Part shown: in pieces, positions 1 to 64,000 of the stretch
Position numbering within the stretch: position 1 is the first letter of the stretch
Layout: each line of letters opens with the position of its first letter
From: Zymoseptoria tritici IPO323
Taxonomy: Eukaryota; Ascomycota; Dothideomycetes; Mycosphaerellales; Mycosphaerellaceae
Direction: 5' to 3'
Length of the DNA: 64,000 bases
Assembly: GCF_000219625.1 (NCBI RefSeq)
Contig: NC_018208.1
Location: forward strand, 1,116,001-1,180,000
The notes under the pieces: generated by a model
What the model saw: only the letters and a program-made list of their open reading frames with translations
Told to the model about the DNA's origin: nothing
Database searches by the model: none
Program-made: the position numbers and the translations under genes

Positions 1-1519
1 AGGAATCGGTGCATCTGTTGTCTTGGTGACGGTAGTCGCTGGCCGAGGATCGGCTGAAGGCATCAACTCAGTAGATCCAGAAGATTCACCAGAAGCCGGT
101 CCGGACGTCGAAATGCCGGGAGTTGCAAAACCACTGGTGACCACCGAAGCACTGCTCGCGAGAAGCGTAGTTGCAGGAAGCTCAGCAGTGACCGGTGGCA
201 ATGTGCCAGATGATACGGATGATATGGTGCTAGGTTCCGAGGACACAGTTCTGCTGGCAGTCGCGCCGCCAACAACATTAGGCGATGTGCCAGTTGACGC
301 ACTATCAGAAGCCGAGGAGCTAGGAGCGGAGGAAGTATTGCCAGGATGCTGGCTTCCACTGGCGATAATTTCTTCTGCGGAAATGTCACTGATCGACGTA
401 GAAATGGGATCGTTGCTCGGTGCTGCAGGTGTACTAGCAGTAGTGGTGTCGAAGACATCAATCGACTAAGTGTTCCTCGTCGAGGCAGTCACGATTTGGA
501 TGCTCGTCGTATCTGTCGACGCTCTAGTGTCGGGCGTCTGCGCCGAGGGATCGGGAAACAAGCCATCGGGTGTTGCAGTGAGATCAATTGTCGTCGTGGC
601 AAGGGGTGTCGGCTCGGTGTAACCAGGCTCCTCTGAGGTATCCGGAGGTCCATCGTCCGTATAATTCGGAGGATCGACATCTTCAAAGCCGCCATCGCCA
701 TCATCGCCGTCGGACGGGGAAAGAGTTGTCATAGGCGCGAGTCCCGACGTGTCAAGGGAAGCCGTGAGAGCCGTTGTGGGAGGTGTACCCACTACAGAAG
801 CTGATGCGGAGGCTGAGGCAGTGTGAAGTAGTGCAGGGATCGTGTCAGCGCGAGATTAAGAGGCACGTGCAGGGTTTGAAAAGGGAGAAGACGCAAAAGC
901 AGAAGACGTGGAATGGAACCTGGATGGTGCAGATGATGCAGCAGAAACGATAGAAGAAAATGCAGGAGTAGACGACAAGATAGGAAATGAAGCAGGTCCG
1001 GAGACAGTAGCGGCCGCAGAGGCCGGTGGTGGTGCTTGTGCAGAGGTAAACGCAGCAGATGAAGCAGGGAAAGACGCAGTGGAAGATCTAGGAAATGACG
1101 CCGTGCTGGGCGAGGAGGAAGATGCAAAGGAAGGCGAGGATGGGCGTAAGGATAGATGAGTAGATGGACGTAGAAGAGACTCGGAAGATGCTCATAGTGC
1201 TGCTAGAACTCCTCGTCGATGCGGTCTCGGTACCAGCAGTCGGTTTGACCGTCGCATCTGAAGATGCAGCGGGGTTGACAGCAGATACTGGCGGCCCGAT
1301 ATCCGACATTGAAGCCGCTGCGGTGTTTGAGCTTGAAGCGGAAGGAACCCGAGGGTCGGTCGAAGCGGTAGAAGAGCCTCGCACGATCACAGTCGTCGAA
1401 CCAGCGATCGGTCCAGCCGTCGTGGGAGAAGGACATGCAGCGTACGTCGCAGAGTTCGATCCGGACCAGGAAGCTGAAGGAGCCGACGCGTCCGTGCTAG
1501 AGTCATGAAGTGCTGACCG
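1..1519 (-). pseudogene. Ser/Thr/Ala-rich mucin-like reading frames, interrupted, cut by left edge
   Basis: Read on the minus strand, nearly the whole stretch translates into Ser/Thr/Ala/Pro-rich sequence without globular domains, as in secreted or GPI-anchored fungal wall glycoproteins. It is not one frame. One frame is open from about 1519 to 1088 and holds an ATG at 1196 followed by a hydrophobic run (SILTPILAFLCIFLLA) that could be a signal peptide or a GPI/TM tail. Downstream the composition continues in another frame, which is broken by a TAA near 846 and a TAG at 466-468 and then stays open to base 1. No convincing GT-AG introns explain the switches. Either this is a decayed gene or it holds introns I could not place. 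The long plus-strand frames here are Glu/Ala/Asp/Gly-rich mirror images of the Ser/Thr codons and are not believed. Confidence 0.4.
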
Positions 1520-1562
1520 GACTCACCGGAGTGACGTTCGCACAAGGTTTCGAGTGTCTGCG

Positions 1563-1616
1563 GTCTGGGGTGAATACGAAGCTAAATTTGTCTGGGGTGA
1601 ATACGAAGCTAAATTT
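1563..1616. repeat. 27-bp perfect tandem duplication
   Basis: The unit beginning GTCTGGGGTGAATACGAAG occurs twice head to tail (1563-1589 and 1590-1616) with no mismatch, which suggests a recent slippage or duplication. It lies outside any supported gene. Confidence 0.9.
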
Positions 1617-1619
1617 GTC

Positions 1620-2456
1620 GACGTTCATCTTATCTTGGCATGGATCTCACCTGTTCGACAATCGTGCGGGACGATCCCGTGGATGGAGATCTGGGTTCTC
1701 TGAGAAGAGAAGGGCCGAAGGCCGATGGGTTGAAGATCGTGGAAAGGGTGCTCCCATCGAGGGAAAGGGGTATGTCTCTCAAACGATCGCATCGGTCTCT
1801 TTCCTTTTTACGATCGATCGTTCGGCAGGCCAGCTCTTCCAACACCGTCACTCGATGCACGGCCTACACCAGGTTGGCATTTACAACACCTGGACCAAAA
1901 GCAAGAAGTAGTGCATAGCCCCTTGGGCATGTCACCGGTCTTTCCGCGCCAATGCGAGCTCTCGATCAACTGCCGAAATGTGCTCAAGCAGGGTAGATAG
2001 ACTTTGTCGACTGTCCGCGCTATTCCTGTATGCAGGATACAGGTTGTACCATAACCCTGCAGGCACGCGCCGGATGGCCTCACATGGATTTCACGAGGTC
2101 GAGAACCACGTTTGTTGCCATTTTTGTTGGCAGTATCCAGGTCTGTGCATCAGGCAATGACGATGCTGCGGTCATATCAACTCGTATCTCCTCAAACTTG
2201 ACGAAACAAATGCGACGAACGAGCAATACGCTACACTGCCACGCCGTTAGGAGCATTTTTCCTTGCTCAGCGGTGCCGCAGTGGAAGCGATGCTATTCCT
2301 GGCGAAGGACTGCGAAGAAGTGTATAAAGAGATGCCTTCTCCCCGTCGAAGGACCATTCTTCATCACCAGCAACAACAATATCCAACAACCAACAACCAA
2401 CAACATCCAGCAACCAACAACACTTCCCAACAACATCCACTCAACCCACCACCACA
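1620..2456. other. Intergenic stretch with promoter of the Hce2 gene
   Basis: I see no supportable gene here. A TATAAA at 2323-2328 lies about 130 nt before the ATG at 2457, and the intervening leader is very rich in CAA/CAAC repeats (about 2364-2456), typical of fungal 5' UTRs. Confidence 0.5.
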
Positions 2457-2945
2457 ATGCTCTTCACTCAAAGCCTCACCCTCGTGGCCCTCCTCACCAC
2501 CTCCGCCCTCGCCTCTCCCCTTGCCCAGAACGGCGGCGGTACGGCCGGCACCACCGGACTCCGCAACAACTGCGACGGCTCCACATTCGTCCCCGTGACC
2601 GGCAGCGCCGGCAACGCCCCATCCAAGTGGGACTGCCAGCTGCTCCGCGACGGCTACATCGCCAAACAGAACAAGTCCTGGCTCATCTCCGGCCCTCGCA
2701 TCATTGGTACCGTTCGCACTTGCCAATTCTCCGCGACGGTGGATGTCTCCGGTACGTCAGGCTGGATCGGACGGGACGACATTATGGATCTAATGAAGGA
2801 CTCGTTGAACTTGTGGAAGGATGGCGAAACGACGCAGGTTCAGGGCGCGATGCAGGTGGGTGAGTCGGGCGATGTGAATTGTGTTGCTGGGAAGAATGGA
2901 GAGGGGCAGAAGGTTCGTATTGCTTGGACTCTGGGGCATTCGTAG
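2457..2945 (+). CDS. Secreted Hce2-domain (Ecp2-type) effector-like protein
   Basis: Intronless 162-aa protein. Residues 1-19 form a signal peptide (hydrophobic core LTLVALLTTSALA, cleavage near ALAS-PLA). The rest matches the Hce2 pattern (homologues of Cladosporium fulvum Ecp2): CDGSTFV at about 39-45, a DCQLL block, a central TCQFS, an IGRDDIMDLMKDSL segment and a final NCVAG followed by the C-terminal strand. Four cysteines remain after the signal peptide, as expected for two disulfides. Ecp2-family proteins are secreted into the host apoplast and some promote necrosis; that role is family knowledge and is not shown here. The neighbours are unrelated, so no effector cluster is evident. 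Confidence 0.85.
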   Translation: MLFTQSLTLVALLTTSALASPLAQNGGGTAGTTGLRNNCDGSTFVPVTGSAGNAPSKWDCQLLRDGYIAKQNKSWLISGPRIIGTVRTCQFSATVDVSGTSGWIGRDDIMDLMKDSLNLWKDGETTQVQGAMQVGESGDVNCVAGKNGEGQKVRIAWTLGHS

Positions 2946-3354
2946 GTGGGAGGCCGAATAGGGGGGGTGATGAGCAGAGAGGTCGTCGCAGAGGTGGACC
3001 GGACCAGGAGATCAGTTTCGCCGATATATATATATGCTGATAGAACGGTGTACATCAGTCGGCTTTGATTGTCCACGGCAGAATTTCATCTGGTCGATCA
3101 TGTCCAATTGGTTTTTATTTATCTTCTGAGTTGGTTGATACTGGCCTGTCGTTGTCAAGACAAAGACTGAATGTATAGCCCAATACGTGTTGGTTTGGTT
3201 GTCTACACGAGGCTAAATCCCGCACGTGACGTCCACGAATTACAGCCTCAGGCCAAAAAAACATGACTCAGCTGAATAGTTTGATTGTGGGAGCTGCCGA
3301 GAGCCGCTAGTGAGTATAAGTATTTTCTTTCTCCCGCAACCCTCCGAGTCCAGC
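2946..3354. other. Intergenic; 3' region of Hce2 gene and presumed U2 promoter
   Basis: No ORF is worth calling. A TATA-like TATAAG at 3315-3320 lies about 35 nt before the inferred U2 5' end. An (AT)n run occurs at about 3024-3035. Confidence 0.4.
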
Positions 3355-3379
3355 AGCTCTTCTTTGCCTTTTGGCTTAG

Positions 3380-3435
3380 GTACGTTACACTTCGACCTCA
3401 ATTTTCTTCGACATCATGCTAACAGGACCATTCAG
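3380..3435 (+). other. Spliceosomal intron 1 inside U2 snRNA (56 nt)
   Basis: Starts GTACGT, has a perfect branch site GCTAAC at 3418-3423 and ends TTCAG at 3435. Removing it restores the universally conserved U2 string GGCTTAG-ATCAAG. An alternative AG at 3424-3425 would leave ten extra bases and break the U2 sequence. Confidence 0.92.
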
Positions 3436-3452
3436 ATCAAGTGTAGTATCTG

Positions 3453-3505
3453 GTATGCACCTTCCCGATCGAGCGCAATGCTCCTTCCTTGCTAACATCT
3501 CGCAG
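3453..3505 (+). other. Spliceosomal intron 2 inside U2 snRNA (53 nt)
   Basis: Starts GTATGC, branch site GCTAAC at 3491-3496, ends TCGCAG at 3505. Removal restores GTAGTATCTG-TTCTTTTCAG, the conserved junction between the branch-point recognition region and stem IIa. Confidence 0.92.
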
Positions 3506-3898
3506 TTCTTTTCAGTTTAATCTCTGAAACGTCACTACGGTGACATTCTATGATTATACTCATTTTTGGAACCAGCCCGGTGGCCGCTGAGCTTGCTCAT
3601 GTCACTGAGCACCGTGTCGCCAGTATAGCACTGCCTCTGGCTGACGCGAATCACTTTTTCATCTGCCTCTTCGCTGACTGCGAGGTTCAGAAGAAGAACA
3701 TGACTTTCTTTGCGCATGTCGTGGTGAGCTCTTGACACGTGGAATTACAGGCTGCGCTGCGATCCTCGCACCTCGCTGAGATACTGCTGTCAAATTGTCA
3801 AGACTGTTTGTTGACTACGAGGCAATCATCCTCTCTCCTCGCTAACAGAGCACCATAAACAAGCAGCCTCGATCGTTCGGTCCATCCAATACGAGCTC

Positions 3899-4417
3899 TC
3901 ATCCTCTCCACTTGGTCGACCGCTCCTTTTTCGTCTTCGGCAGCCTCTGCAGACCGAAATTCTGGTTGATCTCCTCCCCAGCTTCCTTCAGCTCCTTGTC
4001 GCTTGGCTTCTTGGTCCATGATGGCCCGCTGATGGCGCCTCTCCTTTCCCATTGACGTGGTGGCGGCGGTGTCATCAGCTGCGGGAATCTTGTCAGGTAA
4101 CTCTCGTCGTATAAGTTGTTCTGGGGCCGTCGTAGGCGCGGCGGCTTCTCCTCGCCAAGCGCATCGAGCAGCGGTCGATGGACCGGAACTGATGTCATGA
4201 ACGGTGACAGCTGCTGGATTTGCTGCGCAGTCAATGGAAGCGCTCGGTTTCTATTTTCTAGCAGCGACAGGTGGCGCATGCGATCGAGCTGCGCAAGGAA
4301 GTCTTCGTTCATGGTGGCTCTGCTGGTTGCTGGGGTGTTTGGCGTCTGAATTTCGAGCTGCGCCAGTTCGTCAAGCGTTGTGGTAAGACGTGCGCTCTTG
4401 CTCGTGGGGTTCGTCAT
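3899..4417 (-). CDS. Hypothetical protein, Pro-rich, C-terminal basic tail
   Basis: An open frame of 172 aa from the ATG at 4417 (MTNPTSKSARL). It can be extended upstream in frame to an ATG at 4546 (MSELSQL), which is less protein-like. The product is hydrophilic with a possible helical N-terminal third (DELAQLEIQ, EDFLAQLDRMRHLSLLEN), a Pro-rich middle (PQLMTPPPPRQWERR) and a basic C-terminus (PKTKKERSTKWRG). No signal peptide, membrane segment or known domain is recognisable. I do not recognise the family. It lies tail-to-tail with the U2 gene, with about 250 bp between them. Confidence 0.5.
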   Translation of the reverse strand: MTNPTSKSARLTTTLDELAQLEIQTPNTPATSRATMNEDFLAQLDRMRHLSLLENRNRALPLTAQQIQQLSPFMTSVPVHRPLLDALGEEKPPRLRRPQNNLYDESYLTRFPQLMTPPPPRQWERRGAISGPSWTKKPSDKELKEAGEEINQNFGLQRLPKTKKERSTKWRG

Positions 4418-4684
4418 CTGAAGTTTGTTCTGTCGATTGCAGACTGAGCGGCGTAGGTTGAGGTAGATGAGCAGGATTTTACTCATAGACAATTGCAGAG
4501 ACATCGCACACGACGCTTCGCGAAACAGCTGAGACAGTTCACTCATCTTCAAACTGAATGTGACTCGTCATTTGAAGATTCAGCTAGAAAGACACAGTCT
4601 CGAGGCTGAGATCGTTCACTCGCCTTGCACCATGACCGAGCACAGCACACGATCTATGCCCCCATTTGCGCCTACCATCCTTCA

Positions 4685-6794
4685 CTATCTCCGCCTTCCA
4701 GCTCCTCCACCACCTTCACCACCTCTATCAGCCAAACTCACCACCTCGCTGATTCCCGCAGCTTCCTGTTCATCCTCCAACGCCTGCACTTCCTCCCGAA
4801 CATCCCACCACTTCTGCTCTGCGCGGTCGAAAGCTTTCTTCCGAATCTCCTTCACGGAGCGGTCGTCAGGGTTGCGCTCATACTTCCGCGCCTCCAAGAT
4901 GACCTCTTGCCAGTCGTTGTTGGTTCGAGTGAAGAAGTCGCGCAGAGTCTCGAAAGGTCGAGGCATGGGAAGCTTGTCGTCCGTGGAGGCGGTGGCATCC
5001 TGCTCCATTTCCTCGGCCTCTGCTGCCGCGGCGGCATGAACAGCCGCTGCATGTTCGTCCGCAATTGATGTTGCTGGTGTGCTTGGTTCAGTACCCATCT
5101 CTTCGTCGGAGTCCGAGTCATCCGAGCCTTCTTCGTCATCCTCATCGCTATCTTCATCTTCGCTTCCTTGCCAGTCTTCGAGCTCACGCTTGAATACTTC
5201 CTTCACGCCGTCCAGCTTTCCAAGATCAATGGAGAACATCTCGTCGAAAGTATACTCCCGGTCACCTTTCTCAAAGGTACCACCAAAGAGGTACAGAGTA
5301 TCTTCTTGAACTGCCAAGGTGGTGTTGAAGCGAGGATGCGGCATTTCCCACATTACCGGCTTCTCGATCTTCGTCTCTTCGTCGTCGTCGTCTGCGGCTG
5401 CGACAGGTACATCAGTCATCTCTGTGTCATCTAGAGAACCTTTGTTCTCGATAAGAGCCAGGTTTCGCAGAAGCTCCTCCTCATCCGCTTTGCCTCTCCC
5501 ACGTCTCCGATCCGCTGCGGGAACGGCTTTCTTGCCTGAAGTCCTAGGTCTTCGTAGACCGAGTTGAAAGAAGCGATTGCGGTCAACATTGTAAGCATAG
5601 AGTAGATTGAAGAACTCGCTGTCAATGCCCTCCTCAGATTCTTCGACGTCATGCACGCCGCCGAAGGCGATACCACGACCCTTGTGATGGGCCATTGTCG
5701 CACCGGCCCGTGGCGGATTGGGTGAGTTGACTGGCTTCTTCCTCCTCTCCCATCTCACCGTGGGCGGTGTATTGACAGGTGCTTCAGCCGCTGGCGGAGT
5801 GACTCTCAGATACCATGTATCCTGATGGACCATCGGCTTCATGGTCACTCGCGAACCAGACTTGCCGGCTTTGGTGGACTTGATCGCCGTCGTAGCCTTG
5901 ACACGAGAGTAGCCTCCATATATGACCGCTCCTGTCTCATGAGGTAGTAATGAGAACGACGAGCGGGCATCCGGCTTCTGTGCCTGCGCCGGGAGGTTCA
6001 CCGCATGCCAGACATAACGCTGGGTATCGTACAGCCAGACGTCCTGCAAATACTTCGTCTGCTGGCTCGTGTCCTGGAAGCCTCCGAATAGGATGATGTA
6101 GTTCTTGAAGTATGTCATTCGATGGCCACTTCGAGCTGGCGGTCCTCCTTTGCCTTCCAGCTTGGTCCACTCTCTAGAGCTCGGGTCGAGTTTCCAGAAG
6201 CTAATTATCATGTCAGAGAACATCCGATTCGAAATTTTGGAAGATCTTAACTCGTTATAGTGGTAAAAGGTGCCCTGCTTCGGACTTGAGAACTCCCCGC
6301 CGAACATATAGATGCCGCCGGAGTTACCTCCCATGCACATGGCGTGTCCACTTCGTGGCAAGGGTGTATTCGGGCTGGTGACTTTTCGCCACGTATCCGT
6401 ATTCGTTTTGTAGACAAAGAGGTCGTTGAAGAAGGTCGCGAGAGCTCCATTGAAGTATTCTCCTCCAAAGAGGAACAGCTCATTGCTATTTGCTGGGGAT
6501 GCTACCAATGTGGCAGACGAGCGTGGCGATGGCGGCTCTGTTGAGACCTCAGTGACTTTGGTAAATGCTTCCTGCTGCTTTTGGTATGCCAGCAGCATGG
6601 CATCGAGGTCTGCATCCTCAGCGTCGCTATCATCGTCCTATCTCGTTGTTAGATAGAGTTCACAGCTCATGTGATCCAATCCTTGCCTTTTTCTTCAGTG
6701 ACAATTTCTTGTCTGACTTGTCTGACTTTTTCGCCTGCTTGGCCGCTTTGGCCGCCTTCTTTGCCGGATCCTTCTTCTTCTTATCCTTCGCCAT
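4685..6794 (-). CDS. Kelch-repeat protein, Kel3/KLHDC4-like
   Basis: Exons 6794-6687, 6637-6252 and 6200-4685 give 669 aa. The N-terminus MAKDKKKKDPAKKAAKAAK is a Lys/Ala-rich basic stretch followed by an acidic DDDSDAEDADLDA. About six kelch blades follow, each with FGG or YGG (FLFGGEY, IYMFGGEF, IILFGGF, VIYGGYS, IAFGGVHD, LYLFGGTF). Next come a long acidic region (EDEDSDEDDEEGSDDSDSDEE) and a C-terminal DUF4110-type helical domain (RPFETLRDFFTRTNNDWQ to QKWWDVREEVQALEDE). This order matches yeast Kel3 and animal KLHDC4; the exact function is poorly known. Intron 1 (6686-6638) uses a GC donor (AAG/GCAAGG) with branch CTAAC. Intron 2 (6251-6201, GTTAAG...TTAG) is 51 nt and in frame; removing it restores YNDFWKLD. 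Confidence 0.88.
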
Positions 6795-6974
6795 CTCTGC
6801 TGCGCTTGTGTCAAGTCTTGACTGTGGCTGGACTAGAAAACGAGTGGTTGTTTCATGAAAGTGGCTCAGTCCCGTCGAAGGTTTCATTCATTCACTTGCC
6901 CCGTTTGCGGCTCGGCCCTCGAAGCTCCTGCTGACTGTAAAACGACCACTTGCGATCCCAAATCCTCGATCACC

Positions 6975-8541
6975 ATGCTCATCCTCCGAAAAATGTCCAC
7001 TATTGCTCCAGCCCGGATCATCAGTCAGAAGTCGTACCAAGGTATACTGCAGTGTCCTGTGAACGGCCTTTCACGAACACTAATTTGGTCTCGTCTCAGT
7101 CGCTGGAAAGCTCAAGGTGACCGAGCACTTCTTCGACGTTCCCAAGGACTACTCCAAACCCGACGGAGGCACAATCCGTGTCTTTGCTCGCAGTGTTCGC
7201 AAGCATGAGACACCCATAGTACCCGTCGTGGGCTCCGACAAGGAAAGTAAAGACCAGTTGCCATGGATGGTCTATTTGCAAGGCGGGCCTGGAAACGAAT
7301 GCCCCCCGCCTCAATCGTTTGCTGCGACACATCGGGTTCTGGATGCCGGGTATCAATTACTGTTCCTTGACCAACGAGGGACCGGGTGAGTAGTAGAAGG
7401 TCAAGTGTGACAATTGAGCTTTGAGCTGATCGAGAGACCAGCCTATCCACCCCAATCACAGCATCAACACTACAAATGCGAGGCGATAACGATGTCCAAC
7501 ACCAATATCTGAAGCTCTACCGAGCTGACAGTATCGTCAAAGACTGCGAAGCAATCCGTCAAGCTCTGACAGCCGACTATCCCGAGGAGAAGAAGAAGTG
7601 GTCGACCATGGGCCAGTCGTTCGGCGGCTTCTGCACCATCACCTACCTGTCTTTCCACCCAGAAGGCTTACGAGAGTGCTTCATGTTTGGCGGGCTGCAG
7701 GCGCTGGTGAAGTCTCCTGACGATGTGTATCGTAAAACTTTCGTCAGAGTCAAGGAGCGGAACGAGGCTTACTATGCCAAATTCCCGGATGATGCGGAAA
7801 GGGTTCGCACAATCATGAACTTCCTTGCACGATTCGGTGATGGTAAGATCAAGCTGCCGTCGGATGGCAATCTCACCCGGCGGAGATTCCGTCAGCTGGG
7901 GATTTCGCTGGGAATGCATGGAGGCTTGGATATGATTCACGATATTGTGCTACGAGCTAGCTACGATATTGAGGTACGTTTATCGTTGTCCTCTTTCGTC
8001 GCCGCCAAATTCTGATTGATATCAGGCCTTCGGACATATCACCCGAGGCTCTCTTTCAGCAATCGACAACATGTCATCATTCGACGACCATCTAATCTAT
8101 GCAATTCTCCACGAGCCAATCTATTGCGAAGGCCACGCGCCCAACTGGTCGGCATACCGTGTTCAGTCCGAATTCCCGGAGTTCGACATCGACCGCAAGG
8201 ATGGTCCCATCTACTTCACCGGCGAGACGATTTATCCCTGGATGTTCGAAGACTATGCCGAGCTTCGCAAGGTCCAGGACGTGGCCAACCGCGTCGCCTC
8301 CGACTCAAGTTGGGGTCCACTGTTCGACGAGAAGCAGTTGGCGAAGAACCAAGTTCCGGTGTATGCCGCCAGCTACATCGAGGATATGTATGTCCCCACG
8401 GACTTCGCCCTGGAGACGGCGACGAAGATCAAGGGCTGCAAGGTGTTCACGACCAATGTCATGTTCCATAATGCTCTTCGATCTCGCGTGGATGAGGTGG
8501 TCAGGCAGGCGTTTGCGTTGCGGGACGATGTGAACGATTGA
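6975..8541 (+). CDS. S33-family proline iminopeptidase-like alpha/beta hydrolase
   Basis: Exons 6975-7041, 7100-7385, 7442-7973 and 8026-8541 give 466 aa; starting at the second ATG (6993, MSTIAPARI) gives 460. Introns are 58, 56 and 52 nt, all GT-AG. Hallmarks of the proline iminopeptidase family are the oxyanion-hole HGGPG-like motif (YLQGGPGNE), LFLDQRGTGLSTPIT, the nucleophile elbow MGQSFGGF (Ser), a late Asp in SYIEDMYVP and a His in NVMFHNAL. The enzyme should remove N-terminal proline from peptides. There is no signal peptide, so it is probably cytosolic. It is divergent from the kelch gene, with about 180 bp between start codons. Confidence 0.88.
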
Positions 8542-8685
8542 GGTTCGTGTGACTTTCGGCCAGTGAGCTATGTCTGCTTGGGGTTGACCCGGCAGAGCTG
8601 TCAGAGAGCAGGTCTCCTGCATGTAGATGTCGATATCTTCTTTCGAATGAACGAAATGGCACGATCTCTTCCTTTGTCACTTTCC

Positions 8686-9462
8686 TCAAAGCAAGACGTT
8701 CTCCTGTACTGCAATGCGGTATATCGCTCGAACAATTGGCTCAACGTCCTCAGTCTTGATCGGCATTCTGTGCTCGCCATTCCATTCGACCACAGTGGTG
8801 GTTTCCGGATTATGATACTTCTCCAGCATCTCTCGGTGTAGATGTATACCCGGATCCTTCAGGCCATGAACATGGATTGTAGGTATCTTGAGAACATGTG
8901 GACTCACGCCCTCCCACACGAAGCCCTCACTCATGCCTCCTGGGTTGACCAACGCCGGAGATCTGCTGTGCTTGCACAACGATACCAGCGGCAGTCGTCC
9001 GTTGCAGATAACCCCAAATTTGTAGTCCGTATCTGCAGCTCCCTCTTTCTCCAGCCGAATCTGCTGGTCATACAGCAAACTCGAAGCCACCTTCGCGCCC
9101 TGACTGAATCCCAACACTCCAACCCATGGTCCGTCGCCTGTATCGTTCTGCTTGCAGGTATCGATCGCATACATGAGCTCTTCAGTCGCAACTTCGTCGT
9201 CCAGCTCTTGGTGGGTCGGCAGCCAGCGCAGCCATCTTCGAAAAGGGCCAAAGTCCTTGTAGGTGGGTGCAATGCCCGGTCCGGCGTCGCAGAAGTGAGG
9301 TCCGTCGGCGAAGACGAGGCGGAAGTCGGGGAGGCGGTGGATGAAGGCTCGGGCTTGCAGCTGGAAGACCTCTCCGGTTACGCCGCCTCCGTGGAGGCAT
9401 AGGATTCGAGGTTTGTGAAGATTGGACTCTTCATTCGCGGATTGTGGTCGAGAATACGACAT
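8686..9462 (-). CDS. FSH1-family serine hydrolase
   Basis: Single-exon 258-aa protein starting MSYSRPQSANEES. It has the FSH (serine hydrolase, ovarian-cancer-gene-2-like) layout: RILCLHGGGVTGEVFQ near the N-terminus, DGPHFCDAGPG, nucleophile GVLGFSQGAKVAS, Asp in VHGLKDPG and His in WNGEHRMP. Fungal relatives include stand-alone thioesterases such as LovG, but no polyketide genes lie nearby, so a general esterase role is more likely. It is convergent with the iminopeptidase gene, 144 bp apart. Confidence 0.85.
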   Translation of the reverse strand: MSYSRPQSANEESNLHKPRILCLHGGGVTGEVFQLQARAFIHRLPDFRLVFADGPHFCDAGPGIAPTYKDFGPFRRWLRWLPTHQELDDEVATEELMYAIDTCKQNDTGDGPWVGVLGFSQGAKVASSLLYDQQIRLEKEGAADTDYKFGVICNGRLPLVSLCKHSRSPALVNPGGMSEGFVWEGVSPHVLKIPTIHVHGLKDPGIHLHREMLEKYHNPETTTVVEWNGEHRMPIKTEDVEPIVRAIYRIAVQENVLL

Positions 9463-9871
9463 GGTTGTGGTTTGCTCTGATCGAATTCGGATGTCGTTCT
9501 GCTTGGTTGCAATGTCGTCAGATAGGTCGAGGTGCTCGCTACAATGGCCAGGTATTAATCACTGCTCGTGGTCTGTACTTTCTAGTCGCTGAGAAATGAG
9601 AGAGAAACTTGAGATAGGACAGGAAATTGCCCGCGAGATGTTCCTTGCAACAAAGCGCAAGCGGAGCGAATGCAGCATCTACCGGCCTATTTTGGGCGTC
9701 GGCGCATTCACCTTGATGTGGTCGTCATGCCTATCGACGCGCTGACATGTTCGCTGGCCGTGAGATTTGACATACTGAATCACTGTGGGAAAGAAGACGA
9801 TGCAAGTTGAAATTTCACAAGTTCCATTTGCATTGATTTGTTTCGCCAGAGACACCAGTCAGTAGAAATGA
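9463..9871. other. Intergenic, promoter side of the FSH1 gene
   Basis: Normal base composition and no gene seen. It ends abruptly at the inverted repeat of the transposon block. Confidence 0.4.
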
Positions 9872-9908
9872 GGATCACGCGATGCACGGATTACGTAATG
9901 CAACGTTC
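9872..9908 (+). repeat. Left terminal inverted repeat of the Pogo element
   Basis: GGATCACGCGATGCACGGAT followed by TACGTAATGCAACG. It pairs with 34323-34359 with only C/T-type differences over the first 29 bases. Confidence 0.8.
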
Positions 9909-10084
9909 TTACGAGAGCATAGCTTTATTTAACACACTACTTTAATAGCTAATATTATTACAACTAGTAGTTACAACCAGATAGTTAATAGCTTAAATTC
10001 ATCGCATTAATTATGTCTATTAGCTCTAAGCAGCTTAAAGTCGTTGCCTTAATATTATACGTATTAGAGGCTAGGAGGATTTAG

Positions 10085-11464
10085 CTACTTATGCACCGGC
10101 CCTCTTACCCCCCTTTAACATAAAGGGCAGTTTAAATACTACAACTAGCTTCTTCTTTACTATACGACGTTTAGCTAGCTATACTTTACGTATAGAGGCT
10201 TAGAGGTCTATATTTAGCTATAAATTAACCTCCTTATGCTCCTTCTAAGTAGCCTTCTTAGCCCTCTTTTATGCCGCCTTAGAGAGCCTGTCTACCTTAG
10301 CTTATATCCGTTGTTTAGCTCTTAATTGTTTATCTACCTTCTTTAATATAGTATCTACTTCCTTCTTCTTCTTCTTAGTAACCTTCTTAGCCTCTTTAAT
10401 AGCTAGTATCTCCTTATAGGCTTATAGTTTAGCTAGTAAATAGAACTAAGATAACTACCCTTATAGAAGAGCTAGTAGTAGCTTACTACGTTATCGCTTC
10501 TACTTCTTATTATTAAATAACTAGAGTAGACTATTACGCTCGCTCTTAAGGAGCTAATTCTACGTTTAAACGTATATAAGGGTGTTAGTAAGCCGCTAGA
10601 TTATCCGCTGCTCCTTAGTGTTCGCTAGCTTCTTAATTACCTACTTTATAAGGGCCCTTATCTTACGCTAGTTATTTAAGATAATAGAGGTATCTATACC
10701 GGTAGTAGTCGGTCTAATGTCGGTGTCGTCGGAGGTGCCTAGCCTTAAGCTATTACTAAAGTAGACGTTCTTGCTCTTGCTCTTACTCTTAGTCGGTTTA
10801 AGCTTATCTACAACTAGCGATAAGTCTAGTAGATAAAGGCTAGTCTTACGGAAGCTAGAGGCTATATTCTTTAGTATAAAGGCCTTCTACTAGGCTAGCT
10901 AGAATAACCTAAAGAAGTTACGCTTTAAGAGCGCTAATAAGCCTTTAGAGTAGTAAAGGAAGTATAACAACTTAGTGCTATAAAAGCTAGCTAACGGACT
11001 AAAGAGACTAACATTAAGAGGTTGTAAGTAGTATGTTAAATAAGGTAGAAACACCGCTATAAAGATGCGGTAATCTATATAGTATTATAGGAACGCTATA
11101 TTAATATGCGATCTATAGCTATTAACTACTAGTAATCTATAGCCTCTACTAGCCTTCTACTTTATTAATAGCTCGAATACCTTCTTAAGCTAGTAGAGTC
11201 TAAGGTTATTATTAGTCTAGCCGTTCGGTAACGAGGTAAAGAAGGTAAGGTGCTCGTTTATATCGAAGTCCTATAGCTATATAGACTAGATGTTACCGGA
11301 TACCGCCTTATAAATTAATGCCGGTAGTAGCATAGTCTAATCTACGTATATCGCTATAATTAAGGTTATCTATTTACGGTTGCTATCTTATATGTTACTA
11401 ATTAGTTGTCCTAAGAGGTATTTGTCCTTCGCGAAGACTCGCTTTATCTTTTAAAGTATACTAA
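10085..11464 (-). pseudogene. Pogo/Fot1 transposase, C-terminal part (RIPed)
   Basis: Minus-strand translation gives the DDE_1 core with many TAG/TAA stops: SLPNG(W)TNNNLRLY then LLVVNSYRSH (the catalytic-Asp LVVDGHGSH block, here mutated), then IAVFLPYLTYYLQPLNVSLF (counterpart of the PPHSTHTLQPLDV block), then LLALLKRNFFRLF. A coiled-coil-like Lys/Glu/Arg-rich tail follows down to about 10085. CpA and TpG are nearly absent and TpA is abundant, the RIP signature. It is inactive. Confidence 0.8.
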
Positions 11465-11469
11465 TTAGG

Positions 11470-11744
11470 TGTTAGAGGCTAGTGCCTAAGGCTGCATCGG
11501 CTGTGCCGATGCCTAGGCTAACGCCTAACGGACGAACGCCGGTTTAGAAATCTACTAGGCCGAATCGGGAACAAGCTTCCTTTCGGCCGACTAGAAGGCT
11601 ACGTATGCGCTAAGCGACGCTACGCGTATATATAGCTTATACTCGACGTTCCGTTGTTCTAGATAGATCTTCTTTTCGGTAGCTTTAGAATTTTATACAT
11701 TCGGATCTGGACCTTTGTACGCAACTTCGGTTTAGACCCTTACA
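11470..11744 (+). repeat. 5' LTR of the outer gypsy element
   Basis: Begins TGTTAGAGGCTAGTGCC and ends CCCTTACA (275 bp), with a matching copy at 31065-31339. Confidence 0.93.
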
Positions 11745-11759
11745 TTTTCTAAAGCTCGC

Positions 11760-13135
11760 TATCGAATAGATCCCTCGACGGAAATACCGCCTGAACTTTA
11801 GGCGTAGCTCGCTATAGAGATAGAGCAGATTCGAAACGAATATCGCGCCGCTATCGTAGAGACCGAAGCTATATATAACGAACGACATCGAGCTAACGAG
11901 CTCGTATAACGCGAACTCGAGATAGTACGACGCGAACTCGAGGTAGTACGACGCGAACTCGAGATACGTCTTAAACGAGCCGGAAAACGACTAGTACAAC
12001 GGACGCTAGAAGCGAGTAGCTCTAGACTCGCCCCGGAAATAATCGAAATAATAACGACGGACATAAATACGACGAACATAATAAACACGAACGACGACTA
12101 TATACCAAGACGCCCGAAAGAGCGTCTCCTAACGCTACGGACCTTTAGCGGCAAAAGATTAGAATAGGAAGACTAGCACCTCGCTACCTTATTAAAGCTC
12201 GCTGTCGACAAAGTAGCTATTAGTAGGGACTTCGACTAATTCCTCTACTTAATAAGTAGGCTCGAAGAGAGTGCGGCGAGAATAGTAAGAACAACTATCG
12301 AGAACGCTCTCCGACTTAGGTAAGGTAACGCGAACGATTTCTTCGAGTACCTAAACGGTATCTACGGCGATATAAACTAGTAACGACGAGCGCTACAAAC
12401 CCTCTCGAGGATATAATAGGGCGATAACGAACCTATCGCGACCTACCTACCTCGATTCGAGGTAGTTCTTACTAATACGGGAATAGCCGAGATCCTCTCG
12501 CCGGATACGGAATCGGACCCGAAGCTCGAAGGTATTCGGATTACCCTTCTCGAGAACTCTCTTAACAAAGAGATACGTAAGGCATTGCTCCCGTTTGCCT
12601 TAAACCCGCCGGATAAGTACTTAACCTTTACAAGAAACCTTCTTACTATCGGCGGATTACTCGTAAACCTTCGTTTTCGGTCGAACATATCTAGACCCTC
12701 CGCTCCCCGGGCGACCCTACTATCGATAGGGTTATAGGCGACCTTACTATCGACAGGGTTACGGGCGACCCTACCGCGAGAATCGAAAGACGAAATAGAT
12801 TAGGAACCGACTCGATCTAACTAAGTCGAGTTAAGTAATAAGAAGAGAGCAAAGTAGGTTACGAGAGAGACAATATAAGCTCGAAGGGAATAAGGCCTTT
12901 ATCTCCGTTGCGGGATAAAAGGGTACCTTATCGCCGACTATACCTATCTTACCGCCCGAAACCCGAACGCTATATAAGATACAGTTAGTAAGGCCGAGTG
13001 CGAGATATAGGAAGTCTTTCTAGAAGAAGATAATAACTCGGTATCGGAAAATAAGTAGCCTCTACGACAAGTCGTCTATAGAGGTAGAGTTAGATATAAG
13101 TAGAAGTAGAGTAGAATATCTTTTAAGATACAAAA
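11760..13135 (+). pseudogene. gag of the outer gypsy element (RIPed)
   Basis: Broken frame with a retrotransposon gag core (about 12130-12670: KLAVDKVAISRDFD...FLYLISRLEE...NDFFEYLNGIYGDIN...IRITLLENSLNKEIRKALL). Near 12708-12772 a roughly 28-bp unit (GGGCGACCCTACTATCGA...) is repeated about 2.4 times. An Arg-rich end follows. Many TAG/TAA codons make it non-functional. Confidence 0.7.
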
Positions 13136-13139
13136 ATAA

Positions 13140-15817
13140 AACGATCTCTTTTCTATACTTCCGCTATTATTAACAACGACGCACTTCGATTCTCTCTTAT
13201 CGACAACGGTAGCTAATCGTATTGTCTAATAAACGAACAGTTAGCTAAGAGACTCCGGCTCCTATAGATTCCTATTCCGAGACGAAAGGTTATCGGCGCG
13301 TAAGGATCCCCTTCGCAGAAGAAGGGAATCTCTTTTGTTACTAGGTTCTCTCTTAATATCGGCGGGTATAAGTCTACGGCGTTTGCTTACACTATACCCG
13401 ACTTATAAGAGGATCTTATTCTCGGAAGGCCCTATCTCTTTTATAAGAGTGTACAAGTTATCGAGTTAACGAACCGTCTCGAGTTCCTTCTCGACGGTTT
13501 TTCGATACCTTACGAGATACGGCTAATAGGTTCTACGAAGGCTAAGGCCGTTAGTAGAGCTACCTTTAGATACCTCGCTCGGTTATCTCGGAAACGAGAT
13601 ATTACTATCTTTGCTGCCTCTCTCGAAGATATCGAGAAGGCGTTACGTACGAAGAAAGCCCTTACTTATAAGGACATTATCGAGAAGCTTCCCGAACACT
13701 ACCGCCCCTAGATACGTGCCTTTATCCGGGAAGGAGAGTAGTTACCGCCGTATCGACCCGGATTTAACTACGAGATCCTACTTACTACCGATAGTAACGG
13801 GAAACCTAGCGAACTTCCCTAGGGCCCTCTCTATAATATAACCCGGGACGAGCTCTTAGTCCTCCGGAAGGAACTATACTCGCTCCTCGAGAAGGGCTAT
13901 ATTCGGTATAGTAAGTCCCCTACCGCTATGCCGGTTCTTTTCGCTAAGAAACCCGGCGGCGGCCTTCGTTTCTATATCGACTACTATAGCCTAAACGCTA
14001 TTACTCTAAAGGACCGTTTTCCCCTCCCGCTTATCCGAGAGACGCTTACGTCTCTTAGTAAAGCTAAGTAGCTTACGAAGCTCGACGTTTCTACCGCATT
14101 TTATTAGATCCGTATTACTAAAGGCGAGGAATAGAAGACTACTTTCCGTACCCGCTATAGCTTATTCGAGTAGAACGTTTGCCCCTTTAGTCTTACTAGC
14201 GCGCCGGCTACCTTCTAATAGTATCTAAACTAGATCCTACGCGACTTACTCGACAACTTTTATATAGCCTATATCGACGACATCCTTATCTTCTCTTCCG
14301 GTACCCTTGCCGACTACCGGGAGAAGGTAACGTAGGTTTTATAACGCATCGAGGATAGCGAGCTTGTCCTAGATATATCGAAGTATAAGTTCGAGACTCG
14401 TACTACGAAGTACCTAGGATATATCGTCGAAGTAGGTATCGGCGTACGAATAGACCCTACGAAGGTATAGGCTATCCGGGACTAGGATAGACCCCTAACT
14501 GTTCGCGGAGTCTGCTCGTTCCTCGGGTTCGCTAATTACTATAGGATGTTTATCCGTAAGTATAGCGATCTCGTTCGCCCTCTTACCGATCTTACGAAGA
14601 AGACGATAGGCTTTCGTTAGGGAGACGAATAGGATAAGGCCTTCGAGGATATTAAGGACGCTTTTATCTACGGACCTGTCCTAGCGAGCTACGACCCGGA
14701 CAAGAAGACGCGAGTCGAGCCCGACTCTTCGGGCTAGGCGACGGGTAGTGTACTATATTAATTCGATACGGCACTATAGACTTAGCGACCGGTAGCGTTC
14801 TTCTCGTAGCGATACGCTATTGCCGAGATTAACTACGATATCTACGACAAAGAACTCTTAGCTATTGTTAAGTATTTAAAGGAATAGAATTCGGAACTAC
14901 GCGGACTAAAGTACGAATTCGAGGTCCTTACAGATTATAAGAACCTCGAGCCTTTCTTTATTAAGAAGTCTCTTAACGAACGCTAAATCCGATAGAGCGA
15001 GTTCCTCGCGCCCTTCCGTATGTTATTAGTTTATCGCCCTAGAAAATAAGCTACCGTCCCGGATACGTTATCTCGACGGGAGTAGGATATGCCGCGAGAC
15101 GAATCCGATAATAGGCTACGTAGTCGAGAGGGAATCTTACTCGACTCTAGCCTAAAGACCTTCCCTACCGAGCTATCTACGCCTACTTCTCCTTTCCTAG
15201 ACGATACCGAGTTATCGTAGCTTTAGATAGACGCTTTTTCGCTACTGTACGGAAATAGTTACTTACGCGCACTCGAGGCTATTAAATAAGGTTAACGGGC
15301 GTTCCCTATAGATCTTAACCTTAAGCTCTCTATCGGGGAATACGATATACGGGACGGCCTACTTCGCTTTCGAGAACGGATCTAGCTACCTCTCTTTAAA
15401 CCGCTAACGATAAGGGTTATCTAAACGACGCACGACTCGGTCCTCGGTAGACATGCTAGACGCGATGCTACTATCGACTTTCTATCTCGACAGTTCTTCT
15501 AGCCGGGAATAAACGCCGAAGTACGTAAGTTCGTATAAAACTGTACTACGTACGGATAGACTACTATCTAGAGAGAGAAGCGACGCGGGCTATTACGTCC
15601 CTTACCGATCCCGGAGCGTATTTAGATAGAGATATCGATAGACTTTGTTATAGACCTAGCGCCTAACGAGGAGGACGGCGCTACTACCCTCCTTATTATT
15701 ACGGATCGCCTCGGGAAAGGCACTATGCTCTTACGAGTCCCTCCCGGCTAATTTGACGCTAAGGGCGTTGTAGAGCTCCTTATCGAACGCTACGTTAGCA
15801 TATACTAGCTGCCTACC
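13140..15817 (+). pseudogene. pol of the outer gypsy element: protease, RT, RNase H, start of integrase (RIPed)
   Basis: The protease motif LIDNGS lies near 13200. RT spans about 13850-14330 with [17 protein letters not shown] and the catalytic YIDDILIFS near 14267-14295. RNase H (SRYAIAEINYDIYDKELLAIVKYL) is at about 14800-14900. The integrase zinc region and first catalytic Asp (EISIDFVIDLAPNEEDGATTLLIITDRL) are at about 15620-15720. The frame is cut at 15817 by the nested insertion and resumes at 29407. Confidence 0.85.
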
Positions 15818-15907
15818 TGATGTGATCTGAGTTCATTGTTGATTTGTGAAAGCTGTCTGGCTAAACTGCGAAGGTATGGTCTGCTGCTCTCGGCAGCTGC
15901 CGTATCA
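15818..15907 (-). repeat. 3' LTR (element orientation) of the inner gypsy
   Basis: 90 bp; the single difference from the other LTR is a G/A transition (GATGTGATC versus GATGTAATC), the change RIP makes. Confidence 0.93.
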
Positions 15908-15923
15908 AAATCCCCCCCCAAAA
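15908..15923 (-). other. Polypurine tract of the inner gypsy
   Basis: On the minus strand a run of eight G followed by ATTT directly precedes the 3' LTR, confirming the minus orientation. Confidence 0.75.
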
Positions 15924-16064
15924 GAGAACAGTTCGCGACCTCGTGAACCTTGAACAAATCAAGTAACGCAATCCATCCAGCGCATTCCCAGCCAGCGCAA
16001 TCCACATATCCGCTCGAAGGCAAACGCAAAAAGACTCCGTCGCAAAACACTTTTACCTCACATC

Positions 16065-19000
16065 TCAGCCGCAAAGACTCCGCTCTATCTCCACACGAGA
16101 CTCCCTCGCTCGTCCGGTCATCGTTCCACGATCCTCTGTCATTTCATCCATCGAGGCATAGACCTAGGCCTCTTTGTCAGTCCCGCAAGGGAACAACTGG
16201 TGAAATGGTTCCTCCAGCGGCTTGAAGTTAGGTCCGATGTTCTTGTGCCAGTTCCAGATCGTCTCAGCTGAGTAACACACTCCGGTGGTCTTCTCCGCCA
16301 GTGGTATCGCGTTCGCGCATATCTTGAGCGCTTGCACGTAGCGGCATTTCCGATTGTCGAGCACAATCGACAGAATGTGCCTCATCCTCGTTCTGAGCTC
16401 CTTAAGGTCTGTAGTGTCCAGGTACCTCTCAGAGAGCTGCTTAGTCCACATCTCGAGGTCTAAGTGAAGTGGCACTTCGCTGCGAGGGATCTGGCCGTTC
16501 GTGCGAACGGAACCAACGTTGGAGGACTTGGAATGCGAGTGCATAGACCTAGCCCCTCCAAGTCGCTGGGTGGATGGGTCGGTTGGATCCCAAGGATCGG
16601 GCTCGCGTCCTTTAAATGACCCAGTCGAAGTCTTCAGCTGAGCCCAGCCCTCAACCGGGTTGGTGACTTGTTCCTTCGTGGCGGCGATGCCACACTTGCG
16701 CAGCAGGCGGATCGCGTCGTGGATGCGTTCCTCAGTCGTGAAAGGGTCCTCTCGAATCTCTAGCATCAGGCGGAGAGCGTCCTTTCGGTTATCAGACCAA
16801 GTGTCATGGAATAGACCAAGAATGTCATCGATAGACGTAGGGGGCTCCGGGTCCTTGATTTCCCAGGACCAGTTTGGCTTCTTGCGGAAAACCCACTCCT
16901 CCATCCAGAACGTAAGGTATGGGTCGTTCGAGGGAGTGCGGATGGTCAGGGCTACCTTATCGGCTAGGGCTTGAGTCCAGCGCCAGATCACCCCGATCTT
17001 CATCTTTGGGTCGACTTGGGCGCAGAGCAAGCGATAGACCTAGGGGTCTATAGTCTGAAAGTCAGCGGCCTCAAGCTTGAGGCTGCGCTTAATCACTGCG
17101 TCGTATACCGGTTCGAATTTGTCCCACTCTGGGAATGGTCCTGAAGGAGCATCTGGTGCGCGCATGCCCTGATTCGCCGGTGCAATCGGGTCCGTGGGGA
17201 TGAGGAACAGTCTGTCCATGTTGTCGATCTGTTCCTGCGAATGGTGGAACTTGGTAAACTCGTTGGCTGCCACTGCGAATTTCATATCGCGCTCCTCCTT
17301 CGTCAAGCAGAGCCAACGGACTAGGCACTCGAGGTACTCCTTAACAACTCGGGCTCTGGCCTGGTGGATTGTACTCTTCGGCATATTGGTTCCCAACTTC
17401 AGTTTGGCTGACCAGCGCTGGGACTTCGGAGTGAGGATGAGGTCGTCGTCCTCCTCTCCGTAATGAGTGCTCATTTGCAGCTTCGACATGCGTAGCTTCG
17501 CGGCTTGCCCTTGTGGTGTGTTCATTCGGGGAACCGGCATAGACGCAGGGGTGTCCTCGTCAGTCTGTTCCATGATCATCTGCATCATAGTGGCTGGCCT
17601 GCTTCGTCTCGATGCTGGTCGTCTCCTCGCGGGTGCGGCAGGCTTCTTAGCTGGCTCGTCGATAGACGTAGGCTCCTCATCGCGCTCCTTTTCAACAGGC
17701 GGTTGGTTCGGTTTCTGACGTTTCTGAGCTGGTTCGTCATTGTCCTCTTCGACATCCTGCGTAGTTGCTGCTTTAGCTGCTGCCATTTTCCTCGATTTGC
17801 GCTTGTTGGGTGCCTTCTCAATAGACGTAGGCTGGTTGTTTTCGCCTTCGTCAATGGCCTGAGTCGGCTGAGAGGGTGGTGGCGCTGCTTGGGGCACCTT
17901 CATGCTTGCGAGTTTTGCAGTGTAAAAGTCTGCTGGGATATCCTATTGCTTCAGTCTAGGCCCATCGGGTGCGAGGGTGAGGAGCAGGTCTACCAAAGGC
18001 AGCTTGAATTCGGTTGGAAACTGCCCAAGTTGCATCACTGCAGATCCGTACAAGTGCTGCATCTCGTCTTTGATGTCTCCGTTTGCATCCTGCTATAGGT
18101 CGGTTGTGCTAGCTGCTATAACCAACTGGATAGCAGTGTTCGCTGCGAGGCGACGGGTTTGAGGCGGGACAACAGGCATCAGAGCAAAGAGCCCTTCGGA
18201 CGCCACCTTGCGCAGCTCGACCATCTGATCTTGGACCTCTAGGTTACCTTTTGCGAGGTCGAGGAGCTCGTCGAAGACGTTCTCGAACCAGCCGTGCGGG
18301 AGGTAGTTAAAAACCAGGGAGCCTTCAGACAAGTAGTATCCAACGAGGCAGCTCGCGAGCACTACGTCGTCGCCTCTGTTGGACTTATTCTTGTGCAAGA
18401 AGTAAATGTTCTGGCAGATCTGTCCTCCTCCTTGGGAGCGGTGGTAGGTAGAAGGCATAGACGTAGCCTTGGACTGGGCGACTTCCAGCAGTGCGGACTT
18501 TGAGGATGCGAAGGTAGCGGTTCGAAACTCCGGAACGAGTAGTTCCGCTTGTCCATCTTTAGTCTTGCGGATTTTCGAAAAGGCTTGCGGTGGCATAGAC
18601 GTAGGGTCTGCTTTTCTGAGCAAGTCTGGCGTTGGGTAAATCTCGCCTGTCGGAACGAAGTAAGAGGTGGGCTGCTTGACTAATGGGCGGCCACGCAATC
18701 CGCCGTACGGTCTCTTCCGGTCCGTGTATTCTTCGCCGAAGTCAAAAAGGTGGGGATAGTCTTTCAGGAGCTTCTTGCGGTCTGCCTTGGTTGCAATCAC
18801 ATTGAGGAGGTCTCGCGCGTGAAGGTCACTACGCTGCTGCATTACGAACTTCCATCTCGCGGAGTCGGTATCGAGGTCGGTGCTCAACGGCTTCTCCTTT
18901 CCCTTGGGGTCTGCCGGCCATGGCTTCGCGTTCGCTGCTGGGTTCGCAGCTTTCTGGAGCTCAAGCTTTTCTTTCTAGGCCTCGAGTGCCTTGCCGGCGA

Positions 19001-19673
19001 GCTTCTCGGGAGGCTGCTTGGCCCACGGGATCGACTTTCCGTCGATGTCCTGGAGCTCGAAATAGTCCTTGACGAGCTCGGGGTTGTCGGAGCGAGCTTT
19101 CAACCAGTCTGTGTAGAGGTTGACTTGCACGGGAAGGATCAAGTCGGCTCCAATCTTGCCGAATTTCCAGCGTTTGTTTGGGGTGCCGATGATGGTCTCG
19201 TAATCGGTAGCGCGCGGAGCGCGAGGAATAGCTGGTTGCGGAGCGTAATCGTGGTTGAGGGCGATAGACGTACGCATCTCATATTCTCGTGCGATGATGT
19301 TGTTGAGCTGGCGGCTCGGAGCTTGACGCAGATCTGGGATTGCGCCCTTCTTGTAGGAGCGCTCATCGATGTCATCGTAGTCATCGGTGAAAAGCTGAGC
19401 GTTCAGCTCGTCGGGGTGGCCGATGCGGATCAGCTGGCCGGACTTGAGAGGTGGGAGTGGGTCTTTGGGAAACTCGATGGCGTCCTTTGACTTCTTGAGT
19501 TGGGCTCCTGCCTTGCTTCCAGATGCGACCGCTTCGTGACGCTTGACTTTGGGCTCGTCTCTCGCTTTCTTGGCTTTTGCTTTCTTTGGTTTGGGGGAGA
19601 CGCCTGCGCGCTGATTGTTCTTCGCGCGTGTGCGCGTGGAGACGGATCCGGACTCGCTTGGTTCCGAAGCCAT
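16065..19673 (-). pseudogene. ORF3 of the inner gypsy, unknown function
   Basis: Starts at ATG 19673 (MASEPSESGSVSTRTRAKNN) and runs in one frame for about 1200 codons to a TGA at 16065. Five TAG codons interrupt it (18975, 18093, 17943, 17040, 16164), consistent with CAG mutated by RIP. The N-terminus is basic and low-complexity (KPKKAKAKKARDEPKVKR). The middle holds globular-looking parts (GRPLVKQPTSYFVPTGEIYP; GDDVVLASCLVGYYLSEGSL; WFENVFDELLDLAKGN). A Pro/Lys-rich linker follows (AKKPAAPARRRPASRRSRPA), then a helical region (STIHQARARVVKEYLECLVRWLCL) and WNWHKNIGPNFKPLEEPFHQ near the end. No signal peptide, membrane segment, zinc knuckle or known domain is recognisable, so it is not an obvious env. 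It lies in sense orientation after pol, separated by about 300 bp. Confidence 0.75.
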
Positions 19674-19969
19674 GGCAGCGATAGACCTAGGTCGAGCTGC
19701 GCGGAAGGCGGAAGTGATCGATGTTCTGTGGTGATGTTGTAGTGCGAATGCTGGATCGCGGCGGTGTGTGTTGATGTTTGATAAAGAAGTTGGAAGAGAA
19801 AAGAAACTTCGATATCAAGGCAGCCGCGTGGCTTGTGCGGTGAGCATGTGCGTGAAGCATGTGCGTTGAGCGCGTGAATTGCGCATTTGCATGTGCTTTC
19901 AGGAGCTCTGAATTTGAAGCTTTGAAATTTTGCTGTAATAGCTAAACTCTGATAATCGCTCTGAAGGAA

Positions 19970-22900
19970 TTAAGAGCGATGAGATCGGCCCTGCGCAATG
20001 GCTGGGTCTATCTCGCGCTGTCGCTCGCTGACAAGTCTCGTTTCGCTGGTGGCGGAATCTTGCAAAATGAGAATAGGTGAGGAAATAGCTGACGCGAAGA
20101 AGGTGGAAGGGCGGATATCGCGGTCTGGTAGTGCTTGAGTGTTTTCTCGGGCAAGCCGCGCGCTTCTGCGAAGCTGAGGAGGTTGTGTGAGATGAGGATC
20201 TTGCGCAACGGGACCCTGCGATGGACGTGAGGTAGCGTCGGGGAGTTGGACCCATGCGGTGCGCAAGTTCTGCGGAATAGTCTCCTATGTGCGGAAGGAT
20301 AGACCTGGGGTGGGCCTTCGACCTGCTGAAGCGCTGTAACGCTGGGAAACCTGACGATCCGTGCTGTGTGGGTCTGACCACCATTCGTCGTCGGCACTGG
20401 CCATAGACGTAGGGTTGGCGTTTTCGATTGAAGTCCAGGGTGAGGTCTGGGATGGCTGACGATTCTCATTTGGTGGCTCTGCCCACTAGTCGGAGCTGGT
20501 CGGAGCCATAGACGTAGGCCCCTCGTTTCCGCTGGGTGTGGCCTGGGATGCGAAACGATGATTCTGGATGGTTTCTGCCCACTACTCGCCGTTAGCTGGA
20601 GGCATAGACGTAGGCCCCTCAAAACCCTTAGGTGGGGCTTGGGAGGTGAAACGACTGCCTTGAGCTGTTTCTGCCCACCATTCGTGTTCGTCAGCCGCCA
20701 TAGACGTAGGGGTCGGTGACTCTCGGTACGAATTGAGCGGCGGCGCTCGCGGATACCTCTTTCGCGGCGGTGGTTAAGCCTCCTCGTCTGAGGACTCGCG
20801 ATCTTCTTCAGACGTGGGTTTAAAAGTTTCGTCTTCAGGTTAATCGGTCCTCGCTTCTGCTTGTGCGGTGTTGCGGGCCATTGGAGCGTGGGACTGGGGT
20901 TCGTAGATGTGAACGGTAGGGTGGAGCTGGTCGTGCCTGTCAAAGACTGTCCTGGCTGTCTCGAATTGCGCGATCATGTCTTTGCAGTGCTCAAGTTTGT
21001 CCGCATTAATCCAGTCGTTGTACAAGGGCCCCAGATTCTTCCACTTGATTAAGTACTGCAGTTTCCTGTTGGAGTAGCGTTTTGAAAGAATCGCTTCTGC
21101 GTACTCGGTGGGGCGTGGAGCATTGGCTACGTCGATGAAGTCAGGTTGTTCAGTGGCCGGTCGGTTGTATAGGTCAGCTCCTTTCGCAGCAGGTTCAAGC
21201 TGTGCGATTGAGACGACTGGGTGAAATCTCAATCCGGCATCTGGTGGGAGGTGAAGCTGGTATGCGAGCTTGCCGACCTTCTTAATAATTCTAAAAGGGC
21301 CAGCGCGCTAATTGCTGAACTTTCTCGAGTCTTCACCGTGAATCCGATATCCGTGATGAAGACGGAGGTACGCGCAGTCTCCGACATCGAATGTCAAACG
21401 CCTGTGCTTCTTGTCGTAGCGGTGCTTCATGTCCACTGCAGCGAACGCCAGTGCCTTATCCGCAGCGTCTCGATAGTGCTATCGCATGCTGGCATAATCA
21501 GCGGCAGGCATCTCGCGAAGTCCGATAAGGGCGTCAGTGTTCAAGTTAAACCCGAAGAGCATCTGATCTAGGGAGACGCCCGTGCTGGCGTTCCTGGAGC
21601 TACCGATGTACGAGGTAAGTGACGGCAGCACATCTGTCCATAGTAATTTCGGGTTGGCAGTGACGAAATATCGGATCGCGATTTCGACTGTCTGATTTGT
21701 GCGTTCGCTCTGGCCGTCGGTCTGCGGGTAATAAGCAGTGGACGCCAGGTGACGGGCTCCTAAGCACTTAAGGAGCTTTGTGAAAAATTCTGACAACCAC
21801 TTAGGGTCTCTGTCGGAAATGAGTGCCCTCATCACTAACCAGCTGCGTTCCTGGATAGCTGTGAGGTATGCAACAGCCTAATCTTGTGCGGTCCAGGTTG
21901 CTTTCCCTGCGATTAGAAGCACTCGCTTTGATTTCTTGCAGGTAATAGTGAGAAGTGTGTCGAATCCCTCGTTGGTCGGGGGAAGCTTGACGACCCAGTC
22001 TGCGCACTGAACGTCCATCGGTTGGGTGGCTACGTCTATAGGATGGAGGAACCCATTAGGGAGGTGCCGATGTGTCTGGTTGACGTCGCAGACTTTGCAG
22101 TGGTCGAGGTATTGCTGGAGGTGCTTCTTGCAATCCTTGATGTAAAAACTCGCGTTAATTCGATCTAAACAGCGATTCATGCCTGCGTGATGGCGGTGGT
22201 CATGTGCAGATTCGAAGATTTTATGCTGTAGTGAGGGCGGCACGTAGAGTCGCGGCTGCTTGTTCACTGGGTCGACGTAATAAATGAGGCTGTCTTCGAG
22301 GAAGAAACGCAAGCCCTCGCGAAGGCCTGCGTCTATAGCTGGATCTTTCTCGTCATCCACGAGCCTCCACAATCGTCGAGTGTTTATAGTGTCGGTCATT
22401 CGATCGGTCGTGTGAGGAATCAGCAGCACAGGGTCCTGTCCGTCTCGTGTTCGAGGTCCCTCTACAGTCGGAGGAGGGTCGTTTGCTGTCCTGTCAGCCG
22501 CAAGCTGTGACTCGGCGAGCACCGTTTCGAGGACGGTAAGCATGCAGCGCCACGGACGGCTTTCAGAGTAGCCGGTTTTGACTTGAGCGATGAATTCTGG
22601 CGAGAGGCTAAGAACGGTGTTTACGTAGTTGCTTAAGGCTCGAGCGGAAGAGAAGAAGGCAGGAAGGTCGTCCATCCAGCTATTGCGAATATCGTCGTCA
22701 GAAACAAACGCTTGCTGAAACAATGCGGGAATGTTGTCTAGACCGCTCGCATTCAAATCACGCTTGGCCTTTTCGTCCCTAAGTCCTTGCAACCGCGAGA
22801 GCGCATTAGGAGCGACGTGATTCCGTCCTAGACGGTAAAGGATTTCTAGCTCGGGATATTGGGACAGGAAAACTGCTGCGCTAATGAGGCGTCGGTTCAG

Positions 22901-25860
22901 GCGATCAGTGCTCACGGTTGTCGCAATCTGAGATTTCTTCGCGATTGCCGTTACCGCTGAATAATCCGTAAAGATCACGGTTTTGTAGGCTAAGTCTATA
23001 AGCTAACGGGCTCTCCTCACTGCCTACACAACTCCGAAGAGTTCGAGTTCGGTAGGCCAGTATCTTGATTCAGCTCTAGTCAGCGCGTGACTAGCGAACC
23101 CGATGATTCTGATCTTGTCGTGTAGAAAGTTCTTTGCTCTTTTCAACTAGCTCGTAGAGTTAACAAAGTCTGCGAGAGACTTGTCCCTGCGCGCGACCGG
23201 TACTGCAGCGTCTTCCCATTCTGGTGATGGGTTGCCATCGACTTGGTAGTACATAACTCCGACGCCGAACTCGGCTGAGGAGTCTACGTCGATGTAAAGC
23301 GTCCACTCGGGATTGAGGTGATGCAGGAACGTCGGCTTGTTCCACAGGGCCTGCATTTCTTCCTATGCGATATCCATAGCGCGCGTCCACTGCAGGGCTT
23401 GGGACTTCATGTGGTTCTTGCGCTTTTGACCCTTCGGTGGGGCGTTCGCTTGTGCATCCGTTTTCGCGGCGTGAAGCGGAGCTGTAATAGTTCCGTAGTA
23501 TGGTATCTTGGATCTCAGATATCCTGTCAGCCCGAGGTACTTCTCCAGCGAGGCTGCGTCGTTCGGTTTGGAGATGTTTTTTAGTGCGGCGATTCTCTCG
23601 GCATCTGTCGTAAAACCGGTCCCGTCGACCATCTGACCCAGCAGTCTGACCCGAGGGTATCCGACAAATGCCTTGTCTGGAGCGAGGCTCACTCGCTTAG
23701 AGTTAAGTACCTCAAAAAGCTGCCGGAGGTGAGACTCATGTTCCGCCAAGGTGGTGGATCTAACAACCATGTCGTCGATGTATGCGTGCGCGAAAGGGAG
23801 ATCTCGAAGGAACTTATCTATTAGGCGTTGCGCGTGTTGTACGCTGTTGCAGAATCCCATCGGAGCCACTTTGAGGTATTCCTGGCCTCGGTGCGAGTTG
23901 ACAGTTAGCTTCTAGCGGTCTTCTTCCTTTACGAGGAATTGATAGAACATTACCCTTGCGTCTATTACGCTAATGTACTTGCAGCCTCGAAGCTTCGAGA
24001 TTAGGCTCTCTTGTAACGGGAGAGGGTAGGAATCCTTTTGTACGATCTTGTTCAATCCTCGGATGTTAACAACCACGCGCGGTTTCTGCTTAGATGTACC
24101 GTCTTTGTTGTAAATTGTGCGCCATACTACGAAGACTAGTGAAGCGAGGGGAGTCGGATCCTCACCCCAGCCCATCTTGTCTTGGTCGTGGAGACCGTCG
24201 AACGTCTTGTTCACGACGACCTCGCATCTCTTGGATAGGGGATAGACGCGGGTGCTTTGTTTCTCTTTCTCCTACCCTGGAAGGAGGTTGATAGGCATGT
24301 GCCGTTCCTTCGGGACGAGGATAGTGCTGTCTGTACCTCTGTCCTTCCAAAGTGCTGGGAACTCGCTTACCACTCTCGCGAGTATCCTCCCGGCGTCAAG
24401 TCCTGGGTTGGTGGTGCAGACTTTGACACCTTCAGGTGTGAGCAAGTTTCCTTCCTCGTCAAATTCAGATTTGAATGAGGCTACGTCTGCGCGGCCTGCC
24501 TCCGATCCGTCGACAGATTCGGATTTCGATAGGGCCACGCCTGCGTGGGCTGCGTTAGATCCGTCGACCTAGGAAGAGAAACAGACTGGCATAATTCCAT
24601 CGATTTCGAGTTCCTGCACGGTGCCGAGGCGCATCTTCGCTGGGATGTAGATTGGCTTGTCTGTAGGGTTGGAGACTTCGACGGAATGGAAGTCTGCGTC
24701 TATGATGTGGCCGGAAACTCTCGCTCCTTGGCGTAGATACGCTGCATCGTTCGTTGGCGTCATTGGAAAGAATTCGTAGTCGCGAGCAGGCTGAAGTAAT
24801 TGTTTCATACTGACGCGCACGTAGGTCTTGGTGAAAGGTGGGAGAGTTACCGGAGCTATAGACCTGACCATCTGGATCGCCTTCTGTTTCGAACGTGGAG
24901 TTACTGATATGGGCATAACGGCGTTGGCGTTTTCTCTCAAGAGGACCTCGCGGTTTCGCAAGTCAATGTAGAATCCAGCGGGCGCCATTACGTCCATCCC
25001 GAGGAGGATGTTGTGCGGGCAGTCTTCGACGACTTGAACGGGCCATTCGATAAGTAAGAGAACTGGTGTACCGTTGCGATATGATAGGAAGTACATGGGT
25101 AGAAGTCGCCAGGTGTCGTTGAGCTTGTCACCTCCGAGCGACGTAAAAATCAAAGGCTTGCGAAGTCGCTGAAAATCAGTCTCTCCTAGAGCGTCCACCA
25201 ACCAGGCGCGGTTGACCATTGATACCATGTTCCCAGTGTCAAGGCAGATTCTCCTCAATTCACCGTCTAGTGAAAGCTTGCACATCGCCTCTACGATGTT
25301 GTAATGTCTGAAGTTGAAAGGTGCGTCTTCACCAACCGGTATCCTCGCACTGCACGGCACGATATCGAGGCCTGCGTCTTTGTGTCCTTGCTCTTGACTC
25401 CCTTCTCCTGCGGGAGCTGAATAAAGTGCGGTGCGGACTTGAGATGCGAGCACGCGGATAGGTTCATGCTGATCTTCCGTAAAGCTGTTCGCGAAATCGA
25501 GGTATGGGGCCTGCGTCTTAATCGAGGGCACGAATGGCGGTTTCGGCGTGGACGCGGTCGTCGGTGGTGGGGATGCTGTATCGATGTTCTTAGGTGGATG
25601 ATGCTCTGATGCGCCGTTTGAGGTGAAAGTCTGCTTCGAAGGAGTAGTATGTTCAGTATCGGAATGCTGAAGTGAAGCTCGGCTTTCATCAGAGTCGGAG
25701 TCTTCGTCATCATCGGTGACAGTGGGTTAAAGGTCTTTCAACCTCTTGTCCTTGTTGCCGAAGCTCGCTGATTGTTCTGAGTCGGTGGAGGCCGAGGAGT
25801 CCTCCTCCGACTCTAAGAGTTTCCCGCCGCCTTCTCTCTGTTGTTAGGGAGAGTGCGGTT
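19970..25860 (-). pseudogene. pol of the inner gypsy: protease, RT, RNase H, integrase, chromodomain
   Basis: One frame of about 1960 codons. Retropepsin motif ICLDTGNMVSMVN at about 25240. RT with NKIVQKDSYPLPL, MGFCNSVQ and the catalytic YIDDMVV near 23780. RNase H with YIDVDSSAEFGVGV and later FTDYSAVTAIAKKS. Integrase has the zinc motif HRHHAG...CKVC, first Asp CADWVVKLP, second ALISDRDPKWLSEFF and Glu in YPQTDGQSERTNQTVE (about 21700). The chromodomain is YAEAILSKRYSNRKLQYLIK-WKNLGPLYNDW (about 21000-21110), followed by a repetitive tail. Stops interrupting the frame are TAG or TAA at positions where family members have Gln or Trp (for example GVV(W)AV and KFSN(Q)RAGPF). No TGA was seen in pol. 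It could have been a working enzyme set recently. Confidence 0.88.
20397..20712 (-). repeat. Tandem 96-105 bp repeats at the C-terminus of pol
   Basis: Each unit reads roughly PTSM-x4-6-(E/D)WWAE on the minus strand and contains the ATAGAC-type motif at 20403, 20508, 20604 or 20700. In two units the first Trp of the WW pair is TAG, which dates the repeats to before RIP. Confidence 0.75.
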
Positions 25861-28800
25861 CGCACGCTAACCAGTCACTGCATCCTTCGGGTGGACATCG
25901 TCGAGGTGCTGGAAGAGCTGGTTCTTGGATAGGAAGAGTCCGCCGCACATTAAGCACTTCTCGAATTTCGCAGGCTTCGAATTGGAAGTGCTGCTCTGCC
26001 GCTGCGGTTAAGGCTGCGAGGCTGAGCTGCGTAAAGGGTTGGAAACGTAAAAGTTCGCGACTTCAGAGGGCTCGGTAATGTCTTCGTAGAAGTAGTCGGA
26101 ATAGCCCACGTCTTCCGATTGATCGTACGCCGTAAGGTCTTGTGGCTCGAGTGTCTGCAAGTCAGTTCCACCAGATGTAAAACCCATCATGTGTTGCCAT
26201 TCGCTCTCGGCGGTGACTTCGTGTTCCGCGCCAAAGTTGACGGGCACTCTTGCGGGGCCTTGGGTAATCGTCAATTGCTGTAGCTGAGCTGGATAAGCTA
26301 CGCGACCGTTTGCGTAGTATAGGTTGTTGGAGCTGATAGGCATTTGCTGCTGGAAGGTGTTATTCTGCGGTCTCGAGTTGTTGAAGAAACCGCCGCGGCG
26401 CCCTCGTCCACGGTCAAAGCCTCCTCGCTGTCCGCCTGACATCGAGGTTGGGTCTTGAAACCGCTGTTAAGTCATGCCGTTCTGGTTGTAATGCTGGTAA
26501 TTACCTTGTGGAGCGTATTTGCGGAAGATGCCTTCCCATGAGACGTTTGAAGCCTCCATTGCGCTGATGAAAGTCATTTGGTCGGTCACCTGAAAGCGTA
26601 GCATGGGGACGTTAATGCGGAGCTCGTCAGCGATGTGATTCCAGGCGAGGGTGAGAATCAAATGCTCGTCTTGCTCAGAGTCTTGCTTGTATCCCGCCTG
26701 ATACGCCTTGCGGAACATCGCAAGAACGTAGTCGCTGGGCGTGCGTCCGTTCTTGACGTCAGCAATGGTGTATTTCTCGTGCTCAAGATCACTCATGGCT
26801 CTTGACACGGGCACGCGGAAGGAAGATTCGAGCTTGTTAGTCCAATTGATGATGCCGGGTCCCTCGCGCAGGAGCGCGCGGTAGCCCTCAGTAAGATTCC
26901 AATTGAACCAATCCTAAGCTCGACCCATCAAACAGCGGTTGATGCATAGACGTAGCACATCAGCTGTGCACTGCTGAGTCTTAATAACGATCTTGAGACG
27001 ACCTGTGAAGGCGAAAACGTCGCGGAAGTAAGTGACTCCCTTGTAATGCACGGATGCACCTTTCCCGTAGACTTCCTCGCTCAGGTGGGGATCGAAGAAA
27101 CCAATGCTGTCAGGGCGGAAGCTGCCAATCTGTGAGTTAGAGTAGTAGTTGCGGGTGACAAGTGCGCCAGGTCCCTCAGGGCCTACGTCTATGCCTTGAT
27201 CGAAGAACTGGGGCTCAGCGACGAATCCGGGATTCGCAACGGGTGGCGCTGGCCACGCCTGTTCGGCTCTCTCTTGGGCGGTGAGGCCAGGTCGATGAAA
27301 ATTCTGACCTGCGGGCTAGTTGACGTAGGACTGGGCGGAAGTCTGCGCACCGTTCAATTGCACAGCAGGGTCAGGTCGGCTGAAGTTTTGACCAGTGGGC
27401 TGATTCACGTAGTTTATGGACGCCATCTGCGCGGCGGTCATCTGCGCTGAGGGGCCACGTCTGTAAAAGTTTCGACCACTGGGCTGCTGGACGTGATTTC
27501 CGGCTGAGGTCTGGGCGCCATTTATTTGAGCTGAAGGGCCAGGTCCTTGGAAGCTGTGGCCGGTGGGCTGCACGACAGGATCTTGGATGTTCCCCTGTGC
27601 AGTGGTCTGTTGGCGACGGAGCTCAGGTCGATTTACACCTTCAGTCTGATTCGGCTGCTGCGCCGAACTGCTTGGTCCTGTAAGGGCGTTGACGATCATC
27701 TGCTGCATCTTGAGCATCTCCCTCGAGAAAATCTCGAATCCGGTTGGGTCGTTAGCTCGCTGGTTAGATCCGGAGGAAGATTGAGCGGTGCGCTGTTCCT
27801 TGGACTTTCCGCTGCGGACTTCAGCTAGGAGCCTCTCGCAGTAGAGCTCAGCTTCTTCCGCGGCTTGTTGAGCGGCTTCCTCCTGCCGAAGGAATTTGCG
27901 GTGCCAGTACGCAGCAGCCTCCTCGTGTGTCATATCTGGTCCGTCCTCTTCCTCTCGCTCTTCGCTCTTACGACCGCTGTCGGCTGGCGGAGAGTTGTGT
28001 TCGGGGCGTTAGTTGCTACCACTGGGGCGAGCGCCGCTAGGCTGGCGAGAGTGCCTATAGACCTGAGCTGCGTTTAAAGCCATAGTGGAAGACTTGACGG
28101 TTCGAGCTGGTGCCGGAGCTGACGGGAGCGGTAGACGTTGCGAGGCTGGGCGGATCCTGCGAGGATTCTTCGGTTGTGGTTTATCCTGCTGCTGCTCTTT
28201 CTGAGGCTTAGGAGCGGCCGCGCGGTCGCGTTGCTAGCGAGATTCGGTGCCTTGATCGAGGCTTTGAGATCGACGAGGCGGGGGAGTCACCTTCTCGATT
28301 GACTGGACGAGCGAAGCTGGCTTCTCGAGGTTGCGAATGAAGTTAGTGTACTCCGGAGTTCCGACCCAATGTGCCGTAGCCTCGGTTAGACGGTTTAGTG
28401 CTCGCGTCGGGAGCAGCGGATCAGCGGTCCAGGGTGCTGGGAAACCGAGTGTAGTGTCGGGAGCGACTAACTGAGATCTCCCGCGTCTGCTCTGGGCCGG
28501 TGAGAGTGACAGATCGTTCCACTTGATCAGGGCCTTAACGCGATTGTGGAATTCAGCCGGGTACACAAAAGGGTGGATTTGCTCGGCTGGGTGCAGCTTC
28601 TGGTGCTCGATGTAATTGTGAAGGTAGAGAGCGTCCTTGCAGATAGCCTTCTTTGTCTCCTTGTTGGCGCGAATGTCACAGACGACCATACCGCAGGGGT
28701 GGGTAACCAAGATGTCAAGTCACGCGTGCAGCGGGAGAAGCGAGTCGATCGAAGTCGCGGGTCGAGCGTGAGATCCGTATAGCGGCAGACGCAGGGTGCT

Positions 28801-29298
28801 AGTGTCGGATTGCGGAGAGCTTGACTTGTCGTTCGTGCGGCAGCGAAGGTCGTGCGAAAGGTGAAAGGAAAGGTGAGAAGGAGCAAGAAGTGGTGTGAAG
28901 TGGGAAGTGGTGAATATCCGTCGGTCGTCTGGTCTTTCCAATTCTGTGTGGAAGGAGCTCAGTAAGGCTGTGAAGCTGACGTCACAGTTTACTTCAACCA
29001 CGGGTGGGAAGCAGCCGATCGAAGGGAGTGAAAGGGTAGTGAGTGTGCGGAACGGTGGTTCAGTGCTGTGGTAGACCTGAGTCTCGAGGATCCTGTCGAA
29101 TCCGAGTAGCGGTAATCGCGCGGTGGTTACTAAAAGGGTGGTTTCGACGGTTCGCGAGGAGGGCGGTCGCAAATCGTCTGGTGGGGTTGTGGTGCCGGGG
29201 AGAGTCAGGTCCTCGACGGTAGTAGAAATTCCCGTGGTATTGCAATGAATTGCTCGGGAGGTAGTGCTAAATCGACGATTTAGCGGATGAACAAGCTC
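25811..29298 (-). pseudogene. gag of the inner gypsy, with 28-aa repeats and a C2H2 finger
   Basis: One frame, open from 29298 downward apart from sporadic stops (one TGA near 28720, TAGs elsewhere). Parts in order: a Ser/Thr/Pro-rich start; a segment LHNYIEHQKLHPAEQIHPFV of unknown role; a helical EEAAAYWHRKFLRQEEAAQQ; three and a half tandem 28-aa repeats beginning QPTG(H/Q)(S/N)F (about 27290-27570); and a gag capsid-like domain (CINRCLMGRA(Q)DWFNWNL to LAWNHIADELRINVP, about 26960-26590). Near the end there is an RGG-rich patch (GGQRGGFDRGRGRRGG) and CLMC-x12-H-x4-H, a C2H2-type finger at about 25970-25890. The start codon is not clear. pol lies in the -1 frame and overlaps the end. Confidence 0.8.
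27290..27570 (-). repeat. 84-bp in-frame tandem repeats in gag
   Basis: Three full copies and a partial copy of a 28-codon unit with consensus QPTGQNFxRxGPSAQxNGAQ followed by TSAxxYVN. Confidence 0.8.
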
Positions 29299-29311
29299 TC
29301 AGCTACCATTT

Positions 29312-29401
29312 TGATGTAATCTGAGTTCATTGTTGATTTGTGAAAGCTGTCTGGCTAAACTGCGAAGGTATGGTCTGCTGCTCTCGGCAGCTGCCGTATC
29401 A
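29312..29401 (-). repeat. 5' LTR (element orientation) of the inner gypsy
   Basis: 90 bp, TGATACGG... on the minus strand, ending ...TTACATCA; 89/90 identical to 15818-15907. Confidence 0.93.
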
Positions 29402-29406
29402 CTACC

Positions 29407-30310
29407 GGTATTACGTCGGATCGAGGTATTTAATTCGTTAACGCCCTTTAGAAAGAAGTATACGAGCGGTTAGGTATCGTTCGGCGACTATCTACCGCGT
29501 ACTACCCGGAGACTAACAGTTCTACTAAACAACGGAACTAGGAAGTCGAGACCTACTTGCAGGCATTCGTTAGCTATAATTAGGGCGATTAGGGCAAGTA
29601 GCTCTCGCTCGTATAGATTACCTTAGATTTGCGCGTACCCTCTACGATGTAGGTCTCTCCCTTCTTCCTTACGTATAGGTACTACCCGCGTATAATCGAG
29701 ACTATTTCCGATACTATCGAGTCGCCTCGGAACCCTCGCGAGGAAGGTACGTATATTATTACTAAGCTACAATAGGCTCGCGAGTTCGCCGCTTTAGCGA
29801 TAGCCGTAGCCTAGTAGCAGTAGGAGTACTATACGAACCGGTCCCGGAACGTCGCTACTAAGTACAAGGTCGGGGACAAGGTCTAGCTCTTACTTCGGAA
29901 TATTAAGATAGACCGGCCTACGAAGAAGCTCGACTAGATTTACGCGAAGTATATAGTTATTCGTACTTTCGAGAGTATGCCCTACTTCGTCGAGCTCGAT
30001 GTTCTTTGTAGTATTTATCCGAGGTTTTATACGTCGCTCTTATGCTTAGTATATAACGATGCGCTTCCGTCCTAGATTGTTACGGATTCGTAGCCCGCCG
30101 CGATTCTTAACGATACGGGAGACGAAGAATACGGTATAGAGGCACTTCTTCGCTATCGTACGAGGCGCGTCGGCCGCGGCTATCGCCGAGAGGCTCTTAT
30201 TAAGTAGGTAGGTTACGACCGACCTACTTAGGAGCCTTTGCGCGAGTTTAAGGATATAGTAGCCCTCGAGCGTTTCGAGATACTCTACGGCGACGCGAAT
30301 ACGGTAGACG
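29407..30310 (+). pseudogene. End of integrase and chromodomain of the outer gypsy element (RIPed)
   Basis: Continues the frame interrupted at 15817: SDRGI(Q)FVNAL(W)KEVYERLGIVRR, then LSTAYYPETNSSTKQRN, with the integrase C-terminal KYKVGDKV(W)LLLRNIK block. At about 30115-30290 a chromodomain follows (RTRRVGRGYRREALIK(W)VGYDRPT(W)EP). The remaining 750 bp up to the 3' LTR look non-coding. Confidence 0.85.
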
Positions 30311-31028
30311 GTCCTATATAACCTTAAACTACGTAACGTTAGACTCCTTAGTCCGGTTCTTTATTACGGGCCCTTACCTTTACCGGATACTAGATACGAC
30401 TACTAGATACCTGTTTATCTATCGTACGATATAAAACTACGACACCGCGCTCGCGGTATACTAGACTCGACCCTCTTCCTTCGACAAAAGATAAGAATCT
30501 CGCAAAAGATTTAAGTCTTCCCCCTCTTAAACTTATAGTAAACTATATCGACTATGTAACGAAGTACTTAGAAGTCTACGACTTCCCGACCGGGTAAAAC
30601 CTACAAGTTTAAGAGGAGCATTATAGAATAGAGGACCTACATAACGCAATAGCGCATATAGTAACATATAGAGCACAACCCTACTTGCGATATAGGGTTA
30701 GCCGAACTACTTCTATGCGCACCCTAAATAGCTAGCCGTTAGGCTACTATATCTGTTAGCCGCTTCGTTATCGGCCTAGACGTATCGACTAGTAGGTTAC
30801 ATAAGGCGTCTTAAGAACGTATAAATCTAAGCATATGTAGATTCCTAAAAAATATATACCTAACAATTTCCCGGAGGTTAAATAGCTAAGTAGAATAGAC
30901 CCTTTACCTCCGGCTTTTCTTAAGCTATAGAGTATAAGATTAGTAGGTTAGGAGGTAACGGAGCTAGATTTCTAGGAATAGGGTGGAATTTTAAGGCGAA
31001 TTTAATAGTTACACCGGTTTTGCGATTA

Positions 31029-31061
31029 GGGGTAGGGATAGGGGGGGGGGGGGGGGGGGGG
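31029..31061 (+). other. Polypurine tract of the outer element with a long G run
   Basis: GGGGTAGGGATA followed by an uninterrupted run of about 20 G ends four bases before the 3' LTR, the position of the plus-strand primer in LTR retrotransposons. Confidence 0.75.
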
Positions 31062-31064
31062 TAT

Positions 31065-31339
31065 TGTTAGAGGCTAGTGCCTAAGGCTGCATCGGCTATG
31101 CCGATGCCTAGGCTAACGCCTAACGGACGAACGCCGGTTTAGAAATCCACTAGGCCGAATCGGGAATAAGCTTCCTTTCGGCCGACTAGAAGGCTACGTA
31201 TACGCTAAGCGACGCTACGCGTACATATAGCTTATACTCGACGTTCCGTTGTTCTAGATAGATCTTCTTTTCGGTAGCTTTAGAATTTTATATATTCGGA
31301 TCTGGACCTTTGTGCGTAACTTCGGTTTAGACCCTTACA
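31065..31339 (+). repeat. 3' LTR of the outer gypsy element
   Basis: Same 275-bp sequence as at 11470, followed by TTAGG, the duplicated target. Confidence 0.93.
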
Positions 31340-31344
31340 TTAGG

Positions 31345-31796
31345 AAGCCCTTCTCGTCTATATTATAGGTATTCTATGCCTTAATATTATACTACTCTTT
31401 CTTCTCTATAAGGAGCTAGTAATAGGCCTTAAAAAACCTCGGTGCCTCTACCTATTTATAGTTCTTATCGAGGGGATTAAGGTATCTCGAATTAATAGCC
31501 TTACCGTACCTTTTAACAAATCGTAGTACCTAGTAACGGCTTAGTAGGACCTTTACGATGTCGTAAACGAACGTACGAACTATAGTAGGTATCGGTAGAA
31601 TGCCTCTACGTATAAGTATTATAATATAAGCTACGAGGGTACGTTCTTATTAGTATAAGAGAATCGACCTTTCTTCGTTACGCTAGGCTTAAGATTCTAT
31701 TAGTTTGTTATATCTACGCTATAACGTCGTCCTATAGATATTATACTTCCTACTAATTTTAATAATATTCTTTCTATTATTCTCTTCTAGCTTAAG
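31345..31796 (-). pseudogene. Pogo/Fot1 transposase, N-terminal part (RIPed)
   Basis: Minus-strand translation shows the helix-turn-helix start (NIIKISRKYNIYRTTL(Q)RRYN), then LVAYIIILIRRGILPIPTIV, VLRFVKRYGKAINSRYLNPLD and ending NTYNIDEKGFL, exactly where the family reads NMDEKGF before the catalytic core. The next codons continue at 11464 across the gypsy insertion. Stops are TAA and TAG. Confidence 0.8.
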
Positions 31797-31950
31797 CAAC
31801 GCCCGAGGGCTGGTGAAGGAATTTACTGCCGCCCCCGCCTTGGCGTTGGTCGGCTTCGTTACTACTACCTTAATTTAGTGAAGAAATGAAATTATCTTAA
31901 CAACTACTTAGGGGATCGTAATAAAATTGAATAAGGCTATAGTTTGTATA

Positions 31951-32712
31951 TTGTTTGTTTGTTTGTTTGTTTATTCCATTTACGTCCTTTTGGAGTCTAT
32001 AACTATGTAGGACGGCCTTGCAAGCAAGGCAGTAGATCTATTTACAATCAAATTCTTTCGGTATTCTTTAACCTTAGGGGAAACCCCGTGCCTAAGGCAG
32101 GACCTGCAAGCAGAATCTGCCGAAGGACTTTAAAACAGCGCAAGACAAAAGGAAATCAAACGAGTGTCGTTGTCTGCAGCCGGGGCTGCAGAATTTTCGC
32201 GCCAAGCTTTTGCAGAATTTTCAGCGGATCCTTCCGCTTCGCATACACACACACGCTGCAAATTCGAATGCAAAATTCGAATGCAAAGCAGAGCAGCTGT
32301 CCAACTCGCTGTCTTCTCTTGTCCTTAATATGCCTTTGTAGTATCGTAGTAGCAGTTCTATCTACGACAACGCAGGTTAATCGCAGAGTTGTAGATTCCA
32401 CCGACTGTTCCAGCTCTTTGAAGTGCTTCGGTTCGGATTTCGAGGAGGTGCGCGTATAGGACAGAGTGGACTGCCTCTTCTTCTTCTTCTTCTTCTTCTT
32501 CTTGTTCGTAGCGTAGAGAGCTATTCGTTCGAATCGTGCTGTTGTTCTGTAGCTTGTGTTTCGAGGCGGATTTCGAGAAGGATTTCGGGCGGATTTCGAG
32601 AGGTTTTCGAGGAGGTTTCTTCGAGGAGGTTTCTTCCAGACTGTCTTGGTTTCCCTTCCAAGGAAGGTACTTACGACGGCCACCGCGTGAAGGTGCAGTC
32701 TGTTCGGCCGTC
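31951..32712. other. Un-RIPed island between direct copies of CTATAGTTTGTATA
   Basis: The 14-mer CTATAGTTTGTATA occurs at about 31936 and 32713 in the same orientation. The DNA between has normal CpA/TpG content and contains a GTTT microsatellite (31951-31971) and a CTT run (32476-32503). Long open frames here are low-complexity and not convincing. It may be a small non-autonomous insertion or the subterminal part of the Tc1-like element. Confidence 0.35.
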
Positions 32713-32765
32713 TATAGTTTGTATAGTGATCTAGCTGTATGCAAGTTTCTAAGGTGTTGTTGCCT

Positions 32766-34080
32766 TAATAGCTCGTATGCAAGCCGTTATTAAAGAAGCA
32801 GTTATAGATCCTTTAAGGCATCGTTAACACGAGCTTATTAATCTTATCTTGTGTTATATTAGCCTATTCTTTAACGATATAGCTCTTTAGTTATTCCTTA
32901 GTCTGTAGTTCCCTACTTTCAACTCGTTGTTTAAGGATGCGCTATACGTTCTCGATAATTAAGAGGTCTAGTAACTGCGGTAAGTTAGTATACTACTTAA
33001 AGTTGTGCAGTAAGACCTTATATCGATATACGATATTATCTATTAACCGCGTGCTATATAAGCCGTCGTTGTCTTCCTTAAGAACGAATTTAACACCCTC
33101 TAATTATGCTTGTCTCTATGCTAGCTCGATATAGGCCTTAAAGATGTCCTCGAGGTATTGCTCTTATATTATGTTGCCGCCCTTCTTTATACGCTTAGCC
33201 GGTCTACCTTTGCAACACTCGTGCTTGCAGTTGCTCTTGTTCTTGCACGTATACTTACAAGCCGGTGTGGCATCGTCGTCGCCGAGCAGTCGTCGTTCTT
33301 CAGCTTCTATTTCGAGCACTAGTGCCGGTTAAGGGATATCGCTATATTACTCTGCCGAGTCCTTGTCCTACGCTAGATCTTTACTGCTCGTATTTACGTC
33401 GTAAAAGATAATGTTGCTCTTGTAGTTCTAGCCGACTATAGCCTAGTAGTAGAAGACTAAGGCTATGTTGCGCTTGTTAAATTAAATACAAGTCTCGCAT
33501 TCACGCTCCTCTTAGTTATAAATAACTATTGCAGTGCGTCTTGCCTCGACGCAGAAGTGCACCTCGTCTGTAAATCGCACGCCCTTCTAATAGTCTAGCT
33601 CGAGAAACAACTATATAGCACAGAACGCCTTCCTCTTGTCGATATTAGCCGTCTGGAGGTAGCTCTTTTAACAGGCCTTACACTTGTAATATCCAGCCTC
33701 GTTTATAGACTTCTGTAGCGTACGTGCGCAATACTGAAGGTTAAAACGATCCTTTAATACCTTCTAAGGCAATATGTAGTGTTCGTAGGACTTAGAAACG
33801 TACGCGATTATCTTCCTTAGCGTCTTAGTGCTAATGTCCTTCTTCCTTCTACGATTCGACTAGCTAGCCTTGTCTATGCGTCTATCTAATCCTCCTTTTG
33901 CAGCGTGTAGCCTCTATGTACGCTTAGGAATGCCTGTAAGTCCTCGTATCGCTAGCCTTAGGACACTATATTCGAAAAGGATTAACGCTTTAGACCGGTT
34001 CGGGGTAGTGTGTTCTTTGCGAATTCCTCTATCGCTCTTACGCGGCGTGTAGGGCACCTTTCCGGATGAACGAAGTCTTA
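32766..34080 (-). pseudogene. Tc1/mariner-like transposase with a Cys-rich insert (RIPed)
   Basis: The minus-strand frame has sporadic TAG/TAA stops. The N-terminus is basic (SNRRRKKDISTKTLRKIIAY). The first catalytic Asp is in GVRFTDEVHFCVEARRTAIV (about 33555-33580), the second in VLKEDNDGLYSTR (about 33050-33080) and the Glu in IIENV(W)RILKQRVESRE (about 32910-32960). Between the first and second Asp there is an extra segment of roughly 70 residues with CKYTCKNKSNCKHECC (about 33210-33262) followed by KGRPAKRIKKGG, unusual for Tc1 enzymes. The family assignment rests on these motifs only. Confidence 0.65.
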
Positions 34081-34322
34081 TTTTGAAGAGCACAACAAGG
34101 GCTTTAATTTAAGCTATTAAGTGTCTAATTTAGTGTTGTAGTTGCAAAGATATCACGTTGTAAAGTGGTGGTGTTTTGAACGCGTCCCAAACGCGGATCA
34201 TGCCGCAAGCCGGCAACGAATAAATTCACTAGCCCTCGGCCTTATCTATTAGAGCTATAGTTGTAGTGTAATAATTCGTAGAAGTTTAGCTATTTTTACG
34301 GATTTAGCGATTCTCGGAATTT

Positions 34323-34359
34323 CGATATTGCATTATATAATCCGTGCATCACGTGATCC
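34323..34359 (-). repeat. Right terminal inverted repeat of the Pogo element
   Basis: Read on the minus strand it begins GGATCACGTGATGCACGGAT and continues TATATAATGCAATAT. Differences from the left copy are transitions, as RIP would cause. Confidence 0.8.
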
Positions 34360-34463
34360 ACTCTTCTAGCGTGTACCACACACGCGTGTCCCACGCGATC
34401 TCATGCTCGGCTTCCATCTCTCTCGCTTCAGAACCACCTTTTAGATTATCATGATTGCCCACA

Positions 34464-37004
34464 TTATTCCAACGCCTCCGTGACCGTCTTCTCGATATCG
34501 GCTATCGTCTCAGCCGGTGTGGTCGGAGCTGACATCAGATACAGCACATTGCCGAGCACTCTCGAATGGATGACTGCCTCATCGTTGCCATTCCCTGCCA
34601 GCAATCGATCCCGCAATCCAGTCGCCGCTGTCGAGGCATATCCCGAGCCAGCTGGATCTTTCACGGTGATCGCAAGCACGGATCCGATTGCAAAGACATT
34701 GTCGACTTGCTCCTTGTGCGAAATGGCCGAGACGAAAGATAACGACCACATGCTCCATGCGTGCTGGTTGTTCGGGCTGTTAGTAGATGTTGTTGGACTC
34801 CAGTCCTTCTTATAGTCCGTCCAAGATCCACCTCGGTCCAGTGTCATGAGTGTTCTCAAGCTTTCGTTCGCAACTGAGCAGCCCATCGGATGCGCTGTGT
34901 AGCTATGACCATGCAAAAGCGCGTCTGTCTTGTCCTCGCTCAAGAAGGCCTCGAATATGGACTCACTAGCGGTTGTCGTGCAGAGCGGGAGAAGGCCACC
35001 GGTGAGCAGTTTGGCGTTGACAACGATGTCTGGCTCAACGCCCAGGAAGCTGCCCGAGCTAAATCGTCCCAGGCGATACAGGCCCGTGAAGACCTCGTCG
35101 AATATCACTGGCAGGCCCTGCCAGTCGAGAGGTGAACCTGAAGAGCCTCCATGGGATCCTGCTTTTGGTCCGTCCTGTCTTGCGAACTGGAGCTCTCGTG
35201 CTACTTCGACCAGGCACTTCTGATACAGCGGATCGGCGAACATCATACCGCCAGCTCCGAGCAGTATGGGCTCGATTATCAGAGCTCCTAGATTAAGTCT
35301 TTCCTTCTTCACAGTCTCACTGATCGTGTCGAGGATGTACTTCTTGTATTGCTTGCAGTCGGCCTCCCGATTGCTGAAATCAAACACATCGTTCAGCGAG
35401 TCGAATTGACGGGTCTCTCGGCTCGAGTCGAATGGCTCGACGATCCACTGGCCTTTGCGCATCTTCACAGTCGGGAAGTCCAGCCAAAGTCCACGGCCTC
35501 GGTACCACTCCACCTTCTCGTTGAAGATGCTCGGCTCCGAGCAGTCCATAGTGCCGATGGTGTCACCATGATAACTGTTCTTGAGTCCGAGAATGGAGAG
35601 TTCAGTCTTCCGTGGCTCGCGCGGCTTGTGTCGGACCATCATTGCTCGCAGCGCCATCTTGACAGCCACTTCCATCCCAGTGCTGCCGTTGTCGGAGTAG
35701 AAGACCTTGCTCAACCTTGGGTTGCTAGACTCCTTCACGACTGTCTTCGCTAGTTCCAGTGCGGGCTGGTGAACCGCACCGCCGAACATTACATGACCGT
35801 ACCTCCCAGCGGCATTGGCGGCCGTAAGTGCGAGCTTCGGGTTTCCGTGTCCGAGGCCTTGCGTCCACCACGATGCCGATCCATCGAAGGCAGGCTTCAA
35901 CAATGATTGCTCCTGTTCTGCGGAGTCGAGCTTGGCCTGATCAGACTTGATTGTATAACTCTGGAAGTGGTCGCCGTAGGCAGAGTCCCAGGCTGTGATC
36001 GTATACTTGGACCTCTCGGTGTGCTGGAGGAAAGGGTGCCAGATCACTTTGTCTGCCTGTTCAGGCATTGACCGCAGATATGCGATGCGTTTATCGTGCG
36101 CTTCGATGAAGTCTCTCGTGAAGTCTGCTACGCCAGCGTCCCCGCTTGACTTGTCGTAGTAATACTGCATCGCTTTGAGGTCCTCCTCGGCGTCAGCGTG
36201 TCGCTCTGGTGGCGGCGGTATTGAGAACGAGGCAACGCCACGCTCCTTGAAGTAGTCTTTGAGGTACACATGATTCTCGTACCGGTCTCCCGAGAAAAGA
36301 GCCACGGATGTCACGTCGTATCCTCGGATGTGTAACGATTCCCAGGCGGAGATCGTGGTTCCGATGCCTCCGAGATTGTGGTCTCCGATGAGAATGGTCG
36401 GCAGTCTGAGCGGTCGATATAGGTCTGCTTGCGAGCTTCCTGAGGGTGCCGGAGACAATACGCCCCCAGCAGTCTCTACTATTGCGATTCGGTCCTTGCC
36501 ATCCGCATATCCATTGAGTTCGCCGTAGACAGCTTCGAGGACTGCTGCATCGCTGATGGGTTTGCCGGCCGACCGGACGGCCAAGTGAGGGCTCACTGGA
36601 TCGTCAAATTGGAAGAGACATCTCGAGCTGACGTTTGAGCCAAGTCTTGCAATGTGACTGTCGTTGGATTAGTCTTGAGGTTCTTGTTGAAGAGACATTG
36701 TGCTTAGGGTTAGGGTTTGGGTAGCAGCAATCGTGGTCACAAATATTGTCATTGCCTCGCCCACGGTGGGTTTCTAGAGTCAAGACTCTTCCGTGTGATC
36801 ACAGGTGTAATGGATAACTCACTGATCATCTGCTTCGTCCAATGGCCCGGTGGAGACAGGTTTGAGATAGTTGACGTTTTGGAGCCGCTTCTTGAAGGCA
36901 CGAATCAACACCGACGAGAATATCGTTTTGCCGACACCTGTGTTTGCGCCGTACACCTGCAAGACTCGCAACTTCGGCCACAAAACAGACCCGACATGCC
37001 GCAT
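34464..37004 (-). CDS. Bifunctional dethiobiotin synthetase / DAPA aminotransferase
   Basis: Exons 37004-36823 and 36657-34464 give 791 aa; the single intron (36822-36658, 165 nt) is long for this locus. The N-terminal dethiobiotin synthetase half has the P-loop VYGANTGVGKT, LKPVSTGP and VETAGGVLSPAPSG. The C-terminal half is a class III PLP aminotransferase: FDGSASWWTQGLGHGNP, SDNGSTGMEVAVKMALR, SYHGDTIGTMD, PVIFDEVFTGLYRLG and the PLP lysine in VVNAKLLTGG. It converts KAPA to DAPA and then DAPA to dethiobiotin, two successive steps of biotin synthesis. The fused arrangement corresponds to fungal BioDA (A. nidulans biA). It is divergent from the KAPA synthase gene. Confidence 0.95.
36707..36721 (+). 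repeat. Short telomere-like repeat within the BioDA intron
   Basis: TTAGGGTTAGGG, two copies of the TTAGGG unit, inside the intron of the biotin gene. Confidence 0.6.
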
Positions 37005-37162
37005 GCTGACACCACGACGCCTCGCAAGAACGCAACAACGGCAGGAAAGTAAAGAAGACCTGGATGATATGTTGAAGAGGACCTCACCGTCAAGCTCAAG
37101 CCCGGAAGAAGCCCAGCTCGGTCTGAGCCGGTCTAGACAGAGCTTAATAAACCTCCCCCATC

Positions 37163-38587
37163 GTGCGAGATATCTCAATGCCTAGCAACATCGAGCTGCA
37201 AAGTAAGGAATCAGAGTCTCCGTTCGTCAGGTCGAAGAACGCGCTCTCGGACCACGAAGGCCAGAAAGCGAGCAGTCGTCGACTCAGCGGCCGCTCGAGG
37301 ATGTCAAAGCCCAATACCTCCCATCTCGACAATGCCCTCTCAACAGCCCTGGCCAAGCGAAAGCAGCAATCCACAATCCGACAATTGACCACAAACCCAG
37401 CGACCTCCATTGACTTCTCCTCCAACGACTTCCTCTCCCTCGCAACATCGCAAGAATTACGAGCTGCGTTCTTGAAAGAACTTCAATCCGACCCAGCTCT
37501 CGCCAACCATCTCGGCAGTGGCGGTTCACGACTCCTAGACGGAAACTCAACGTACGCGGAACGACTGGAGAACGACATTGCGGAATTCCATGGTGCAGAA
37601 GCTGGACTACTGTGCAATTCAGGCTACGATGCGAATGCTGGACTGTTCTCATGTTTGCCCCAGCCGGGAGATGTGGTGGTTTACGATGAATTCATTCACG
37701 CGAGTGTTCACGATGGGATGAGAATGTCACGAGCGAGAAAGTTGGTGCATTTCACGCACAACGAGCCGGCAGCATTGAGGAGAGTACTGGAGGACTGTGT
37801 CGCCGAGGATGAGGCGCTGCGGGAAGGTCGAAGGAATGTCTTCATCTCGGTCGAAGCGGTGTACAGCATGGATGGGGACGTGGCGCCGCTCAGAGACTTC
37901 GTGGCGGTGGTCAAGGCAGTACTGCCGAAGGGCAACGGGCACTTGATCGTCGACGAGGCTCATTCAAACGGCATTTTCGGTCCGCGAGGGAGAGGGCTGG
38001 TGAGCGGGTTGGGTCTTGAGAAAGAAGTGACTGTACGACTGCACACGTTCGGCAAAGCGCTGGCATGTAATGGGGGCATCCTTCTCTGCAGTCCGCTCAT
38101 CCGGCAATACCTCATCAACTACGCGAGGCCAATGATCTACACGACCTTCATGTCATATCCAGCATTGGCGGCGATAAGAGCATCGTATTCGTTCCTGATG
38201 GAAGGGAAGACCGTGGCATTGGCGAGAAATCTCCAGATGCTGATTCGAGCGCTGCACGAGAGATTGCTTGAGATGCAAGAGTCTCTGAATCTGGCGACAA
38301 ACATGCAGCATCTCCTGCAATGTCCACAGCAATGTCCAGACACACCGATATTCTCGATCTTGTCATTCGAGCCGAAGATCCTCGCCGCGCACTGCCAGAG
38401 GAGTGGATTTGTGGTCCGTGGAATCCTGCCACCAACGGTACCAGAGGGCACAGAGCGAATCCGAGTATGCCTGCATGCCGGCAACAGTGTCGAGCAGATC
38501 GATGCGCTGGTTGCGACCATCCGGAAGTGGGTTGCGAAGCGGGTTCATGAGCTCGAATCCGGCAAAGACGTGACGGCTAGGCTGTAG
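37163..38587 (+). CDS. 8-amino-7-oxononanoate (KAPA) synthase, peroxisomal-type
   Basis: Intronless 474-aa member of the alpha-oxoamine synthase family (start 37163; a second ATG at 37178 is equally possible). Core motifs: FSSNDFLSLA, LGSGGSRLLDGNS, LCNSGYDANAG, VYDEFIHASVHDG, LIVDEAHSNGIFG and the PLP lysine in HTFGKALACNGG. It condenses a pimeloyl thioester with alanine to KAPA, the substrate of the adjacent divergent gene. The C-terminus ...DVTARL fits a PTS1 peroxisomal signal (A-R-L); peroxisomal BioF with PTS1 is known from Aspergillus. The two start codons are only 158 bp apart, implying a shared promoter. Confidence 0.92.
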   Translation: MRDISMPSNIELQSKESESPFVRSKNALSDHEGQKASSRRLSGRSRMSKPNTSHLDNALSTALAKRKQQSTIRQLTTNPATSIDFSSNDFLSLATSQELRAAFLKELQSDPALANHLGSGGSRLLDGNSTYAERLENDIAEFHGAEAGLLCNSGYDANAGLFSCLPQPGDVVVYDEFIHASVHDGMRMSRARKLVHFTHNEPAALRRVLEDCVAEDEALREGRRNVFISVEAVYSMDGDVAPLRDFVAVVKAVLPKGNGHLIVDEAHSNGIFGPRGRGLVSGLGLEKEVTVRLHTFGKALACNGGILLCSPLIRQYLINYARPMIYTTFMSYPALAAIRASYSFLMEGKTVALARNLQMLIRALHERLLEMQESLNLATNMQHLLQCPQQCPDTPIFSILSFEPKILAAHCQRSGFVVRGILPPTVPEGTERIRVCLHAGNSVEQIDALVATIRKWVAKRVHELESGKDVTARL

Positions 38588-38721
38588 ATTAGACATGAGA
38601 TATGAAGAACACCCTCGTAAGGCCCATTCCGTTCATGATTTCGGTATAGCATTCGTGTCTCTGTGCGAGGTCGGCTGTCCCGTATATACAATCAAAACGC
38701 CAGTCCCATCTTCCCATGTCC

Positions 38722-39192
38722 CTACAAGTGCATTGGTGGAGGCGCTGTGCCAATGTCAGTATACGTCTGTCCTCGCAATGCGCTCAGTCTCAACTCACGA
38801 TCCAAGTTTGGACAAGGCAAGTTGCGCTCGTACTTGCTGCCACCAGGAGCCGTAGGTGGTCTGTATGGGTCGGGGTGCTTCCACTTCTCCAGCAACTCTT
38901 CGGTCTGCTCCACGAGCATCTGTGTCCCCTCGTCAGCGCCTGCTGTGGCCACCACCTTCCGTGTTTGTCGACGCTTCGCACCTTTTGTTGTCTCGGTTGG
39001 TTCACGGTTCTGTTCGCTTCGAATAGGCTGCGGATGTACATGGCCTGTCCGCGCCAGACATATCGGTGGACGGCCCAGTCGAGGGAGAGCTTGAGGGCGC
39101 GGCGGTAGAGATGACTGTGCGCGATTGCGTTAGCTTGTGAGGGCGCATACCAGGACAAGCAATGCTCACAGGACATGCGTATTGGGCGCCAT
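38722..39192 (-). CDS. Complex I subunit B22 (NDUFB9-like, LYR protein)
   Basis: Four exons 39192-39170, 39114-38982, 38919-38799 and 38744-38722 encode 99 aa. The protein starts MAPNTHVLHLYRRALKLSLD with the LYR motif, then WRGQAMYIRSLFEANR, LEKWKHPDPYRPPTAPGGSK-YERNLPCPNLDPPPP. It is an accessory subunit of mitochondrial NADH:ubiquinone oxidoreductase that binds acyl carrier protein. Introns are 55, 62 and 54 nt; the last one (GTGAGT...GCACAG) is in frame and would be read through by an ORF finder. Splitting the first exon after 23 nt hides the gene in ORF scans. Confidence 0.9.
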
Positions 39193-39487
39193 GATGCCGT
39201 GTCGTGTCTGGCACCGAATGTGAAGTCGGTGGTGCGGCTGCTGGACTGACTGCCGCTGTGCTGTTGCGGAGGTGTCGATTCAGTTCACCGGGAAAGCCCG
39301 GAGCTACGAGCGCCCTGACGAAGTTCGTCCTTGTGAAGATCGCAAACAACCTGAGCTGAACAGTGAACACCTACCTGCCACAGCTTGAACACCAAGTGCG
39401 ACGAGCTCGCATCCCTCATCACCTCCTCTATCTCGACGCGCTTCCCTCCGAGAGCTTCTCAAGACCACTCACTGGCTCTCTCTCATC

Positions 39488-41067
39488 ATGTCCAGCGCTC
39501 AGTGCCTTCGCCGACTGGCGATCCGCCCTGTTCTTCGCGCTGCATCTTGCACTGCTCCACGAGCTTCCGCTGGCCTTCGCACCCTCTCCACTGGCATCTC
39601 CTACTCGAAAGCTCTTCCCGCGCTCTCAGAATCATCGTATGCGAACCTTCAGCGTATTGCATGGAGCTTCTAGCTAACAGTAAACAGAAAGTCTCTCCAA
39701 CCACTGCAAGCTCGCCATTTCAGTTTAACAAGTCGATACCATGGTACGTTCAGCATGGGAGAAGAGAGAGATATCATCAAGCTAACATTTCTCCAGAGGA
39801 GCAGATCGTTAAAGTCCCAACGATGGCCGAATCGATATCCGAGGGTACATTGAAGCAATTCTCAAAACAGGTCGGCGACTACGTTGAGCTGGACGAGGAG
39901 ATAGCCACCATCGAGACCGACAAGATCGACGTCGCTGTCAATGCACCTGCTGCTGGTACCATCAAGGAGTTTCTTGCGAATGAGGAGGACACTGTTACTG
40001 TGGGACAAGATTTGGTGAAGCTCGAGCTGGGCGGAGAGCCAGGACAAAAAGCGGAGAAGGCAGGTAGCGAGCCAAAGGATGCGGCATCATCAGACCAGAA
40101 GACCTCTTCTCAGACAGAGGGCGAGACAGAAAAGTCCAAATCGGAGCCCAAGGAGGAATCAAAGCCTGCGCCAAAGCAAGAATCAAAGCCTGAGCCCAAG
40201 CAGGAGTCAAAGCCAGCACCTCCCAAGCAGGAGCAGAAGCCAAAGAAGGAGGAGTCAAAACCCAAGGAGTCGGAATCAAAGTCCGAATCGCCCTACGGCA
40301 ACCGTGAGGAGCGCCGCATCAAGATGAACCGCATGCGCCTACGAATCGCCGAGCGCCTGAAGCAGTCGCAGAACACCGCCGCTTCGCTCACGACCTTCAA
40401 CGAGGTGGACATGTCCGCGCTTATGAACCTGCGAAAGAAGTACAAGGATGAAGTCCTCAAGAAGACGGGCGTCAAGTTCGGCTTCATGAGCGCTTTCTCA
40501 CGCGCGGCTGTCCTCGCCATGAAGGAGGTTCCCACCGTCAACGCCAGCATCGAGGGCCCAGGCGGTGGCGACACCATTGTCTACAAGGACTACGTCGACA
40601 TCAGCGTTGCGGTCGCCACGGAGAAGGGTCTCGTCACCCCCGTCGTGCGCAACGCCGAGAGCATGGACATGATCGGAATTGAGAAGTCCATCGCCGAGCT
40701 CGGCAAGAAGGTCAGTCGCATCGAACACGGCAAGTCCCAAACCCATTGCTAATTATATGATTGACAGGCCCGCGACAACAAACTTACCATCGAAGACATG
40801 GCCGGCGGCACCTTCACTATCTCCAACGGCGGCGTCTTCGGCTCCCTCATGGGCACGCCCATCATCAACCTGCCACAAACCGCCGTTCTGGGCCTCCACG
40901 CCATCAACCAGAAACCCGTCGCCATCGACGGCAAAGTCGAGATTCGTCCGATGATGTACCTCGCTTTGACGTACGATCACAGATTATTGGATGGACGGGA
41001 GGCGGTGACGTTTTTGGTGAAGATTAAGGAGTATATTGAGGATCCGAGTCGGATGTTGCTGTTCTAG
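39488..41067 (+). CDS. KGD2: Dihydrolipoamide succinyltransferase, E2 of 2-oxoglutarate dehydrogenase
   Basis: Exons 39488-39636, 39688-39743, 39797-40710 and 40768-41067 give 472 aa. Residues 1-68 are an Arg/Ser-rich mitochondrial presequence ending [10 protein letters not shown]. The lipoyl domain follows ([15 protein letters not shown]...) with the lipoyl lysine in [10 protein letters not shown]. Next is a long Lys/Pro/Glu linker ([20 protein letters not shown]) with no clear peripheral-subunit-binding domain, as in yeast Kgd2. The catalytic domain contains [33 protein letters not shown] and the active-site [13 protein letters not shown]. It transfers succinyl groups in the TCA cycle. Introns are 51, 53 and 57 nt. 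Confidence 0.95.
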
Positions 41068-42643
<1,576 letters not shown>

Positions 42644-43087
42644 TTTGATGGATTTGTGTGGTGGGGTTGGTTTTGAAGAAAGGTGAGTTTGGTGAAAGTG
42701 GTGATGTTGATGTCGTGGATGGATGGATGGCTGTGGCTGATGGATGAAGAAGAGAGAAAGGAAGCGACAAGAGCGATGTTGGGGAGACGGTGGAGTTAAA
42801 TAGTGCGGGCGCTGTCGCCGCCGCTCACAATCAAGAGGTGCGACTTGCGCGGGCTTTGCGGGTGACGCACGGACCAATCACACAACTTCGCACCCAGAAG
42901 TCGCGTTCTTGATCCCGCGGCGTCGCAGGCGGGGAATCAAACTACTTAAGCCCGCTCGTCCCTCCCAACTTCATCGCCGTTCCTCTTCCTTTCCCACACA
43001 CGACAACACCAGCCCATCCATCGACATTCATCACATACTCATCTCAATCTCATCCACCACTTCCAAACAACACCCAAATCTTCCAAA
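42644..43087. promoter_or_regulatory. Shared divergent H2A/H2B promoter region
   Basis: Gene-free 444 bp between the two histone start codons, with a CCAAT box at about 42872-42877. The arrangement allows co-regulation of the dimer partners. Confidence 0.6.
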
Positions 43088-43665
<578 letters not shown>

Positions 43666-45054
43666 AGGATCGACAACTACTCGGTCTGGAACACATGAAG
43701 GATGAAAGGTGGCGTTTGTTTGAACAAGGGTGCTTGGATGCGCCCTTTCTGGGCTCAGCATGAAGGTGGCCGGGCGTTTTCGATAATGCGATCATGGGAT
43801 GGGTTTGCTTTTTTTTCTCGAGTTATTTCCACACAACAACATTGCTGCGCTCACAATACCATCGTCGCCCGCTGCAGGAGGCGGCGCGCGCGAAGTGAGC
43901 TTCACATGAGGGCTGTACAGTAGTAGCAGCAGAGCAGTGGATGGATGGGAAGAAGACAGGTATCTCAGGCGATTGAGATGAAATGCATGATTACCAAACT
44001 ACTCATCGTCTCTTGTCCTTCACATTGACTTGTCTTTCACCTTTTCTGACATGCAAATACAGCTCCGAATCGATTGAACACGGCATTCTGTCGACTTGAC
44101 ACCTTCTGGGGAGCTGAGGAGGTGTAGTCCGATTTGTTTTGCTGTCCTCCGGACGCGCCTGAACACGCTAGCGGAGGCAGGTCCGCTCTCGGATCCGGAT
44201 TTTGGAACAGACCGACATCAGAGTGCAACCTGAAGTTCCACAGGAGTCGAGATAGCAGGAGCAGAAGGTGGATCAGGTGTTGAATGAGTGCAGTCGGAGG
44301 CGGCGAAGGATCTCACTGCGATCTTAAACTGCCGCACGGCAAGCTGAACTTGACCATGGCGCTTGAGACGGCCTCGCATGTACTTGCGCCTGGACGACGC
44401 AGAGAAGGGAAGTCCTCCGTCTTTCCACACCGTACCTTTATGCCCAAACGAGCTGACATGCCACCACACTTGTCTGGACCTACATGCGTAGGTGGACGGC
44501 CATATCGGCGTACATGCCAACGTACTTGAACGCCCAAATCAGCTGGCATCCCAGTGTAGCTGTACCGTCATCCAATCCGACATGCCAGCCTACTTGCACG
44601 CCTCTACAAGCCGGCATGGCATATTAGCTGTACATTTATCGGAAACGGCATGCCAGGAGACTTGTATGTCTGAATAAGCTGCGATGTCAGTATACTTGTC
44701 TGCATATTGAGACGTACCGGTACGGCCATACAGGCGTATATGGTAGTCGACCTGTGCGCACCGTGTACGGTGTTTGGAAAGGACATGAGGACGTCTGCTG
44801 TCTTTGGTAAAGGGAGACAGATACATCTACACGGTCAAGCTGGTTCGTTCAAGTCGTTCAGGTCGTTCATTCATTCGAGAGATATTTACAACTCGCATAT
44901 GCAGCAATAAGCTTCAGATGACCCAGATGATCCTCCTCCTCCAAGAAAAGCAGTCTGTCTATACACGCACACCAAGACACTCCCTGCTCAAGAAACACAA
45001 AGTGTACTGTCCTTCCATCCTTGCTGTCGATTTCGCCAGATTCCCAGACCTTCC
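43666..45054. other. Intergenic 1.4 kb containing a degenerate minisatellite
   Basis: No credible gene. The region 44440-44705 is repetitive (see separate entry). Confidence 0.5.
44440..44705. repeat. Degenerate tandem repeat, period about 34 bp
   Basis: A core resembling GACATGCCAGCGTACTTG recurs with the CATG-type anchor near 44455, 44511, 44545, 44580, 44613, 44648 and 44682; spacings after the first interval are 33-35 bp. Copies are only about 60-75% alike. Confidence 0.65.
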
Positions 45055-46934
45055 TCAATAATTCGGCGTCCTTGTATCCCTCCCTCCAAGATACACATGA
45101 TGCTCCACAGGCGTGAGAGTCCCATTTCCCTCCTGGCCTCTGCCTGCACCAAGATACCCATCATGCTGCGTAGCCTGCGTAGCCTGCGTAGCCTGCGTTC
45201 CATCGTGAGGCTGCAAACTCCTCGGAACATTTGCATCGGCCTGACTCGACGGACCGGTCTGCCGCTGAGAAAGAGTCGACCTCCAAGAATTAAACCCGCC
45301 CACCTCCTTCTCTCCTCTCTGCAACGCAGCCAAATTCTTCTCATTCACGGCGGCTTGTTTCTGCGTGTTCTTTCTCGGAAAGCGGGTGTCGATTTCGTTG
45401 TTTAGAGTTCCTCGGAGGGTTTCGCCGACGCCCTGGGTAGTGTTAGCTGGCTGATCTCTTTCGATGTCGCGGCTGGTGGGAAGTTTTGGATGGGTTGGAG
45501 ACTTACGTGCAGACCTTTGGCGGCCATCTTGAGATTTTGCAGTGTACCCGCTTGATATACAGCCGCTTGCTGTGGAGGCGCAGTTGCTTGTGTGCCGTGA
45601 GTGGTGGGTACCTGTGCTGGGAAGGAAGGTGGGGGACCAGTGACTGTGGCGGAGGTCATGGGTCCGACTGGACGGCGGGGGATGGTTGGTGGTGGAGCAG
45701 GGTACGCCGGTGCTGTGTGAGGCTGCACGGCAGGCGAGGAGCTCGGCGCCGCGTGCGTGGCGGTGTGCTGTTCGGGTGTCGGTGCGGCGTAGCTTGGAAC
45801 AGCGGGTGGAGATGTCCGGTCTGTATGAGCTGGGACGGGAGGAGCGTCTCTGCCATGAATAGTACCGGCTCGCGACCATTGGTTTCCTGCCTCTATGGGA
45901 CTGATTGGATCGCGGTCTCGGTGGTTGCGGTCTCGGTCCTCGCGCTCACGCTCGTATTCACGTTCGCGGTCGTACTCGCTTGGTGTCTCCTCTGGGATCG
46001 TCTCGCGGGAGCGATCGATATCGTAAGAGCGGCGATTGGGATTCCGATAAGGAACGAAAGGTGCGTTCTGCGGCTCGGTGTGGTCGACATTGGAGTTCGG
46101 CTGTTCGAGATTCGAGTTGGAGGATATGTTCGAGGAGGAAGGGTTGTGCTGAGAGGCCGCTGAGTCTGGATGCAGCTGTACGGAGTCGGCGGGCATTTCG
46201 GAAACGCCGCTGTTGTTAATCTGTTGGGCTGTCGGACTGACGATCGAGGGCGTGGTAGCGGCGCTGTTGTTGTTCTGCTGCTGGGTGACGGCAGAAGGCG
46301 TGCTAGCGACTTCAATCTTCTGCTCTTTCTTGCCTCCAGACTTCGTCGTGGTGGTAGTAGTCGTCGTAGTCGTAGTCGTGACCGTCGAGAGAATCTCTCC
46401 CGTCTGATCGTCGACCACATCGCCGGTCGCTCGATTAAGAGCCAGTCCTCGATCCTCGGAGACACCCTGAATCTGGCCCTCATTCCTCACCGGCACGAAG
46501 TTCTGCGAGTCGTTCTGGCTGTGCGTACTACTACCAGCATACGCAGAGTCATGACCAGGCGTCATAGCCGTGGAGTTCGAGTTCATACCATGCAGGGCCG
46601 AGAGTTGGGACTGCTGTTGTCCGTCATGACCGATGTTGTACATAGGTTTGAGAGTGACAATCGGTGGTGTCAACGCTCCTGATCGTCCTGCTCCAGTGCT
46701 GGTCCGGCGTTCTCCTTCCGCCGCTGCGTTGTTGGTAGGGTAAAAGATGGTTCCTCCATATCCAGATTTCGAATTGTTGGCGGCTTGTTGCTGCTGAGCC
46801 GTCTGCTGGATATCCTTCTCCTTCTTCTTGCCAAACAAGGCCGACAGCCTACGCTTCTGCTTCTCTTTCTCTTCCTTCTGAGCCATGGTTTCGGTCGGTT
46901 CGGGTGTGGTTGGACGGTCTTTCCGCAGTTTCAT
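45055..46934 (-). CDS. Low-complexity protein with conserved AAKGLHGVGETLRG C-terminal motif
   Basis: Exons 46934-45507 and 45432-45055 (intron 45506-45433, 74 nt, GTAAGT...CCCAG) give 601 aa; the ATG at 46886 (MAQKEEKEKQKRRLSALFGK) is an alternative start. Mostly disordered: a basic N-terminus, Gln/Asn/Ser-rich stretches, twelve consecutive Thr, an Arg/Asp/Glu-rich block (DREREYEREREDRDRNHRD), Pro-rich parts, then MAAKGLHGVGETLRGTLNNE-IDTRFPRKN and a tail with GTQATQATQATQHDG encoded by a 9-bp microsatellite. The AAKG(L/I)HG(x)GExxRG motif recurs in fungal hypothetical proteins; its function is unknown to me. Confidence 0.75.
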
Positions 46935-48002
46935 GGTACAACCCTACAGAAGCGGGTGAAGCTCGAGGGGTGGGTATATATGGGAGATGGAGAAAGTGGC
47001 AGTGAAAGCAGGGATGCAGCAACCCAGCTGAAGAGTGGCGAGTATGCAAAACTGAAAGCTGCGCAATACTGACAGTGATGAGAGGAGATAAAAACCTGCT
47101 GTACCTACCAAATCCCTCATAGGCGCTCCTCTCCCGGCGGGTGTGGATGTAAAGTTGGCTACGCAGCTGTCTTGGTGATGTCACGGCGCGGATAGCTCGC
47201 TCGTGCTCGTGAAGGAGGGGAAGATCTCATGCGCCACGAGATCATCTTTGCCCTGCATGATGCTGATGGGAGGAAGACGATTGAGAGATGAGAGGTGTAT
47301 ACCAGATGTGGCTGTGATGTTGATGATGTTGTTGCAAAGTACAAGGAATGGATCCGGTGGGAGATGTGATGTTGTTCCAGACATGTCTCGGAGCATGGGT
47401 GCCACGCGGATTGCTTCCATATGGTGTCCGTAGGACTGCCGACTGCCTCCAACTTGTTGCTCGTCGATCGTTCTGGGAGTTGTTCTGCTAGATCAGTCAA
47501 TGACTGCCAGGCTGACTGTCGCCATACATTTCGTCGTGTTGACCTGAAAAAATCCGAGATCATGAGTGGTGGTGGTGTTGAAGTGACAAAGACCTGCGAC
47601 TATCATGGTCTCTTGTGTATGACTATGAAAAGTAACCAAAACAGCAACAAAAGCGTGGAATTGCATGCAAGAGGCGGCGACGACGATGGAGAATTACGAC
47701 AACGATGCTATCGCAATGCATGTTCAATACGCATCATTTCCATCCATACCGGACACCACAACACCTCGTGGTCGTGAAGTCGACAACAACCCAAACCCTA
47801 ACCCTAATGCGAATTATACTAAGATTCGTCGATACGAGCAAGGGCTTCACTCTTTCTGGGTTGCAATGCACATCCATACGTATGACTGCGCTCTTGCTGG
47901 CATACTCTTCGCATCGTTCAATCCTCTTCGCTCATCCTCCGTATGGTCTATACACTGATGCCTGTTCCCACGAACGCCATATCCATCCAATGAACAGCCC
48001 AT
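46935..48002. other. Intergenic, about 1.1 kb
   Basis: No supportable gene. It contains CCCAAACCCTAACCCTAATG at about 47791, a short telomere-like string. Confidence 0.45.
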
Positions 48003-50785
48003 CTAGCCGAGACCGGCAGTACCCAGGCGAATCTTCTGCTCGATCGGCGCCTGCGAACCCTCACCGTCCTTGCCCAGACCCATGCCCTTACTCCAACCCA
48101 TCTTCAGCATCAACCGATGTCCCATGCTCTCCTGCCCGATCTCCGCAGCACCGGCACCCACAATCTCGCCATTGCGAACACCAACAGCGGACTTGCTGAA
48201 GCCTCCCTTGCCTCTACCACCTGGCCCGCCCGGAACAGCTCCGCCCTTGGCCAGCTTCTTCGCCTTGCCGTTGGTGAGGAAGCCCTTCTCCGACACAGCC
48301 ATGACGCGTTCGAAGACGTCAGGAGAATACGGCTGGGTACGAGCGGTTTTCGCCAGAATCGGAAACCTATTCTTGCCGCTGCCCTGAGACTTGGAGTTCA
48401 GGTTGAAAGCGGTAGCGATCGTGTGAAGAGCCGCCCTGTCGCTCTTAGCCATGGACGGGAACGACCGCGTCATCATCGAGTCGTTCTGGAGGAAGTCGCG
48501 AAGTTCGTCGGCAACCTGCCGCATAGTCATGCCGAGCGGGTACTTAGCGTTCAGATCGGGCTTGCCTTTGCGGCCGGCTGAGCCAAGTAGGCCTTCACGA
48601 CGGAGCTCTTCGCGCTCGAGCTTCTGCTGGCTCTTCTTGAAGCGGTCCTTCTGCCAGGCGTCGTTGAGGTTGGCCTTCAACTCATCGTCGGAAATGGTGT
48701 CGAGAACGTCTGGGAGCTTGCCCTTCCGGCCCTTCTTGGTGGGTCGCAGCGATGGACGTTCCATGTCCATGATATCGAAACCGTTTTCGCCGTATTGCTC
48801 CACGGTGTCTGCAAGAGCGGTCGCGTTGGGAAAGTTGAACTTCTTGTCACCTCCACTGCGCCGCGCGCTGCGTTTTCCAAACGCGGAGTTGGTGATCTCT
48901 GAAAGACCTGCACGTGCTGCGGTGATGTCGCCGAAGCCTTCGTCAGATGTGTAAGTGAATGCTCCGTCATCAATCAGAAGCTCGTCACCGGTCATGCCGA
49001 GCTCTTCTTGCTTTGCAAACAGTCGAGCGATCTGCTCATCTGTCATGCGCTCGATCCGGCGTTGACGGATGTCTAGTTCGTCCTCCCACATCTGCTTCTC
49101 GGTGTACTCCAGCTCGTCTTCCAAATCAGATGCGTTCAGATCCTCTTCCGAGGAGAGCTCGTCAGAGTCCGGATTGAGCGCATCACTGCTGTCACTTTCC
49201 CAATCTGATTCGTGGTCTTCACCCTCGCTCCTCATGTACTTTGGCAGCACTTCATCATCGGCAATCGCCTTTCCATTGACGACCATCGAAGGTCCAAGAC
49301 CAACTGACCGCGCTTCGAATGCAGAGATCTCCACCTCGCTCCCGTTGCCAACATCGTCATCATCAAGACCCGCGGCAAGGTTCTCCATGTAATCGTCATA
49401 TGCAGCTTCGCCGTCGGTGTCATTGTCATCGGAGTCGATAGCCTTTCTCATCGCGCGATTACTCTTCTTGCGACCCTTCTTGCCGGCCCTCCTGCTCGGG
49501 CCAGCGTCCTTGACACTGATCTCTGCAGCATATGGATCTACCGTGCTCACCGAGGAGACGTCCGCTTGTTGACCGACCACCACGAGGTGGGGAAGACGTT
49601 CGCGCATGGAGGCCGTGCCCTTCGCTGCCTTCTTCTCCTTCAGTGTAGATTTCCAATCCGCCTTTGCCGTAGCTACGTCGTCCGCGGTAGCTTTGGAAGT
49701 CTCAGAATTGTCCGCCTGCACAAATCGAACCTTCGAGTCTTTCTGCGGCGCTTCTTTAAATGCCTTGATTTCCGACTCGGACGGGCCGAGATCTGGACGA
49801 GGCTTCTTGTTATGCTTCCGCCAGTACGGCACGTCTGGAGCTGGCGTCCACTCATCTGCAGGTCGAACGGTCTGATCGTGGACTGAAGGCTGACTCGCCC
49901 AGCCCATGTACGTTGGAGCCTCCTTCGTGGACTTGATGGGCTCAGTTCCTCCAGCCAGAGCGCGAAGCAGGTCGTCTGTCATGTGAGGTGCTTCTTCAAC
50001 GGGCGGCTGTGGTGCTGTAGCCTTTACATTTGTCGGTGCCACTGGTAGTGCTGGCGTCCTCGCGGATGCTGGAGTCTTTCCTGGTGCCGGTGAAGCGACT
50101 GCTATGGGAGCATCGTCGATGATCACGGCACGTTTGTTCCGACCGGAGAAAACCACAACCTCGTCGTCCGAATCGGATGGTATGGGAGAGGGTGCACGAC
50201 GGGCTGCACGCTTGCTGTTCGCCATCTTGCTCTCGAGTGACGAATCACCCACTGTGTCAACGACGAACATCGGTTCCGTGGGTGCCTCATCCACTTCCAT
50301 CTCTTCTGTGGCGTTGTGTATGTTCAAGTCTGCCATTCGGTCCTCCGACTCTTCAATCGTGGTACTTGTGACAATGTTGATCTCAATGTTGTCCTCAGCC
50401 ACGTCACTCAGATCATCCATCTCTTCATCTTCATCGTCGTCGTTGGAGGTGTAAGGCGGTGGTGGAGTGGCGTCTGTTGTGTGCCGCAATTGGGTGGGAG
50501 GAGCGTTGGTGCCCGCACTGACGAACGCGATTGCCTGTTCTCGAAATTTCACATTCGCCGTAAAGCTCGATGCGCCGTTTCGGGGAGGAGCACTTCCAGC
50601 GAAGCCCTTGAATGGCTTGAACGGCGATTGTTCTGGGAGCACTTTAGCATGTGATTGAGCGAGATGCATGGCATTTTCTTGCGCGCACCAAAATCATCAT
50701 CGTCGTAATCTCGTTGAGGTTGTCTGAATGCCTTCTGTGCTTTTTGCTTCTTTCCCGCCCTCCCTTTCTGCTTGTTCTTCGCCAT
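48003..50785 (-). CDS. Sqs1-like R3H and G-patch protein
   Basis: Exons 50785-50689 and 50632-48003 give 908 aa. The N-terminus is basic (MAKNKQKGRAGKKQKAQK), followed by DYDDDDFEQSPFKPFKGFAG. Long acidic, disordered regions fill the middle. An R3H-like domain lies near the C-terminus (LRDFLQNDSMMTRSFPSMAK, then SDRAALHTIATAFNLNSKS). The last 50 residues are a G-patch (IGQESMGHRLMLKMGWSKGM-GLGKDGEGSQAPIE). This order matches yeast Sqs1/Pfa1, an activator of the helicase Prp43 in ribosome maturation and spliceosome disassembly. The intron (50688-50633) is 56 nt. Confidence 0.88.
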
Positions 50786-51419
50786 TGTGCTGTACAATAT
50801 CTAGCTTTCCAAATGTGCTGCTGACAGTTGCCACCGACCGAGGTGCGGAAGAGGTAATGCGTCAAAGTTCTCCCAAGCCGAATGGCAATGCAAATTCCAG
50901 GACACGCGTAGAACCGTCAAGGAATGACTCTGGTCAGGTGTGAAAGGGCAAAGACAGAAGCAACAGAACAATGGAGCGACCGGCGCGATGGTTTCGTGGT
51001 ACTGACTCTTTCATCGATGACAAGATGCGGCTCCACAACGTTCACACCCTGCAGCCCCGCCATCGATAAGCTCCCGTCCCTCCTAGCGCCATCTCTGTGA
51101 AGGCAGATCTCCAACATCCATCACATCTCACTCATCTACCAAGCAGTGTGACTTTGTTGTATTCTCCGACAGCTCCAGTGGAGGATCTCGCCTTAAAGCA
51201 AGCCTTGTCGATCGATCTACGAAGCCGAGGAGGAGCTTCGTCCCTGGGTGTGGCTGCGGGAAAGTCGTCCAGCTGGTCCCGCGTCACATGCTTGTAGCTC
51301 TCTCCACCTCCTCCTACCTAGACACCAAGACCCGTCCCGTGAGCACCTCGTCGCCTGCCCGGTGTAGGCTAATACTTCCGATCATCTCCTACTTCTCCCT
51401 CATACTCCATGGGAACATA
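50786..51419. other. Divergent promoter region between the Sqs1-like gene and ATG4
   Basis: No gene seen; an in-frame extension of the ATG4 frame back to 51288 lacks supporting features. Confidence 0.4.
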
Positions 51420-52794
51420 ATGAACGACTTTGCTCGCTTCAAGAAGCGGGCTGTGGACTACCTGTTCGATCGCCCTGTCCGAAACGATGACTCCTCTCCG
51501 ATCTGGTGCTTAGGACAGTCCTACGACTCCGAATACAAAGCGCCTCACCCAGACCCTGTGACCGGCTCTTCTCCGTCTGCAAAATCCGACTCCGATATCT
51601 CCCACGCCGATTCCGCCGTTGTAACTCAGGTCCCATCCACCGACACCTCCTCCAAACCCGAAGCAACCGACGATGAGCTTGCCAAGAGTTTCGACCAGGT
51701 CCAGATATCAAAGTCGATGGAAGAGGAGGATCTTGGCTGGCCTTCGCAGTTCCTCGATGACTTTGAGTCTCGAGTGTGGATGACATATCGGAACAACTTC
51801 CCACCCATACAGAAAGCATCAGACCCAGCAGCCACATCCAACATGTCGTTTGCTACCAAGCTACGAAGTCTCGCAAATCAGGGCAACTTCACCTCGGATA
51901 CAGGCTGGGGTTGTATGATCAGGAGTGGACAGTCTCTGTTGGCAAACACAGTGGTCATGCTACGGCTAGGCAGGGATTGGAGACGAGGACAAAAGGAGAA
52001 GCAGCATCACGAGATTCTTTCCATGTTCGCAGACACACCTGAGGCTCCATTCTCAATACACAAGTTTGTTGAGCACGGAGCGAGTGCTTGCGGCACATAT
52101 CCCGGCGAATGGTTTGGACCCAGCGCGACAGCTAGGTGCATACGGTAAGTCGTTCTCCAGTCCACCAACTCGACTCCCAGCTAACACCATTACCAGCGCC
52201 CTCACGGAGAAGTACCACGACGTCGGCCTCCGCGTCTATGCCCGGCCCAACGACTCCGACGTCTACATCGACACCCTCACAGCAACAACAACCCAACACT
52301 CCGCCTCGGAAACCTTTTCTCCAACCCTCATCGTCCTAGGTGTCCGCCTCGGAATCGAGAAAGTCACACCCGCCTACCACGCCGCTCTGAAGTCCATCCT
52401 CGAACTTCCTCAATCCGTCGGCATCGCTGGTGGCCGTCCAAGTTCCAGCCACTACTTCGTCGGCCATCAGGGCGATCACTTCTTTTACCTAGATCCGCAT
52501 ACCACCCGGCCGATGCTAACTGCCCAGCCGACGGCGGAGGACGTGGAGTCGTGCCATACGCGGAGGATCAGGAGGTTAAGTATCGCGGAGATGGACCCGA
52601 GTATGCTGCTGGGGTTCTTGGTCAGGGACAAGGAGGACTTTGAGGATTGGAAGCGGAAGATTGAGGGAATCCCGGGTAAGGCGATCGTGCACATCCATGA
52701 GACGGAGCCGGGCTACGCAGCTGGAACGGGAAATGAGAGGGCGAGTGCGGTGGATGAGGTGGAGACAATGGACGAGGACGATGAGAGTTGGTGA
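51420..52794 (+). CDS. ATG4: Atg4 autophagy cysteine protease
   Basis: Exons 51420-52144 and 52197-52794 give 440 aa. The start MNDFARFKKRAVDYLFD matches the family. The catalytic Cys is in TSDTGWGCMIRSGQ and the Asp/His pair in FYLDPHTTRP; QSVGIAGGRPSSSHYFVGHQ precedes it. The C-terminal part has MLLGFLVRDKEDFEDWK. Atg4 cleaves the C-terminus of Atg8 before lipidation and deconjugates Atg8-PE. One 52-nt intron (52145-52196). Confidence 0.95.
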
Positions 52795-53804
52795 TGAGGA
52801 AATTGGCGTTTGGGCTATGACGGGAATGATTTATGAACTGCATGACTGAGAGTCTCTACGTTTTCCTGCTCTAAGTCCAAGCTACTCAGGTGCCAGTCGA
52901 GCGGTGTTTTTCCGGCGAGGCGACGAAGACTTGGACTTGTTAAGAGACAGTTTGGGCGGCCTTGAAATCAGGATATTGCGAGGATTCAAGAAACTATCCG
53001 ACCGACGTCCGGCCAGCATGAAAGACGGATGGCACTCTTTCCGACACCAATTTCCCATTCGGTCGACCAGGCTTGTCTCTCTGTCCAGATGGTCTTCGAT
53101 TTCTTGAATTCTTGCGCTGGAAAGGACCTCGATTGTCTCCTCTCGAGAGTAGTCGACATTCGGTGTGGTCGATCTCGTAGCTCTGATGAGTATGGCAAAA
53201 CGGCAGTGAACCGATTCGAGCGGCTAACAAAGTAACAATGGTTCCATCTGGCACGATCTACACTGTCAGTACTCACTAGCGACTCTTGACCTTTGCTATC
53301 GTGCTGCAGGAGGTGAGAAGGATAGACGATATAAATCTTTCGGTCGATCATGCAGTATCGATTGTAGCAAGTCCAGTATCAAGCCTTGAAGTGTCCACCA
53401 AGAGCTGTCGTGATGCACGCCAGGATCACCTGTAGACATCCCAGCAGTGCGGACCTCGGGGGGGACCTAGAAAGTTTGGGCCACCCAAAGTAAATTCACC
53501 TGGAGAGCAAATCCAACAAACGTGACATCCAGAAACTCTCTCCCGCTTCCGCTCCGCTCTCTCTCAAGGCAAACATCATCATTACCCAAAGAGACACACA
53601 CATTTCTTTGTGTTGAAGTGAGCTCTTTCGCTTACAACAAGACCCCCGGCGCGACCTCATCTCCGTCCTCGCCGCCATACATCTAATCTAATCGATCGTC
53701 TCCGTCGTCGGACTTCACGCCCGAAAACATCCACTCTCGCTTCATCGCATCGTCATTGAAAAACACATTCGCTTGTGAGAGATCGAGGCGCTTAGGAAGG
53801 GCGA
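52795..53804. other. Intergenic, about 1 kb
   Basis: No coding sequence with support on either strand; small open frames only. Confidence 0.4.
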
Positions 53805-55085
53805 ATGGCTCACAATGCAAAGCTCGTTCAGGACGAGAGCGACGAGTACGAGTGAGTGAAGGCCACATACACACGCCGAAGACGAGCTATGGCTCCAAGC
53901 AATGGCTATGTGCAGAAACATTGATCTGACATGGGCGCAGCTATGAGTCTCTACCGCCAAACTTCTCGCTCGCTGCCAACATGGCGGCGGGAGCCTTTGC
54001 TGGAATCGCTGTATGTTGCCGATGCTCCCGGGAATGGGCGGTGGAGCAGGAGAGAGAGCTTACACCAGGATTTAGGAACACTCTGTGATGTACCCCATTG
54101 ATCTACTGAAGGTAAGTCGCGGAGCCTCGCGGAGAACAGAATCACTGCAAGACATTTCGCTGACAGCGTCCTTACCAGACGCGAATGCAAGTCGTCAACC
54201 CGACACCGGCTGCCATCTACACGGGCATTGGCAATGCGATATCGACCATTTCAAGAGTAGAGGGATATATGTCATTATGGAGAGGATTGTCTAGCGTGGT
54301 CGTGGGAGCAGGTATGCGCGAAGGAAGAAAAGATTCGAAGCGGAGACACACATCTGACAATTTCCACCAGGGCCCGCGCACGCCGTCTACTTTGCTACAT
54401 ACGAGGTTGTCAAGCAAGCAATGGGAGGAAACGCATCTGGACATCATCCTGTGGCCGCAGGTGAGCACGACTAGCATGTGACTCGAAATTCTCCCACACT
54501 GACCCTTTCTACCCAGCCTCCAGCGGCGCCTGCGCAACCATTGCCTCGGACGCCTTCATGAACCCCTTCGACGTGATCAAACAACGCATGCAAATGCACG
54601 GCAGCACCTACACCTCCCTCATCGACTGCGCAACCAAAGTCTTCCGCTCCGAAGGTCTCCGCGCCTTCTACGTCTCCTACCCAACCACACTCACCATGAC
54701 CGTGCCCTTCACCGCCCTCCAATTCACCGCCTACGAGTCCCTCACAAAATACATGCAGCGCAAACGCGGCGCACAGGGAGCCTACGACCCTCTCACGCAT
54801 TGCACGGCCGGTGGATTGGCGGGAGGTGTTGCGGCGGCCGCGACGACACCACTGGATGTGATCAAGACGTTGTTGCAGACACGGGGTACCTCGACGGATA
54901 TGGAGATCAGGCATGCGAGGGGCTTGTTCCCGGCGGCGGGGATTATTTGGAGGAGGGAGGGTGCCAAGGGCTTCTTCCGTGGGATGAACGCGAGAGTGGT
55001 GACTGCGGCGCCGAGCACGGCGATCTGCTGGAGTGCGTATGAGTTGGCCAAGGCGTACTTCATTCGGGTGGAGGATGAGGCTTGA
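53805..55085 (+). CDS. Mitochondrial iron carrier, mitoferrin (Mrs3/Mrs4-like)
   Basis: Six exons (53805-53851, 53941-54010, 54076-54111, 54179-54311, 54371-54460, 54517-55085) give 314 aa. It has three mitochondrial carrier repeats with signatures YPIDLLKTRMQ, NPFDVIKQRMQ and TPLDVIKTLLQ, and six predicted helices. Mitoferrin-specific stretches include GPAHAVYFATYEVVKQAMGG and SYPTTLTMTVPFTALQFTAY-E. It transports ferrous iron across the inner membrane for heme and Fe-S synthesis. Introns of 89, 65, 67, 59 and 56 nt. Confidence 0.93.
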
Positions 55086-55609
55086 AAAGCGTCGAAGAAG
55101 ACACAATTACTTGGTGGTGGGTGGCATGAGGCGAGGTCAGTGGGACAACAGCAAGCAGCGGAGTTGAGGATTGCTGGCGTGCGAAGGGGAAGAGAAATGC
55201 TTGGACCAGGCGATGACGGGGAAGCAAGAGACGCTCTGCATAAGAACGGGACCTGCAAACCATTGGCATGTGAAGGCGCTTCGTGGAGGTCCCTTTCGGC
55301 GGATTTCTGTGTGTAACATATCAGACATGAGCATGGCGGAGATGTGGCTTGGAGGGCGACTGGCACTGAGAGAGGTGGGATCTCAGACGACGATGATGAG
55401 ATGTTAGATACTGGGAGAGTCCGAGCCGACGATCAGCGCACGCGCTTTGATCGATTACAATGAAAACCTGCTTGACTTGTGCCAACTTACTTTCTGGAAT
55501 TCTTGGCTGTTGAAGGATGCGATGTGCTCTACAGACTCTGTATATACAAGCCTCCCCACGACCCTCCTCAAAGGTCCCTCGTTCCACGATTTACCGCCCT
55601 CCTCCGATT
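55086..55609. other. Intergenic, about 520 bp
   Basis: No gene seen. Confidence 0.35.
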
Positions 55610-55903
55610 CTACTTTACAATGTTGGCTACGCCAGTCTGAGCGTTGTCGACTATCGGGATGACGGATCCTTGAGTAAGACTGTTGACCGCATTGACCATC
55701 TCTTGAGCGTTCAATTGGCGCTTGACGATGTTGGAGACTCCGGTCTGGGCTTCGTCGACTACGGAAATGACGGAGCCTTGGGTCAGACTGTTGATCGCAT
55801 CGACGGTTTCCTGGGCGGTGAGTTGGCGGGAGGAGATGATGGGAGCGGCTGCCACGAGGGCGGCGGAGGAGAGGAGAGCAATGGAGGTGGTGGAGAAGCG
55901 CAT
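55610..55903 (-). CDS. Small secreted repeat protein, likely Kex2-processed precursor
   Basis: 97 aa from the ATG at 55903. Signal peptide MRFSTTSIALLSSAALVAAA, then PIISSR, then two tandem repeats of 35 residues separated by KR. Repeat 1 runs from QLTAQETVDAINSLTQGSVI to GVSNIVKR and repeat 2 from QLNAQEMVNAVNSLTQGSVI to GVANIVK (27 of 35 identical). The dibasic KR followed by Q, and the R before the first repeat, are typical Kex2-type cleavage positions. No cysteines. Tandem peptides cut from a secreted precursor occur in fungal Kex2-processed repeat proteins (pheromones, repellents, RiPP precursors). No processing enzymes or tailoring genes are adjacent, so the product and role are unknown. 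Confidence 0.75.
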   Translation of the reverse strand: MRFSTTSIALLSSAALVAAAPIISSRQLTAQETVDAINSLTQGSVISVVDEAQTGVSNIVKRQLNAQEMVNAVNSLTQGSVIPIVDNAQTGVANIVK

Positions 55904-56642
55904 GTTGGAGGTTTGTTGGACGGGTCGAGTAGGTTTGAGGTGGTAGGGTGTTGGAATGTGTTGGAAGTGTGTTGAGGTTGATGTCAAAGGTGGAGTTGGT
56001 GAAGTTGCTGCTGGACATGTAAGTAGAAACGCCGTTTGGAATATACTTATACTGCTCTTCGTTGTCTTCCCTTCAACGTAGGAGATCTCTGACGTCGCGG
56101 TACTTCAACGCAAGACCAGAGTGTCACGTTGATCGACATGTATGGCTCGAACAAATGGTACAGGTGCCGCAAGCGACTGGTTGCGTTCTGGTCGACGTTC
56201 CCTAGGGATGGACAAGATCGACGAACGCGTTGCTGGAAAGGCTCTGAGACACCGATGTAATCTTGTCCAGACACCCGCTCGTTCATGATGTCTGCTTGCA
56301 GGAACCGCTTCAAATGACGAACCCGACTTGTCCCAAAGAAGGCAACACACTAGTGAGAGAGACATATGCATGCGTTCTGCGAGGACCCTGCGTTGGATCA
56401 ACAAGGTAGTCCTACGAGGCCAGTACTGAAGAGAGACCAAGGCACTACTGTCGCAGCCTTTGGGGCATGATGAGCACACCTGGACAGGTGACCTCGAGAT
56501 GGCACGATCGCTCTGTCACCAAGCTCCTGTGAGGTCGTCAGTCCGGAGTCAGGTCGATTACTTATGAAGGTGTCCCGTAGAAGTTGATTGTGGCCCGATT
56601 CTGTTGAATGGTATGGTGTTGGCCGCACGGAACCCTCCACGT
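55904..56642. other. Intergenic, about 740 bp
   Basis: No supportable gene; contains the promoter of the small secreted protein. Confidence 0.35.
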
Positions 56643-58235
56643 TCAACACTCACACCTCCCCACCCACCGTGGGAAAGCCACCACATCCCTCACACTGCCC
56701 GTCCCGCTAAGATAGCACAACAACCGATCAAACCCTAACCCAAACCCACCATGCGGCACGCTCCCAAACTTCCTCAGATCCTGGTACCACTCCAACCCAC
56801 CTCCTGCCACACCTTTATCCTGCATCGCCTGCTGTAGAGCGTCTGCACGATACTCACGCATTGAGCCTCCTACCAATTCGCACAGGTCGGGAACGAGCAG
56901 GTCGAAGCAAGCAGCTGTGTCGGACGTGCCGGCGCTATTGGTGGAGAGGGAAGAGGGAGGCATGTAGAATGGTTTTTGAGCGACGGGATAGTCGGTCACG
57001 AAGACGGGTTTGCCTTCGCCGACGACTTGGGCGAGGTAGCGTTCGTGTTCGGCTTGGAGGCCATCTTGGAGTGTTGGAGAGAAAGTGAAGTGTTGGCCGT
57101 TTGATGCGGCTTCTTGTAGGGTTGAGATCGCTTGTGCATAGGTGATGCGTGGCCAGCTGAGGGACGCCATTCCATTCCAGCGGGTCTGCAGGGTGTCGGC
57201 GTTTACGAGGTGCTCTTCGGACTGTGGCTCGTCTTTGATGGCTACTGTTCTTGAGCGGAGGAGTTCCTCGCCAAGTTTTGAGGACTGTAATTCGACGGCT
57301 GTAGCTCGCAGCATGCTTTCTACCAGGTCCATGACGGATGACATGTCGTCGACGAAACACATCTCGGCTTCTAGCATGTAGAACTCGCTCAAGTGTCTGG
57401 GAGTATCGCTCTTCTCTGCCCGAAAAGTGGGTGATAGAGTCCAGACTTTACTGACAGCGTGGGCCAGAGCTTCGAGGTGCAGCTGGGCAGACACGGTGAG
57501 ATACTTGGGCGTTCGGAAGAAGTGCTCTACTTCGGTTTTGTCACCTGGCTTTGACTTCTGCTCGGAGTCTTTTGCTGCGTTGGACGACACAGTGAAGACT
57601 TCGCCAGCACCCTCGCAGTCTGATGATGTGATGATCGGAGTGTGAGTCTGTACGAAGCCTTCATCGTTGAAGAATCGCGTGATCGTTGCGATGACCTGTG
57701 ATCGTAGTCGCAACAGCAGTGCGTTCGCTGGGATGCGAGGTCGAAGATGTGGTATCGTTCGTAGATACTCCGGAGTCTGATACTTTGGTTGAATGGGATT
57801 GTTCTCAGCATCGTTGGTACCCAGAATCTCGACATCGGTGACCTGCAGCTCGTGGCTTTGCTTGCCTCCCATTGAGGCCTGCCATGATCCAGTAAGCCGC
57901 ACAGCGGATCCGTACGACAAACTGCAATCATTTCAGTCACGGATCAGTCCATGCATCATTTCCAAGACATACTCCGCCGCCTGTTCCGGCTTCAATACAG
58001 CCTGCAACGGATCGATCGTTGAGCCATCTCCCACAGCGGCAAATGCGACTCTCTTCTGCTTCCTCACCGACCGGATCCAGCCATTGACCTTGACCGACTC
58101 CGACTCGACATTCCTTTGAAGCAAATCCGCGATGTTGATTTGATGTTGTCGAAGGGCACGTGAGGTTGAAAGGGGACGCTTGCACGCGGCCTCAATCGTC
58201 GGGATGGCGCATGATGCGGACCGCCAGACTCTCAT
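56643..58235 (-). CDS. Asparaginyl-tRNA synthetase, mitochondrial type
   Basis: Exons 58235-57973 and 57921-56643 (intron 51 nt, GTATGT...TGCAG) give 513 aa. The N-terminus MRVWRSASCAIPTIEAACKR-PLSTSRALRQ is a plausible mitochondrial presequence. An OB-fold anticodon-binding domain follows (VKVNGWIRSVRKQKRVAFAA; SYGSAVRLTGSW). The class II core contains the motif 2 region TFRAEKSDTPRHLSEFYMLE and motif 3 GGFGLGFDRLLCYLSG; LCELVGGSMREYRADAL is typical of AsnRS. It charges mitochondrial tRNA-Asn. Confidence 0.92.
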
Positions 58236-58534
58236 CGCCCACGAGTGCTCTTACTGCGATGAGGTCTTTGATATAATTGTCGGTGGAGTCGATGTTATAT
58301 CGTCGTTACAACCTATATTCCATCCATCTCCTTCCACCAAAAATAGACGCGTGCAATCGTGGCTTGTACAGACTCTAGCCACAGAACTCAGATTGGCGCG
58401 ACGTCATCCTCTCTCTTGAATCTCTCCATCACGAATCGAAACAACGGCGACTGTGCGCGGCGACTACACTCCAAAATGCCCATGCTGTCTTGCACTTACA
58501 TCCTTTTCTATCGCTAACTCTGTCCGACATCAAA
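58236..58534. other. Divergent promoter between AsnRS and the AAA ATPase gene
   Basis: 300 bp without a gene; an upstream exon of the AAA gene cannot be excluded. Confidence 0.35.
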
Positions 58535-61171
58535 ATGATGCGCAAGGCCGGGTCGTCGATGCAGAAATGCTATGATGAAGGCTACCTCTCGTGCTCACTG
58601 GCAGTTTACTATGAGTCGCAGGTACGTTTCATACACTCCTGCTACTTGTGCGGAGTGCAGCTGACCTGTCCAGAACAACGAGACTGAAGCCCTTCGTGCC
58701 TGGCGCAACGCCCTCGACCAGATCTACTACCACAATGCCTACAAACTACCCTCCAGCTACGTCCCGCGAAGCGAGACCGAAAAGGCGCTACACGAGTCAT
58801 TACGAGCAATGGAGAAGCAGTGTAAGGAGCGTGTCGATCTTTTGGAGTCTTTGGGAAAGAGTCGCGAAGAGGCGACCAAGGATGCAAAAGAGGCTGCTTC
58901 CAAGAGCCAGGAGTCCGTGGCTTCCTTCTCGCGAACGTCTTCTGAACAGAACCCTGGACAAGCCGGACCGAGCTGGCTTGGTCAGGATACAGTACCGCCA
59001 GCGACATATGCAGATATACCACGCCCGACCGACCGCCGACCGTCTCGACCTTCATATACGAGCAGACCGAGCTCACGAGCCGACGACGCTGGAAGGACCA
59101 GAAGCTTCAACACTGCGACAGCAGCAAGACTGGCTCCTCCATCGGGAGAGGGTACTGGAGGTAGGACACCTAGTCCGGAGAAGAAGGGAGGCATGTTGAA
59201 AACGCTACGATCAAATGGCAAGGAACGGACAACTTCGGAGGGTGGCAAGATGGCTTCCAGTCTGAGGTCGAAGCCCCCAACTGCGGCTTCGAAAGCGGCG
59301 GCGCAAGTATGGTCAGGTCCACAGCGACCTCCAATGCAATCGAATGGGAGTGCGCCGGCGGTAGCGGCAGCGGCGGCGGCACCAGCAGTGACCACCTCCT
59401 GGGATCCATACACCAGACAACTTGTTGAGCGACCACGCCAGAGAAATGCTGTCCCGGCATCGTCTGAAAGGCGGACGCAGAGCGCGCAAGTTGTGCAGCC
59501 TCCGAGCCCTTCGGACTACATGCAGACCAGGAACAATGGTAGCTCGTACAATGGAGGCGCGCAAGGATCCTACCCACTGCCATATCCAGGGCATCAGAAT
59601 TCCTACGGCCAACAGGCGTTTGGCGTTGGCGGGTATGATGCCTTCAACGCACCTCCACCTCCGCCCCACAGATCCTCGCCGCAACTTCAACAGACTACCA
59701 CACCCGCTTCTGGATCCCCTTCAATACCGCAGGTGGGACCGACCTCAATTTCGTACATGAAGGAGTATCCGAATCATCCCACAAACAACCCTAAGAGGCC
59801 ACCTCCTGTTCCGGCCAAATTGAGCGATCGCAGTGGGGCACCACCTCCATCGCCAGGTCGCTCGACCCCCACCATTCAACGCAAAGCTGTCGGTGTAGCC
59901 AGCGCCATGGCAGAGCGACAGAAACTCGACAGCCTACAAGCAAATCCGTCCTCACGCGCTCGAAACGGTGCATCTTCCTCTCAACCTCGAAACGACTTCC
60001 TCGGCAGCAGCCCCGAAGCTGCCATCCGCCGCAACACCTCCAAACGCAAAATCGAGTCTCGCCCTGTCCCCGCGCGCGCCATTACACCTCCAACTACCGA
60101 CGACAACCTTTCCGATCCTGCCGACTCACCTGGCGAGAAGGACGCTTGGGAATCCCGCGTTGAGCAATTAATGAAGAAACTCCCCAAAGGCGTCGATGAA
60201 ACTGCAGCGAAACAGATCTTCAATGAAGTCGTCATCCAAGGCGACGAGGTCCACTGGGATGATGTCGCTGGTCTGGAGATCGCCAAGTCTGCTCTGAAAG
60301 AGACTGTCGTCTACCCCTTTCTACGTCCCGATCTGTTCATGGGTCTCCGCGAACCCGCGCGCGGAATGTTACTGTTCGGCCCACCTGGAACGGGCAAGAC
60401 AATGTTAGCCCGCGCCGTAGCAACGGAGAGCAAAAGTGTGTTCTTTGCGATCTCGGCTAGTAGTCTGACGAGCAAATTCCTGGGTGAAAGCGAGAAGCTC
60501 GTACGGGCACTATTCGTATTAGCGAAGGAGCTGGCTCCCTCGATCATTTTCGTCGACGAAATCGACTCCCTACTCGGCAGTCGAGGCGGCAGCTCCGAAC
60601 ACGAAGCCACGCGGAGAATCAAGACGGAGTTCCTTATCCAATGGAGTGACTTGCAGAAAGCGGCTGCAGGACGTGAAAGCACGGAGGGTGACGCTAGTCG
60701 CGTGCTCGTCCTCGCGGCGACGAACTTGCCTTGGGCTATTGACGAGGCGGCGAGGAGACGTTTTGTCAGGAGGCAGTACATTCCTCTGCCCGAGGACTGG
60801 GTCAGGGAGAAGCAGTTGCGGACATTGTTGAGCGCGCAGAAGCATGGACTGAGCAGCCGAGATCTGAAGGTCTTGGTGAAGCTGACGGATGGTAAGTATC
60901 TGCATCAGACACTTGTTGAGAGAGTATGTCGGCTAATCAATATTTCACAGGGTTCTCAGGATCAGACATCACTGCTCTGGCCAAGGACGCTGCTATGGGT
61001 CCTCTTCGTGCGCTGGGAGAAAAGCTGCTGCACATGTCCCGGGATGATATCCGACCTATCTCGATGTCAGACTTTGAAGCGAGTTTGGTCAATATCCGAC
61101 CGAGCGTGAGTAAGGCGGGATTGAAGGAATTCGAAGATTGGGCAACCGAGTTCGGTGAGAGAGGCGGATGA
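58535..61171 (+). CDS. AAA ATPase, Sap1/Yta6 (spastin/fidgetin-like) family
   Basis: Exons 58535-58621, 58674-60891 and 60951-61171 give 841 aa. The first 90 residues are helical and MIT-like (KCYDEGYLSCSLAVYYESQ). A long disordered Ser/Pro/Ala-rich linker follows, including an Ala run. The C-terminal AAA module has WDDVAGLEIAKSALKETVVY, Walker A GPPGTGKT, Walker B IIFVDEIDSLLGSRGG, arginine fingers in AARRRFVRR, and the Vps4-type C-terminal region SRDDIRPISMSDFEASL. Close relatives are yeast Sap1 and Yta6, meiotic-clade AAA proteins whose substrates are not firmly known. Introns of 52 and 59 nt. Confidence 0.9.
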
Positions 61172-61841
61172 TGCTGGGAGCTTGTGGTTGAAAAGGATGG
61201 TGGAGGATCACGGAAATACAGTACAATGAAGAAATGATCACTCGTCACTAGGGAGATGCGGTGGTTTGATGGCTCCTTGCACAGTCTTCGAGATGTTCGG
61301 GCAATGTACGCGTCTCGTCAGTGTCTTGAAGCTTGGCCTTCTTTTTACGTTGCGTGGCATGCCATGAAGTCGCTGTACCTGTGACGTGTCAACGCGAATA
61401 TCGGACATTGAATCACATGTCTCAAACGTTGGGTAGAAATCGAGACGGTTTCAAAGGTACCCACACATAGCTTCCCGACCGCCAAGAACATCATGAGAGC
61501 AAAGAAGGGGAGGATTCCGAAGAAGTGGCATTCCGTTCCAATTTCCACGTAAATTATAGCGCGATTCCATGGCTGGATCGTTCATTCTTTCCCCACGGGG
61601 CGCCTTGGCCCCTCGCGACTTGGGACTTCCGTCATTCAATGAGGGAGCTCTATAAGAGGTGAACCGCGGAAGGTGTCATGTATCAATGGGAACCTAGCAC
61701 TTCTCTCTGCTGTCGCAAGTGATTTCAGGTTTCATCGTCACCGCTGCAGCTACGACATCGTTCAGTTGCAGGAATCATTCATTACAGAGCAACTCGATTA
61801 TTCGCGTGCTCGTGCCCCTCGCTGCATACACCGCTGTCTCT
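61172..61841. other. Intergenic, about 670 bp
   Basis: No gene seen. An in-frame extension of the downstream gene lacks an ATG. Confidence 0.35.
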
Positions 61842-62482
61842 ATGCGCATCCTCCTGCAGACCTGCGTCGACATGTTCTCCTCCTCGAACCTATGTCTACT
61901 ACTCCTCGTCTCGACTGCGACATCAACTTTCGCCCGCGCGCTGATTCCTCAAGCCGCCCTCAGCGACTCAAGCCAGATCCGAATTCAGCCAGCAGAGCAA
62001 CACATTCCTCCACCTCGAACAGTCACTGGCGGTAAACATCCATTCGATGCGGCGATAGCTTCGGTCGGAGTGCTGTTCACATCCCTGGATCCGAACGCGG
62101 AGGATATGATGCATCTCTGGCTGCCGCTAGGCAAGACCGTGACAACGAGTAAGAACATTCCAGTGGGATTCCACAAGATGTCTCGTCGCTGACTTTCTCT
62201 CTCTTCTTCTGAACAGGCAGCTCGCCCATCCTACCTCTCCAACCATCAACAGCCCGCGTAACGACATTCATCCACTCGCGACCTGATCTGGTGGGTCCAG
62301 AGTTTCTGAACCGGATACAATGCGAGCTCTCGATGTATAGCAATCGCACCGAAGGCGCAGATGAGACGGAGCGGTGGAAAGTCTCGTTCTCAGAGAAGGA
62401 TGGCCTGGTGCGATTTGCGGATAGACACGGGCCGTTCTGGCTGGGTGGATCGGAGGTGGAGAGCTATCGCTGCTTCTCATAG
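61842..62482 (+). CDS. Hypothetical secreted protein
   Basis: Exons 61842-62148 and 62217-62482 (intron 68 nt, GTAAGA...AACAG) give 190 aa. A hydrophobic N-terminus (MFSSSNLCLLLLVSTATSTF-ARA from the internal ATG at 61872) looks like a signal peptide, so the true start may be 61872. The mature part has no recognised domain: VTGGKHPFDAAIASVGVLFT, STARVTTFIHSRPDLVGPEF, a Cys in NRIQCELSMYSNRT and a C-terminal Cys (ESYRCFS), which could form one disulfide. I do not recognise the family. Confidence 0.65.
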
Positions 62483-62638
62483 AGTGTGCTCCGGCTTTCG
62501 TCCTAGTTTAATCGATTTTGCGACCTGTTCATTCCATTTGCTGCGTTCATAGCGTGCGAGAGTCGAAGCGTGGACGAGAGGGCCGAGAGGGCCTTTCCAG
62601 TGGGAAAACGGATATCCTAGTATGTATCCCTGTTGGAC

Positions 62639-63330
62639 TCAAGCAGGCTCCTTTGGCGCCACTCCCACCATCTCATATGATCCAGCACCGTCGCGTCCAG
62701 CACCCCTACTGCTGCTGCCCATCTCAAACCCGGCTTCTTCGTCTTGTGGTCCAGGAAGGTGTCCATTTCCAGCCGAGTTGGTCGCAGTCTGCTCTTTCGA
62801 TCGTCCTCCAAATGCCATAGGTCTCAGTTCTCGCCATTGGCAGGCCCAGATTCCAACTCCAATCATTAATGTCGCCGAGCAGATCTGTAGCAGCCACCAG
62901 GCAAATGTGTTCGGAATCTCGCGCGTGTAGAGGGATGTGATGATGAAGTTGAGGCCATGGATCGTGAGAGCGAAGTCGGGTACGAGTTTACTGCGCGCTA
63001 TGAGGAGGAGAATTGGAATCACGCTGGATGCCTTGTTAGTTGGACCCAGGGAGGGATGTGAAGCTGAGTTGTCGCAACGTACGTTATGAGAGCATCCAGC
63101 ATCCAACATAGGCCTAGAGTCCATCCTGTGGTCACATCGCCTCGCAGCTGTCGCCAGTCGAAGAATCGCGTCGGATCGGGGTGTTCGCCAGCGACGAAGG
63201 TGGTGAAGACGATCAGAACTATCGCGACGCCGTAGTAGGACAGCTGTAAGAGGAGTATCTGGGTTGCGATCCTGACGGGGCTGAGATCCATGAGGGCTCC
63301 AGGCCTGGGAGGTCGTCGCCTTCGAGCCAT
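62639..63330 (-). CDS. SYS1: Sys1-like Golgi membrane protein
   Basis: Exons 63330-63083 and 63023-62639 (intron 59 nt, GTACGT...ATCCAG) give 210 aa. The basic start MARRRRPPRPGALMDLSPVR is followed by four membrane segments (ILLLQLSYYGVAIVLIVFTT; LGLCWMLDALIT-VIPILLL; LNFIITSLY; FAWWLLQICSATLMIGVGIW). The conserved QLSYYG, TIHGLNFI and TWWLLQ-like signatures match Sys1, the Golgi receptor that recruits the Arl3 GTPase. The C-terminal tail is hydrophilic and Gly/Ser-rich. Confidence 0.88.
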
Positions 63331-63585
63331 GGCAACCGTTATCGTCTCGAGGTGGCAAGCTGATCTCTGGCTTTCATTGTGTCGATGTACTCGAAAGGAG
63401 AAGATGCCTGACAATAATCATAATAAAGCTCCAGCGACGTAGCTGCCTCTCCACACAAATCATGCGGCTCAACTTCGGCACGAACCGGACGATCGCAGCT
63501 CTCAATTGACGACCTCACATTGCACGCTTCCTTTCCCTTCCTCGTCATACCTCAATTCACTCCACTCTTCCGCCTCACCGTCGCC

Positions 63586-64000
63586 ATGGCGGAACACACC
63601 GATGAACACCAGTACCACCCCGTCGACGCGATCGGCAAGTCCGTCCGGGCTGCGCTTGTCACTGGAACTGCCGGCGCATTCGTCTCCACGATCCAGAACA
63701 CCTTGACGAGGCAGAATGTCGGACTTATGGGTGTCTTCACAAGGACGGGAAGCACCATCGCTGTGTTTGGTAAGGACAATGGGCGTTCTGAGGGATGGTG
63801 GGAGAGGCATTGGAGCGCGGCGTGCTGACTGCTGGGTTCTCTAGCTGCCATGGGCGGAGCCTACTCTTTCACATCATGCGCTGCCGCGAATTTGAGGCAA
63901 AAGGACGACACGTGGAACACGACGATTGGAGGAGCGTTCGCTGGAACCATGCTTGGGCTAAGATGTACGTCGAGGACCCAACAGGAGCCTTTCAATGGGA
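63586..64000 (+). CDS. Complex I 21.3-kDa subunit (NDUFA11/B14.7-like), 3' end missing
   Basis: Exon 1 63586-63769, intron 75 nt, exon 2 63845-63964, then a GTACGT donor opens a third segment that runs off the window. Protein start MAEHTDEHQYHPVDAIGKSV, then QNTLTRQNVGLMGVFTRTGS, AAMGGAYSFTSCAAANLRQK and GGAFAGTMLGLR. It is a Tim17-related membrane subunit of mitochondrial complex I, the second complex I gene in the window. It is divergent from SYS1. Confidence 0.9.

Follow-up and report, generated by a model that had tools for sequence, protein, structure and literature searches.

A three-exon U2 snRNA gene, split by two short GT-AG introns, occupies positions 3355-3655 of the plus strand in a 64-kb stretch of DNA from the wheat-leaf fungus Zymoseptoria tritici IPO323 (C11 1116001-1180000), the whole of which was analyzed and is referred to here as the window. 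We consider it highly probable (roughly 0.9) that this locus is a U2 gene whose precursor would be spliced by pre-existing spliceosomes into normal U2 RNA. Across the genome, 17 introns of 49 to 60 nt were found at seven sites in 12 snRNA loci of the U1, U2, U4, and U6 families. A genome search for U2 with Rfam, in which the best 46 of 422 first-look candidates were scored, yielded at least five U2 loci: L001 (C3), L002 (C1), L003 (C5), L004 (C9), and the window gene itself, L005 (C11). L003, L004, and L005 have both introns, L001 has intron 2 alone, and L002 has none.

The initial annotation had proposed that U2 is interrupted here by two canonical spliceosomal introns. Exons, splice signals, and paralogs agree in supporting that proposal, and the exon-intron junctions (3379/3436 and 3452/3506) lie where it had placed them. 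Exon 1 (3355..3379), which contains the 5' end and stem I, was delimited from the Rfam U2 consensus and three paralogs, and its 5' end is approximate. Intron 1 (3380..3435; 56 nt; GTACGT...GCTAAC...CAG) has same-site counterparts in L003 and L004 and none in L001; its branch motif, GCTAAC, is at 3418..3423, with CTAAC 13 nt from the 3' end. Exon 2 (3436..3452) consists of the 17 nt ATCAAGTGTAGTATCTG and contains the branch-site-pairing GTAGTA. Intron 2 (3453..3505; 53 nt; GTATGC...GCTAAC...CAG) has same-site counterparts in L001, L003, and L004, and its GCTAAC is at 3491..3496, with CTAAC 10 nt from the 3' end. Both introns have the features of the major type, namely, GT-AG ends and a CTRAC near the AG. 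Exon 3 (3506..3655) holds stems IIa/IIb, the Sm site, and stems III and IV. Stem IIa was placed at 3510..3529 by the Rfam alignment and was not chosen in the minimum-energy fold of the whole joined window RNA. The Sm site CATTTTTGG is at 3561..3569, stem III is at 3574..3611, and stem IV is at 3612..3648. Three exons running from the U2 5' domain to stem IV, as originally described, were recovered. The end given for the gene, 3646, falls inside stem IV, and the Rfam match extends to 3655.

Unspliced window DNA gave a single match to the Rfam U2 model RF00004 at gathering scores, at 3484-3655 (81.9 bits versus a cut-off of 46; E 1.3e-14). The model populates the 5' domain with intron-2 sequence, since the actual 5' exons are located farther upstream. 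When the exons are joined, 57 of 67 positions match the Rfam consensus 5' domain, and stem I and GUAGUA come to lie in one RNA with stem IIa, which is not the case in the unspliced DNA. The Sm site and stems III and IV are present, with one C-A mismatch in stem III that is common to L003 and L004. The window U2 is the most diverged of the four intron-bearing copies (95% versus L004 over 146 nt). In its stem III, double changes have swapped two outer pairs as compared with the three sister copies. These doubly compensated pairs argue for a selected RNA, and the window U2 is, judged from its sequence, probably one. The stem IV loop, the binding place of U2B'', reads AUAGCACUG in the window copy and AUUGCACUG in the three sister copies and L002, a change of U to A. 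Given this change and its overall divergence, the window copy could be weakly used or decaying, and it may be weaker than its sisters.

When exon 3 of L004 was used as a DNA query, four places in the genome were matched at 95 to 100% identity, and these are the four intron-bearing loci; at the sensitivity of this search, no intronless canonical U2 was found in the assembly. Introns diverge more than exons in all six pairs among the four copies (23 to 46% versus 1.6 to 7.7% of columns). The intron columns that differ number 14/58, 25/63, 30/65, 42/123, 40/118, and 26/115; the exon columns for the same pairs, in the same order, number 3/193, 5/194, 15/196, 4/194, 14/195, and 14/195 (Fisher p 2e-4 to 1e-15, the six pairs not being independent of one another). 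Exon 2 is flanked by introns on both sides in three copies, yet all 17 of its positions are identical in all four. Read from these alignments, the pattern is one of selected exons and freer introns. Chance is excluded by this intron divergence together with the presence of the same exons in three paralogs elsewhere, where an intron interrupts the second site in three of three and the first site in two of three.

Comparison of the introns outside their splice signals provided some indication of their history. Intron 2 of L001 resembles that of L003, and intron 2 of L004 resembles that of L005 (0 of 1,000 shuffles each), while no likeness is detectable between the two groups (observed scores reached by 77 to 947 of 1,000 shuffles). 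Intron 2 has therefore either diverged beyond recognition between the groups or been exchanged or gained twice at one site. For the three copies of intron 1, pairwise likeness was reached by 9, 15, and 46 of 1,000 shuffles. Since L001 lacks intron 1 though its intron 2 groups with that of L003, loss of intron 1 in L001 is the simpler reading.

Searches for the other spliceosomal RNA families scored the best first-look candidates alone (U1, 41 of 596; U4, 41 of 1857; U5, 46 of 1623; U6, 47 of 1853), and the snRNA copy numbers are therefore lower bounds. At least five U1 loci were found, with scores of 27 to 41 bits, under the Rfam cut-off of 69.5. They share the 5' end ATACTTACCT (after joining where it is split), the loop TGCATTGCACA, and the Sm site AATTTTTG. 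Four of the five have introns: L009 and L010 at site B, which precedes the Sm region; L011 at site A; and L012 at both. The L011 and L012 genes lie on the minus strand of chromosome 1 (matches 4059634-4059792 and 802453-802550). Site A interrupts the 5'-splice-site-pairing AUACUU|ACCU, and both introns there are GC-AG, with weak donors (TT|GCAAGT and TT|GCATGC). If the usual U1 5' start is used, the first exon at site A would be about 6 nt long, which is unusual. The fifth U1 locus, L008 (L008:1501-1650, chromosome 1: 407149-407298, plus strand), is intronless and divergent and is the U1 counterpart of L002.

Four RF00015 matches were obtained for U4, and three full-length loci, L045, L046, and L047, were recognized on chromosomes 1, 6, and 7. 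In each, a single intron follows a first exon some 9 nt long. Joining the exons brought the energy of U4/U6 stem II to -19.0 to -22.3 kcal/mol, versus -13.4 to -15.3 unjoined, a gain of 5.6 to 7.5; shuffled versions of exon 1 reached the joined energy in 10, 23, and 14 of 2,000 cases. The short first exon is supported by this gain and by the 5' end of the budding-yeast U4. A further candidate, L048:1501-1576 (chromosome 3), was rejected as a full-length U4: it has 69 bases identical to L045, lacks the Sm site, the 3' element described below, and the intron, and on its sequence looks like a U4 fragment, a pseudogene.

The sole U6 locus detected, L027, lies on the minus strand of chromosome 8 (about 1401275-1401477) and has two introns in its core, at ACAGAGA|AG and GGC|CCC. 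To our knowledge, the U1 5' end ATACTTACCT and the U6 core ACAGAGAAGATTAGCATGGCCCCTGC are universal; both are restored when the exons are joined. No Rfam match to U6 was obtained in the genome at E 0.001. At E up to 10, RF00026 gave 11 matches, none above the cut-off of 44, and two of these are pieces of L027 (23.3 and 18.2 bits), which is all of the locus that the model sees. Standard annotation thus misses split snRNA genes. The other nine matches, two of them with slightly better scores (25.7 and 23.9 bits), were rejected as U6, as they lack ACAGAG and AGATTAGC. Eight of these nine, L034, L035, L037, and L040-L044, read as a single repeated sequence family with weak matches to the U6 model (15 to 26 bits) and are not U6. 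A contiguous U6 core was not found by pattern search allowing one mismatch; L007, the sole match to ACAGAGAAGATTAGCATG with one mismatch, was judged by eye to be unrelated. The pattern CCCCTGCACAAGGATGACACG had no genome match with three mismatches, and GAAACRATACAGAGAAG with two mismatches occurred at 17 places, L027 among them, while its reversed control occurred at 11. No intronless full-length U4 or U6 was found in these genome searches (Rfam best candidates and U6 patterns). For U5, the single RF00020 match, L006 (42.5 bits versus a cut-off of 40; E 2.5e-4), was set aside, as the surrounding 3.1 kb contains no 3' element; the U5 gene may be split too.

The RNA of the window gene is followed by a 3' element, TTTTCATC-hairpin-GAAGAAGA (3656..3697, plus strand), which occurs once in the window, at 3656. 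The element is common to the U1, U2, and U4 loci, where the second motif is GGAGAAGA: all 13 (5, 5, and 3, respectively, with L048 left out) have TTTTCATC, often a hairpin-capable stretch, and GGAGAAGA just after the RNA. Since the pattern was derived from the U1 and U2 loci, the three U4 loci constitute an independent test. Among 31 other loci no match was found, apart from L030-L033, which are repeats of U2 places. Seven of the 13 hairpins were folded; five had z-scores between -1.7 and -3.9, and the other two lay close to the values for their shuffles (-0.3 and -0.7). We regard the element as a putative 3'-end formation signal, and it is a possible handle for finding U5 and other Sm-class RNAs. 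Upstream of the gene, a conserved block (3264..3334, plus strand) with the TATA-like box GAGTATAAGTATTTTC at 3312-3327 is the predicted promoter; nearly all of it is common to L001 and L003, and part of it to L004. Farther out, an open reading frame upstream of U2 (window 2457-2945, plus strand) matches Pfam Hce2 (45.1 bits), described in Pfam as a putative necrosis-inducing effector family, and a Kelch-repeat protein with a DUF4110 domain is encoded downstream (window 4685-6598, minus strand).

The boundaries of the 17 snRNA introns were set by homology together with splice and branch signals. All 17 end in AG; 14 start with GT and three with GC. A CTRAC lies 10 to 19 nt from the 3' end in every one (17/17), whereas shuffles (n = 2,000) gave 0.5 on average and 4 at most. 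Several of the introns interrupt functional sequence, for example, the U1 5' end and the U6 ACAGAGA box. The initial annotation had described the signals of the two U2 introns as typical of mRNA introns in the window; on this point, a rough screen of the window for coding introns returned 28 candidates, some of them overlapping alternatives, versus 8 in reversed-sequence controls, and 15 of the 28 were 50 to 69 nt long.

One account of where these introns came from is that introner-like elements landed in snRNA genes. It concerns origin and is compatible with the splicing explanation for U2. Such elements have been reported in Z. tritici and other Dothideomycetes (in a passage of PMC4457414), and the L012 U1 site-A intron and the L045 and L046 U4 introns, when taken together, outscore 200 of 200 shuffles. 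Between sites, however, likeness at the level of 2 of 200 shuffles or fewer was seen in just 2 of 120 pairs, both C-rich, and the shuffles handle C-rich stretches poorly; no pair of introns from different sites among the 17 is near-identical. At the U2 sites, the divergence of 23 to 46% between copies means that the introns are not fresh near-identical insertions. We therefore consider this origin rather unlikely. As a separate observation, the C-rich first introns of U1 (L012 site A) and U4 (L045 and L046) are alike, through either a common origin or a shared C-rich signal.

The initial annotation had named an intact intronless U2 gene elsewhere, accounting for all U2 RNA, as a finding that would count against it. 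Such a gene exists in part, namely, L002 (L002:1501-1680, chromosome 1: 2642896-2643075, plus strand), but this paralog is divergent and its stem II is different, and the introns of the other copies are thus not explained away. It is a full-length Rfam U2 match (87.6 bits) and retains stem I, AUCAAG, GUAGUA, the Sm site, and the 3' element. In stems III and IV, 24 of 25 pairs are kept, nine of them through changes on both sides (pairs mapped by hand); when the 3' partner was slid by 1 to 3 positions as a control, 5 to 7 of 14 pairs formed in stem III and 3 to 8 of 11 in stem IV. The canonical stem IIa/IIb sequence is gone, and both bases beside GUAGUA are changed. A hairpin drawn by eye, UUCG-AGG/CCU-CGAA, could take the place of stem II; the minimum-energy whole-molecule fold picks neither this hairpin nor stem IIa of the canonical copies. 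The sequence upstream of L002 differs from the conserved block of the other U2 loci. From these comparisons, L002 reads as an old, selected paralog and not as a processed copy of the other U2 genes.

The new stem II sequence of L002 resembles the U12 stem-loop. However, no genome match to RF00007 was obtained at E up to 1 among the best 42 of 477 first-look candidates, the GUAGUA of L002 is intact, and, according to a passage of PMC10639083, convincing minor introns were not found in a survey of Ascomycota; on these grounds the U12 reading of L002 was dropped.

The retention in L002 of a full-length U2 match, GUAGUA, the Sm site, the 3' element, and nearly all stem III/IV pairs, all without introns, would fit a model in which L002 makes the working U2 and the intron-bearing copies are pseudogenes or marginal. 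We judge this very improbable, since evidence against it comes from the far better conservation of exons than of introns in the four intron-bearing copies, down to the invariant exon 2, from the loss in L002 of the canonical stem IIa/IIb sequence, and from the change there of both GUAGUA-flanking bases. Moreover, as no intronless full-length U4 or U6 emerged from the searches made, splicing of snRNAs looks to be needed anyway. Although snRNAs vary in length between lineages, it is hardly credible that the U2 insertions are retained expansion segments and not introns, given that seven of seven show GT...CTRAC...AG exactly where U2 homology stops, that they are far more variable in sequence than the exons, and that, if retained, they would separate stem I from the branch-site-pairing segment.

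According to the splicing explanation, which we prefer, a precursor U2 transcript would be produced from the TATA-containing snRNA-type promoter, its two major-type introns would be removed by spliceosomes already present, and its 3' end would be formed at or near the hairpin element common to U1, U2, and U4 genes. The trimmed RNA would then be assembled with Sm and U2 proteins and put to use. Since every full-length U4 gene, the U6 gene, and all four canonical U2 genes that were found contain introns, new spliceosomes should depend on existing ones, a predicted loop in which the production of spliceosomes would itself require spliceosomes. This loop may be eased by the divergent U1 and U2 paralogs that lack introns. 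A bolder and quite tentative proposal is that of a self-dependent spliceosome, in which canonical U2, full-length U4, and U6 must first be spliced at or beside sequences that contact substrate or partner, with the intronless L008 and L002 as a second, splicing-independent set that might restart the loop, tune it, or act on just a subset of introns. The question raised is how spliceosomes are made when their RNA parts first need splicing.

Introns in snRNA genes are as such already known; what looks new here is their breadth, the introns in U4, for which we know of no precedent, and the intronless divergent paralogs. Introns in U1, U2, or U4 of an ascomycete did not appear in titles or abstract openings among the matches listed in a search of the open-licence PMC literature. 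The snRNA introns resemble the introner-like elements of Dothideomycetes (PMC4457414, in part) in belonging to the same fungal class and being short spliceosomal introns. Unlike those elements, the 17 include no near-identical copies at different sites.

The U6 intron of fission yeast was reportedly described by Tani and Ohshima in 1989, and other fungal U6 introns are said to have been described by Canzler et al. in 2016. Passages of PMC5832005 and PMC10484740 mention U6 introns in fission yeast and other fungi, and a passage of the former, a 2017 paper, says that no small structured RNAs besides U3 and U6 are "known to be often interrupted by an intron." As in those species, U6 is interrupted in Z. 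tritici, here by two introns; unlike in those cases, U1, U2, and U4 loci are split as well. The fission yeast U6 intron is taken, in part of PMC10484740, to have arisen by reverse splicing into an RNA near the spliceosome active site. With a finished ascomycete genome, 17 introns in four snRNA families, and intron-variable paralogs, this idea becomes testable across isolates and sister species. Intron-bearing and intronless paralogs of the fungal U3 snoRNA lie side by side in eight genomes, according to a passage of PMC5832005. Common to the two systems are mixed paralogs and short spliceosomal introns that interrupt a capped small RNA, but U3, unlike the U1, U2, U4, and U6 of Z. tritici, is not part of the spliceosome.

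A further parallel is with Rhodotorula hasegawae, in which a U6 intron was reportedly described by Tani and Ohshima in 1991 and U1 and U5 introns are said to have been described in J Biochem in 1996. The U2 gene of this yeast also has an intron, according to the title of Takahashi et al. 1993. Both fungi have mRNA-type introns inside snRNA genes, although R. hasegawae is a basidiomycete yeast and Z. tritici a filamentous ascomycete. Z. tritici differs in that U2 has two introns, that paralogs vary in whether an intron is present, and that U4 is split as well.
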